In this document: positions 1 through 43,593 of the stretch, one piece after another
Layout: the number at the start of each line of letters is the position of its first letter
How positions within the stretch are numbered: the stretch's first letter is position 1
DNA from: Lachnospiraceae bacterium
GTDB taxonomy: Bacteria; Bacillota; Clostridia; Lachnospirales; Lachnospiraceae
Length of the DNA stretch: 43,593 nucleotides
Direction of reading: 5' to 3'
Assembly: GCA_022792335.1 (NCBI GenBank)
Contig: JAAWAV010000040.1
Location: forward strand, 1 to 43,593
The notes under the pieces: generated by a model
Database searches by the model: none
Seen by the model: the letters and a program-made list of their open reading frames with translations, nothing else
What the model was told of the DNA's origin: nothing
Program-made: the position numbers and the translations under genes

Positions 1-308
1 ATTTCCCTTGTAAATTGTTCATAAGGGCAATAACAAGGGAAATTACATCTTATTTCACTATATAAGTGTTTAAGGACTAAAAAGTATAGTTCAATAAATT
101 TATCTGCAAATTACAGATTTATCGGGTAGAACAAATACATTAACAAAGAGATAGACACAAAGCTGACAGATTTGTGAAAGGATTACAGATTATCGGCTTT
201 TTTGAATGATAAAAAGGAAGATTATAGTTTTGAGTAACCGGATGGTGTGCTTGCAATATATGAACCACCCGGATTAGACATTAGACATTGATAAATGATT
301 TTTTATAA
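1..308. other. Gene-free left edge
   Basis: No convincing gene was found. All three plus frames meet stops early, and the short minus ORF opening at base 22 has no ribosome site. A 10-bp perfect inverted repeat, ATTTCCCTTG (1-10) and CAAGGGAAAT (34-43), encloses a 23-base loop. The stretch is AT-rich with scattered short reading frames and may be decayed sequence downstream of argG. Confidence 0.5.
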
Positions 309-345
309 TAAAAAGAATCCTGCTTTTGCAGGACTCTTTTTTATT
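309..345 (-). terminator. Terminator of argG
   Basis: Read on the minus strand, AGTCCTGC, a short A-rich loop and GCAGGATT are followed by a run of T. It lies about 20 bases after the argG stop codon, as expected for an intrinsic terminator. Confidence 0.8.
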
Positions 346-366
346 TCACAGTCAGTGAAAGGTTTT

Positions 367-1578
367 TTAATTTTTTTCGATCTCCGCCATTTTCATGGAC
401 CGTACCAGAGTGGAGAGTCCGTAGAGATTGATGAATCCCTCCGCGTCGTGATGGTCATAGAGGTCGCCGGTGGTGAAGGAAGCGATGCTCTCATTGTACA
501 TGGAATAAGGGGAGGTGGTTCCCTGTTTGATGATATTACCCTTGTAGAGCTTCATTTTGCATTCCCCGGTAACGCAGGACTGGGTAGACTCCACAAATGC
601 CTGGCAGGCCTCCCTGAGAGGAGAGAACCATTTCGCAGAGTAGACAAGATCCGCGAACTTATTGCCGACATCTTTCTTCATAGCCAGAGTCTCTTTGTCC
701 AGAATCAGCTCTTCCAACTGGTCATGGGCTTCCATAAGGATGGTTCCGCCGGGAGTTTCATAGACGCCGCGGGATTTCATTCCTACCATCCTGTTTTCCA
801 CAATATCTACAATACCAATGCCGTGTTTGCCGCCAAGAGCGTTCAGCTTAGCAATCATCTCCGACAGCTTCATCTCCTTGCCGTTTAAAGCGACAGGAAC
901 GCCCTTTTTGAAGGAAATGGAAATGGTTTCGCCCTCTTCCGGAGCTTTTTCCGGCGTCTGACCCAGAACCAGCATGTGATCGTAATTGGGAGCGCATCCA
1001 GGATCTTCCAGCTCCAGTCCTTCATGGCTGATGTGCCAGAGATTCCGGTCGCGGCTGTAACTGTTGTCTGCCTTGAAAGGAAGCTTGATGTCGTGACGCT
1101 GGCAGTAGAGCAGCTCATCTTCCCGGGACTTCATATCCCAGATTCTCCAGGGAGCAATGATCTTAAGGCCAGGCGCCAGAGCCTTGATTCCAAGTTCAAA
1201 ACGTACCTGATCATTGCCTTTTCCCGTGGCGCCATGACAGATGGCGACCGCGCCTTCTTTTTCGGCGATGTCCACCAGAATCTTTGCGATCAGGGGCCTG
1301 GCCATGGCCGTGCCCAACAGATATTTATGCTCGTATACGGCTCCCGCCTTGATACAAGGGAGAATATATTCATCACAAAATTCATCAACAACATGCTCAA
1401 TATATAATTTGGAAGCGCCGGTGGAAAGCGCGCGCTCTTCCAGTCCGTCCAGCTCGTTTCCCTGTCCTACGTCGATACAGACACAAACGACCTCATAATC
1501 ATAATTTTCCTTGAGCCAGGGAATCAACACAGACGTATCCAGGCCGCCGGAATAAGCAAGAACGACTTTTTCCTTCAT
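367..1578 (-). CDS. argG: Argininosuccinate synthase
   Basis: Cytosolic ATP-dependent ligase joining citrulline and aspartate to form argininosuccinate, the penultimate step of arginine synthesis. The 403-residue length is normal for the family. The N-terminus [13 protein letters not shown] is the ATP-pyrophosphatase loop, and the conserved [12 protein letters not shown] and [14 protein letters not shown] motifs follow. The start is supported by a GAGGAGG ribosome site just upstream. The gene is divergent from argC across a 198-base region with one promoter per direction. No argH is present in this window, so the last step must be encoded elsewhere. Confidence 0.97.
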
Positions 1579-1638
1579 AATATTTATTCCTCCTCGTAAA
1601 ACTTTTATGTTTTCATTTTATGTTTGATTGCAGGAATA

Positions 1639-1667
1639 AATATACAATATAATTCAAGAAAATGCAA
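1639..1667 (-). promoter_or_regulatory. argG promoter
   Basis: On the minus strand TTGCAT (1662-1667), a 17-base spacer and TATATT (1639-1644) form a good sigma-A type promoter about 60 bases before the argG start. Confidence 0.65.
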
Positions 1668-1694
1668 GCCCTAAATTTAAAATAAAAAAACGAC

Positions 1695-1723
1695 TTGCAT
1701 ATTATTCATCTATAATGTATAAT
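1695..1723 (+). promoter_or_regulatory. argC promoter
   Basis: TTGCAT (1695-1700), a 17-base spacer and a perfect TATAAT (1718-1723) lie 53 bases before the argC start. The promoter mirrors the argG promoter, which carries the same TTGCAT. Confidence 0.75.
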
Positions 1724-1732
1724 TATGAATCA
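1696..1732. promoter_or_regulatory. Candidate ArgR-type operator
   Basis: AT-rich half sites ATTCAT (1704-1709) and ATGAAT (1725-1730) form a spaced palindrome over the argC -10 region. TGCATATTATTCA (1696-1708) is close to the known ArgR box pattern TGAAT-W4-ATTCA. The match is imperfect, so binding by ArgR is an inference from position over an arginine-gene promoter. Confidence 0.35.
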
Positions 1733-1776
1733 GTTCAGAAAGGAATCAGAAGAAATGCAAAAAGAAAGGGAAAACA

Positions 1777-2817
1777 ATGATTAAAGCGGGAATTATCGGT
1801 TCTACCGGATATGCGGGAGCGGAACTGGCAGGACTTCTTCTGGGACATCCTGAGGCAGAGGTAGTCTGGTACGGTTCCAGAAGCTATACGGGTCAGGAAT
1901 ATACCTCTATCTATCGAAATATGTTCCGAATGCTGGATGCAAAGTGTCTGGATGATAATCTGGAGGAACTGGCAGATGAAGCAGATGTGATATTCACGGC
2001 GACGCCTCAGGGATTTTGCGCCTCCGTGATGAGCGACAGGATTCTGGAAAAAGCCAGGGTTGTGGACTTAAGCGCAGATTTTCGCATAAAAGATGTAAAA
2101 ATATACGAAAAATGGTATGGGTTGGAGCATAAAAGTCCTCAGTACATAGAAAAGGCCGTCTACGGGCTCTGTGAGATCAACCGGGAAGAAATAAAGAGAA
2201 CCAGATTGGTAGCCAATCCCGGCTGTTATACTACCTGTTCGATCCTGACCCTGTATCCGCTGGTCAAGGAGGGAGTGGTGGAACTTTCTTCTATTATTAT
2301 TGATGCGAAGTCAGGGACATCCGGAGCTGGACGGGGAGCGAAAGTTCCGAATCTGTTCTGCGAGGTCAATGAAAATATTAAGGCCTACGGGATAGGGAAC
2401 CACCGCCATACACCGGAGATTGAAGAGCAGCTTGGGCTTGCCTGCGGGGAAAATGTAATCCTGAACTTTACCCCTCATCTCATTCCCATGAACAGAGGAA
2501 TCCTGGCCACAGCTTATGCATTTTTAAAGAGACCCTTTTCCTATGAGGAGATAAAAGGTATCTATGAAAAATATTATGGAGAGGAACTCTTTATCCGCCT
2601 TCTGCCGGAAGGGGTTTATCCGGAGACAAGGTGGACGGAGGGAAGCAACTTTGTGGACATTAATTTTAAGATTGACGAACGGACGGGCAGGATTATTGCC
2701 ATCGGGGCCCTGGACAATCTGGTCAAGGGGGCGGCAGGACAGGCGATCCAGAATATGAACCTGATGTTCGGACTTCCGGAAGTCCTGGGTCTGGAAAGAG
2801 TTCCTTTATTTCCATAA
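1777..2817 (+). CDS. argC: N-acetyl-gamma-glutamyl-phosphate reductase
   Basis: NADPH-dependent cytosolic enzyme reducing N-acetylglutamyl phosphate to the semialdehyde, the third step of arginine synthesis. The N-terminal GIIGSTGYAGAELAGLL is the dinucleotide-binding loop. The active-site cysteine is Cys150 within NPGCYTT. The 346-residue length is typical. It is the first gene of the plus-strand arginine cluster, transcribed from the TATAAT promoter just upstream. The start has a weak purine-rich ribosome site (AAAGGGAAAA). Confidence 0.97.
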   Translation: MIKAGIIGSTGYAGAELAGLLLGHPEAEVVWYGSRSYTGQEYTSIYRNMFRMLDAKCLDDNLEELADEADVIFTATPQGFCASVMSDRILEKARVVDLSADFRIKDVKIYEKWYGLEHKSPQYIEKAVYGLCEINREEIKRTRLVANPGCYTTCSILTLYPLVKEGVVELSSIIIDAKSGTSGAGRGAKVPNLFCEVNENIKAYGIGNHRHTPEIEEQLGLACGENVILNFTPHLIPMNRGILATAYAFLKRPFSYEEIKGIYEKYYGEELFIRLLPEGVYPETRWTEGSNFVDINFKIDERTGRIIAIGALDNLVKGAAGQAIQNMNLMFGLPEVLGLERVPLFP

Positions 2818-3002
2818 AGTATAGAAGCTTGGCGGAAGAAAAGTAGCTTTTTCCTTTCATGGGAAAGTGCGTCCGGTGAAACAAAAACGCTCCGCGGGGA
2901 GCGTAGGGTCTGCCCCAGCGAAGCAAGGGTACAAAACACCTTTCTTCTTAAAGCGGAACTTAGAAACCAGAGCTTAGAAATCAAAGAAAGAGAAAATAGA
3001 TT
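2818..3002. other. argC-argJ spacer with small hairpin
   Basis: This 185-base gap is long for an operon. It contains a perfect 7-bp stem ACGCTCC/GGAGCGT (2887-2893, 2898-2904) with a GCGG loop but no T-tract, so it is not an obvious terminator. Two copies of the phrase CTTAGAAA lie near the end. I found no gene and no convincing promoter. Confidence 0.5.
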
Positions 3003-4226
3003 ATGAGATGGATTGAGGGCGGCGTGACGGCGCCGAAGGGGTTCCAGGCGGCGGGGATAAGCGCTGGGATTAAAAAGGGAAAAACAAAGGATATGGCCAT
3101 GGTTTACAGTGAGGTTCCCTGTCAGGCGGCGGGGGTCTTTACGACCAATGTGGTAAAAGCGGCTCCGGTCAGATGGGATTATGAAGTGGTACATAAAAGT
3201 GCATATGCCCAGGCGGTGGTTGTAAACAGCGGGGTTGCCAATGCATGTACCGGGGAGGAAGGGCTTCGCCACTGTGCGGAGACGGCAAAGGCGGCAGGGG
3301 AGGCGCTGGGGATTTTGGACAGGGCTGTACTGGTGGCTTCCACCGGGGTCATCGGTGCAAAACTTCCTATGGACAAAATCAAAGCTGGCGTAGAGGTACT
3401 GGCAAAGTCCCTGGGAGCGGACCGGGAGGCCGGAAAACAGGCGGCTGAAGCGATTATGACCACGGATACGAAGTCGAAAGAGGTCGCTGTAGAAGTCGAA
3501 ATTGGCGGAAAGACGGTGACTGTGGCCGGTATGTGCAAAGGTTCCGGTATGATTCACCCCAATATGGCGACCATGCTCTGCTTTGTGACAAGTGATGTGA
3601 AGATTTCCGGAGCGCTTTTGCAAAAAGCCCTCAGCGACGATGTGGTAGACACCTTCAATATGATTTCTGTAGACGGGGACACCTCTACCAACGATAGTGT
3701 TTTGCTTTTGGCTAACGGCATGGCGGAGAATGAGGAGATTCAGGAGGAGAATGAAGATTACCGGATGTTCTGTCAGGCGCTTCACCAAGTGATGGAGGAG
3801 CTTTCCAAGAAAATCGCCGGGGACGGCGAGGGGGCGACCTGCCTGTTTGAGGTGAAGATTTTGGGAGCGCCTACGAAAGAAGCGGCAAGAAGGTTGGCCA
3901 AATCCGTGGTGACGTCCAGTCTTACCAAAGCGGCTGTTTACGGACATGACGCCAACTGGGGAAGGATTCTCTGTGCGCTGGGTTATTCTGGGATATCCTT
4001 TGATCCGGAACAGGTGGATATCTGGTTTGAGAGTCAGGCAGGGAAGTTAAAGATCGTGGAGAACGGCGTCTCCACCGGTTACAGCGAGGAGGAAGCGACG
4101 AAAATCCTTTCGGAAGAGGCGGTGACGGCTATCGCCGATATGAAGGCAGGAGAAGAATCCGCCACGGCTTGGGGATGTGACCTGACCTACGACTATGTGA
4201 AGATCAATGCCGACTATCGCTCCTGA
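3003..4226 (+). CDS. argJ: Glutamate N-acetyltransferase / amino-acid acetyltransferase
   Basis: Transfers acetyl from N-acetylornithine to glutamate, making the acetylated arginine pathway cyclic. The precursor self-cleaves before a nucleophilic threonine, seen here as Thr190 in the motif KGSGMIHPNMA-TML. The HDANWGRI motif of the beta chain is also present. The length of 407 residues is normal. Many ArgJ proteins are bifunctional and also use acetyl-CoA; the sequence alone does not settle this. It lies between argC and the symporter gene. No argE-type deacetylase is seen here, consistent with ArgJ recycling. Confidence 0.96.
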   Translation: MRWIEGGVTAPKGFQAAGISAGIKKGKTKDMAMVYSEVPCQAAGVFTTNVVKAAPVRWDYEVVHKSAYAQAVVVNSGVANACTGEEGLRHCAETAKAAGEALGILDRAVLVASTGVIGAKLPMDKIKAGVEVLAKSLGADREAGKQAAEAIMTTDTKSKEVAVEVEIGGKTVTVAGMCKGSGMIHPNMATMLCFVTSDVKISGALLQKALSDDVVDTFNMISVDGDTSTNDSVLLLANGMAENEEIQEENEDYRMFCQALHQVMEELSKKIAGDGEGATCLFEVKILGAPTKEAARRLAKSVVTSSLTKAAVYGHDANWGRILCALGYSGISFDPEQVDIWFESQAGKLKIVENGVSTGYSEEEATKILSEEAVTAIADMKAGEESATAWGCDLTYDYVKINADYRS

Positions 4227-4241
4227 TACTTTGTCCTGCTC

Positions 4242-4270
4242 TTGCCATTCGGCAGAAAATAAGGTATACT
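4242..4270 (+). promoter_or_regulatory. Promoter before the NSS symporter
   Basis: TTGCCA (4242-4247), 17 bases and TATACT (4265-4270) lie just after argJ and 31 bases before the symporter start. It could drive the symporter and argBD separately from argCJ. Confidence 0.65.
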
Positions 4271-4301
4271 GGCTTGGAATATAAAAAGGGGGTTTCATAA
4301 G

Positions 4302-5675
4302 ATGAAACGAGAGAGATTTTCTTCCAGGCTGGGTTTTATCCTGATTTCTGCCGGATGCGCCATCGGCCTGGGCAATGTATGGCGTTTTCCCTACATTACC
4401 GGAAAGTACGGCGGCGCTGCCTTTGTGCTGCTTTATATTTTCTTTCTGTTGATCCTGGGCCTGCCGATTATGGTAGCGGAGCTGGCTGTGGGAAGAGCGA
4501 GCCAAAAGAGCGCGGCCCATTCCTTTGATGTACTGGAGCCGGTGGGCAGCAAGTGGCACTGGTACAAATGGGGAGCCATGGCGGGGAACTATCTGCTGAT
4601 GATGTTTTACACCACCATTGCAGGCTGGATGCTTTATTATGTGTATAAGATGGCGTCCGGACAGTTTGTGGGACTAAATACGGAGCAGGTGGCGGGAGAG
4701 TTTGCGACGATGACTCAGAAGCCGGGGCTGATGGCCGCCTTTATGGTGATAATTGTGGTGTTCTGTTTCGGAATCTGCGCCATCGGCCTTCAAAAAGGTG
4801 TGGAGCGCATCACAAAGGTTATGATGATCAGCCTGTTGCTTATGATGATTGTGCTGGCGATCCGCTCTGTCACTTTGCCGGGCGGCGGCGAAGGGCTTAA
4901 GTTCTACCTGGTGCCGGATTTTAGCAAGTTTCAGGAATACGGAATTTTTGAAGTGCTTTATGCGGCCATGGGTCAGGCCTTCTTTACGTTAAGTCTTGGG
5001 ATCGGCGCTATCGCCATTTTCGGAAGCTATATCGGCAAGGATCGGAGGCTGATGGGAGAGGCGGTCAGCATTACAGCGCTGGATACGCTGGTGGCGCTGA
5101 TTGCAGGTCTGATTATTTTTCCGGCCTGCTTTGCCTACAAGGTCAATCCAGGCGAAGGCCCCAGTCTGATTTTTATCACTCTGCCGAATGTGTTTAATGA
5201 AATGGCCTTTGGGCAGCTCTGGGGAACTTTGTTTTTTATCTTTATGTTTTTTGCGGCAATCTCTACGGTTATTGCCGTCTTTGAAAATATTATATCATTT
5301 GCTACGGATTTAACGGGCTGTTCCAGAAAAAAAGCAGTCCTTGTCAATATAGTTGTGATCAGCGTTTTGTCCCTGCCCTGCGTGCTGGGCTTTAATCTCT
5401 GGAGTGGGTTTGCTCCTCTGGGCGCCGGCAGCAATGTGCTTGATCTGGAAGATTTCCTGGTCAGCAACAACCTGCTTCCCTTGGGAAGCCTGGTTTATCT
5501 GCTGTTTTGCGTCACCAGATACGGCTGGGGATGGAAGAACTTTACGGAGGAGGCCAATGCAGGCAAGGGACTTAAGTTCCCGGGCTGGGCAAGATGGTAT
5601 GTGACGATCCTCCTGCCTCTGATTGTATTGTTTATCTTTGTCTGGGGGTATATTTCAAAGTTTTTCCTTGGTTGA
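4302..5675 (+). CDS. Neurotransmitter:sodium symporter family transporter
   Basis: Membrane transporter of the NSS (SNF) family; bacterial relatives such as LeuT and MhsT import amino acids with sodium. The 457 residues are rich in hydrophobic segments, consistent with 11-12 helices. The family signature [12 protein letters not shown] occupies the first helix, and [21 protein letters not shown] matches the helix 6 region that lines the substrate site. A GGGGG-rich ribosome site precedes the ATG. It sits between argJ and argB in the same direction, with a 34-base gap to argB. That suggests an amino-acid substrate tied to arginine metabolism, but substrate cannot be read from sequence. Confidence 0.93.
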
Positions 5676-5709
5676 TCGGAACGTCCGTGGCGGAAAGGAA
5701 CATCAGATT

Positions 5710-6606
5710 ATGGAAATGGATGCACGGATTATGCATAAGGCGGAGGTGCTCATCGAGGCCCTCCCCTATATCCGGAGGTTTAACCGGAAAGTCATCGTGG
5801 TTAAATACGGCGGCAGCGCCATGGTGGATCAGGAACTGAAACGGGACGTTATCAAAGATGTGGTGCTTTTAAAGCTGGTCGGGTTTAAGCCCATTATCGT
5901 TCACGGCGGCGGAAAAGAAATCAGCGGCTGGGCAGAGCGGGTGGGAATGGAGCCCCGCTTCATCAACGGGCTGCGAGTGACGGATGCGCCGACCATGGAA
6001 ATCGCGGAAATGGTATTAAACCGGGTCAACAAAGGCCTTGTCCAGATGGTACAGGAACTGGGAGTCAAGGCGGTGGGCATCAGTGGAAAAGACGGCGGTC
6101 TCCTGAATGTGGAGAAGCGGACTCCAGGAGGGGCGGACATCGGTTTCGTGGGTTCCATCAAGCATGTCAGTCCCAAAATCCTCTATGATCTTCTGGAAAA
6201 GGACTTTCTTCCGATCGTCTGTCCCATCGGTTACGACGACAATTTCGACACGTATAACATCAATGCCGACGACGCGGCCTGTGCCATCGCCAAGGAAATG
6301 AATGCGGAGAAGCTGGCGTTTCTCACAGACGTGGAGGGCGTTTATCGGGATTTTGAGGACAAATCCAGCCTAATTTCGGAGCTTTCTTTGGAGGAGGCGG
6401 AGCAGTTTATTTCCAGAGGAATGGCCGGGGGCGGCATGATACCCAAGCTGCAAAGCTGTGTGGACGCGCTGAAGGAAGGCGTATCCAGAGTACATATTCT
6501 GGACGGCAGGATTCCTCATTGTCTGCTTCTGGAAATCTTCACCAACAAAGGAATCGGAACAGCGATTTTAAACGGCAGGGAGGAGCGGTATTACTATGAA
6601 GGCTGA
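5710..6606 (+). CDS. argB: Acetylglutamate kinase
   Basis: Phosphorylates N-acetylglutamate with ATP, the second step of the pathway and often the arginine-inhibited one. The frame is open from 5623, inside the symporter gene, but homology begins at about [13 protein letters not shown] therefore take ATG 5710, which has an AAAGGA upstream and gives 298 residues. ATG 5716 is an alternative. The glycine-rich KYGGSAM near the N-terminus and IVHGGGKEI form the nucleotide and phosphate loops of the amino-acid kinase fold. The gene overlaps argD by 11 bases, indicating translational coupling. Confidence 0.95.
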
Positions 6607-7783
6607 GGCATATATGAAACGGGGGGAGCAGGTACTTCTCCATACCTATAATCGGACGCCTGTGGTATTCGACCGGGGCGAGGGGGTATACCTCTATGAC
6701 GTGGACGGAAAGAAATACCTGGATTTTGCGGCTGGTATTGCCGTAGTAGGCCTTGGCTATGGCAATCCTGAATTTGAGGACGCCCTGAAAAACCAGGTAG
6801 AAAAGCTGACCCATACTTCCAATCTGTATTATAATTTTCCGGCTATCGAGGCGGCGGAAAAACTGGTGAAGGCATCCGGTATGGACCGGGTGTTTTTCAC
6901 CAACAGCGGGACGGAGGCAATAGAGGGAGCCATTAAGACAGCCAGAAAGTATGCGGCGAAAAAGGATAAAACTAAAGACCACGAGATCATTGCCATGGAC
7001 CACTCTTTTCATGGGAGGAGTATGGGTTCTTTGTCTGTCACAGGAAATCCTCATTATCAGGAGGACTTTAAGCCCCTTCTTTCCGGTATTCATTTTGCGG
7101 AGTATAACAATCTGGAAAGCGTTGTATCCCTGGTAAATGAAAAGACCTGCGCCATTCTTCTGGAACCGATTCAAGGAGAGGGCGGTATTTATCCGGCGGA
7201 CCCGGAATTTCTGCAGGGGGTAAGAAAGCTCTGCGATGAGAAAGACATCCTTCTGATTTTTGACGAGATCCAGTGTGGCATGGGAAGAAGCGGAAAGATG
7301 TTTGCCTGCCAGAGGGCAGGCGTCAAACCGGATGTGATGGCAGTGGCGAAGGCGCTTGGGAACGGCCTCCCCATCGGAGCGTTCTTGACCACAGAGAAAG
7401 CGGCAGTCCTGGCGCCGGGGGATCACGGAACCACGTATGGCGGCAATCCTCTGGTCTGCGCCGGAGCAAGCGCGGTGCTTGATATTTTTGAGAAGGAGCA
7501 TATCCTTGAAAATGTAAACCGGGTGGGAGCATATCTCTGGGAGAAGCTTAAGGAGTTTAAGGAAAAGTATCCAAAGATTAGAGCACACAGGGGTGTCGGT
7601 CTGATTCAGGGGCTGGAGTTTGAGGAAGCTCCCGGGAAGATAGCAGCGGCGGCCATGAGAAAAGGTGTGATTCTGATTACGGCAGAGCATAACGTTCTCC
7701 GCTTCGTTCCACCGCTGATTATAAAGGAAGCGCATGTGGATGAGATGATCCGGGCGTTGGAGGCGGCGATAGAAGAAGCTTGA
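6596..7783 (+). CDS. argD: Acetylornithine aminotransferase
   Basis: PLP-dependent class III aminotransferase converting N-acetylglutamate semialdehyde to N-acetylornithine. The Schiff-base lysine is Lys252 in [26 protein letters not shown] carries the PLP-ring aspartate, and [15 protein letters not shown] binds phosphate. The 395-residue length is typical. The start at 6596 lies inside the end of argB and has a GGGAGGAG ribosome site; ATG 6614 is possible. The stop codon overlaps a 19-base sequence also found in the repeat element at 38253-38271. Confidence 0.95.
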
Positions 7784-7800
7784 TTTTCAAGGCAGACGGT

Positions 7801-7826
7801 AAAAGGCCTTGACGGCCTTTTTTGCT
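7801..7826 (+). terminator. argD terminator
   Basis: A perfect 8-bp stem AAAAGGCC/GGCCTTTT with a 5-base loop, continuing into T residues, lies 17 bases past argD. Confidence 0.85.
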
Positions 7827-7842
7827 TTACTTTATAGGAAGA

Positions 7843-7880
7843 GCAGGTGGCATAGAGGAAAAATGCCGCCTGCCCTTTTT
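7843..7880 (+). terminator. Second terminator after argD
   Basis: GCAGGTGGCA (7843-7852) pairs with TGCCGCCTGC (7864-7873) at 9 of 10 positions and is followed by CCTTTTTAT. The two hairpins in tandem firmly close the arginine cluster. Confidence 0.7.
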
Positions 7881-8013
7881 ATATTGAATGATTCCTGTTG
7901 TTTTCGGTTACACTACTTTCAAGGAAAAGAAACTGCCCGTATTGCACATAAAACCTGTTCGGAGTCTTTGTCTGAAAGGCCGTGCGGGTGGTTTCAGAAC
8001 GGAGGAATCGTTT

Positions 8014-8442
8014 ATGTTTGGAGTACTGCTCGCTCTGCTTTCCGGGGCGCTTATGAGTATCCAGGGAGTATTCAATACGGAAGTGACAAAAGCCAGCAGT
8101 GTCTGGGTGGCGGCCGGGTTTGTTCAGCTCACCGCCTTTTTAACCTGCGTGGCCGCCTGGTTTTTTACGGGACGGGAACCTGTGCTGGCCTTCTGGCAAG
8201 TGGAACCGAAGTATATGTTACTTGGCGGTGTCATGGGGGCCTTTATTACGTATACAGTCATTGAGGCCATGGGGAGCCTGGGACCGGCCAGAGCTGCCAT
8301 GCTGATCGTAGTAGCTCAGGTGGCCGTGGCTTATGTCATTGAACTTTTTGGACTCTTTGGTATGGAAAAAGCAGAATTTGAATGGCACAAGCTTTTGGGC
8401 ATGATAATTTCCGTGGCCGGAATCGTAATTTTTAAGTGGTAG
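8014..8442 (+). CDS. YdcZ/DUF606-type DMT superfamily small transporter
   Basis: Small inner-membrane protein of 142 residues with about four or five hydrophobic segments: FGVLLALLSGALMSIQG, VAAGFVQLTAFLTCVAAW, LLGGVMGAFITYTVIEAMG, AAMLIVVAQVAVAYVIELFG and LLGMIISVAGIVIF. This matches the half-size DMT transporters of the YdcZ type, which often act as pairs or dimers. The frame is open from 7888, but ATG 8014 has a clear GGAGGA ribosome site and begins at the first membrane helix. It stands alone between terminators and the comEA promoter. Substrate unknown. Confidence 0.8.
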   Translation: MFGVLLALLSGALMSIQGVFNTEVTKASSVWVAAGFVQLTAFLTCVAAWFFTGREPVLAFWQVEPKYMLLGGVMGAFITYTVIEAMGSLGPARAAMLIVVAQVAVAYVIELFGLFGMEKAEFEWHKLLGMIISVAGIVIFKW

Positions 8443-8446
8443 GCAC

Positions 8447-8475
8447 TTGTAAAGACGAGGGGTTTCAGGTAGAAT
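8447..8475 (+). promoter_or_regulatory. comEA promoter
   Basis: TTGTAA (8447-8452), 17 bases and TAGAAT (8470-8475) lie 44 bases before the chosen comEA start. Confidence 0.6.
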
Positions 8476-8519
8476 AAAGAGGTGTGAGAACTGTAGGTAT
8501 CCGCCGGAAGGAGGATGCC

Positions 8520-9281
8520 ATGTACGGAAAAAAAGAAAAAATCAGATTTACAGGATGGATAACCCTTTTACTTTTGTCAGCGTTTTTTGCAGGGCTTTCC
8601 GGATGTGGAAAAGAACCGTCTCTGATTTTGGAAACGCTTCCTGTTTCAGGTGAGGCAGAGGGCGGAAGGGATGGAAGCCAGAAGGAGGAAACCGGAGTCA
8701 AAGAAAAGCAAAACGCAGATGACGCAGACGGTGTTGGAACACGGGAAGAGGGAGCGGCCGGGGACAGTGCGAATACCCAAGTAGAAACCATGGCGGAAAT
8801 GTTCCAGGTCCATGTCTGCGGCGCTGTAAAACGTCCGGGAGTTTACATGCTGCCGGCGGGAAGCCGGGTCTTTGAGGCGCTGGACGCGGCCGGAGGTGCG
8901 ACGGAGGACGCGGCCGGAGATTATCTGAATCTGGCGGATATGGTGTCCGACGGATCCAAAGTCAGAGTGCCCTTTCTTTCAGAACTTTCCAAAGATGAGG
9001 TCTACGGAGAGGCGGGAGTATTTGGAGCGGCTGGGACCGGAGGGCCGGAAGAGAACGTCTCTGGATTTGAAGAACCTGTGGATTTGAACAGCGCGGACAA
9101 GGAGGCTTTGATGACCTTGCCCGGCATAGGAGAAGCGAGAGCGGAGGCTGTGATTTCCTGGCGGGAAGAGCATGGAGGGTTTGGAAAACCGGAGGATATC
9201 ATGCTGGTGCCAGGTATCAAGGAAGCTGCCTATGAAAAACTGAAAGATAAAATTACAGTAAAAACCGGAAAGATAAAATGA
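8520..9281 (+). CDS. comEA: ComEA-like DNA-binding lipoprotein
   Basis: Likely surface DNA receptor for transformation. From ATG 8520, which has a GGAAGGAGG ribosome site, it is 253 residues. A signal peptide ends in the lipobox LSGC (Cys29), implying lipid anchoring. A low-complexity charged linker (about 35-90) precedes an SLBB-type domain (VHVCGAVKRPGVYMLPAGS, about 95-150). The C-terminal tandem helix-hairpin-helix domain carries LNSADKEALMTLPGIGEARA and DIMLVPGIKEAAYEKL. ComEA proteins more often use an uncleaved transmembrane anchor, so the lipobox is a variation. It is followed by a two-component system and later comEC. Confidence 0.88.
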   Translation: MYGKKEKIRFTGWITLLLLSAFFAGLSGCGKEPSLILETLPVSGEAEGGRDGSQKEETGVKEKQNADDADGVGTREEGAAGDSANTQVETMAEMFQVHVCGAVKRPGVYMLPAGSRVFEALDAAGGATEDAAGDYLNLADMVSDGSKVRVPFLSELSKDEVYGEAGVFGAAGTGGPEENVSGFEEPVDLNSADKEALMTLPGIGEARAEAVISWREEHGGFGKPEDIMLVPGIKEAAYEKLKDKITVKTGKIK

Positions 9282-9320
9282 CGATCAGGTAAGTAGCTAG
9301 TTGAAGGGCAGGGTGAGCAG

Positions 9321-10010
9321 ATGGCAAACAGGATTCTGGTGGTTGACGACGAAAAATTGATTGTAAAAGGGCTGCGCTTCAGCCTGGAGCAAGACGGCAT
9401 GAAAGTGGACTGCGCTTATGACGGACAGGAGGCCATTGACCTGGCAAAGCGGGGAGAATATGATTTGGTACTTCTTGACGTAATGCTTCCGGTTTTTGAC
9501 GGTTTTGAGGTCTGTCAGCAGATACGGGAATTTTCTGACGTGCCGATTATCATGTTGACGGCTAAGGGCGACGACATGGATAAAATTCTGGGTCTGGATA
9601 TGGGGGCCGACGATTATATTACCAAACCGTTCAATATTCTGGAGGTGAAGGCCAGGATCAAGGCCATTACCAGGAGGAATGCGAAGCGGGTAAAGACGGC
9701 GGAAGAAAAAAGTGTCCTGAAAGTCAAGGATCTGACTATGGACAAGGAAAGCCGGCGGGTATGGAACGGAGAGCGGGAACTGAATCTGACCGGGAAGGAA
9801 TTTGATCTCCTTGAGCTTCTGCTTACCAATCCGGGAAGAGTTTACAGTCGGGAAAAGCTTTTAAATATCGTATGGGGCTATGAGTACCCAGGCGATGTCC
9901 GGACGGTGGACGTACATGTGAGAAGGCTGCGGGAGAAAGTGGAGGCAAACCCCAGTGATCCGCAGTATGTATATACGAAATGGGGCGTTGGCTATTTTTT
10001 CAAAGGATAA
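9321..10010 (+). CDS. OmpR/PhoB-family response regulator
   Basis: Transcription factor of 229 residues. The receiver domain (1-115) has the acidic pocket VDDE, phospho-acceptor Asp53 in LLDVMLP and the conserved lysine in KPFN. The winged-helix DNA-binding domain (about 130-229) contains LTGKEFDLLELLLTNPGRVYSRE and RTVDVHVRRLREK. The end of the protein (YTKWGVGYFF) is typical. The downstream kinase gene starts inside it with a 56-base overlap, so the two are a cognate pair. Target genes are not visible; its place between comEA and comEC hints at envelope or competence control. Confidence 0.93.
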   Translation: MANRILVVDDEKLIVKGLRFSLEQDGMKVDCAYDGQEAIDLAKRGEYDLVLLDVMLPVFDGFEVCQQIREFSDVPIIMLTAKGDDMDKILGLDMGADDYITKPFNILEVKARIKAITRRNAKRVKTAEEKSVLKVKDLTMDKESRRVWNGERELNLTGKEFDLLELLLTNPGRVYSREKLLNIVWGYEYPGDVRTVDVHVRRLREKVEANPSDPQYVYTKWGVGYFFKG

Positions 10011-11439
10011 GAAAAACAAAGAGCAGAAGCAAAACCGGTTCAAAAGTTTGCGGCTTGCCTGGTTTGCGACATTGATGCTGTTCGGTACAGTACCGATGTT
10101 TATCGTCAATCATGTGATATACGTCACATCGACGGCCAATGAGGTTCAATCCAGAATCGCAAGGATTCAAAATCAGTGGATGATTGTGGCAAACCAAGTA
10201 TCGAAAAGCGGCTATGTGGATAATCCGCAAAACGAGGTGATCGACTCTGAACTGGAACAGATGGCTCGTCTGCAGGACGGCCGCGTCATTGTGGTCAACA
10301 AAAGCTTCCGAACGATTAAAGATACATATGAGATCGATAAAGACAAATACAATATTTCTGAAGCAGTGCTTCAGTGTTTTTCCGGCGAGACGAAGGTGAA
10401 CTACAAGCAGGGCGATCGGTATCTGGATTTTGCCCAGCCGATTTATGGCGCGGACAATACGGAGGTGGTCGGGGTGATGCTCTTATCCTCCTCCACAAGC
10501 TCTCTGGACGAGCTGGCGGAAAAGCTGGAAGTGAGAATCCGTCTGTTGGAGATGATTGAATTTGCGATCATTATTGTTCTTTCTGCCGTTCTCTCCAGTC
10601 TGATGGTGAGACCTTTTAAACGAATTGCGGCGTCTTTGAATCACGCTGCGGAAGATCCTCTGGGCGAGGAGATTAAAGTGGGCAGTTTTGTGGAGACAAG
10701 GAGAGTTTCAGAGGCGTATAATAAGACCTTAAAGCAGTTAAAACGACTGGATGAATCCCGTCAGCAGTTTGTTTCCAACGTATCTCACGAGCTAAAGACG
10801 CCCATTACGTCCATCCGGGTGCTGGCAGATTCCCTGATGAGTCAGGAAGAAGTACCGGTGGAGCTTTACCGGGAATTTATGGGAGATATTTCTGAGGAAA
10901 TTGACCGGGAAAGCCAGATTATTGAGGACCTTTTAAGTCTGGTACGGTTGGATAAATCTTCTACAGAGTTAAATATTACCCAGATGAATGTCAACGAACT
11001 TCTGGAAGGAACCCTGAAGCGGCTGCGTCCCATCGCCAGACAGAAAAATGTGGATCTGGTTCTGGAGAGCTTCCGTCCGGTGGTAGCTGAGGTGGACAAG
11101 ACGAAGTTTACGCTGGCAGTCAGCAATCTGGTGGAGAACGCGATCAAATATAACAACCGGGACGGCTGGGTGAAGGTTAGTTTAAACGCCGATCACAAGT
11201 TTTTCTATGTGAAGGTGGCTGACAATGGAATCGGGATTCCACCAGATGCTCAGGAGCATGTCTTTGAGCGGTTTTACCGGGTGGACAAGGCCCGCTCTAG
11301 GGAGGCCGGCGGTACAGGACTGGGGCTTGCCATTACGAAGAGTATTATTTACTCCCATCACGGAGCGATCAAGCTTTACAGTCGGGAAAATGAGGGAACA
11401 ACTTTTACTGTGCGGGTCCCGCTTATTTATATTGCGTGA
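9955..11439 (+). CDS. Sensor histidine kinase
   Basis: Membrane kinase partner of the preceding regulator, 494 residues from GTG 9955. That start lies inside the regulator gene and is supported by GGAGG at 9941-9945, nine bases upstream. Two membrane helices (about 37-60 and 200-220) flank an extracytoplasmic sensor region. A HAMP-like segment follows (MVRPFKRIAASLN). The phospho-acceptor is His278 in SHELKTPIT. The ATPase domain has the N box NLVENAIKYN, DNGIGI and GGTGLGLAIT. It resembles PhoR/WalK-like Firmicute kinases. The signal is unknown. Confidence 0.92.
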   Translation: MIRSMYIRNGALAIFSKDKKNKEQKQNRFKSLRLAWFATLMLFGTVPMFIVNHVIYVTSTANEVQSRIARIQNQWMIVANQVSKSGYVDNPQNEVIDSELEQMARLQDGRVIVVNKSFRTIKDTYEIDKDKYNISEAVLQCFSGETKVNYKQGDRYLDFAQPIYGADNTEVVGVMLLSSSTSSLDELAEKLEVRIRLLEMIEFAIIIVLSAVLSSLMVRPFKRIAASLNHAAEDPLGEEIKVGSFVETRRVSEAYNKTLKQLKRLDESRQQFVSNVSHELKTPITSIRVLADSLMSQEEVPVELYREFMGDISEEIDRESQIIEDLLSLVRLDKSSTELNITQMNVNELLEGTLKRLRPIARQKNVDLVLESFRPVVAEVDKTKFTLAVSNLVENAIKYNNRDGWVKVSLNADHKFFYVKVADNGIGIPPDAQEHVFERFYRVDKARSREAGGTGLGLAITKSIIYSHHGAIKLYSRENEGTTFTVRVPLIYIA

Positions 11440-11451
11440 CAGGAGGAAGAG

Positions 11452-12402
11452 ATGAAACGTAAAAGGTATCTGTTTTTTCTCCTGGCTGTTTTGAGCGGAC
11501 TTTTGGCCTGCGGACAGACAGAGACAAAGCAGGAGGAGCTCGGGCCGGGAGAGTATTATCTGTATTATACAAACCAGACGTTTACAAAGCTGGGAACGGA
11601 GGTTTACAGGGCGGGAGAAGAGGAGCCTTCCCTTCTGGCGGATGAACTTTTGGAAAAGTTGCAGGAAGCGCCTAAGAATATGGAACTTTTACCGACTATG
11701 CCAGAAGAAGTCCGCGCCATCAGAACGCAACAAGGAGACGGAGGTCAGCTTTTTGTCTACTTTAACGCTGCTTACAATGGGATGGAGCCAATCCGGGAAA
11801 TTATGTGCCGGGCGGCGGTGGTCAAGACTCTGACCCAGATAGAAGGGGTGGATTACGTAGGCTTTTATATCAATGATCAGCCGTTAATGGACGCCGCCAA
11901 CAATACCATCAATCTAATGTCCGCCTCCTCGTTTGTGGAGAGTTCCGGAAACAATACGGCGGAGCTGCAGCAGGTGGATTTGACCTTGTATTTTACAGAC
12001 GAGACGGGGACAAAGCTTTTGGAAACGGAACGTTCTGTGGTATGCAGTACAGGGATTTCTATGGAGTCCCTGGTGATTGAGCAGCTTTTAGCAGGATGTG
12101 AGGAAGAGGGACGCTACGCCACGCTGCCAAAGAGTGCAAAGGCGCTGTCAGTGGCCATGAGAAAGGGCATCTGTTATGTAAATTTTGATTCGGCATTTAT
12201 GAACGATGCGCTGAATGTCAGTGATTATATTCCGATTTATTCCATTGTGGATTCCCTGACGGAGCTTCCCAATGTGAGCCGGGTCCAGATTTCTGTAGAA
12301 GGAGTTAGCAATCTGAAGTTTCGGGATAGCATAGCTTTAGAACAGCCTCTGGAGCGGCGGTTAGAATATATCGAGAACGGAGACAGCATAGACGAAAAGT
12401 AG
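11452..12402 (+). CDS. GerMN-domain lipoprotein
   Basis: Predicted lipoprotein of 316 residues with a signal peptide ending in the lipobox LLAC (Cys20). It has two GerMN-like repeats (about 60-160 and 190-300), marked by FVYFNAAYNGM...VVKTLTQIEGVDYVGFYI and CYVNFDSAFMND...SIVDSLTELPNVSRVQI. GerMN domains occur in spore germination/sporulation lipoproteins and in LpqB-like partners of two-component kinases. It follows the kinase by 12 bases with a GGAGGAAG ribosome site, so it may modulate that kinase at the cell surface. Its function is otherwise unknown. Confidence 0.85.
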   Translation: MKRKRYLFFLLAVLSGLLACGQTETKQEELGPGEYYLYYTNQTFTKLGTEVYRAGEEEPSLLADELLEKLQEAPKNMELLPTMPEEVRAIRTQQGDGGQLFVYFNAAYNGMEPIREIMCRAAVVKTLTQIEGVDYVGFYINDQPLMDAANNTINLMSASSFVESSGNNTAELQQVDLTLYFTDETGTKLLETERSVVCSTGISMESLVIEQLLAGCEEEGRYATLPKSAKALSVAMRKGICYVNFDSAFMNDALNVSDYIPIYSIVDSLTELPNVSRVQISVEGVSNLKFRDSIALEQPLERRLEYIENGDSIDEK

Positions 12403-12423
12403 ATAAGGTAAGAAAGGAAAACG

Positions 12424-14904
12424 TTGATATTGTTGATAAAAAGACCATTGCTGTGGTATGCGGGAGCATATGCGCTTGGAGAGGTGCTTGCTCGGCGAAG
12501 CGAGGGTCTTTGGCCTGCCGCCCTTTGTCTGGCGGCGGGGATGGCGGGAGCGATCGTTGGTTTTCGCCTCAAAGGAAAGAAAAACGGGCAGGGCAGGCAG
12601 AAAATATGGCTTGTTCTGCCCGCTTTTTTTCTGTTGGGATTTTGGCGGATTTGTCAGGAAGGAGATTCGCCGGCGATCCAGGAGCTCGACAGGCGTCTGG
12701 AACTGGAGGGACGTCTGGAGGCAGAACTTTCCGGGCAGATAGAACGGATAGAATTTCGGAAAGTAGAGGCAGAGGAAAGCTTCCGGTTGTATCTTTCCGG
12801 ATGCCGTGTTCAGATGAAGGGAAAAGAGACGGAGGAAACGGAAAGATTTTTCGTGGGCGGCGTGCTGCTTTTTTGGGAGGAGCTTCCGGAGGGAGTACAG
12901 GAGGGACGGACAATATCTGCAAAAGTCCGTCTGATGGAAATGGAAGAGGCCAGAAATCCGGGACAGTTTGACAGCAGGAGCTATTACCGGAGTCAGGGAA
13001 TTGCTTACCAGGCGAAGGGGAGAGCGCTTTTGGATGTATCCGGCAGAACAGATTACTTGAGACTGGGACTGAGGACTCTCAGGCGGCAGTTTGTGGAAAA
13101 TCTTCTGAAAACTGCAGGAGAAAAGCAGGGCGGAATGCTCTGCGCCATGGTTCTTGGAGAGAAGTGGGCGGCGGATAAAGAGAGCGTCTCCCTCTATGAA
13201 GAAAGCGGGATGGGCCATCTTCTGGCTATCAGCGGCCTTCATATATCGTTGGCAGGCATGGGCGTTTATCATCTGATTCGGAAGTTCTTTCGTGGGTCTT
13301 ATGTGCTGGGAGCGGCGGGATGCACCGGGATGTCTTTTTGCTATTATCTTCTGACTGGAGAAGGGACCAGCGCAGGCCGGGCGCTTCTTATGCTGACCGT
13401 CTATGGAATCGGTCAGGTTTTGGGAAGGCAGTATGATCTGGCCTGCGCGGCTGCCGGAGCCGCTTTGCTTATGCTGCTTCGCCGTCCCCTCCTTCTGTTC
13501 CAGTGTGGTTTTTTGCTGTCTTTTGGCTCTGTACTGGCGTTGGGGCTTTTATATCCGCTTTTTTGCAGAGAAAAATTTCCTAAGATTTTGGGACCGGTTC
13601 TACCGGGGCTTTCCATCCAACTTGTGACTCTTCCGGTGCAGGCCAGCTTTTTTTACAGGCTTCCGGTTTATAGCCTGATCCTGAACCTGGCGGTATTGCC
13701 TCTTTTTACGGCGGCGGCCCTTTTGGGGATTGCCGGAGCCTTATTTGGCGGAAGTTTGCCGGGGGTGATGTCCATCCTCCTTTTTCCTGCCAGGGGGATC
13801 CTGTGGCTTTATGAATTTCTGGGAGAGCAGAGCTTATGTCTGCCCGGCGCCGTCTGGAGGACAGGAAAGCCGGAGGAGTGGCAGCTTTGGCTGTACGGCA
13901 CTCTTCTTCTCCTTCTTGGACGGCAGCTAGGAAAACGGGAGATCGAAAAGAGGGAAACGGAAGATGGGGGAAAACTTTCTAATAAAATGTCTGCGCGAAA
14001 AGGGAGGGTACTTTGTCGGAAAGACCGGAAAAAGGGCTTGTGTAAGCTCTTACTTTTATCTGGATTGCTCTTTTGTCTGGCGCCGATTCCTTTCCGGGGA
14101 GTGGAACTTACGTTTCTGGATGTGGGACAGGGCGACAGTTGTTTTCTGCGGACAGCGGAAGGATTTACTTTTTTCATTGATGGCGGCAGCAGCGACAAAC
14201 GGAACATAGGAGAATACTGTCTGGAGCCATTTTTGGATTTTCAGGCAGTGGGGCAGGTGGATTTTGCGCTGCTCAGCCACGGGGATGCCGATCATATAAA
14301 CGGAATCAGTGAACTGATGGAAAAAGGAAGGATCGGAGCGCTCATCTTGCCGCAAAGGAGGGAAGAGGGGGAAGGGTTAGCCGCGATAAGAGAGAAGGCG
14401 GAGCAGGCGAAAATCCCGGTCTTTTTTCTGGGGCAGGGAGAAAGGATGAGAATCGGGGAGGCGACTTTTACCTGTCTCTGGCCGGAAAGCAGGAAAGAAG
14501 TCGGCGAGGATGGCGCAGGATTTTCAGATGAAAACGAGACTTCCATGGTCTTGTGGTTTTCCTGGAGGGAACTGGACGTATTGTTTACAGGAGACCTGGA
14601 AGGGCGGGGGGAGGAAGCAGTAACCACATATCTGGAAGAGCGTCATAGCGACAGGAGCAAAGCGTCTGTTGATATTCTAAAAGTATCGCACCATGGCTCT
14701 GGAGGCGCCAGCTCTCTTCCTTTTTTGAAAGCGACAGCGCCGGGATATGGGATTATTTCCTGCGGAAGGAACAATCGCTACGGCCATCCGGCGAAAGACA
14801 CGCTGGAGCGTCTGGAACGTTTCGGCTGTCAGATTTTTCGCACAGACCAGGGCGGAGCTGTGACTGTCCGAAGCGACGGAAAGAGGATGGAGATTTACAG
14901 ATAG
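12424..14904 (+). CDS. comEC: ComEC/Rec2 DNA internalisation protein
   Basis: Membrane channel component for uptake of single-stranded DNA. The 826 residues contain an N-terminal helix pair and OB-like region (1-220), the Competence domain with the motif GMGHLLAISGLHISLAGMG (about 260) and many helices, and a C-terminal metallo-beta-lactamase domain (from about 560). The last contains LDVGQGDSCF, LLSHGDADHINGI, LFTGDLEG and LKVSHHGSGG. The start appears to be TTG 12424, with AAAGGAAA upstream; TTG 12430 and 12433 are in frame. It is full length, and the metal ligands HGDADH are intact. Confidence 0.93.
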   Translation: MILLIKRPLLWYAGAYALGEVLARRSEGLWPAALCLAAGMAGAIVGFRLKGKKNGQGRQKIWLVLPAFFLLGFWRICQEGDSPAIQELDRRLELEGRLEAELSGQIERIEFRKVEAEESFRLYLSGCRVQMKGKETEETERFFVGGVLLFWEELPEGVQEGRTISAKVRLMEMEEARNPGQFDSRSYYRSQGIAYQAKGRALLDVSGRTDYLRLGLRTLRRQFVENLLKTAGEKQGGMLCAMVLGEKWAADKESVSLYEESGMGHLLAISGLHISLAGMGVYHLIRKFFRGSYVLGAAGCTGMSFCYYLLTGEGTSAGRALLMLTVYGIGQVLGRQYDLACAAAGAALLMLLRRPLLLFQCGFLLSFGSVLALGLLYPLFCREKFPKILGPVLPGLSIQLVTLPVQASFFYRLPVYSLILNLAVLPLFTAAALLGIAGALFGGSLPGVMSILLFPARGILWLYEFLGEQSLCLPGAVWRTGKPEEWQLWLYGTLLLLLGRQLGKREIEKRETEDGGKLSNKMSARKGRVLCRKDRKKGLCKLLLLSGLLFCLAPIPFRGVELTFLDVGQGDSCFLRTAEGFTFFIDGGSSDKRNIGEYCLEPFLDFQAVGQVDFALLSHGDADHINGISELMEKGRIGALILPQRREEGEGLAAIREKAEQAKIPVFFLGQGERMRIGEATFTCLWPESRKEVGEDGAGFSDENETSMVLWFSWRELDVLFTGDLEGRGEEAVTTYLEERHSDRSKASVDILKVSHHGSGGASSLPFLKATAPGYGIISCGRNNRYGHPAKDTLERLERFGCQIFRTDQGGAVTVRSDGKRMEIYR

Positions 14905-14972
14905 AAAAGAAAGGTTTTATATATGAAGAGGAGATAAACAGGAAATCATTGTTTTAATTGCTTTCGCAACTG

Positions 14973-15015
14973 CCGGTTGACAAATTTCCAAGCGCACTTT
15001 CTGGTTGTCAACCGG
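14973..15015. promoter_or_regulatory. Inverted repeat before the Xre gene
   Basis: CCGGTTGACAA (14973-14983) and TTGTCAACCGG (15005-15015) are a perfect 11-bp inverted repeat with a 21-base spacer. The right arm contains the near-palindrome GGTTGTCAACC. It may serve as an operator for the Xre protein and/or as the comEC terminator, since AGTTTTTGC follows. TGGTTG (15002-15007), 17 bases and TAAAAT (15025-15030) is a weak promoter candidate. Confidence 0.45.
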
Positions 15016-15096
15016 AGTTTTTGCTAAAATATCCATGTTGAAAGACGCCCCGGAGGTAAATGGGGGCAGAAGAAAAGGAATCAGGAGGAACAAGCA

Positions 15097-16134
15097 ATGA
15101 CATTGGCAGAAAAAATCATAAGGCTTAGGAAGGGCAGAGCCTGGTCCCAGGAAGAACTGGCAGAACGTTTGGAAATATCCAGGCAGTCCGTGTCCAAATG
15201 GGAGGGAGGCGTATCCATCCCAGAGCTTGATAAGATTGTAAGAATGAGTGAAATTTTCGGAGTGACCACGGACTATCTTTTAAAAGAAGGGGAGGAGGCA
15301 GAACAGGAGAGGAAACTGGCAGAAGCGGAGGCGACCCACCGGACAGAAGAAATTCCTTGTAAAGAAACGACAGTTTCTGAGAAAGAGGCGTCTCGATTTG
15401 TTTCCGTCAGTGAAGCAGAAACATTTATGAAAATCACAAAAAAAGTATCCAGATGGATTGCATTTGGAGTTTTTCTGTGCATTCTCTCACCGATCTGTCT
15501 GATAATGCTTGGAGGATTGGCAGAAAATAAGATTCTTTCCTTGTCCGAGGATGCAGCCGGAGGACTTGGCATGGCGATTCTCCTGGTACTTGTGGCGATC
15601 GCAATAGCTATTCTGATCTTTCAGGGATTTAAACTGTCAAAGTATGAATATATGGAAAAAGAACCGCTCCTTCTGGAGGAGGGAACCATGGAACTGGTAA
15701 AGGAGAAGGAGGAGGCCTTTGAACCGACATTCCGTTTGGGCATCATGGTTGGAGTGATTTTATGCATTGGGGGCGCCATACCGATTATGGTGGCAGGATT
15801 TTTGGAGAATCCGATTATGGAGGTGGTTTCTGTGGGCGTGGTACTTTTCCTGCTCGCCTGTGGGGTATATCTATTTGTCTGGGTGGGAATGATAAAAGGG
15901 AGTTTTCAGAAACTTTTGCAGGAAGGCGATTATACAAGAAAAAATAAAGAGGCATCGAAGGTACTTTCCGTTTTTGCAGGCATATACTGGTGTATTGTTA
16001 CAGCCATCTTCCTGACCGTCTTTTTCCGGACAGAAAACGGCAAGGCTTCCGGGCTTATCTGGCCTGTGGCCGGAGTCCTTTTTGCAGCGTTTTACCTGGC
16101 ACTGAAAGGGATTGTGACGGCAAAACGAAAATAA
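15097..16134 (+). CDS. Xre-family HTH protein with membrane domain
   Basis: 345-residue regulator. The N-terminal Xre-type helix-turn-helix (1-65) contains [21 protein letters not shown], followed by an acidic linker. About six hydrophobic segments then follow from residue 117 ([90 protein letters not shown] and [17 protein letters not shown]). Such one-component membrane regulators are common in Clostridia and their signals are mostly unknown. The ribosome site is AGGAGGAA. A perfect inverted repeat upstream is a plausible self-operator. Confidence 0.88.
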
Positions 16135-16155
16135 AAATTTTTGAAGGCAGAGAAA

Positions 16156-16200
16156 CCGTCCGCCTCCAGCTCCCACGGCGCTGGAGGCGGACGGTTTTTC
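16156..16200 (+). terminator. Strong terminator between convergent genes
   Basis: A 15-bp perfect stem CCGTCCGCCTCCAGC (16156-16170) / GCTGGAGGCGGACGG (16180-16194) with a 9-base loop is followed by TTTTTCTT. It ends the Xre gene and probably also separates it from the convergent gene that ends at 16211. Confidence 0.9.
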
Positions 16201-16210
16201 TTCTATTGAT

Positions 16211-17209
16211 TTATCTGGCGGCGTCCCAGGCAGCCTCTTTATCAAAAAATTCGATTTCCAGTTCAAAGTGGCGGGTTTCCCCGGGCCTTATAAACTGTAA
16301 AGTACCGTCTTTTCTGAGGGCGGCGCGTCCTTCCAGCTTATTGGTGCAGGGCTCCAGGCCAAGGACATAGTCCCGCTCGCCCATCATCTTCCACTCTGTC
16401 ATATAGGGAATCTGTTTTTCATCCCAGCGGATGGCAAGCCCGACCATAGCGTCTCCATTCCAAATCTTCGCACAGGGAGAATTTCCTTCAAACTCATGAT
16501 AATAGCACTGTTCCTGGAAATTGGGAATAGGAGCAAGCATCTGATCCCAGGTATCCAGGTCTCTTGCAGCGTGGTCGTCACGGGGAATTACCTGCTTGGA
16601 AGAGACGGCTACCTTTGCATGTTCGCTCAACAGAGGATAGCCGATATTCATATGATAAAGGAGCAAAAGCGGCTCGTCGGCGGAACCTTCATTCTTTACA
16701 GAGTCGGAAATACGGAGAATGTTTTTGCCATATTCGCAGGAGATGGTTCTGTTTAAAATGAGCTTCTGCTTAAAGATAACAGTGTCGTTGATTCTGGCGT
16801 GAAGTTCAATTTTTCCATCTTCTTCCGTATAATAAATCCGATCGGCAGGAAGATTGGAAATGGTTCCGTGCAGTGGACAAGGGACATCGCCGTCCATGCC
16901 GGGAGTACCAATGCTTTGCAGGCCGCAGGTGGTAAGGAACCCGCAGGTAAAGGATTTTAAGAACCCGAAATCCGGCTCGTCATAATAGGCCGGAGCCACA
17001 TAACCGGCAGAACCCATATAATTCAGATTGACGCCTTTGTAGGAAACCCGGGAAAGATCGGCAGCCCTATCGGCAGAAACCGTAAACTCCAGTCCGCTTC
17101 CATTTCGCACCTGGAACAGTCTCATACCGTCTCCTCTGCCGCCCACCAGGCGGTGCTCTTCCACCCCGTAAAACTGAGTGTCATGTCCGTAATAACTTCT
17201 GTTTACCAT
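16211..17209 (-). CDS. DUF4432 / aldose 1-epimerase-like protein
   Basis: Probable sugar-processing enzyme of the galactose-mutarotase fold. Recognisable phrases are DRAADLSRVSYKGVNLNYMG, PLHGTISNLPAD, LLLLYHMNIGYPLL and EPCTNKLEGRAALRKDGTLQFIRPGETRHFELEIEF, as in DUF4432 proteins. The frame opens at 17230, but the -10 box at 17244-17249 would leave almost no leader for that start. ATG 17209 has a GAGGAGGG ribosome site and gives 332 residues, so I prefer it. It is a single gene. Substrate unknown; a sugar or sugar-acid anomer is likely. Confidence 0.82.
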   Translation of the reverse strand: MVNRSYYGHDTQFYGVEEHRLVGGRGDGMRLFQVRNGSGLEFTVSADRAADLSRVSYKGVNLNYMGSAGYVAPAYYDEPDFGFLKSFTCGFLTTCGLQSIGTPGMDGDVPCPLHGTISNLPADRIYYTEEDGKIELHARINDTVIFKQKLILNRTISCEYGKNILRISDSVKNEGSADEPLLLLYHMNIGYPLLSEHAKVAVSSKQVIPRDDHAARDLDTWDQMLAPIPNFQEQCYYHEFEGNSPCAKIWNGDAMVGLAIRWDEKQIPYMTEWKMMGERDYVLGLEPCTNKLEGRAALRKDGTLQFIRPGETRHFELEIEFFDKEAAWDAAR

Positions 17210-17243
17210 TCTGAAACCCTCCTCATCCATGATTCTTTCCTTA

Positions 17244-17272
17244 ATTATAATGCGGAAACCTTAGAATGCCAA
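17244..17272 (-). promoter_or_regulatory. Promoter of the DUF4432 gene
   Basis: On the minus strand TTGGCA (17267-17272), 17 bases and a perfect TATAAT (17244-17249). Its position favours the internal start at 17209 for the gene. Confidence 0.75.
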
Positions 17273-17353
17273 TAGTTTTTATAAACAGGTTTCCGTGCTT
17301 GATACGAAGCCAGGAAGAAAACAGATGTTTTTATAAAAGCTTATGAAAAAACG

Positions 17354-17379
17354 CAGAGAATTTTTGGTAAAATCCTCTG
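17354..17379. other. Stem-loop in the divergent spacer
   Basis: CAGAGAATTTT (17354-17364) and AAAATCCTCTG (17369-17379) pair at 10 of 11 positions around a 4-base loop. On the minus strand it is followed by CG and six T, so it may stop antisense or read-through transcription toward the DUF4432 gene. The remainder of 17280-17400 shows no gene. Confidence 0.45.
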
Positions 17380-17416
17380 TTTTGGCGATTCTTTGACGCT
17401 TTTTTTGACGGCCGAA

Positions 17417-17445
17417 TTGTTATACTAATGTCAATTAAATATAAA
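17417..17445 (+). promoter_or_regulatory. Candidate promoter of the surface-fibre operon
   Basis: TTGTTA (17417-17422), 17 bases and TATAAA (17440-17445). A nearby TATACT (17421-17426) has TTGACG only 10 bases away, so it is less likely. The predicted transcript has a leader of about 115 bases before the first gene. Confidence 0.5.
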
Positions 17446-17454
17446 ACTAATACG

Positions 17455-17560
17455 AAACCATGCCAAGAAGGCGCCTACAAGGAGGCGTCTTTCGAGGATT
17501 GAATAGGAAATCACGGACCTACCGCACCAAAAGACGCGGGGGAAGGACGCAGACAGGGAG
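17455..17560 (+). promoter_or_regulatory. Structured 5' leader with alternative pairings
   Basis: AAGGCGCC (17468-17475) pairs with GGCGTCTT (17484-17491), with one G-U, around an 8-base loop. The same right arm, as GCGTCTTT (17485-17492), is perfectly complementary to AAAGACGC (17530-17537). The two pairings exclude one another, as in a riboswitch or attenuator. I could not match it to a known riboswitch class; the c-di-GMP-I core GACGCAAAGC is absent. Confidence 0.4.
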
Positions 17561-17566
17561 TACACA

Positions 17567-18022
17567 ATGACAGAAAAAGAATTTCGGAAACTAAACCGTC
17601 GGGAGGTTCTCCAGTTACTGCTGACACAGGTGCAGGAAGAACGGGAACTTCGTCTGCGGCTGGAGGAGACGGAAACCAGGCTTCAGGAACTGGAGAAGGT
17701 CTATGAGCGGTTAAAATCTCGCCTGAACAGTAAGGACGCCAAAATACATAAGCTGGCCGGACGCCTGGATAAAAAAGATATACAGATCAAGGCGTTAAAA
17801 GGCGAACTGGAGAGACAAAGAACGGAAAGAAGGATTCGGCTGAGGGAGGCCGGCTCCATTGCGGAGGCTTCGCTGAGGCTCCATGGAATCTTTGAGTCGG
17901 CTCAGAAGGCGGCAGATTTATATCTGGAAAATATAGAGAGGTTGTACGGCGGCCGGAAACAGTCCAGCATTTCTGACAAAGAGGAGGAACTGCCTTCCGA
18001 AAGGAGCCATACATGGGAGTAG
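17567..18022 (+). CDS. Small coiled-coil protein opening the surface operon
   Basis: 151-residue soluble, highly charged protein. Residues 20-110 are a near-continuous coiled coil (ERELRLRLEETETRLQELEKV and later heptads), with no signal peptide or membrane segment. An amphipathic stretch (LRLHGIFESAQKAADLYLENIERLY) follows. I do not recognise a named family. Its stop overlaps the next start by 10 bases, so it is translationally coupled to the signal peptidase. A cytoplasmic scaffold at the assembly site is one possibility, but this is inference. Ribosome site AGGGAG. Confidence 0.75.
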   Translation: MTEKEFRKLNRREVLQLLLTQVQEERELRLRLEETETRLQELEKVYERLKSRLNSKDAKIHKLAGRLDKKDIQIKALKGELERQRTERRIRLREAGSIAEASLRLHGIFESAQKAADLYLENIERLYGGRKQSSISDKEEELPSERSHTWE

Positions 18023-18594
18023 AGGAAAAGACACTCGCCGAACTGGTGGAAGAGGAGCTGCAGAAAGAAACCCACAAGCATTCCCGCAGACGAATTGCAG
18101 GAGGGACGCTTGGCGTTCTCGTGGTAGTGATTGCGGCAGTAGTCCTGGTGGCAGTGTTCTTGTGTCCGGTCCTGCAAATTTCAGGTAATTCCATGGAAGA
18201 GACGCTTTATGACGGCGATGTTGTAGTAGCGATAAACAGTAAAAATCCGGAAGCCGGAGATGTAATCGCGTTTTATTATGGAAATGATATTTTACTGAAA
18301 CGAGTCATTGCAACCGGGGGACAAACGGTAGATATTGATGAGGACGGCAACGTCTATGTGGACGGTCAGCAGCTTGAAGAGCCTTATGTCAGTGAGAAAA
18401 CTTTGGGGAACTGCGATATTGAACTGCCTTATCAGGTGCCGGAGGGAACCTTTTTTGTACTGGGGGATCATCGATCGGTTTCTATAGACAGCCGGAGCCG
18501 GACCATCGGCTGCGTGGAGAAAAAAATGATAATCGGAAAAATTATGCTCTGTGTCTGGCCCCTGTCAGACATGGGTCTTGTAAGCGGATTTTAG
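18013..18594 (+). CDS. lepB: Type I signal peptidase (bacterial Ser/Lys type)
   Basis: 193-residue membrane protease that removes signal peptides. A basic N-terminus and one membrane helix (about 34-54) are followed by the catalytic Ser60 in SGNSMEETL and the general-base Lys96 in LLKRVIA. The C-terminal box GDHRSVSIDSRTIG-type motif reads GDHRSVSIDSRSRTIG and is complete. It is encoded immediately before the giant adhesin (15-base gap), so it probably processes components of this operon. A second, mechanistically different peptidase lies at 28649. Confidence 0.92.
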   Translation: MGVEEKTLAELVEEELQKETHKHSRRRIAGGTLGVLVVVIAAVVLVAVFLCPVLQISGNSMEETLYDGDVVVAINSKNPEAGDVIAFYYGNDILLKRVIATGGQTVDIDEDGNVYVDGQQLEEPYVSEKTLGNCDIELPYQVPEGTFFVLGDHRSVSIDSRSRTIGCVEKKMIIGKIMLCVWPLSDMGLVSGF

Positions 18595-18609
18595 GGAGGA
18601 GGAAAAAAG

Positions 18610-21600
18610 ATGGTATCTTCGGTATTTAGACAGGCGGCGGAACTTTTACGCAAACGGAAAAGAAATAAACGGTGGATGGCGGTACTTCTTTGCTTAGCAG
18701 TTTTAGTGGCGGCAGGTACCTTTATGCTTTTAAAGCCCACCGGCAGGGCGATGACCCGCGAGGAGAAGGTTTTTCACTGTTCTTACGTGGCTCATGCCCA
18801 TACGGAAACCTGTTATGACGGGGAAGGGGCCTTGCTTTGTGGCTATGGAGATTATGTGATACACACCCATAAGGAGGACTGCTACGGAAGCGAAGGCGCG
18901 CTAGTTTGTCCCCTTCCTGAGGTGGAAGTTCACATTCACGAGGCCGGTTGTTTTGAAGAAGAACAGACCTTGATTTGTGGTCAGGAAAGTGGAAATGGCG
19001 GCCACGAGCATACGGAAGCCTGTTTTACGGGGGAGAGGACCTGCGTCTGCGGACTGGAAGAACATGCCCATACGGAGACATGTTACGGAGAGGATCAAAC
19101 CGGTATCTGTGGTTTGGAAGAACATATTCATGTGGAAGAATGCTATACAGTAGATACCAATCCGGTCTGCGGTCTGGAAATAGGGGCCGGCGGTCATGAA
19201 CATACGGAAGCATGTATTCAGACAGAACAGAGGCTTCTCTGTGAAAAACCGGAAATCAGACCTCATATTCACGAAGCAGGTTGCTATGGAACAGAAGAAA
19301 GCGGAAATGAGGTTCGGATCTGTGGTCTTTTGCAGGTGGAGGAACATATTCACGGGGAAGAATGTTTTGAAACCATAGAGGTTGCCGTTGCAGAGACGAT
19401 GGACCCTACAGTCTCTCAGGAAGAAACATCTGGAGCAGCGGGAGAACAGACAGAGACGGACGGGGAAACAGTAGAAACGGAAGAAACGACGAAGCCGGAA
19501 GGAGAGACGGCAGAAGAGACGAGCGGCGCGGAAGAAGAAACAGAAGAAGTAGAAGAGACGACTGGAACGGAAGAGGAAACAGAAGAAGTAGAAGAGACGA
19601 CTGGAACAGAAGAGGAAACAGCAGAAACAGAGGAGACAGACGGACAGGAAGAGACAGAGGACGTAGAAGAGATTTTTACACAGAGCTGGGAAAACGAACG
19701 GTATATAGTTACGGCCGCCTATAAGGCTGCAGCGAATCTGCCGGAGAATGCAGAGCTTCAGGTGGAGGAGATTACTCCGGAAAGTGATCCGGAACGTTAT
19801 GCAAGGCGAGACGCCCAGGCCCAGGAACTCCTGGAAGAAGATATGAGATTGCGTTGTCTGTTCCATATCGGATTTTATGTAGACGGCGTGGAGGTGGAGC
19901 CGGAAGATACCGTCAAGGTGACAATCCAGTTTCTGGACGAAGAAGGCTGTGCGAAGGGAGCTCCTGTTACAGTAGTCCATTTTAAAGAAGAAGAAACAGA
20001 AATTCTGGAAGGTTCCCAGGTGGATGAAAACGGCGCCTCCAGTTTTGATACCGATTCCTTTTCAGATATTGCACTGTATCTGAATGAGTTTGGCGTACTG
20101 ACGGAAAGCGACGGAAAAGTCCGTGATTACAACGGACTGAAGCAGGAGGTTGAGCGCCTTTCTGAGGGCGGGACTAGAGAGATCACACTGGAAGCAGACT
20201 TTGCCGTCGAGGTAGGTCAGGGGCCTTTGACCCTGCCGATCAATGCAAACGTAGTTCTGGACTTGAACGGCCATACGATTACAGTCAATTCAGGAGTGAG
20301 TTTATTTTCAGTGACCAATAACGCGACGCTGATCGTTAAAGACAGCGGCGGAGAGAATCCGGTTCAGGACTCCGGGGCAGACGAGGGAGAATGGAACGGA
20401 TACGGCTGGACCGGAGATCCGGGAAGTATGGACGGGGGAGTGCTGACCTACTATGAAATTCGTTCAGAGGGCCAGGGCAGCAGTACAGTGGAACGGCTGT
20501 ATCGGCATCAGGTGACCGGGGGCGGAAGGATTATACGAAGAAACAGCGCCGGGGCTTCCAACGACGCGCTGATATTTGTCAAAGAGGGAACATTTACGCT
20601 GGAGGGAGGGATGCTGGAGGGCGGAGGCCTGACCGGCATCATTACTCTGGCGGAGACGCCGCTCATTGCGAACACATTGAATTTGCAGGGCGGCTATATC
20701 TGTAATGGAAAAAGCAGTCTGACTGGGAATAACTGGGTTGATAAAAAATATCAGGCCAGCGGCGGCGCAGTTGTCGCCGGAGCGAATACAAATATTCACT
20801 TGAATGGAACTGTCATTGCCAATAATCGCACCGAATATGCCGGAACACAGGAGAACTGGGGAAGCGGCGGCGGGATTGCCATGCTTGGAAGCGGTACGCT
20901 TCGGATATCCGGCGGAATGGTCACCGGAAATCAGTCCAGTGTATACGGAAAAGGCGGCGGAATCTACACAGCCGACAATGTGGCAGTGACAATGGAAGGC
21001 GGCAGTATCTGCAACAATCTGGATGCTTATCGCGAAGTGACGGGAAGCGTAGCAGAGAGAAAAGCAGAGTACGGACAGTATGACGGCGGCGGCGGAATTT
21101 TGGTGGGTAAAAGCTTCACAATGACTGGCGGCCAGATTGTCGGGAATACGGGAGCCGGAGGCGGTGGAATCCAGACCACGGCAAACGGTTCGGATATCTC
21201 TATCCAGTGCGGCGTCATTGCCCGGAACCTGGCGACGCTCCATGAAGGCGGCGGCCTGGTGGTCGTCGGGGAAAAAGGATATGCAAAGATCAAAGGAGAA
21301 GCAGGCGCTGTCTACATCACCAACAACAGGACGGCGACACTCCATGACTGGGGCGGCGGTGGAATTTTCTGTGTGGAGAATGCGACGGTAAATATTCAGA
21401 GCGCGCTGATTACCAATAACAGGGCTGCGGGCTATGGCGGAGGCGTCGGCGGTTGTTCCAACGCACAGATTGTCGAGATGAGTCCTATCACTCTGGATAT
21501 CGGTACGGCTGTTTACGGAAATCAGGCGGAGGGGAGACGGACAACAGACTCTTGGTACAAAGAACCCGGTTCTTTTACTCAGGATGAGGAATTTGCACAG

Positions 21601-23556
21601 CATGACGGTACCTTTCTCAGTGATTTTTCCCAATGGTTTCAGAATATAGCAGGCTCCAATGGTTACAGCGATTATTACTGTGAGCAGCACAGCATTGTAA
21701 GCAACCGGATGTTAGGAGGGGGGTACTCCAACTGGATCGGAAGCTCCAATAGTACGGCAGATATCAGCGGGCAGAGCGGCAATGAAAGTACGCAGCTTAT
21801 CTTTTCCCGGGAGAAAGACGATGTTCGTACTTCGACCAACCGGATGGGGTTGACGGCAGATCCTTCCGAGCAGTCCAGACAGGCCGCCGCCGGGGCGGCA
21901 AGAGTCTATATCACCGGAAATCACTCAGAAACTCATGGCGGCGGAGTACAGTGCAACGGGATTTTGGTCCTTGGAGACTATCAGGAGTGTATATTCGGGG
22001 ATACTCTGGTTTTGACCGGATTGAAACAGCTATTTGGCGCGGACGGGCAGGAAAAAACTTCCATGGAGGCGGGAAGATTTACCTTCGGCCTCTATGAATA
22101 TGAAGAGACAGAAGAAGAAAACAAAGGAAAGAAAATAGGAGAAGCCGTCAATGGAACAGATGGCACAATCAGCTTCTCTCCCCTTTCCATTACTGGAAAC
22201 GGGACGGACACTTCGTTTTCTGTACAGTATCTGATTTTAGAAGAAGAACCTTCCGTGGGCGGCGTTCTGAAAGACTCTGCCAGATACAGGGTGAGAGCCG
22301 ACGTAGCAATGGATACGCTGACGGCAGTGGGAAACCAGAACTATACCTGGAAACAGTACAACATTGAACAGGTAACCGTGGAACGCTGGTCGGAAGAAGC
22401 CGGAGACTGGGAACCGGTCCGGACAATGACAAAAGACGACTGGCAGGGAACCTCCGGAGCAAAAACGGCTTCTCTGACGGAACCGGGAGTACCGACGTTT
22501 GTCAACCGGGAAATTGAAAAAATAGACTTGAGGATTCAGAAGGACTGGAAAGACGGCAGCGCTACAGATGAGGCCAAAGCGTATATCCAGTCTGTCACTG
22601 TACAACTTTATCGAAGCGAGGATGACGGAGGCTCCTGGTCGGAATATGATCCGGCCGGAGACAGCGGGACAAAAGAGCTGACAGAAGCTGACGGCTGGAC
22701 CTATGAATGGAAGGGACTGGATGTCCGGAGAGACGGCCAGATTTATCAGTACAAAGTCAAGGAAATAGGGATCAATTTTATGCCTGACAGCCCCTTTGAC
22801 GAAGGAGATTTTGTCAATGACGGGGCGAAAGAAACAGACACGAAGGTAGAAACATCCGGAGGGCTTGGGGCTAGCACGCTCACCATTATCAACACACATG
22901 TAGACGATTTGAAGTACAGTTTACGTCTGTCCAAATGGATCGGAGATGAAACGGGAGCTTCGACCGGTTCTTTACTGGCCGGCGCAGAGTTTTCCCTGTA
23001 CCGGATAAATCCGGATGGCAACGAGACGTTGCTTAGTTTCACCGGGAGTAATGGGAGCTTTGAATATGTCGGTGATGCGGACGCAGAGGTTGTGGAAGAA
23101 AGAGCGCAGTCAGAAGAAGAGCTGTCGGAGGGGGTGCAGGCGGAAGAAGAGCATCCGGAAACAGAGGGACTGCAGAAACCTTTTGTAACATTGATTACCA
23201 ACCAGAACGGCGAAATATTTGTCCGGAATCTGCCGGCAGGGACATATCGAATCCGGGAGACGAAGGCCCCCGCTGGATATCTGCCAGTGGAAGATATGGA
23301 TGTGAAAGTGGATGCGGACGCGGCGGCAGAGTCTGGGGCGCCTGTGAAGGAGGATGCAGCCGATTCGGCAGCAGGAATACGGACGGAGGTTCCGACAGAA
23401 GTCCGCGTAGAGATTGTGGATCCCCTTTATTCTTATACACTTCCGGAGTCCGGCGGTATCGGAACGACAATATTCTATCTTGCAGGTGGAAGCCTGATAA
23501 TTGTGGCGGGAATCCTGCTGTTGATCCGACGACGCATCATCAATAGGACGAAATAA
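18610..23556 (+). CDS. Giant sortase-anchored surface protein with HxH-C repeats
   Basis: 1648-residue putative adhesin or pilus backbone/tip. A signal or anchor helix lies at about 20-40. Residues 57-256 hold nine HxHxxxC units, each about 21-25 residues, most closed by a second Cys in CGL-like context. Residues 260-356 are Glu/Thr-rich with a tandem 13-residue repeat. A central region (about 510-1130) is rich in GGG-containing short strands, typical of a right-handed beta-helix. Cna-B/pilin-type beta domains follow (about 1157-1240, 1304-1432 and 1436-1560), with the last containing LPAGTYRIRETKAPAGYLPV. The sorting signal LPESG (1611-1615), a membrane helix and a basic tail (RRRIINRTK) end it. 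The sortase gene follows directly. Confidence 0.9.
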   Translation: MVSSVFRQAAELLRKRKRNKRWMAVLLCLAVLVAAGTFMLLKPTGRAMTREEKVFHCSYVAHAHTETCYDGEGALLCGYGDYVIHTHKEDCYGSEGALVCPLPEVEVHIHEAGCFEEEQTLICGQESGNGGHEHTEACFTGERTCVCGLEEHAHTETCYGEDQTGICGLEEHIHVEECYTVDTNPVCGLEIGAGGHEHTEACIQTEQRLLCEKPEIRPHIHEAGCYGTEESGNEVRICGLLQVEEHIHGEECFETIEVAVAETMDPTVSQEETSGAAGEQTETDGETVETEETTKPEGETAEETSGAEEETEEVEETTGTEEETEEVEETTGTEEETAETEETDGQEETEDVEEIFTQSWENERYIVTAAYKAAANLPENAELQVEEITPESDPERYARRDAQAQELLEEDMRLRCLFHIGFYVDGVEVEPEDTVKVTIQFLDEEGCAKGAPVTVVHFKEEETEILEGSQVDENGASSFDTDSFSDIALYLNEFGVLTESDGKVRDYNGLKQEVERLSEGGTREITLEADFAVEVGQGPLTLPINANVVLDLNGHTITVNSGVSLFSVTNNATLIVKDSGGENPVQDSGADEGEWNGYGWTGDPGSMDGGVLTYYEIRSEGQGSSTVERLYRHQVTGGGRIIRRNSAGASNDALIFVKEGTFTLEGGMLEGGGLTGIITLAETPLIANTLNLQGGYICNGKSSLTGNNWVDKKYQASGGAVVAGANTNIHLNGTVIANNRTEYAGTQENWGSGGGIAMLGSGTLRISGGMVTGNQSSVYGKGGGIYTADNVAVTMEGGSICNNLDAYREVTGSVAERKAEYGQYDGGGGILVGKSFTMTGGQIVGNTGAGGGGIQTTANGSDISIQCGVIARNLATLHEGGGLVVVGEKGYAKIKGEAGAVYITNNRTATLHDWGGGGIFCVENATVNIQSALITNNRAAGYGGGVGGCSNAQIVEMSPITLDIGTAVYGNQAEGRRTTDSWYKEPGSFTQDEEFAQHDGTFLSDFSQWFQNIAGSNGYSDYYCEQHSIVSNRMLGGGYSNWIGSSNSTADISGQSGNESTQLIFSREKDDVRTSTNRMGLTADPSEQSRQAAAGAARVYITGNHSETHGGGVQCNGILVLGDYQECIFGDTLVLTGLKQLFGADGQEKTSMEAGRFTFGLYEYEETEEENKGKKIGEAVNGTDGTISFSPLSITGNGTDTSFSVQYLILEEEPSVGGVLKDSARYRVRADVAMDTLTAVGNQNYTWKQYNIEQVTVERWSEEAGDWEPVRTMTKDDWQGTSGAKTASLTEPGVPTFVNREIEKIDLRIQKDWKDGSATDEAKAYIQSVTVQLYRSEDDGGSWSEYDPAGDSGTKELTEADGWTYEWKGLDVRRDGQIYQYKVKEIGINFMPDSPFDEGDFVNDGAKETDTKVETSGGLGASTLTIINTHVDDLKYSLRLSKWIGDETGASTGSLLAGAEFSLYRINPDGNETLLSFTGSNGSFEYVGDADAEVVEERAQSEEELSEGVQAEEEHPETEGLQKPFVTLITNQNGEIFVRNLPAGTYRIRETKAPAGYLPVEDMDVKVDADAAAESGAPVKEDAADSAAGIRTEVPTEVRVEIVDPLYSYTLPESGGIGTTIFYLAGGSLIIVAGILLLIRRRIINRTK
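19531..19647 (+). repeat. 39-bp tandem repeat inside the adhesin gene
   Basis: Two nearly identical 39-bp units (19531-19569 and 19570-19608) encode the 13-residue block EEETEEVEETTGT. A third diverged copy covers 19609-19647. The frame is kept, so repeat number could change stalk length without disrupting the gene. Confidence 0.8.
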
Positions 23557-23598
23557 GAGAGCCAGAAAGCCACAGGAAAAAACAACGAATATCAGTAA

Positions 23599-23631
23599 CC
23601 CGGTTCTGCTCCGAGAGGGAGCAGGGCCGGG
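23599..23631 (+). other. Intercistronic hairpin between adhesin and sortase
   Basis: A 14-bp stem, CCCGGTTCTGCTCC (23599-23612) with GGAGCAGGGCCGGG (23618-23631), has two G-U pairs and a 5-base loop. No T-tract follows, so it is not a typical terminator. It may be a processing or stability element that sets the adhesin-to-sortase ratio. Confidence 0.6.
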
Positions 23632-23679
23632 AACATCAGGAAAGAATACTCGATACAGCAGTAAGGAGAGGCCCGCAGG

Positions 23680-24558
23680 ATGAAGAAATTTTTGAAAAAA
23701 CGTGCGGTAGGGATCGCTTTGGTCATAGTCATGGTTGCGGGACTGTGCTTAATTCTGTATCCTACGGTCAGCGACTGGTGGAATACCTTCCGCCAGACCC
23801 GCGCGATTACTTCCTATATAGAATCAGTGGAAGAAATGGCGGAGGCGGAATGTGAGACGATGATGGAAGCGGCCCGTTCTTATAACGAAAAGCTGGCGGC
23901 GCGAAATGCCGGATTTGTTCTCAGCAGACAGGAAGAAGAGGAATATCTCTCTCTTCTGGATATTTCCGGTACGGGAATCATGGGATATGTCCAGATTCCA
24001 TCTATAGGAGTGAATCTTCCGATTTATCATGGGACGGATGCAGATGTTTTGCAAACGGCTATCGGTCATTTGACCGGGAGCAGTCTCCCTGTAGGAGGGG
24101 AAAGCGCCCACTGTCTGATTTCCGGACACCGGGGGCTGCCATCGGCGAAGCTTTTTACCGATCTGGACCGGTTAGAGGAGGGGGATATTTTCACCCTGAC
24201 GGTATTGAATCAGACAGCCACTTATCAGGTGGACCAGATACGGGTGGTTCTGCCGGAGGAACATCAGGGCCTTGGAATCGAATCGGGGGAGGATTTTTGT
24301 ACACTGATTACCTGTACTCCTTACGGAGTCAATAGCCACAGACTTTTGGTGCGCGGACGGCGGATAGCAAACCTTACCGGGGAACAGGAAGTCCGGGCAG
24401 AAGCAGTGAAGTATCCGGCTTACCGGGCGGTTTTAATTATCGGGATTCCACTGGTGCTTTTTATTCTTCTGGTTCTGGCAGTCTATCGTCTGATCAGACG
24501 CCCCAAAAAGAGTACAGGAGAACTTTTGGCAGATTTGAGGAAAGACGATCATTCATAA
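23680..24558 (+). CDS. Class C (pilus-type) sortase
   Basis: 292-residue membrane transpeptidase that joins pilin subunits and/or attaches surface proteins. An N-terminal helix (about 10-28) and a C-terminal helix (about 248-270) flank the catalytic domain, the topology of class C enzymes. The catalytic residues are His150 (ISGHRG), Cys212 (TLITCTPYG) and Arg221 (SHRLLVRG). The preceding LPESG protein is the obvious substrate, and the LIKTG protein at 26960 may be another. A lid motif is not obvious. Ribosome site AAGGAGAG. Confidence 0.92.
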   Translation: MKKFLKKRAVGIALVIVMVAGLCLILYPTVSDWWNTFRQTRAITSYIESVEEMAEAECETMMEAARSYNEKLAARNAGFVLSRQEEEEYLSLLDISGTGIMGYVQIPSIGVNLPIYHGTDADVLQTAIGHLTGSSLPVGGESAHCLISGHRGLPSAKLFTDLDRLEEGDIFTLTVLNQTATYQVDQIRVVLPEEHQGLGIESGEDFCTLITCTPYGVNSHRLLVRGRRIANLTGEQEVRAEAVKYPAYRAVLIIGIPLVLFILLVLAVYRLIRRPKKSTGELLADLRKDDHS

Positions 24559-24579
24559 CAAGTGAAGGAGGGATGGCTC

Positions 24580-25644
24580 ATGAAAAAGAAAGGAATCTGT
24601 TCGGCCATAGTGGTTTTGCTGGCGGTGGGCCTGTGCCTTGCAAGGCCGGTTATCGGCGGAGCGGCGGAAGATACCGAATATCTGAAAAAACCATGTTCTG
24701 TGACGGTTCAGACCGGAAATAAGGAATATGAAGAAGATATGGAAGAGGCCCAGGTAGTCCTGGAACTATATAAGGTGGCAGACGCAGTGGCAGTACAGGG
24801 AAATGCCGGCTATGTCTATGAACTTACGGAAGCATATAAAGGCCTGACGGTGAAAGAAAATCCCGAGAGGGAGGACTGGATGGCTCTTGCGGAGGAGGCA
24901 GCGAAGCGAACCCTGGCTCCGGAAGAGAATCGAACTCCGATGGATCCTGACGTACAGGGAAATCCCGGGGAACGGATAGGGACAGGAAGCGGTCTGTATC
25001 TGCTGGTTGCCAGAGGAAGTGACTTGGAGACGTATACAGACGTCATACAGACAGAGGATGGGGAGAAACTGGTCACAGTTGCCAAATCCCCTCGGTATAC
25101 GTATCTGTTTGAGCCGCAACTGCTCTCCTTGCCCGTGGGGGATCCGGAGAATGGAGCAGCCATGAATACAGTCTCTTCGGGAAACTGGGTTTATGACACG
25201 GCGGTGGCATTAAAGACAGAACGGGTTCCAAGGTATGGTTCCCTGGAAATCGTAAAGACTCTGCAAAGCTATGAGACGAAGGAACCGGCCATGTTTGTAT
25301 TCCAGATTGAGGCGGTTTTGGATGGAGAGACAGTCTACAGTGACGTGGAGAGCCTGATTTTTGAAGAGGCGGGACGCCAGAAGATACGTTTGGAAAATCA
25401 GTTTCCGGCCGGAGCCCAGGTGACTGTGACGGAGGTTTATAGCGGAGCGGTCTATCATTTGGAGACGGAGGAATCGCAGACGGTAGAAATTGTCGCAGAC
25501 TCAGCAGGTTTAGCAGAATTTATCAATGATTACGAAGAAGAGCAAAAAGGCGGGCACGGAGTTGTCAACCAGTTTAATTACAGCGGTACAGGAGCTTTTG
25601 ACGGATGGGAATGGACGCAGATTTCGGCGGGAAATCCGGAATAG
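24580..25644 (+). CDS. Pilin-like secreted protein without sorting signal
   Basis: 354-residue secreted protein from ATG 24580, preceded by GAAGGAGGG. The upstream in-frame start at 24562 lacks a good site. The signal peptide is KKKGICSAIVVLLAVGLCL...GGAAE. An N-terminal pilin-like region contains GLYLLVARG and TYLFEPQLLSLP, seen in shaft-type pilins. A Cna-B/FctA-like beta domain (about 215-330) contains YGSLEIVKTLQSYE, YSDVESLIFEEAGRQKI and FINDYEEE. The protein ends in GWEWTQISAGNPE with no LPxTG motif, membrane helix or basic tail. It may be held by interaction or isopeptide linkage; this is inference. Confidence 0.75.
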   Translation: MKKKGICSAIVVLLAVGLCLARPVIGGAAEDTEYLKKPCSVTVQTGNKEYEEDMEEAQVVLELYKVADAVAVQGNAGYVYELTEAYKGLTVKENPEREDWMALAEEAAKRTLAPEENRTPMDPDVQGNPGERIGTGSGLYLLVARGSDLETYTDVIQTEDGEKLVTVAKSPRYTYLFEPQLLSLPVGDPENGAAMNTVSSGNWVYDTAVALKTERVPRYGSLEIVKTLQSYETKEPAMFVFQIEAVLDGETVYSDVESLIFEEAGRQKIRLENQFPAGAQVTVTEVYSGAVYHLETEESQTVEIVADSAGLAEFINDYEEEQKGGHGVVNQFNYSGTGAFDGWEWTQISAGNPE

Positions 25645-25657
25645 GAGGGATGTAGAT

Positions 25658-26170
25658 ATGAAAAAGAAAAGCAATCTCCTGGCGGTTCTTGCGCTGGCGG
25701 TGATACTGAGTGCCGGAATCGGAAAGGCGTGGGCTTATTTTACGACTTACGCAGAAGCCGCCGGAGGGTACACCATTGAGCTTGGAGACCGGACGGAAAT
25801 TCAGGAAGAGTTCGGAGAATGGACCAAACGGGTTTCAGTCTCCAACAATGAGACTTCCGGGCAATCCGTATATATCCGGGCTAAAGCATTCAGCGGGAAT
25901 GCCTATGAGCTCACTTATGAGGATGAATCGGGAAAATGGACGCCGGGAGACGGCGGATACTACTATTACAGTGACCCGGTAAAAGCCGGAGAGGCTACAG
26001 GGGAACTCCTGGTCCATATCGGAAACATCCCTCAAAATGCAAACGAGGGAGACCGTTTCCATGTGGCTGTTGTTTATGAAAGTACGCCGGTCCGGTATGA
26101 TGCAGATGGAAATCCGTATGCAGACTGGAATGAAGTCCTGGATACTGGGGCAACGGAAGGGGGAGAGTGA
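25658..26170 (+). CDS. SipW-dependent-type secreted protein (TasA/CalY-like), small
   Basis: 170 residues. The N-terminus MKKKSNLLAVLALAVILSAG followed by AWAYFTTYAEAAGG matches the SipW-dependent signal peptide pattern in which the cleaved region ends near AYFT. The mature part has alternating beta-like segments (WTKRVSVSNNETSGQSVYIRAKAFSG, GELLVHIGNIPQ and FHVAVVYEST). In Bacillus, such proteins (TasA, CalY) are matured by SipW and build extracellular fibres. A SipW-type peptidase is encoded 2.5 kb downstream in the same operon. The chosen ATG follows AGGAGGG; the longer frame from 25526 lies inside the previous gene. Confidence 0.78.
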   Translation: MKKKSNLLAVLALAVILSAGIGKAWAYFTTYAEAAGGYTIELGDRTEIQEEFGEWTKRVSVSNNETSGQSVYIRAKAFSGNAYELTYEDESGKWTPGDGGYYYYSDPVKAGEATGELLVHIGNIPQNANEGDRFHVAVVYESTPVRYDADGNPYADWNEVLDTGATEGGE

Positions 26171-26172
26171 GC

Positions 26173-26949
26173 ATGAAAAGACCGAAAAAACTTCTGCCGC
26201 CGGCCCTGACAGCAGTGATGTTTGTCGCAGCCATGGCGATGTTACTCTTCGGCTCTGTGGAAAGCACAAGGGCGGCGCTGACTTATTATTCCGAGACGTA
26301 TGCTTCCAGGGTCCAGATGTATAATATCGGCGTATCTTTAAAGGAAAATGGAGAGCGGGTTTCCTGGAGAGATTATAACAGCGCCGGAAACGGAACCTGG
26401 AATGAACATACGGGAGTACTTCTTTCCCACATGTTGGAAGAAGGGGAATCTCTGAAACTGGGAAAAACCTATGAGGAAGTTCTGAATGTGGTCAACAGCG
26501 GGACCATTAACCAGTATGTGCGGGTAACCATTTATAAATACTGGATGGATGCAGAGGGAAAGAAACTGCAGGAACTTTCCCCGGCTCTGATTGATCTGAA
26601 CTTGGTCAATCTGGGAAGCGACTGGATCCTGGATGAAGAGGCGACAACGCCGGAACGGACGGTACTATATTACAAGAAACTCCTGTATGCGGAGGGAGAA
26701 GGCGTATCGGAGACGTCGCCTTTTGCCGATACACTGACGATTGACGGTATGGTGGCTTCCAAAGTGAGTCAGGAGAAAGTGACAGAGGGAGGCTATACGA
26801 CGATTACCACGTCCTATGATTATGACGGAGTTCAGTTTATGCTGGAAGCCAAGGTGGACGCCGTACAGGAACACAATGCGGAAGATGCGATTTTGAGTGC
26901 ATGGGGAAGATCTGTGACAGTCAGCAATCATATGCTGAGTCTGGATTAA
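26173..26949 (+). CDS. SipW-dependent-type secreted protein, large
   Basis: 258 residues. The signal region PPALTAVMFVAAMAMLLFGSV is followed by ESTRAALTYYSETYASR, the SipW-type cleavage neighbourhood. Residues 40-250 look beta-rich (YNIGVSLKENGERVSWRDY, VLNVVNSGTINQYVRVTIYKYW and VQFMLEAKVDAVQEHNAEDAI), recalling CalY/TasA-family fibre proteins. It starts two bases after its smaller neighbour stops. A GTG at 26167 is possible but ATG 26173 fits the GGGGGAG site better. Together the two may form a major/minor fibre subunit pair; that is inference. Confidence 0.75.
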   Translation: MKRPKKLLPPALTAVMFVAAMAMLLFGSVESTRAALTYYSETYASRVQMYNIGVSLKENGERVSWRDYNSAGNGTWNEHTGVLLSHMLEEGESLKLGKTYEEVLNVVNSGTINQYVRVTIYKYWMDAEGKKLQELSPALIDLNLVNLGSDWILDEEATTPERTVLYYKKLLYAEGEGVSETSPFADTLTIDGMVASKVSQEKVTEGGYTTITTSYDYDGVQFMLEAKVDAVQEHNAEDAILSAWGRSVTVSNHMLSLD

Positions 26950-26959
26950 GGAGGATAGC

Positions 26960-27736
26960 ATGAGGAAGAAAGGAATTGGCCTACTTTTGGCGCTGGCGTT
27001 GTTTTCCGGCTGCTTACTTCCGGCCCGGGCGGAAACCTTTTACGGAGATAAAGACTGGCATGTGGATTTTACAGCGGAAGAAGAGATGGAGAGCAATTTT
27101 AAGACCTCCGATTTGGATGAAGTAGTCAGCGGCTTGCAGCCGGGGGACAACATCTTGATTACGCTGGCCCTGGAAAACAGCCACAAAGAAACAACAGACT
27201 GGTATATGACAAATAAGGTCCTTTACTCGTTGGAGGACAGGAGTGCGAACTCGGCTACCGGGGGAGGCGCATATACTTACCGGCTGACCTATCAGGATAA
27301 GGCCGGTACGGAGACAGTACTTTTTGACAGCGAAACAGTAGGCGGCGATACCGTCAGCGCTGCGGGCGAGGGGCTGCATGCGGCGACAGACGCCCTGAAA
27401 GATTATTTCTACCTAGATACACTGGAGAGCGGACAGAAAGGGACGATTACTCTGGAAGTTGCTTTGGACGGAGAGACACAGGGGAATGATTATCAGGATA
27501 CTCTGGCAGATTTGCAGATGAATTTTGCCGTGGAACTGCGAGAAGATACGCCGGCAGAGCCACAGACGCCGGGAACGCCCCGGAAGGAGACCGGAAAGAG
27601 CGGTCTGATCAAGACGGGGGATGAGAGCCAGCCGGTTTTTCTGGCAGTGCTGATGACAGGAAGCGGTCTGCTTCTTCTGCTGTTTTGTGTATTTCAGTGG
27701 AAAGAGGGCAGAAGAAGGAAAAAGGAGGAAGGGTAG
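26960..27736 (+). CDS. Surface protein with LIKTG sorting-like signal
   Basis: 258-residue secreted protein. A signal peptide (residues 1-24, ending PARAE) is followed by a beta-rich region (LQPGDNILITLALENSHKETTDWYM resembles TasA-type phrases) and a Pro/Thr linker (TPAEPQTPGTP). The C-terminus has the three parts of a sorting signal: LIKTG at 216-220, a hydrophobic helix (FLAVLMTGSGLLLLLFCVF) and a basic tail (KEGRRRKK). The Ile in place of Pro makes it a variant of LPxTG. It might anchor the SipW-type fibre to the wall via the operon sortase. Ribosome site AAGGAGGA. Confidence 0.8.
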   Translation: MRKKGIGLLLALALFSGCLLPARAETFYGDKDWHVDFTAEEEMESNFKTSDLDEVVSGLQPGDNILITLALENSHKETTDWYMTNKVLYSLEDRSANSATGGGAYTYRLTYQDKAGTETVLFDSETVGGDTVSAAGEGLHAATDALKDYFYLDTLESGQKGTITLEVALDGETQGNDYQDTLADLQMNFAVELREDTPAEPQTPGTPRKETGKSGLIKTGDESQPVFLAVLMTGSGLLLLLFCVFQWKEGRRRKKEEG

Positions 27737-27737
27737 G

Positions 27738-28652
27738 ATGAAAAGAGGGAGACAGCTTTTCTGTATAGTACTTTCGCTGTACCTGCTTTGCTTTTCAGTA
27801 GTCGGCAGCCTGGCGGCTGACGCGAAGGAGTCGGCATATACCTATACGGTCCGCTTTTTTTCCGGGCAACAGGGAACGATAGACGGACAGGAGATGGTGG
27901 TACTGGAAAATCTTCATTACGGGGATCAGATTACCTTCAACCGAAACTCCGTGTCCCTGTACAACGGAAGCAAATATTATTTCAAAGGAATCCGGAGAAG
28001 CGGGGAGGACAATAATACAGTCGGAACACTGACCTTTACTGTGACGGAGGATCAGGACTACGTGGTTGCTTACGGAATCCTGGGAAACAGCGCCGCTTAT
28101 ACGGTCAACTATGTGGACGAAGCAGGAAATTCTCTTGCGCCCAGTGAAACTTATTATGGAAACGTGGGAGATAAGCCGGTGGTTGCGTATCTTTATATTG
28201 ACGGTTACCGTCCGCAGGCTTATAATTTGACAAGAACGTTGTCTGCAAATGCCGCGGACAATGAGTTTACCTTTGTTTATGCGGCCCTTCCCGTAGGAGA
28301 GGGAGAGGCAGCGCCCGGGCAGGAAACGCCAGAATCCTCGGGAGCGCCTGACGAGGCGGTGGCCGTGATCCCGGCGGAAGAGGTACCAGGGGCTCAGGAG
28401 GGAGAAGAAGAGGAGGAAGAGGGACAGGATATTGACGACGAGGAAGTCCCTTTGAGTAACAGAGGACCAAAACAAGTCATGAACCTGGACGATGAGAAGG
28501 TTCCTCTGGCGGCGTTTTTCTTTGACAGTAATGCAAAGCTTCTGGGAATCCCGGTTCCGGTAGTTCTCATATCGGGCGGAATCCTGGCAGGAGGCCTTCT
28601 GTGGTATTTGCTTTTGTTCCGGAGACGGAAGAAAAAGGAACGTATATCATGA
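27738..28652 (+). CDS. MucBP-domain surface protein with doubled DDExVPL tail
   Basis: 304 residues from ATG 27738, one base after the previous stop, with an AAGGAGGAAG site. The signal peptide ends near SLAADA. A MucBP-like domain (about 130-190) contains YTVNYVDEAGNSLAPSETYYG and GYRPQAYNL. An acidic Pro/Glu linker is followed by two copies of a DDExVPL motif (IDDEEVPL at 232-239; LDDEKVPL at 250-257), a membrane helix (VPVVLISGGILAGGLLWYLLLF) and RRRKKK. This doubled tail recurs in Lachnospiraceae surface proteins (family knowledge) and replaces a clear LPxTG. Mucin binding is suggested by the domain only. Confidence 0.78.
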   Translation: MKRGRQLFCIVLSLYLLCFSVVGSLAADAKESAYTYTVRFFSGQQGTIDGQEMVVLENLHYGDQITFNRNSVSLYNGSKYYFKGIRRSGEDNNTVGTLTFTVTEDQDYVVAYGILGNSAAYTVNYVDEAGNSLAPSETYYGNVGDKPVVAYLYIDGYRPQAYNLTRTLSANAADNEFTFVYAALPVGEGEAAPGQETPESSGAPDEAVAVIPAEEVPGAQEGEEEEEEGQDIDDEEVPLSNRGPKQVMNLDDEKVPLAAFFFDSNAKLLGIPVPVVLISGGILAGGLLWYLLLFRRRKKKERIS

Positions 28653-29206
28653 AAGAACAATCATCTATGCAACCGGGAAGTATTTCCGGAAAAAGGAGCA
28701 GGAAGCCACTTCCTGCCCTTTGCAGATTCATCGGAACTTTTGTTTTGGTCGCTATCATCATCGCTTTTTTGCCATTGACCCTTCCTCGCGTAGTAGGGTG
28801 GGAGGTCTATGAGGTGGTCAGCGGGAGTATGGAGCCGGAGATCCCGGTGGGAAGTGTGATTTATGTAAAGTCGGCGGAGCCGGAAGAAATCGGAACAGGC
28901 GATATCATTGCCTTTCAGAAAAATGGATCGGTGATCACTCACCGGGTGGTGGAGAATCGTCTGGAAGAGCGGGAGTTTATTACCAAAGGGGATGCAAATC
29001 GGACAGAAGATATGACTCCGGTAGCCTATGAGAGCCTGGTGGGAAAGGAAGCGTTTCATATTCCCCAGGTAGGGTTTTTGATGACTGTTCTGGCTGGGAC
29101 GGCCGGGAAAGTCTATGTGGTATTTTTGGCTATAGGAGGGGTTATGCTCCGCATGTTTGCTGGAATCCTTGAAAGACGGGAAGGGGAAAAGGAGGATGGA
29201 GCGTAG
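28649..29206 (+). CDS. sipW: SipW-type signal peptidase I (Ser/His, ER/archaeal type)
   Basis: 185-residue membrane protease of the SipW/S26B group. Catalytic Ser60 lies in VSGSMEP, and the general base is His98 in VITHRVV where bacterial enzymes have Lys. KGDANRTED supplies the conserved aspartate region. Membrane helices lie near residues 25-47 and 150-172. ATG 28649 overlaps the previous stop as ATGA; the longer frame from 28601 lacks a site. The two SipW-type signal peptides upstream make it the likely dedicated maturase for those proteins. Confidence 0.92.
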   Translation: MKEQSSMQPGSISGKRSRKPLPALCRFIGTFVLVAIIIAFLPLTLPRVVGWEVYEVVSGSMEPEIPVGSVIYVKSAEPEEIGTGDIIAFQKNGSVITHRVVENRLEEREFITKGDANRTEDMTPVAYESLVGKEAFHIPQVGFLMTVLAGTAGKVYVVFLAIGGVMLRMFAGILERREGEKEDGA

Positions 29207-30443
29207 AGAAAGCGAGGAAGCCCCTGTGTTATATGTACAGATGTTCGGCGGCTTTTCCATGACTTGGAAGGGAGCGCGGCTTTTTGGCGGATCGAAAACC
29301 AGGGAATCTCAGTTTGTCTACCTGATGCAGCTTCTTTTACACCAGCGGGAAACAGGAGTCAGCCGGGATGCACTGGAGGAAGTCCTGTTTGGGGAACGAG
29401 AGATCGACAACACTCACAACGCCATGCGAAGTGTGATTTATAATGCGAAGAAGAAGCTTCGGAAGGCGGGGCTTCCGGATGTTCCTTATATTATACAGAA
29501 GAGGGGAGTTTTTTACTGGACAGAGGCCATTGCCGTTTCGGAGGACTCTTCCAGGTTTGAGGAACTTTTAGGGAAAGCGGAGGAAACGAAAGGGGCAGAA
29601 GAAAAGATCAGATATCTCCTGGAGGCCTGTTACTCTTATCGCGGAGAATTTCTGCCGCAACAGGCGGCAGTCCTCTGGGTAGCCCAGGAAAGCAGAAGGT
29701 TTCAGGAATTATTTTTTTCTGCTGTAGAGAAGGCCGCCGAACTGCTTAGAAAGCGGCAGGACTGGCTGCGGATGAAAGAACTTGGCATCCACGCTTCCAC
29801 AGTCAGCCCTTTTTCAGACTGGGAAGTACTTACCATGGAAGCTCTTGCTGCCATGGGGCAGTACGAGGAAGCCAGGAAGCTGTACGACGAGACAGTGGAG
29901 TACTATGTCCGGGAGCAGGGAGTCCGCCCTGCAGGACGGATGCTGGAACTGCTGGAGAAGCTGGGGAAGCAGATGAGCCATCAGTACGCTCTGTTAGATT
30001 CCATACAGGCGGAACTGTCAGAGGGGGCGACAGAACAGAGCGGAGGTTATCTTTGCGTTTATCCGGAGTTTCGAGGAATCTATCATATGGTGAAACGAAT
30101 GATGGAACGGGGCGGTCAGTCGGTGTACCTGATGCTCTGTACTATTATAGACAGCCGGGGAAGGCCGATGAAAGACGGGCCTTTGCTGGAGCGTCTGGCC
30201 GGGCGTCTGGAGCAGGCTATCTGTCACTCCATCCGTCGGGGAGATACGCTGTGTCGCTATGGAAGAAGCCAGTATCTGACCCTTTTGATTAACACCACCA
30301 GGGAAAGTTGCACCGTTGTTCAGAAACGGATCAATGAAAAGTTTGTCATCGGACGTCAGCGGATCGGAATCAGATACCATGTAAACAGTGTCCTTTGCCC
30401 CATTGGGAAACAGGAGAGTCTGGAGACGGCAGAGAAAGGATGA
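29196..30443 (+). CDS. BTAD-type transcriptional regulator with degenerate GGDEF-like tail
   Basis: 415-residue cytoplasmic regulator. Residues about 10-105 form an OmpR-like winged helix (LFGGSKTRESQFVYLMQLLL and NAMRSVIYNAKKKLRK, with a wing YIIQKRGVFYW), as in SARP/BTAD activators. Residues about 110-270 match the helical BTAD repeat domain (WEVLTMEALAAMGQYEEARKLYDETV). The last 130 residues resemble a GGDEF fold, but the signature is RYGRSQYLTLL instead of RxGGDEFxxLL, so cyclase activity is unlikely. The start overlaps sipW by 11 bases; a GGGAAGGGG site favours ATG 29196, with GTG 29226 possible. Probable regulator of this operon. Confidence 0.82.
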   Translation: MERRESEEAPVLYVQMFGGFSMTWKGARLFGGSKTRESQFVYLMQLLLHQRETGVSRDALEEVLFGEREIDNTHNAMRSVIYNAKKKLRKAGLPDVPYIIQKRGVFYWTEAIAVSEDSSRFEELLGKAEETKGAEEKIRYLLEACYSYRGEFLPQQAAVLWVAQESRRFQELFFSAVEKAAELLRKRQDWLRMKELGIHASTVSPFSDWEVLTMEALAAMGQYEEARKLYDETVEYYVREQGVRPAGRMLELLEKLGKQMSHQYALLDSIQAELSEGATEQSGGYLCVYPEFRGIYHMVKRMMERGGQSVYLMLCTIIDSRGRPMKDGPLLERLAGRLEQAICHSIRRGDTLCRYGRSQYLTLLINTTRESCTVVQKRINEKFVIGRQRIGIRYHVNSVLCPIGKQESLETAEKG

Positions 30444-30448
30444 GTCAT

Positions 30449-30928
30449 ATGGAACAATCAGACTGGCATATCGGGGCGCCCAACGGCGTGGTGATATGCA
30501 TCAATGGGTGGAAAGGACAGCAGATTGTAGGGTGCTTTTATCATAGTTACAGTGGCAAAGCTACAGAATTTGAAACCATTGACCAGATCCTTTTTCAACT
30601 GGAATGTTTTTTTGACTTATTAAATTTTCCTTATGCGGCTACGGCTGAACGGACATTTGGGCGGCAGAACAGGAAGGCAGACAGAGATAGGAAGTGGGTA
30701 AAGACAATGAAGGATAAAGAATTGCTGCAAAAACATGGAGAGCTGGGAACGTTTATCGTCCGCGTTCAGCACCGTCAGCACAGTAGCTGGCAGGGACGGA
30801 TCACTTGGGTCGAGCAAAATAAGACCATGTCTTTCCGCTCCATCTGGGAATTGATTAAGCTGATGGTAAGCGCTGTGGAAACGGTTGGCGCGAGCAAAGA
30901 AGAGGAGAACCTTTCCTGGTTCGACTGA
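30449..30928 (+). CDS. Unrecognised two-part protein ending the surface operon
   Basis: 159 residues, with no signal peptide or membrane helix. I do not recognise a named family. It has two compact parts joined by a basic linker: residues 10-70 (VVICINGWKGQQIVGCFYHSYSG then FETIDQILFQLECFFDLLNFPYA) and residues 105-155 (LGTFIVRVQHRQHSSWQGRITW then FRSIWELIKLMVSAVE). Both read as beta-strands followed by a helix, suggesting duplicated folds. ATG 30449 has AAAGGA eight bases upstream; ATG 30440 overlaps the regulator stop. Tight linkage suggests a partner of the BTAD regulator. Confidence 0.72.
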   Translation: MEQSDWHIGAPNGVVICINGWKGQQIVGCFYHSYSGKATEFETIDQILFQLECFFDLLNFPYAATAERTFGRQNRKADRDRKWVKTMKDKELLQKHGELGTFIVRVQHRQHSSWQGRITWVEQNKTMSFRSIWELIKLMVSAVETVGASKEEENLSWFD

Positions 30929-30959
30929 CTGATTATAGAAGAAAGCAGGCTGCAAAATG

Positions 30960-31012
30960 ACTGGAGTTTCTGTATTCCTTTCAAATGGAAATTACGGAAA
31001 CTCCAGTTTTCT
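30960..31012 (+). terminator. Terminator of the surface-fibre operon
   Basis: ACTGGAGTTTCTGTA (30960-30974) pairs with TACGGAAACTCCAGT (30993-31007) over 15 bases with one G-U pair, followed by TTTCT. It marks the end of the operon that begins at about 17450. Confidence 0.82.
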
Positions 31013-31016
31013 ATTC

Positions 31017-31045
31017 TTGTAAAGAATGCCCATTGATGGTATACT
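31017..31045 (+). promoter_or_regulatory. gdpP promoter
   Basis: TTGTAA (31017-31022), 17 bases and TATACT (31040-31045) lie 93 bases before the gdpP start. Confidence 0.7.
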
Positions 31046-31137
31046 GTTCATAAATATTGAGGAACGACGGCGCCGGAGCAAAGCGTGGATGCGCGGGCGG
31101 GGCGGAGGGGGATTGGCCCCTGTTCAAGGAGAATCGT

Positions 31138-33177
31138 ATGAAAAATGATGTAAAATTGAAAGGGTGGCTGCAAAATTTCCTGGGATGGCCGCTTTATATG
31201 GGGATTTTGGTTCTGGCTATGACGGCGACGGCTTATGTGTTTGATATCAAGGCCGGCTTTATCTGTACGGGCCTAGCGGCCGTTTATCTGATAATTGCGC
31301 TGTGGTTTTATTTTGCGAAACGTCCGCTTGTGATGAGAGAGCTTCTGCTCTTTGCAGTGAACCATGCTCAGATCCAGAAGCAGCTTTTGTCTGATCTGGA
31401 CGTACCTTATGCTCTTCTGGACGAGCAGGGACGGGTGCTTTGGATCAATAAGGCTTTCGGTATGGTGATACGGAAGGACAAAAGCCTGAGGAAGCGGATC
31501 ACCGATCTGTTTCCGGAGCTTTCTTCTCATCCTTTTTCTGATTCAGACCAGGAGGCGGTCTGGGACGTCGCCTATGAAAACCGCTTTTTTCGGTTACACC
31601 TGAAAAATATTTACATGTCTGATGTGGATGAGGAAACGGAGGGGGAAGGCAGTTTCCGGGTAGGGCTTATTGCTGCTTACCTTTTCGACGAGACGGAAAA
31701 GATTCAGTTCCAGCAGGAGATTGAAAATCAGAAGCTGGTGGCGGGACTTATCTATCTGGACAACTATGAAGAGGCGTTAGAAAGTATCGAGGAAGTGCGT
31801 CGTTCCCTGCTGATTGCCTTGATCGATCGGAAAATCAACAAATATCTCGCAAGTATCGGCGGAATTGTCAAGAAGGTTGAGAAAGACAAATACTTTATCG
31901 CCATTAAAAAACAATACATGGAGAGTCTGACGGCTTCCCGGTTTTCCCTTCTGGAGGACGTAAAAACAGTCAATATAGGAAACGATATGGCTGTAACGCT
32001 TTCTATCGGGCTTGGAATGGGAGGCGGAAGCTATGTTCAGAATTATGAATATGCCAGAACAGCCATTGACATGGCGCTTGGCCGTGGCGGAGATCAGGCC
32101 GTAGTGAAGGACGGGGAGACCATTAATTACTACGGTGGAAAATCCCAGTCCCAGGAAAAGAATACCCGTGTGAAGGCCCGTGTGAAGGCTCACGCCCTCA
32201 GGGAGCTTCTGGAGACGAGAGAAAAGATTTTTATTATGGGCCACAAGATTGGCGATGCAGACTCTCTGGGAGCAGGGATTGGCATATACCGGGCCTGTGC
32301 GACCTTAAACAAAAAGGCGCATATTGTCCTCAATGACATTACTACTTCTGTCCGTCCTGTCCTGGAGCGGTTTGTCAACAATCCGGATTATCCGGACGAT
32401 ATGTTTGTCCGGGGAGACCGGGCAATTGAAATGGCTGACGACAGCGCCCTTTTGGTAGTGGTGGATGTGAACCGGCCAAGTCTGACGGAGTGCTCGCCGC
32501 TTCTTGGCATCATTCCCACGGTGGTGGTTTTAGACCATCACAGGCAGACCAGCGACAGCATTTCCGGTGCGGTGCTTTCCTATGTGGAGCCTTATGCATC
32601 GTCGGCTTGCGAGATGGTGGCAGAGATTTTGCAGTACATCGGGGACAATATCCGAATCCGCCAGGCCGAGGCGGACGCCATGTATTCCGGAATTGTCATT
32701 GATACCAATAACTTTATGAACAAAACCGGAGTCCGTACCTTTGAGGCGGCGGCATTCCTCAGAAGAAACGGAGCCGATGTGACCAGGGTAAGAAAAATTT
32801 TCCGCGACAGTATGTCTGATTATAAAGCCAAGGCGGAGGCTGTGCGCCATGCGGAAATTTTTGAAGATGCGTTTGCCATCAGCGTATGTCCGGCGGAAGG
32901 GGTGGAAAGCCCGACCATCATCGGCGCACAGGCTGCCAATGAATTGTTGAACATCGTAGGGATCAAGGCCTCGGTGGTCCTTACGGAATACCAGAACAAG
33001 ATTTATTTAAGCGCCCGCTCTATCGACGAGGTGAATGTGCAGATTATCATGGAAAAGCTTGGCGGCGGCGGTCATATGAGCGTAGCCGGAGCGCAGCTTA
33101 AGGATTGCACCGTTGAAGAGGCGAAGGCGAGAGTCAAAGAGACCATTAAGAAAATGCTAGATGAAGGAGAGATTTGA
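31138..33177 (+). CDS. gdpP: GdpP-type cyclic-di-AMP phosphodiesterase
   Basis: 679-residue membrane enzyme hydrolysing c-di-AMP, linked to potassium and osmotic balance. The start at ATG 31138 has an AAGGAGAA site; the frame is open further upstream without one. Two membrane helices (about 15-60), a PAS-like domain (about 75-165) and a degenerate GGDEF domain (about 170-325) precede the DHH domain with [12 protein letters not shown] (Asp373, Asp375) and [11 protein letters not shown] (Asp466, His467, His468). The DHHA1 domain ends with [13 protein letters not shown]. All metal-site motifs are present. The gdpP-rplI-dnaB order is conserved in Firmicutes. Confidence 0.95.
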
Positions 33178-33178
33178 C

Positions 33179-33625
33179 ATGGAAGTTGTATTATTGGAGG
33201 ATGTAAAGTCCCTGGGAAAAAAAGGAGAGATTGTCAAGGTAAACGACGGATATGCGAGGAACTATATTCTGCCGAAAAAGCTGGGAGTGGAAGCCAATGC
33301 TAAAAATCTGAATGATTTAAAGCTGCAGCAGGCCCATGCGGACAAGGTGGCGGCGGAACAGCTTGCAGCGGCGAAAGAGTTTGCGACGAGGCTTTCCGAG
33401 TGTACGGTGGAGCTGGCGGTGAAGTCCGGAGAGGGAGGAAAGGTATTCGGTTCTGTTTCCACGAAGGAGATCGCGGCGGCGGCGAAGGAGCAGTTTGGCA
33501 TGGAGCTGGACAAGAAGAAGCTGCAGATCCAGGAACCGATCAAAACTCTTGGAACTCATGAGGTGCTGGTGAAACTTCACAGGGAAGTGACGGCAAAATT
33601 AAAGGTTCATGTGGCAGAAGCGTAA
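33179..33625 (+). CDS. rplI: Ribosomal protein L9
   Basis: Large-subunit ribosomal protein, 148 residues. The N-terminal signature [32 protein letters not shown] binds 23S rRNA, and the C-terminal domain (from about 80) contains [13 protein letters not shown]. The start at 33179 follows AAGGAGAG within the end of gdpP, one base after its stop, so translation is coupled. Confidence 0.97.
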
Positions 33626-33688
33626 TAGTTGACGGGGAAAGTTCCTGTCAGAAGTATGGAAATAGACCGGGAAACAAAGGAGGCGTGC

Positions 33689-35023
33689 ATGGAGGAAACG
33701 CTGATCAGGCGGATACAGCCCCATAGTATAGAAGCGGAGCAGTCGGTGGTCGGAGCCATGCTCATGGATCGAGACGCGATTGTGACAGCAGCAGAGATGA
33801 TCCATACGGATGATTTTTATGATAAGCGCTATGGTTCTATATTTGAGGCCATTGTTGGATTATATACGGAGGGAAAACCGGTGGACCTGGTGACGCTCCA
33901 GGAACGGCTGCGGGAGAAGAATGTGCCGCCGGAGATTGGAAGCGTGGAATTTCTCCGGGATCTGATTGCAGGTGTTCCTACTTCGGCCAACGCCAGACAG
34001 TATGCGAGTATTGTGTATGAGAAGGCAATGCTCAGGAAGCTGATAAAGACAAACGAGGAGATCGCCGATCAGTGTTATGCGGCTTCCGATCCACTGGATA
34101 CAGTCCTGGAGGAGACGGAAAAGAAGATTTTTGACCTTTTAAAGAACCGAAACGGCGGTGATTTCACTCCGATTCGTCAGATTGTTCTGGACGCCCTGGA
34201 GAAGATTGAGAAGGCTTCCAGAAATAAAAGCGCCATCACCGGGGTTCCCACTGGTTTTACAGATCTGGATTATAAACTTTCCGGCCTGCAGCCTTCGGAT
34301 CTGGTGCTGGTGGCGGCCCGCCCCTCCATGGGAAAGACGGCTTTTGTACTAAACATTGCCCAGCACGTGGCTCTGCGGAAAAGTTACACGACAGCCATCT
34401 TCAGTCTGGAAATGTCCAGAGAACAGTTGGTGAATCGTCTGTTTTCCATGGAGTCCAGAGTGGATTCCCAGGCTCTTCGTACAGGGAATCTGTCTGATTC
34501 CGACTGGGACAAGCTGGTGGAAAGCGTAGGGGTCATTGGAAATTCCAGATTACTCATTGACGATACGCCGGGGATTACTGTATCGGAACTTCGCTCTAAG
34601 TGTAGGAAATTTAAACTGGAATTTGGACTGGATCTGATCATTATCGACTATTTGCAGTTGATGTCCGGCGGCCGGAAGAGTTCTGATAACCGACAGCAGG
34701 AGATTTCTGAAATTTCCAGATCTCTGAAAGCACTTGCCAGAGAAGTAGGAGCCCCGGTCATTGCCCTTTCCCAGCTCTCTCGTGCGGTGGAGAGCCGAAA
34801 CGACAAACGGCCCATGCTTTCGGACCTTCGTGAGTCCGGAGCCATCGAGCAGGACGCCGATGTGGTGATGTTTATCTATCGGGATGATTATTACAACAAA
34901 GATACAGAAAATCCCAATATTGCGGAAATTATTATTGCGAAACAAAGAAACGGTCCCACAGGGACGGTAAATCTGGTGTGGCTGCCGGATTATACCAAGT
35001 TTGTCAATATGGAAAAACCTTAA
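33689..35023 (+). CDS. dnaB: Replicative DNA helicase DnaB
   Basis: Hexameric 5'-3' helicase of the replication fork, 444 residues from ATG 33689, with AAAGGAGG upstream; an in-frame TTG at 33629 lacks a site. The N-terminal helical domain begins RRIQPHSIEAEQSVVGAML. The RecA-like core has Walker A RPSMGKTAF (Lys216), Walker B LIIIDYLQLM, and KALAREVGAPVIALSQLSR. The end (IIAKQRNGPTGTVNLVW) is typical. No intein is present. It lies 63 bases after rplI. Confidence 0.97.
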   Translation: MEETLIRRIQPHSIEAEQSVVGAMLMDRDAIVTAAEMIHTDDFYDKRYGSIFEAIVGLYTEGKPVDLVTLQERLREKNVPPEIGSVEFLRDLIAGVPTSANARQYASIVYEKAMLRKLIKTNEEIADQCYAASDPLDTVLEETEKKIFDLLKNRNGGDFTPIRQIVLDALEKIEKASRNKSAITGVPTGFTDLDYKLSGLQPSDLVLVAARPSMGKTAFVLNIAQHVALRKSYTTAIFSLEMSREQLVNRLFSMESRVDSQALRTGNLSDSDWDKLVESVGVIGNSRLLIDDTPGITVSELRSKCRKFKLEFGLDLIIIDYLQLMSGGRKSSDNRQQEISEISRSLKALAREVGAPVIALSQLSRAVESRNDKRPMLSDLRESGAIEQDADVVMFIYRDDYYNKDTENPNIAEIIIAKQRNGPTGTVNLVWLPDYTKFVNMEKP

Positions 35024-35031
35024 GTAGCTAC

Positions 35032-35059
35032 ATACCATCGGCTGACAGGGACACATGCG
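35032..35059 (+). repeat. Repeat-end fragment after dnaB
   Basis: ATACCATCGGCTGACAGGG and the following bases resemble the left end of the 277-bp element at 38091 (TACCGTCGCTTGACAAG) and the copy at 41492. It lies just after dnaB and looks like a diverged end or relic. Confidence 0.4.
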
Positions 35060-35070
35060 CCAGGTTTCGG

Positions 35071-35093
35071 ATCAGATAAGCGCTGATTTTTTT
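35071..35093 (+). terminator. Probable dnaB terminator
   Basis: A short stem ATCAG/CTGAT with a 7-base loop is followed by seven T. The stem is only 5 bp, so it is less certain than the others. Confidence 0.5.
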
Positions 35094-35140
35094 CGCACGA
35101 TAAAATAGTGAAATTTGTGACTGAAAAGAGGAGGATGGGG

Positions 35141-35752
35141 ATGGGAAGAGAGGTCTGGAAAGCTGGGAATTTTATCTACCCGGTTCCGGCAGTTTTAGTG
35201 AGCTGCAGGGGTAGAGAGGGACGTCAAAACCTTTTTACGGCAGCCTGGACAGGAACTGTTTGCACCAATCCGCCGATGGCTTATATTTCCGTCCGCCCGG
35301 AGCGCTATTCCTACCATATGATTCGGGAAACCGGAGCGTTTGTTATCAACCTGACGACAGAAGCCATGGCGAAAGCGGTGGATTTTTGCGGGGTAAAAAG
35401 TGGCAGGGATGTGGATAAGTGGAAGGAGACGGGGCTGACAGCGGGGAAGGCTTCTCTGGTGGAGGCTCCTATTGTTTTGGAAAGTCCTGTGAATGTGGAA
35501 TGCCTGGTAAAAGAAGTTCTGGAGCTTGGATCCCATCATATGTTTCTGGCTGAGGTGAAAGCGATCCTGGTCGACGAGCGTTTGATAGATGAGAAGGGGC
35601 GGTTCTGTTTTGAGGCGGCAAAGCCGCTGGCTTATTCCCACGGGGCCTACTGTGGCCTTTCCGGAGCTTTGGGAAGCTTTGGTTACAGCATTCGAAAAAA
35701 AACGACAAAGGCTCGGAAAAAACAGAAAAAATCCGGCAGGAAACCGGGTTAA
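35141..35752 (+). CDS. Flavin reductase-like FMN-binding protein
   Basis: 203-residue cytoplasmic protein of the flavin reductase/FMN-binding split-barrel family. NLFTAAWTGTVCTNPPMAYISVRPERYSY matches the FMN-binding region and TGAFVINL the following strand. A later phrase is HHMFLAEVKAILVDE. The very basic tail (RKKTTKARKKQKKSGRKPG) is unusual and could bind nucleic acid or be disordered. ATG 35141 has GAGGAGG upstream; GTG 35108 and ATG 35135 are less well placed. Reductase or flavoredoxin activity is possible; the substrate is unknown. Confidence 0.85.
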   Translation: MGREVWKAGNFIYPVPAVLVSCRGREGRQNLFTAAWTGTVCTNPPMAYISVRPERYSYHMIRETGAFVINLTTEAMAKAVDFCGVKSGRDVDKWKETGLTAGKASLVEAPIVLESPVNVECLVKEVLELGSHHMFLAEVKAILVDERLIDEKGRFCFEAAKPLAYSHGAYCGLSGALGSFGYSIRKKTTKARKKQKKSGRKPG

Positions 35753-35757
35753 ACCCA

Positions 35758-35785
35758 TTGCAAACCGGCATAGTTTTGATATAAT
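35758..35785 (+). promoter_or_regulatory. Promoter of the MerR-type gene
   Basis: TTGCAA (35758-35763), 16 bases and a perfect TATAAT (35780-35785). The in-frame ATG at 35784 overlaps this -10 box, so it cannot be the start used from this promoter. Confidence 0.7.
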
Positions 35786-35843
35786 GGGCTTATCGCCGGG
35801 CGGAGTCCGTCCGGAAAGCAATCGGAAAGGAGCTTTCCCAGAG

Positions 35844-36938
35844 GTGACCCATTATTTAATTTCCGAGGCTTCACGGAAGCTGAACGTGGAGGCTCATGTG
35901 CTACGGTATTGGGAAGAAGAGTTAAAACTGGAAATACCCAGGAACGAGTTGGGACATCGTTACTATACAGAGAAACAGCTTGCACTGTTTCAGAAGATAA
36001 AGGAATTAAAGGAACTTGGATACCAGCTAAAGGCTATTAAGACCAGTCTGAGAGAAGAATACGGACCGGAGGAGAAGGCCAAAGAGGCTGGATTTTTATT
36101 GGAGCCTTCCGAAGGTCAGGAGAAACGATTCAAAATTCTGGAGGGGCAGACCACAGAGAAGGAATCGGAGAGTAAAGAAAACAGTCCCGGAGAAGTAGAG
36201 TTACATATTCATGGAGCAGAGCAGCGGGGAAAAGAAAATGGGACAGGCCATCTGGATCAGTTGTCCAGACGGCTTTCTGCCAGTTCGTCAGGTCCCATGA
36301 CAGAGGCTGTATTGGAGAAGATGACTGGAAAATTAGCAGAAACTATGGGAAAAGGAGCAAAGGAGCAGGAGATATTGCCTTTTGCAGAGACGGATGAGGA
36401 GCGTTTAGAGAACACAGAGGAACAGACGTCGGCAGAGAGACTGGAGACGGAGATAAGCCCGGAAACAGCAGACGAAGAAGGAAGAGAGGCAATGCTCGGG
36501 AAAAAAGACGGGCGAAGCCAGGAAGGAGAGGAGACAGGACGCCAGGATCAGAAGTCGGGAGAGGAAGCCGACCGGCAGAAGGCCGGACAGGTGACTGCTT
36601 TGGAACTGGTAGAAAACGGAGGCCTGGCGGCTTCACCGGAAAAAATGCAGCAGTTTCAGACCATTATGACAGATGTGTTGGCTGAAGCTTTGCGGCGTAA
36701 TCAGGAAAGCCTGAGCCAGGAAGTAGGAGGAAGAGTTTCTGAGAAGCTGGTCAAGGAGATGAATTATCTGATGCGGGACCGGGAAGAGCGAGAAGAGGAA
36801 CGCTACCGGAAGTTGGATGAGACCATACGGGCCTGCCAGCGGGTACAGAGGCAAAAGAGCGAGGCAGCGGCTACCAGAGTACCGGTCCGGGGGATGAAAA
36901 AAAGCCGGTTTCCATGGGGCAGACGGAAAGATTCCTGA
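35844..36938 (+). CDS. MerR-family HTH protein with long charged tail
   Basis: DNA-binding protein of 364 residues from GTG 35844. The start is chosen because the upstream ATG lies in the promoter, AAAGGAG lies 11 bases before it, and homology begins at THYLISEASRKLNVEAHVLRYWE. The MerR-like winged helix (1-70) continues RNELGHRYYTEKQLALFQKIKELKELGYQLKAI. A long Glu-rich, low-complexity region (about 80-270) follows. A helical tail with MRDREEREEERYRKLDETI resembles the small DUF3967 motif found in RacA-like proteins. It may be a nucleoid or chromosome-anchoring protein and not a metal or drug sensor, since no sensor domain is visible. Confidence 0.75.
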   Translation: MTHYLISEASRKLNVEAHVLRYWEEELKLEIPRNELGHRYYTEKQLALFQKIKELKELGYQLKAIKTSLREEYGPEEKAKEAGFLLEPSEGQEKRFKILEGQTTEKESESKENSPGEVELHIHGAEQRGKENGTGHLDQLSRRLSASSSGPMTEAVLEKMTGKLAETMGKGAKEQEILPFAETDEERLENTEEQTSAERLETEISPETADEEGREAMLGKKDGRSQEGEETGRQDQKSGEEADRQKAGQVTALELVENGGLAASPEKMQQFQTIMTDVLAEALRRNQESLSQEVGGRVSEKLVKEMNYLMRDREEREEERYRKLDETIRACQRVQRQKSEAAATRVPVRGMKKSRFPWGRRKDS

Positions 36939-36967
36939 AGTTTTATATTTTACAGTTAGAGATCGAA

Positions 36968-37050
36968 AAAGCAGGGAAATCGGTGTTTTTTTCTCGGGGC
37001 GATAAAAGAAACGGCCGTTCTGAGAAGAAAGTACCGATTTCCCTGTTTTG
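36968..37050. terminator. Hairpin between convergent genes
   Basis: CAGGGAAATCGGT (36972-36984) and ACCGATTTCCCTG (37033-37045) are a perfect 13-bp inverted repeat with a 48-base loop. TTTTGG follows on the plus strand. It probably terminates both the MerR-type gene and the convergent lactate dehydrogenase gene. Confidence 0.55.
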
Positions 37051-37077
37051 GAAAATGACAAGATCCGATAAAAAGAC

Positions 37078-38070
37078 CTAAGGGTTTACGATATTTCCGG
37101 AGATCGGATTTCCAGCTTCGTAAGCGCTGGCATTGGACAAGGTGGTGCCGGCGATGGCGTCCAGAGCCTCCTGAGTGAAAAATCCCTGATGGGAGGTGAT
37201 GACCACATTGGGGAAGGAAAGCAGTCTGGAGGTGGTAGAGTGCTCCAGAATCTCGTCGGAACGATCCTCAAATACATTTTTGGTTTCTTCTTCGTATACG
37301 TCCAGTCCTACGCCGAAGAACTTCCGCGCGCGGATTCCGAGGATCAGGTCGTCCGTCTTTATAAGGCCGCCGCGGGAAGTATTGATGAGGATAACGCCGT
37401 CTTTCATCTTCTCAATGGTGTCCTTATTGATCAGGTGATAGGTAGAATCCATCAGAGGGCAGTGGAGGGAAATCAGATCGCTGGAGGACAACAGTTCGTC
37501 CAGTTCCACATAGGAGGCAAAATCCAGTTCCGGATTCTGATGTATATCGTAGGCCAGCACTTTCATACCAAAGCCGTGGCAAAGTTTGGCCATGGCAGCC
37601 CCAATTTTTCCCGTACCGATGATTCCGGCCGTTTTCTGATGAAAATTGAAACCCATAAGCCCCACAAGACTGAAGTTATTTTCCCGAACTTTGATATAGG
37701 ATTTATGGAGATGACGATTGACTGCCAGAGCCAGCGCCATAGCATGCTCAGCGACGGCTTCCGGGGAATAGCCGGGCACGCGTAAAATGGTGATACCGTA
37801 ACGCTTAGCTGTTTCCAGATCGATATTGTTGAAACCGGCGCACCGCATGAGGAGAAGCTTGATGCCGCATGCATGGAGAACGTCAAGAGTCGCTGCCCCC
37901 AGATCAGAGCTTACAAATGCGCAGACGGCATCGTAACCTTTGGCCAGGGGAGCTGTTTTGGGGGATATGTCAGTTTTAAGAAAATCTATGGAGATGCCTG
38001 GAAATTGGGAAAGCTGATGTTCAAAGGTCTCCTTGTCATAGGGTTTTGTGTCATAGAACAGAATTTTCAT
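37078..38070 (-). CDS. ldhA: D-lactate dehydrogenase family protein
   Basis: 330-residue NAD-dependent D-2-hydroxyacid dehydrogenase, most like fermentative D-lactate dehydrogenase (pyruvate + NADH to D-lactate). The N-terminus MKILFYDTKPYDKETFE is typical. The NAD-binding loop is IIGTGKIGAAMA (about 150). The active-site arginine lies in INTSRGGLI, the glutamate in GLDVYEEE, and the histidine in VITSHQGFFT. The ribosome site is AGGAGG. The repeat element at 38091 begins only about 20 bases upstream of the start codon, so the native promoter may be displaced or supplied by the element. Confidence 0.92.
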   Translation of the reverse strand: MKILFYDTKPYDKETFEHQLSQFPGISIDFLKTDISPKTAPLAKGYDAVCAFVSSDLGAATLDVLHACGIKLLLMRCAGFNNIDLETAKRYGITILRVPGYSPEAVAEHAMALALAVNRHLHKSYIKVRENNFSLVGLMGFNFHQKTAGIIGTGKIGAAMAKLCHGFGMKVLAYDIHQNPELDFASYVELDELLSSSDLISLHCPLMDSTYHLINKDTIEKMKDGVILINTSRGGLIKTDDLILGIRARKFFGVGLDVYEEETKNVFEDRSDEILEHSTTSRLLSFPNVVITSHQGFFTQEALDAIAGTTLSNASAYEAGNPISGNIVNP

Positions 38071-38090
38071 GAAATGTCCTCCTTATATCA

Positions 38091-38367
38091 TACCGTCGCT
38101 TGACAAGAGCACACACGGTCGAAAAAGGGGGAAATTCAGCTCCTGCGGCGTTACTTTCACTCCGCGTACGTCCAGTACGCGCCGGTCAAGTGCCTTGCAG
38201 GGGCTGAATTTCATCCCTTTTCGACTTTTCAACCCTGACCACTGACATTTGTTTGATTTTCAAGGCAGACGATGGAGGCGTACCGGACGTACACCGACTA
38301 AGGATAACGCAGAAAATCAAGCAAATATCGTGGTTCAGGGCGTATATGTCCTTGTCAAGCGACGGTA
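38091..38367. mobile_element. 277-bp folded repeat element (MITE/REP-like)
   Basis: Perfect 17-bp terminal inverted repeats, TACCGTCGCTTGACAAG (38091-38107) and CTTGTCAAGCGACGGTA (38351-38367), enclose two further hairpin arms. Arm 1 pairs 38118-38146 with 38197-38225 at 25 of 29 positions and is capped by CGCGTAC/GTACGCG (38163-38169, 38175-38181). Arm 2 pairs 38247-38261 with 38312-38326 at 14 of 15. The whole folds as a Y or three-way junction. It encodes no protein. Related pieces occur at 35032, 41492 and 7780-7798, so it is a repeated genomic element. How it moves is unknown. Confidence 0.75.
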
Positions 38368-38447
38368 ACTATTACAGTTAGTATTATACAGGAGGAATCG
38401 GGATATGCAAGTAAAAAGATTATAAAAAATAGAAAATTTTAGAAAAA
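38368..38447. other. AT-rich spacer before ferredoxin terminator
   Basis: About 80 bases between the repeat element and the ferredoxin terminator. A GGAGGAAT followed by ATATG (38391-38406) on the plus strand leads only to a reading frame of a few codons. I see no gene here. Confidence 0.4.
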
Positions 38448-38473
38448 ATACAGCCGACGAACGCCGGCTGTAT
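38440..38473 (-). terminator. Ferredoxin terminator
   Basis: On the minus strand a perfect 9-bp stem ATACAGCCG/CGGCTGTAT with an 8-base loop is followed by TTTTTTCT. Confidence 0.88.
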
Positions 38474-38490
38474 CTGATGTACTTGGTGAA

Positions 38491-38661
38491 TTATTCAGCG
38501 GAAATAGCGCCTGTCGGACATACAGCCGCACAGGAACCACAGTCTACACATTCATCCGCATTGATCTCATACTTTCCGTCACCTTCGGAGATTGCGGATA
38601 CGGGACATTCGTCAGCGCAGGTACCGCAAGCTACACATTCGTCAGAAATTACGTGTGCCAT
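38491..38661 (-). CDS. 2[4Fe-4S] ferredoxin
   Basis: 56-residue clostridial-type ferredoxin carrying electrons in anaerobic metabolism. Two cluster-binding motifs are intact: CVACGTCADECPV and CVDCGSCAAVCPT, each CxxCxxC...CP. The protein begins MAHVISDE and ends TGAISAE. ATG 38661 has an excellent AGAAGGAGG site. It is a single gene with its own promoter and terminator. Confidence 0.95.
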   Translation of the reverse strand: MAHVISDECVACGTCADECPVSAISEGDGKYEINADECVDCGSCAAVCPTGAISAE

Positions 38662-38712
38662 AATCGAATCCTCCTTCTCTTAATTTAGAAACAACGTATA
38701 TTGCCTGTGTGT

Positions 38713-38741
38713 ATTGTAATACATGGCAAATAGAATTGCAA
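38713..38741 (-). promoter_or_regulatory. Ferredoxin promoter
   Basis: On the minus strand TTGCAA (38736-38741), 17 bases and TACAAT (38713-38718), 52 bases before the start codon. Confidence 0.7.
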
Positions 38742-38778
38742 GTGCAAATTTCAATACAGAAAAGGCGATACGGGCGCC

Positions 38779-39171
38779 TTACAGAATCTGGCAAAATTCA
38801 AATTGCTCTCCCGTGGGGCTTGCGATTTTAAAATAGCGGACGCCCTTTTCCCAGAACGTGGAAAGCTCCTCGATGCCGTTGGTGGTGATGGAATAACCCT
38901 GCTCCACACAGTACCTGTAATCTGCTTCGATATCACTGGAATCAAAACTATAATGATCGATTTTTCCGGCGGTTTCCGGCGGAAGAAGCGGATCTGCCTG
39001 ATACATCTCATAGACGACATCCTGGTTTTTCAGGAAATAGACGTTGTTCCCCGCCCCGTTGGGAAATTTGCCGATCACTTCAAAACCCAGTACGTCGACA
39101 TACCATTTGGCATCCTTTTCCACATCGTTGGTGGCAAGGCCGATGTGACCGTGTTTTCTGTTTTTAATCAT
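38779..39171 (-). CDS. VOC (glyoxalase/bleomycin-resistance fold) protein
   Basis: 130-residue protein of the vicinal oxygen chelate superfamily. HGHIGLATNDVEKDAKWYVDVLGFEVIGKF is the classic first beta-alpha-beta module, and IDHYSFDSSDIEADYRYCVEQGY with ASPTGEQFEFCQIL is the second. Likely metal ligands are the early His, the His in IDHYSF and the Glu in GEQFEF. Function within the family (lyase, dioxygenase, resistance) cannot be told. The start at 39171 follows GAGGAGG; the frame is open to 39273 without a site. Its promoter region contains a tandem 13-bp duplication. Confidence 0.85.
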   Translation of the reverse strand: MIKNRKHGHIGLATNDVEKDAKWYVDVLGFEVIGKFPNGAGNNVYFLKNQDVVYEMYQADPLLPPETAGKIDHYSFDSSDIEADYRYCVEQGYSITTNGIEELSTFWEKGVRYFKIASPTGEQFEFCQIL

Positions 39172-39184
39172 AAAAAAGCCTCCT

Positions 39185-39210
39185 CGTATAATATTTTCGT
39201 ATAATATTTT
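39185..39210. repeat. Tandem 13-bp repeat in the VOC gene promoter
   Basis: CGTATAATATTTT occurs twice back to back (39185-39197 and 39198-39210). On the minus strand each copy offers a TATTAT -10-like box; TTGTCT lies 18 bases before the downstream one. Confidence 0.7.
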
Positions 39211-39369
39211 CAGACAAATAAAAGCGCCCTGATAACTCAATGAAATTTGTTTAATAGGCTTAGCAAAGCCCATGATATAATTGTCTCAGTGTCAATCAGG
39301 TAAAATAGTTCTAATGCCTCCTGTTGAGCCAATAATGGCTGCTTCATTTATAAGTCTGTTCCCCTGACA

Positions 39370-39520
39370 CGGAAGTTAGCTTCAAACCGGCTGGCTGTTT
39401 GCTTAAGTACATGGACGACCATCTAGCAGTGTGGTTTCGCATCTGTCCATCTTAAGCCGGATTCTTATATGCGAGGGTGTCGATGCTCTGTGATCATGGG
39501 TTTTACTAAACCGATTGAAC
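39370..39520 (+). ncRNA. Candidate IS110 bridge RNA region
   Basis: IS110-family elements are known to express a bridge RNA from the non-coding end before the recombinase. Here GCTTAAG (39401-39407) and ATGGAC (39411-39416) pair with GTCCAT (39445-39450) and CTTAAGC (39451-39457), giving a long bulged stem with inner pairs ACCA/TGGT and open loops. CAAAC/GTTTG around 39383-39401 is another stem. This resembles the looped hairpins of bridge RNAs; guide sequences were not identified. Confidence 0.4.
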
Positions 39521-39553
39521 ACTTTAATCCATTAACGAAAGAAGGTGATTTTT

Positions 39554-40780
39554 ATGAACCCACTTTACGTCGGAATTGATGGAAGCAGCAAAACCAATGT
39601 CGCTTATCTGATGCTCCCGAATGGTGACAAGCACAGTAACTTTTCTGTTGCCAACTCTCTTGATGGTTCTACTCAGTTGGTAAAACGAATCCTTTCTGCC
39701 TTGACCTCCCATTCCCTTGACACGGTTATGATTGGTCTCGAAGCAACCTCTGTTTATGGAGACAATCTCGTATACTTCCTAAGGGAAGATGCCACTCTGG
39801 CACAGTTTAACAGAAAAATCCACGTCCTAAATCCTAAGCAGGTAAGAAAGTTCAAAGAAGCTTACAATGACCTGCCTAAAAATGACTATGTGGACTCTTT
39901 TGTCATCGCTGACTGCCTGCGTTTCGGCAGAATCAACAAAGAGGTATATATCGGGGACTATCGCTACAAAGCCCTCCAGAACCTCACACGGGCACGTTAC
40001 TTTGCGGTCTGCAATCTTACCAAAGAAAAACAACGCTTTATGAATGTGCTGTTCAAGAAGTATTCTGCCATGACACAGGAGAAGGTATTTTCCGATACCT
40101 TCAGCACTACAGCTTTAGCTGTCTACGATACATTTGAATCCGTAGAAGCTTTAGCATATATGGACTTACAAGAACTGACTGAATTCATTATGGAAAAAGG
40201 AAAGAACCGCTTTCCTGATCCGGATTCAGTAGCCAAAGCCATTCAGAAAGCAGCCAGAAGCTCTTACCGTTTGCCTAAGACGGTAAATGACTCCGTTAAT
40301 CAGGTGCTTTCCATATCCATAACCTCGATGAAGGCATTGGAAGCTCAAATCAAAGAGTTTGATAAAGCAATCTCTGCTCAAATGAAACTCTTGCCAAATG
40401 TGTTGATATCTGTTCCTGGTGTTGGGCCGGTATTCTCTGCCGGAATCATGGCTGAGATTGGTGATATCAACCGTTTTGAAAATCAGGCACAACTTGCCAA
40501 ATATGCAGGCCTTGCCTGGACTCAGTATCAATCCGGTAACTTCGAAGCAGAAACATCAAGGCTTATCTGCACTGGCAACCGGTTTTTAAAGTATTATCTG
40601 TGTGAAGCTGCATTCTCGCTTGTAAGATGCGACAAGGAGTACAGTAACTTCTACCACCTCAAATATAAAGAGGTAAACAGATGCCAACACAAACGTGCAC
40701 TCGCATTAACTGCCCGTAAATTCGTGCGGTTAGTCTTTGCACTGCTCAAAGACAATCGCCTATATCGCCCGGCAGAATAG
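39554..40780 (+). CDS. IS110-family transposase (DEDD recombinase)
   Basis: 408-residue recombinase. The N-terminal RuvC-like domain has acidic residues in YVGIDGSSKTN, IGLEATSVYG and NDYVDSFVIADCLR, matching the DEDD set. The C-terminal transposase-20 domain contains LISVPGVGPVFSAGIMAEIGDINRF and AKYAGLAWTQYQSGNFE, with the conserved serine region before RFLKYYLCEAAF. The gene is intact and may be active. The start at 39554 has an AAGAAGGTG site; ATG 39545 is in frame but lies within that site. Confidence 0.93.
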   Translation: MNPLYVGIDGSSKTNVAYLMLPNGDKHSNFSVANSLDGSTQLVKRILSALTSHSLDTVMIGLEATSVYGDNLVYFLREDATLAQFNRKIHVLNPKQVRKFKEAYNDLPKNDYVDSFVIADCLRFGRINKEVYIGDYRYKALQNLTRARYFAVCNLTKEKQRFMNVLFKKYSAMTQEKVFSDTFSTTALAVYDTFESVEALAYMDLQELTEFIMEKGKNRFPDPDSVAKAIQKAARSSYRLPKTVNDSVNQVLSISITSMKALEAQIKEFDKAISAQMKLLPNVLISVPGVGPVFSAGIMAEIGDINRFENQAQLAKYAGLAWTQYQSGNFEAETSRLICTGNRFLKYYLCEAAFSLVRCDKEYSNFYHLKYKEVNRCQHKRALALTARKFVRLVFALLKDNRLYRPAE

Positions 40781-41111
40781 ATAAACCCATCTGCCGGTAA
40801 ATACCCTGTTTCAAAAGAAGATAATGCAGGGTTTGGTTTGTATACCCATTTTTCAGCAGTAGATATGAAAAATCCTATAAAATGTTTTCATTTCACACTT
40901 GACATATCACCGCTGGACTTATCATTCCTTTGACCTTTATTGTAATGCCTCAGGAAAAAATCTTCAAGTAATAAATTGCCAGAAAAGAAAAAGTATAGTA
41001 AACTAAACATATACTTTTGGCTGGCAAGATTTTTGGAAAGCCGGGTATAGCACAAGAACAGGAAGTCAATACTGAGTGAAAAAAGAAATTTAGAATACAG
41101 GAGGGATTCTA
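40781..41111. other. Non-coding stretch from IS110 end to thioredoxin
   Basis: No gene seen. It holds the hairpin ACCCTG/CAGGGT (40803-40808, 40827-40832) followed by TTGGTTTG, a weak terminator after the transposase gene. GGCAG/CTGCC (40771-40775, 40791-40795) straddles the transposase stop. The rest is AT-rich, with the thioredoxin promoter candidate at its right side. Confidence 0.5.
40976..41018 (+). promoter_or_regulatory. Candidate thioredoxin promoter with palindrome
   Basis: TTGCCA (40976-40981), 17 bases and TAAACT (40999-41004). A perfect 9-bp inverted repeat, AAAAGTATA (40989-40997) and TATACTTTT (41010-41018), brackets the -10 box and is placed like an operator. Confidence 0.5.
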
Positions 41112-41417
41112 ATGTCAGTAATTGAGATTACGAAGGGCAATTTTAAACAGGAGGTTCTGGAAAGCGAAAAGCCAGTACTTCTGGACTTTTGGGCTGCATG
41201 GTGCGGCCCCTGCCGCATGGTAAGTCCCATTGTGGATGAAATCGCGCAGGAACGGCCGGACATCCGGGTAGGAAAGGTCAATGTGGACGAGCAGCCGGAG
41301 TTGGCGGCCCAGTTTGAAGTCATGAGCATTCCGACGCTGGTGGTCATGAAAGACGGGAAAGTGGTGACACAGGCGGTGGGCGCCAGACCGAAAGAGGAAA
41401 TCCTTTCCATGGTATAG
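41112..41417 (+). CDS. trxA: Thioredoxin
   Basis: 101-residue cytoplasmic thiol-disulfide reductant. The active site WCGPC has Cys31 and Cys34. The cis-proline lies in MSIPTLVVMKDG. Length and fold signatures (VLLDFWAAWCGPCR, VNVDEQPELAAQF) are typical. The ribosome site is GGAGGGA. No thioredoxin reductase gene is in the window. It stands alone between a promoter and a terminator. Confidence 0.96.
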   Translation: MSVIEITKGNFKQEVLESEKPVLLDFWAAWCGPCRMVSPIVDEIAQERPDIRVGKVNVDEQPELAAQFEVMSIPTLVVMKDGKVVTQAVGARPKEEILSMV

Positions 41418-41428
41418 GAGCAGTGCAA

Positions 41429-41463
41429 AAGAGGGGAAACGGAAAGTTTTCCCTCTTTTTTCC
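41429..41463 (+). terminator. Thioredoxin terminator
   Basis: GAGGGGAAAC (41431-41440) and GTTTTCCCTC (41446-41455) pair at 9 of 10 positions and are followed by TTTTTT. Confidence 0.82.
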
Positions 41464-41491
41464 GGTTAAAAGTCTGTGTTATAATCATAGT

Positions 41492-41553
41492 ATACCATCG
41501 GCTCACAAGCGCATACACGGTCGGAGTGCGCGTGTCTTTACCGACTGATGGAA
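41492..41553 (+). repeat. Short relative of the 277-bp repeat element
   Basis: ATACCATCGGCTCACAAG, followed by GCATACACGGTCG, closely follows the left end of the 38091 element (TACCGTCGCTTGACAAG, then agCACACACGGTCG). ACCGACTGATGGA at its right side is partly complementary to the left end. It looks like a deleted copy reduced to its ends. Confidence 0.5.
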
Positions 41554-41590
41554 GAAAAAGCGAAGGAAAAAATAGAAAAGGGCGGGGATT

Positions 41591-42583
41591 ATGGGGAAAG
41601 GGAGAAGATGGAAGAAGATACTTTTGATTGTGACAGTCATTTTCCTGGTTTTGTACATAATTGCATGCAATATTCTGGTCAATGTGGCTCTGGTGCCAGA
41701 AACCATGGAGAAACTGCAGGCTTTCGAAGATCTGACAGAAGAAGGACTGGAAGCGCTGGTACAGACGGACGATATTCTGGAAAACCAGGCAGAGTCCAGG
41801 GACGAGACAAAAGAATGGCTGGAGGCCGCGGACTCAGAGCTTCTTACCGTGACGACGAAAGATGGTTATGAGCTGGTAGGACGGATCTTTTATCAGGAAG
41901 AGGGAACCGGTCACAAATGGGTACTTCTGCTCCACGGCTATACAGGATGGAAAGAAGAGCTGTACCCCATCGCCTGCCAGTATGCGGGGGAAGGATATCA
42001 GATTCTTGTCCCGGACATGCGTTGTAACGGCGAGAGTGAAGGAGATTTTATCGGTATGGGCTGGACAGACCGACTGGACAATCTGCTTTGGCTGGATTTG
42101 ATTCTGGAAAAAGATCCGGAGGCTGAGATTGCCATCCATGGACAGTCTATGGGAGCTTCCTGTGCGCTTATGATGGCAGGAGAAGAAGCGCTTCCCAAAG
42201 CAGTGAGAGCAATTGTGGCAGACAGCGCCTATACGGATGCGTACGAGATGTTTGCCAAGCAGATGTGGGAGTGGTTTCACCTTCCGGCCTTTCCGCTCCT
42301 TCCAGGAGCTTCCATGATGCTAAAGCTCAGAGCCGGTTACAGCCTGAAGGAGGCTTCTGCTCTGGAGGCCGTCAAGAGGACTTCTCTGCCGGTTCTTCTG
42401 ATTCACGGGAAGGAAGATGCATTCGTACCGTCGGAAATGAGTGAAACGCTTTATGAAGCAGCGGCCGGAGAGAAAGAACTTTTGCTGGTGGAAGGGGCCG
42501 GACATGTACAGGTGCAGGACAAGGAACCGGATTTGTATTATGGAACAGTATTTTCTTTCCTGGAGCTTCATGGAATCCGGTGA
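41591..42583 (+). CDS. Membrane-anchored alpha/beta hydrolase
   Basis: 330-residue serine hydrolase. A single N-terminal membrane helix (ILLIVTVIFLVLYIIACNIL) probably places the catalytic domain outside the membrane. The nucleophile serine lies in HGQSMGA, the acid is likely Asp in GKEDAFVP, and the base is His in GAGHVQV. LLLHGYTGWKEEL supplies the oxyanion region. It resembles YqkD/BAAT-type peptidase-like hydrolases of Firmicutes. The substrate is unknown. A GGGCGGGG site precedes the ATG. Confidence 0.88.
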   Translation: MGKGRRWKKILLIVTVIFLVLYIIACNILVNVALVPETMEKLQAFEDLTEEGLEALVQTDDILENQAESRDETKEWLEAADSELLTVTTKDGYELVGRIFYQEEGTGHKWVLLLHGYTGWKEELYPIACQYAGEGYQILVPDMRCNGESEGDFIGMGWTDRLDNLLWLDLILEKDPEAEIAIHGQSMGASCALMMAGEEALPKAVRAIVADSAYTDAYEMFAKQMWEWFHLPAFPLLPGASMMLKLRAGYSLKEASALEAVKRTSLPVLLIHGKEDAFVPSEMSETLYEAAAGEKELLLVEGAGHVQVQDKEPDLYYGTVFSFLELHGIR

Positions 42584-42699
42584 CTTCCGGGACAGACGGA
42601 GAGAGGACGGATGACCTTGAAAGGTCTGGATAGTTTCCAAGTCCATGTGAGAGTGAAGCAAAGAGCTGGGGAAGAAAGGACGGCCGGCGGAGGAGAAGA

Positions 42700-43056
42700 A
42701 TGGATTTTTACAGGAGGGCAGAACTTGTATGTAAGAGGATTCCAGAAGGAAAAGTGGCCACTTATGGGCAAATTGCGCTTCTATGCGGAAAACCTGGAAA
42801 CGCCAGGCAGGTAGGCTATGGTCTGGGACATGGCCTTTTGGGCAGGAACCTCCCTGCCCATCGGGTGGTAAATGCCAGGGGCTTTATGAGCGGGGCCGCT
42901 TCTTTTGAGCTACCAGATATGCAGCGCCTTCTTTTGGAAACAGAGGGCGTTTCTGTAGACAGAGAGGGAATTGTCGATTTGAAACGATTTGGCTGGAAAC
43001 ATACCATGGAGGAAGCCCTTGCATTGGAAGCCTGTTTTAAAGAATATGGGATCTGA
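42700..43056 (+). CDS. Alkyltransferase-like (ATL/MGMT-like) protein without acceptor Cys
   Basis: 118-residue DNA-binding protein of the O6-alkylguanine transferase C-terminal family. IPEGKVATYGQIALLCGKPGNARQVGYGL is the helix-turn-helix and arginine-finger region. The active-site motif, normally PCHRV, reads PAHRVVN with Ala53 in place of the acceptor cysteine. It therefore cannot transfer alkyl groups; such ATL proteins are known to flag alkylated bases for excision repair. GGAGGAG precedes the ATG. It is encoded 116 bases after the hydrolase. Confidence 0.88.
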   Translation: MDFYRRAELVCKRIPEGKVATYGQIALLCGKPGNARQVGYGLGHGLLGRNLPAHRVVNARGFMSGAASFELPDMQRLLLETEGVSVDREGIVDLKRFGWKHTMEEALALEACFKEYGI

Positions 43057-43081
43057 AGCAGGGGACTTTTGGGCGGGGAGA

Positions 43082-43414
43082 TCAGGATTCTCTCAGACAA
43101 TCGGCGAAAATTCCGATAATTTCTTTCGGATAAGGAGGATTTTTCCGGCGGAACTGACAGCCGGACAGGTTTTCTAACAGTTCATATCCACCGTTTCTCA
43201 TAATAACGTCACGGATTGTCCGGAGATCTTTTTCAAGTTGAAACATGGTAATGTTGTGCCGAAGCGTAATGGGAAGATAAATGCTTTTCTGGATACTGCT
43301 CAGCCGGGCCGGATCCTCCAGCGCCATGTAAACGGCTTCTACAAAAAATGGATAGCCAGCATAGCACTGGTTTACTCCCGCCCGAAAAAGCAGGATGTCG
43401 AGAGTCTTTTTCAT
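43082..43414 (-). CDS. Stand-alone Spo0A C-terminal-like protein
   Basis: 110-residue soluble protein. The pattern ILLFRAGVNQCYAGYPFFVEAVYMALEDPARLSSIQKSIYLPITLRHNITMFQLEKDLRTIRDVIMRNGG resembles, at the level of helix order and key hydrophobics, the Spo0A effector domain (LL..LG...G..Y...AI.......L..I.K.LYP.IA..Y......VE..IR). No receiver domain precedes it. AGGAGG lies upstream of the start. It may be a small DNA-binding regulator or a decayed paralogue. The similarity is by eye, so family assignment is moderate. Confidence 0.6.
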   Translation of the reverse strand: MKKTLDILLFRAGVNQCYAGYPFFVEAVYMALEDPARLSSIQKSIYLPITLRHNITMFQLEKDLRTIRDVIMRNGGYELLENLSGCQFRRKNPPYPKEIIGIFADCLRES

Positions 43415-43492
43415 GTTATCGTAAATCCTCCTGTTAAAGTGATTATATTTATTATTAACTATAAATGAGCAAATATAGAAATTTGCACAAAA

Positions 43493-43591
43493 CTACCCTA
43501 CCAATTTCAAAACAGCTTCAAGTGACGCACCATTTTTTATGAACTGGTGCAGATTACCGATTCGCTCTGTTTTGACTTGATCTTGAAAATA
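43493..43591 (-). CDS. C-terminal fragment of a gene running off the right edge
   Basis: The minus frame entering from the window edge is open for 32 codons and ends at TAG (43493-43495). It contains KTERIGNLHQFIKNGASLEA. Such endings (short helix, then SLEAVLKLVG) occur at the C-terminus of Rpn/PD-(D/E)XK-type transposase-like proteins, but the piece is too short to be sure. Confidence 0.35.
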   Translation of the reverse strand, partial: YFQDQVKTERIGNLHQFIKNGASLEAVLKLVG

Positions 43592-43593
43592 CC

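Follow-up and report, generated by a model that had tools for sequence, protein, structure and literature searches.

The locus analysed here, part of a window of 43,593 nucleotides (the whole stretch of contig JAAWAV010000040.1 from a Lachnospiraceae bacterium), probably encodes one surface appendage assembled from two kits, a sortase pilus kit and a SipW kit, with the product of gene 5 joining them. In general descriptions, Gram-positive pili are built by sortases and anchored to the wall, and TasA-type fibres do without a sortase. As far as can be read from its sequence, gene 5 is the joint between the two halves, a point missed by an earlier note on this DNA: it is basal-pilin-like, keeps an acceptor lysine and bears no wall signal. 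Many gut Lachnospiraceae records appear to unite both kits through such a dedicated adaptor, which, if true, would amount to a novel mode of pilus rooting in bacteria and explain a pilus base without wall signal. In the open-licence PMC literature, a scope outside which most subscription papers and preprints fall, no description of a sortase/SipW joint was found.

Gene content of the sortase and SipW halves

According to the ORF listing of the window, 12 co-directional plus-strand ORFs fill positions 17567-30928 (Table 1), either overlapping or separated by at most 21 bases, with the one exception of the 123-base interval that separates gene 3 from gene 4. The tight co-directional cluster with this longest gap had already been described in the earlier note, albeit with eleven instead of 12 genes, and the strong terminator proposed there is borne out by the hairpin closing the cluster. 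For the region 16987-17566, the consensus scan lists no promoter-like site on the plus strand.

Table 1. Features of the hybrid locus, with positions given in window coordinates.
Feature	Position	Strand	Description
Gene 1	17567-18022	+	151-aa coiled-coil protein
Gene 2	18013-18594	+	Ser/Lys-type signal peptidase I; TIGR02227 119 bits; SGNSMEE and LLKRVIA in translation
Gene 3	18610-23556	+	1648-aa adhesin-like protein; Cna_B and SpaA domains near C-terminus; LPESG sorting signal
Gap between genes 3 and 4	23557-23679	+	123 bases; strong hairpin without U run, z -4.6
Gene 4	23680-24558	+	class C sortase; NF033745 268 bits, cut-off 160
Gene 5	24580-25644	+	candidate adaptor; pilin D1-like domain, CnaB/DUF5979-like domain, tail
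Gene 6	25658-26170	+	SipW-type secreted protein; predicted beta-sandwich; disordered stretch past signal peptide
Gene 7	26173-26949	+	second SipW-type secreted protein
Gene 8	26960-27736	+	secreted protein; LIKTGD end plus membrane segment; candidate wall/membrane anchor
Gene 9	27738-28652	+	MucBP protein; doubled D-E-VPL motif; C-terminal membrane segment
Gene 10	28649-29206	+	SipW/ER-type (Ser/His) signal peptidase; TIGR02228 102.8 bits, cut-off 51.85; SGSMEPE, THRVVE
Gene 11	29196-30443	+	BTAD-type transcriptional regulator, 39.9 bits, cut-off 22.1; weak C-terminal GGDEF match
Gene 12	30440-30928	+	frequent companion of gene 11
Terminator hairpin	30959-31008	+	20-bp stem, then U-rich sequence; -28.3 kcal/mol, z -6.7

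Family matches confirm the LPESG protein, class C sortase, SipW, MucBP protein and regulator that the earlier note had named. The single LPESG of gene 3 is located at residue 1611, and the protein passes TIGR01167 (16.7 versus 15.9 bits) and scores 17.4 against Pfam Gram_pos_anchor, under the cut-off of 20. A motif search of the gene 3 sequence found neither W-x8-K nor a PK dipeptide, leaving it without a recognisable pilin-type acceptor lysine. No gene for a backbone pilin combining an acceptor lysine with LPxTG lies between gene 3 and the sortase in the window, or in loci L073 and L075; among 81 loci (window included), 55 have two LPxTG-type genes within view. Because of this absence of a backbone pilin gene, the sortase of the window would, going by motifs, be able to join gene 3 solely to gene 5.

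In the second half, genes 6 and 7 can be weakly classified as SipW-type proteins. Gene 6 reaches 27.7 bits against the BsaA family (TIGR04090), under the curated cut-off of 60, and gene 7, which is homologous to gene 6 (hhalign 98.3%, E 2.5e-14), gives no NCBIfam family match at E 0.01. Of their homologues, 16 of 21 for gene 6 and 21 of 26 for gene 7 match BsaA (TIGR04090) at E up to 0.01, and TasA is not among the matches listed in a fold search. Gene 8 distantly resembles genes 6 and 7 and is borderline for TIGR03063 (18.3 against 18.15); its signal is devoid of the proline of a normal LPxTG, and in L144 the homologous protein has a terminal LPKTG. Two SipW-type proteins and an LIKTG protein, as listed in the earlier note, are present, but with weak family matches in the former and a borderline one in the latter case. 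Gene 9 passes PF06458 (MucBP) with 26.6 bits at a gathering cut-off of 23. The histidine of gene 10 is read within THRVVE of the translation, and its score against the Bacillus SipW model NF046067 (89.8) stays under the cut-off of 190. The genome has only two TIGR02228 proteins above cut-off, gene 10 included, and both are encoded within hybrid loci.

Gene 5 and the proposed joint in related loci

The D1-like domain of gene 5 comprises residues about 31-214 with W203-x8-K212, and is followed by the CnaB/DUF5979-like domain (219-320, with K226/E285/N316) and a tail bearing the invariant N330. What the earlier note had called pilin-like is thus an N-terminal pilin domain with acceptor lysine, and the protein matches basal pilins that adjoin sortases. 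This lysine is kept in 107 of 107 distinct standalone copies aligned (117 rows corresponding to 107 distinct sequences), the sole count in which named and other family loci are pooled, whereas a wall-sorting signal is missing from gene 5 and from all 80 named homologues (best 80 of 300 relatives). We conclude that gene 5 represents a putative acceptor-only base pilin by which the sortase chain is connected with the SipW kit.

A direct comparison is provided by L060, a conventional pilus operon from this family, which shares the left half, including a gene 1 relative in first position, and ends with an LPxTG basal pilin. In the window, the latter is replaced by a set consisting of gene 5, a pair of SipW-type proteins, two predicted membrane- or wall-anchored proteins, and SipW. 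The two halves occur together in many relatives, contrary to one of the conditions that the earlier note named as refuting it: of 80 named loci, a sample of the best 80 of 300 relatives that is biased towards the window type, 73 have a class C sortase that ends no more than 1.5 kb ahead of gene 5, and the genome itself holds a second copy of the hybrid locus. A search for the ordered gene set in relatives, as proposed in the earlier note, found the same order in many genera, a recurrence that disfavours a chance arrangement. In the standalone loci read, this order is fixed, with a single copy of each of genes 6-9. Among the named loci, L110 has no class C sortase in view, and in L144 it sits at the opposite end of a locus whose two halves have traded places. 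Standalone L037, L044 and the second block of L052 have no adjoining class C sortase; one is present elsewhere in their genomes. Some contigs are shared by the named and the other family sets (L031/L091, L032/L102, L033/L088 and L034/L107), and one part of the analysis left out L031-L034, L049 and L156-L158. Weak matches of 31-46 bits were obtained in genomes G012, G025 and G102, with at most 21 candidates scored per genome under strict filters.

Five loci lacking a sortase carry the C-terminal domain of gene 5 as a fusion to the terminus of a giant protein devoid of LPxTG. These fused proteins directly precede genes 6 and 7 and have no adjoining sortase, so that the fusion takes the place of the sortase step. 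At least three switches between fused and standalone gene 5 are deduced from a tree of 41 family rows with both labels, counting either direction; the place of L051 is unsure because of its long branch. The fused L035 retains the acceptor lysine, and the DNA upstream of it lies outside the contig. Separate and fused adaptors represent a natural comparison, and the proposed covalent joint is open to testing.

Proposed assembly, alternatives and known systems

In the proposed route, genes 3, 5, 8 and 9 would be exported by ordinary signal peptides, while genes 6 and 7 would be processed by SipW (gene 10). The gene 4 sortase would cleave gene 3 at LPESG and attach the product to K212 of gene 5; most relatives have a backbone pilin, which would intervene between the equivalents of genes 3 and 5. 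As gene 5 has an acceptor lysine and no sorting signal, the covalent chain would end there and gene 5 itself would not be linked to the wall. Its C-terminal domain and tail may instead dock onto the SipW-secreted genes 6/7, for which genes 8 and 9 would provide the hold on the cell surface. Anchoring via the LIKTG and MucBP proteins, as the earlier note had suggested, is plausible, and the gene order would reflect the order from tip to base. The hybrid fibre envisaged in that note survives with respect to the combination of sortase and SipW, which recurs in relatives, but its supposedly TasA-like subunits are only weakly BsaA-like.

In the proposed appendage, genes 6 and 7 might form either a long TasA-like fibre or a short socket. 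Taken as an alternative in its own right, rather unlikely albeit the strongest, no fibre would be formed at all, and genes 6-9 would make a short socket, bound to wall or membrane and present in one or a few copies, that holds the base of the sortase chain. The fixed gene order with single copies, the weak BsaA likeness of genes 6/7 and the occurrence of genes 8 and 9 as one 573-aa protein in L167 would be in line with a socket; however, SipW-dependent BsaA and TasA are reported to polymerise (PMC7395162, PMC9674648), and gene 6 has its disordered N-terminal stretch where TasA has the donor strand (low confidence). Improbable is that the operon gives rise to two distinct structures which never touch and are only co-regulated, namely an adhesin or pilus linked by sortase and a matrix fibre resembling that of TasA. 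Either half is indeed also found alone, as sortase pili without SipW genes and as SipW blocks without sortase, the latter being gene 7-8 blocks, accompanied by gene 9 in 12 cases, in 13 family loci (L053-L056, L171-L179) where neither gene 5 nor a class C sortase is recognised. Moreover, the flanking sortase srtB of Clostridium perfringens is reported to be dispensable for BsaA polymers (PMC7395162). Separate appendages would, however, leave gene 5 without means of staying on the cell, and the giant fusions devoid of LPxTG and adjoining sortase still carry the gene 5 C-domain directly before genes 6 and 7. Finally, that the sortase polymerises gene 3 itself, while gene 5 is secreted as a tip or minor pilin and then either released or incorporated by some different route, would suit the missing backbone pilin gene but is very improbable considering the one LPESG and no recognisable acceptor lysine of gene 3, and the retained lysine and basal-pilin matches of gene 5.

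Within the preferred reading of one appendage joined by gene 5, a further-reaching and tentative proposal is a third mode of pilus rooting, in which the wall signal of the base pilin has been exchanged for a C-terminal docking domain plus tail, and the invariant N330 plugs into, and perhaps spontaneously bonds to, SipW-secreted TasA-like subunits, giving a single chimeric fibre of two chemistries; in many relatives, the message would also be divided between pilin and sortase by a self-cleaving HDV-like ribozyme.

Class C sortase pili of the SpaA/EbpC/CppA type resemble the locus in the class C sortase, the LPxTG-type adhesin, the pilin D1 domain with acceptor lysine and, in most relatives, the LPxTG backbone pilin. 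In contrast, the window has no backbone pilin gene, and its basal subunit is without wall-sorting signal and followed by a SipW kit. With the TasA/TapA/SipW fibre of Bacillus subtilis (PMC9674648), the window shares a peptidase of SipW type, together with small substrates that are rich in beta structure and bear SipW-type signal peptides, but it has no recognised TapA, TasA is not among the listed fold matches, its anchors have membrane segments, and its kit is apparently tied to a sortase chain via gene 5. The sipW-bsaABCRSD system of C. perfringens likewise comprises BsaA-like proteins plus SipW, operon-encoded regulators and a flanking sortase gene, whereas neither a pilin-like adaptor nor an LPxTG adhesin is mentioned in the excerpts of its description (PMC7395162). 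TasA-CalY-CapP of Bacillus cereus also combines two TasA-type subunits per filament system with a third, wall-bound protein, but is reported as sortase-independent, and no pilin-domain adaptor is described in the accessible sections (PMC13082335).

A ribozyme candidate in the pilin/sortase gap

An HDV-like ribozyme candidate is found in the pilin/sortase gap of 41 of 80 named relatives (best 80 of 300), and not in the window. No Rfam match at gathering level was obtained in the 6 sources searched; two copies scored 41.2 and 41.7 bits against RF02682 (E about 1e-6), under the gathering threshold of 44. A P2 of at least five pairs, G-U allowed, can be drawn in 37 of 41 candidates, a weak control given that partner-shuffled values come close to this (mean 32.1, maximum 36). 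The candidates display a predicted nested P1-P2-P3 pseudoknot with P4 and the C-N-R-A joint, the latter being present by pattern after P4 in 41 of 41.

Operon of the window and its recurrence

The operon comprises 12 genes, one more than counted in the earlier note, ends at a strong terminator and, judged from the gene spacing, is likely transcribed as a single message.

Features of the window operon and of related loci (L-numbers denote loci of relatives)
Feature	Locus	Position
Operon, 12 co-directional genes	window	17567-30928
Gene 1, coiled-coil protein	window	
Gene 2, Ser/Lys signal peptidase	window	
Gene 3, 1648-residue LPESG protein (adhesin)	window	
Gene 4, class C sortase	window	
Gene 5, pilin-like protein	window	
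Genes 6 and 7, two SipW-type secreted proteins	window	
Gene 8, LIKTG protein	window	
Gene 9, MucBP protein	window	
Gene 10, SipW-type signal peptidase	window	
Gene 11, BTAD regulator	window	
Gene 12, companion of the BTAD regulator, function unknown	window	
Strong hairpin lacking a U run, in the operon's sole long gap (adhesin to sortase gene)	window	23557-23679
GdpP-like cyclic-di-AMP phosphodiesterase gene, immediately 3' of the operon terminator	window	31057-33177
Gene 8 homologue with true LPKTG	L144	6881-7651
Genes 8 and 9 as one 573-aa protein	L167	13509-15230 (reverse-complemented coordinates)
Ribozyme candidate, example	L088	6977-7053

The genome carrying the window has three class C sortase genes, one in the window and two adjoining each other on contig C9, beyond which lies another copy of gene 7, at 53% identity, with its entire block. 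The two SipW-type peptidases above cut-off are distributed one per hybrid locus. Within the family Lachnospiraceae, the gene 7 protein was matched in 19 of 200 genomes and its profile, at an E value of 0.001, in 70 of 397, many of the latter matches being weak and the own genome being counted in both cases. For named genomes, the best 80 of 300 relatives were compared, a selection biased towards the window type. Genes 5, 6 and 7 are consecutive at all 80 loci, and a class C sortase gene ends at most 1.5 kb upstream of gene 5 at 73 of them; together with the second locus of the own genome, this corroborates beyond the window the combination of sortase and SipW halves proposed earlier. Among the remaining seven, gene 5 is close to a contig end in four (L078, L104, L125, and L139), the sortase gene of L096 is 1.8 kb upstream, in L144 the two halves are in reverse order and the sortase gene lies at the far end, and the visible DNA of L110 shows no such gene. 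Searches of open-access PMC papers gave no description of such a hybrid.

Hybrid loci are also present in two records labelled Actinomycetota, L123 (Adlercreutzia sp. ZJ141) and L144 (Eggerthellaceae), which suggests that the locus may have been transferred horizontally.

Gene 5 and the proposed sortase product

At four loci (L048, L051, L169, and L170), the C-terminal domain and tail of gene 5 form the extreme C-terminus of a 1072- to 3635-residue protein immediately preceding genes 6 and 7. These fused proteins lack the N-domain bearing the acceptor lysine and nowhere contain [LI]Px[TS]G, and a search for a class C sortase in the DNA of these loci, upstream flanks included (just 2.9 kb in L169), found none. 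A fifth fusion, L035, retains N-domain and lysine, its locus being truncated by the contig start. An adjacent sortase is encoded at none of the four assessable fusions versus 32 of 35 assessable family loci with standalone gene 5 (window counted, L156 not assessable), with a Fisher p of 4.3e-4 that is indicative as the loci are related. On a gene 7 plus gene 8 tree (41 rows), the label fused or standalone changes four times, at least three of these changes being required by branches with good support. L051 sits on a long branch, and the tree gives no direction of change. Loci without gene 5 fall outside in a larger tree. In our reading of these loci, fusion would provide the bond that the sortase would form where the latter is missing, and this is the strongest argument for a sortase product in which the adhesin (or pilus) is linked to gene 5. 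Standalone gene 5 without adjacent sortase was found at L037, L044 and in the second block of L052, the three genomes each holding a class C sortase elsewhere.

A backbone pilin gene between the giant and sortase genes was not found in the window, L073 or L075. Two LPxTG-type genes are located there in 55 of 81 loci, the others being partly truncated by contig ends, and invariant lysines are common to all 59 of those backbone pilins. Since the window has no backbone gene and no recognisable acceptor lysine was found in gene 3, the simplest product would be a single gene 3 protein linked to a single gene 5 protein.

In the low-confidence tail of gene 5, N330 is invariant in 117 standalone rows and the five fusions, and is a possible partner of an intermolecular bond.

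Subunits of the SipW half

Genes 6 and 7, which are homologues, resemble the BsaA family at scores below its cut-off; both have weak similarity to gene 8 at the profile level. Gene 6 is modelled as a beta-sandwich whose signal peptide is followed by a disordered stretch, and TasA is absent among the listed fold matches. According to PMC9674648, the donor strand of TasA is N-terminal and TapA is the proposed supplier of its first strand. We suggest that gene 5 might play a TapA-like role through its tail towards the SipW-secreted subunits.

The C-terminus of gene 8 shows a T-G-D/E motif and a membrane segment in nearly all aligned rows. Its assignment as a putative wall-linked member is supported by the LPKTG of the L144 homologue, by MPKTG in a distant gene 8 relative that, in two genomes outside the family (L180 and L181), lies beside SipW-type genes and a short sortase-like ORF, and by a basal-pilin-like ORF ending in KTSDE at L067, a short contig on which no sortase was found. 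The own genome encodes two further sortases, which could act on gene 8. The fused protein of L167 suggests that genes 8 and 9 may act together.

Ribozyme candidate in the pilin-sortase gap

In many relatives, the gap between pilin and sortase genes contains a hairpin followed by a conserved element. Two copies tried with Rfam RF02682, the HDV-like ribozyme of F. prausnitzii, scored 41.2 and 41.7 bits, just below the threshold of 44. With an own model built from 21 copies, the candidate was found in 41 of the 80 loci from named genomes (L072-L151), not in the window and in none of 66 other loci scanned. The model matches 7 of 200 whole family genomes, and the four matches above 70 bits are all just 5' of a hybrid-locus sortase. 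By pattern, all 41 copies have the C-N-R-A joint after P4. The strands of the P2 pseudoknot covary (GCTGAC/GTCAGC, ACTGGC/GCCAGT, and TGGTTGAT/ATCAACCA), and P2 pairs in 37 of 41 copies versus a mean of 32.1 and a maximum of 36 after shuffling partners, a weak control since one P2 sequence is common to most copies. Searches of open-access PMC papers likewise gave no description of the candidate in this combination. As predicted from sequence, it would cut the message between the pilin and sortase genes.

The Adlercreutzia locus L123 is one of the loci with the ribozyme candidate. The gap hairpins of relatives are at the same place as that of the window, differ in sequence and often stand immediately 5' of the candidate.
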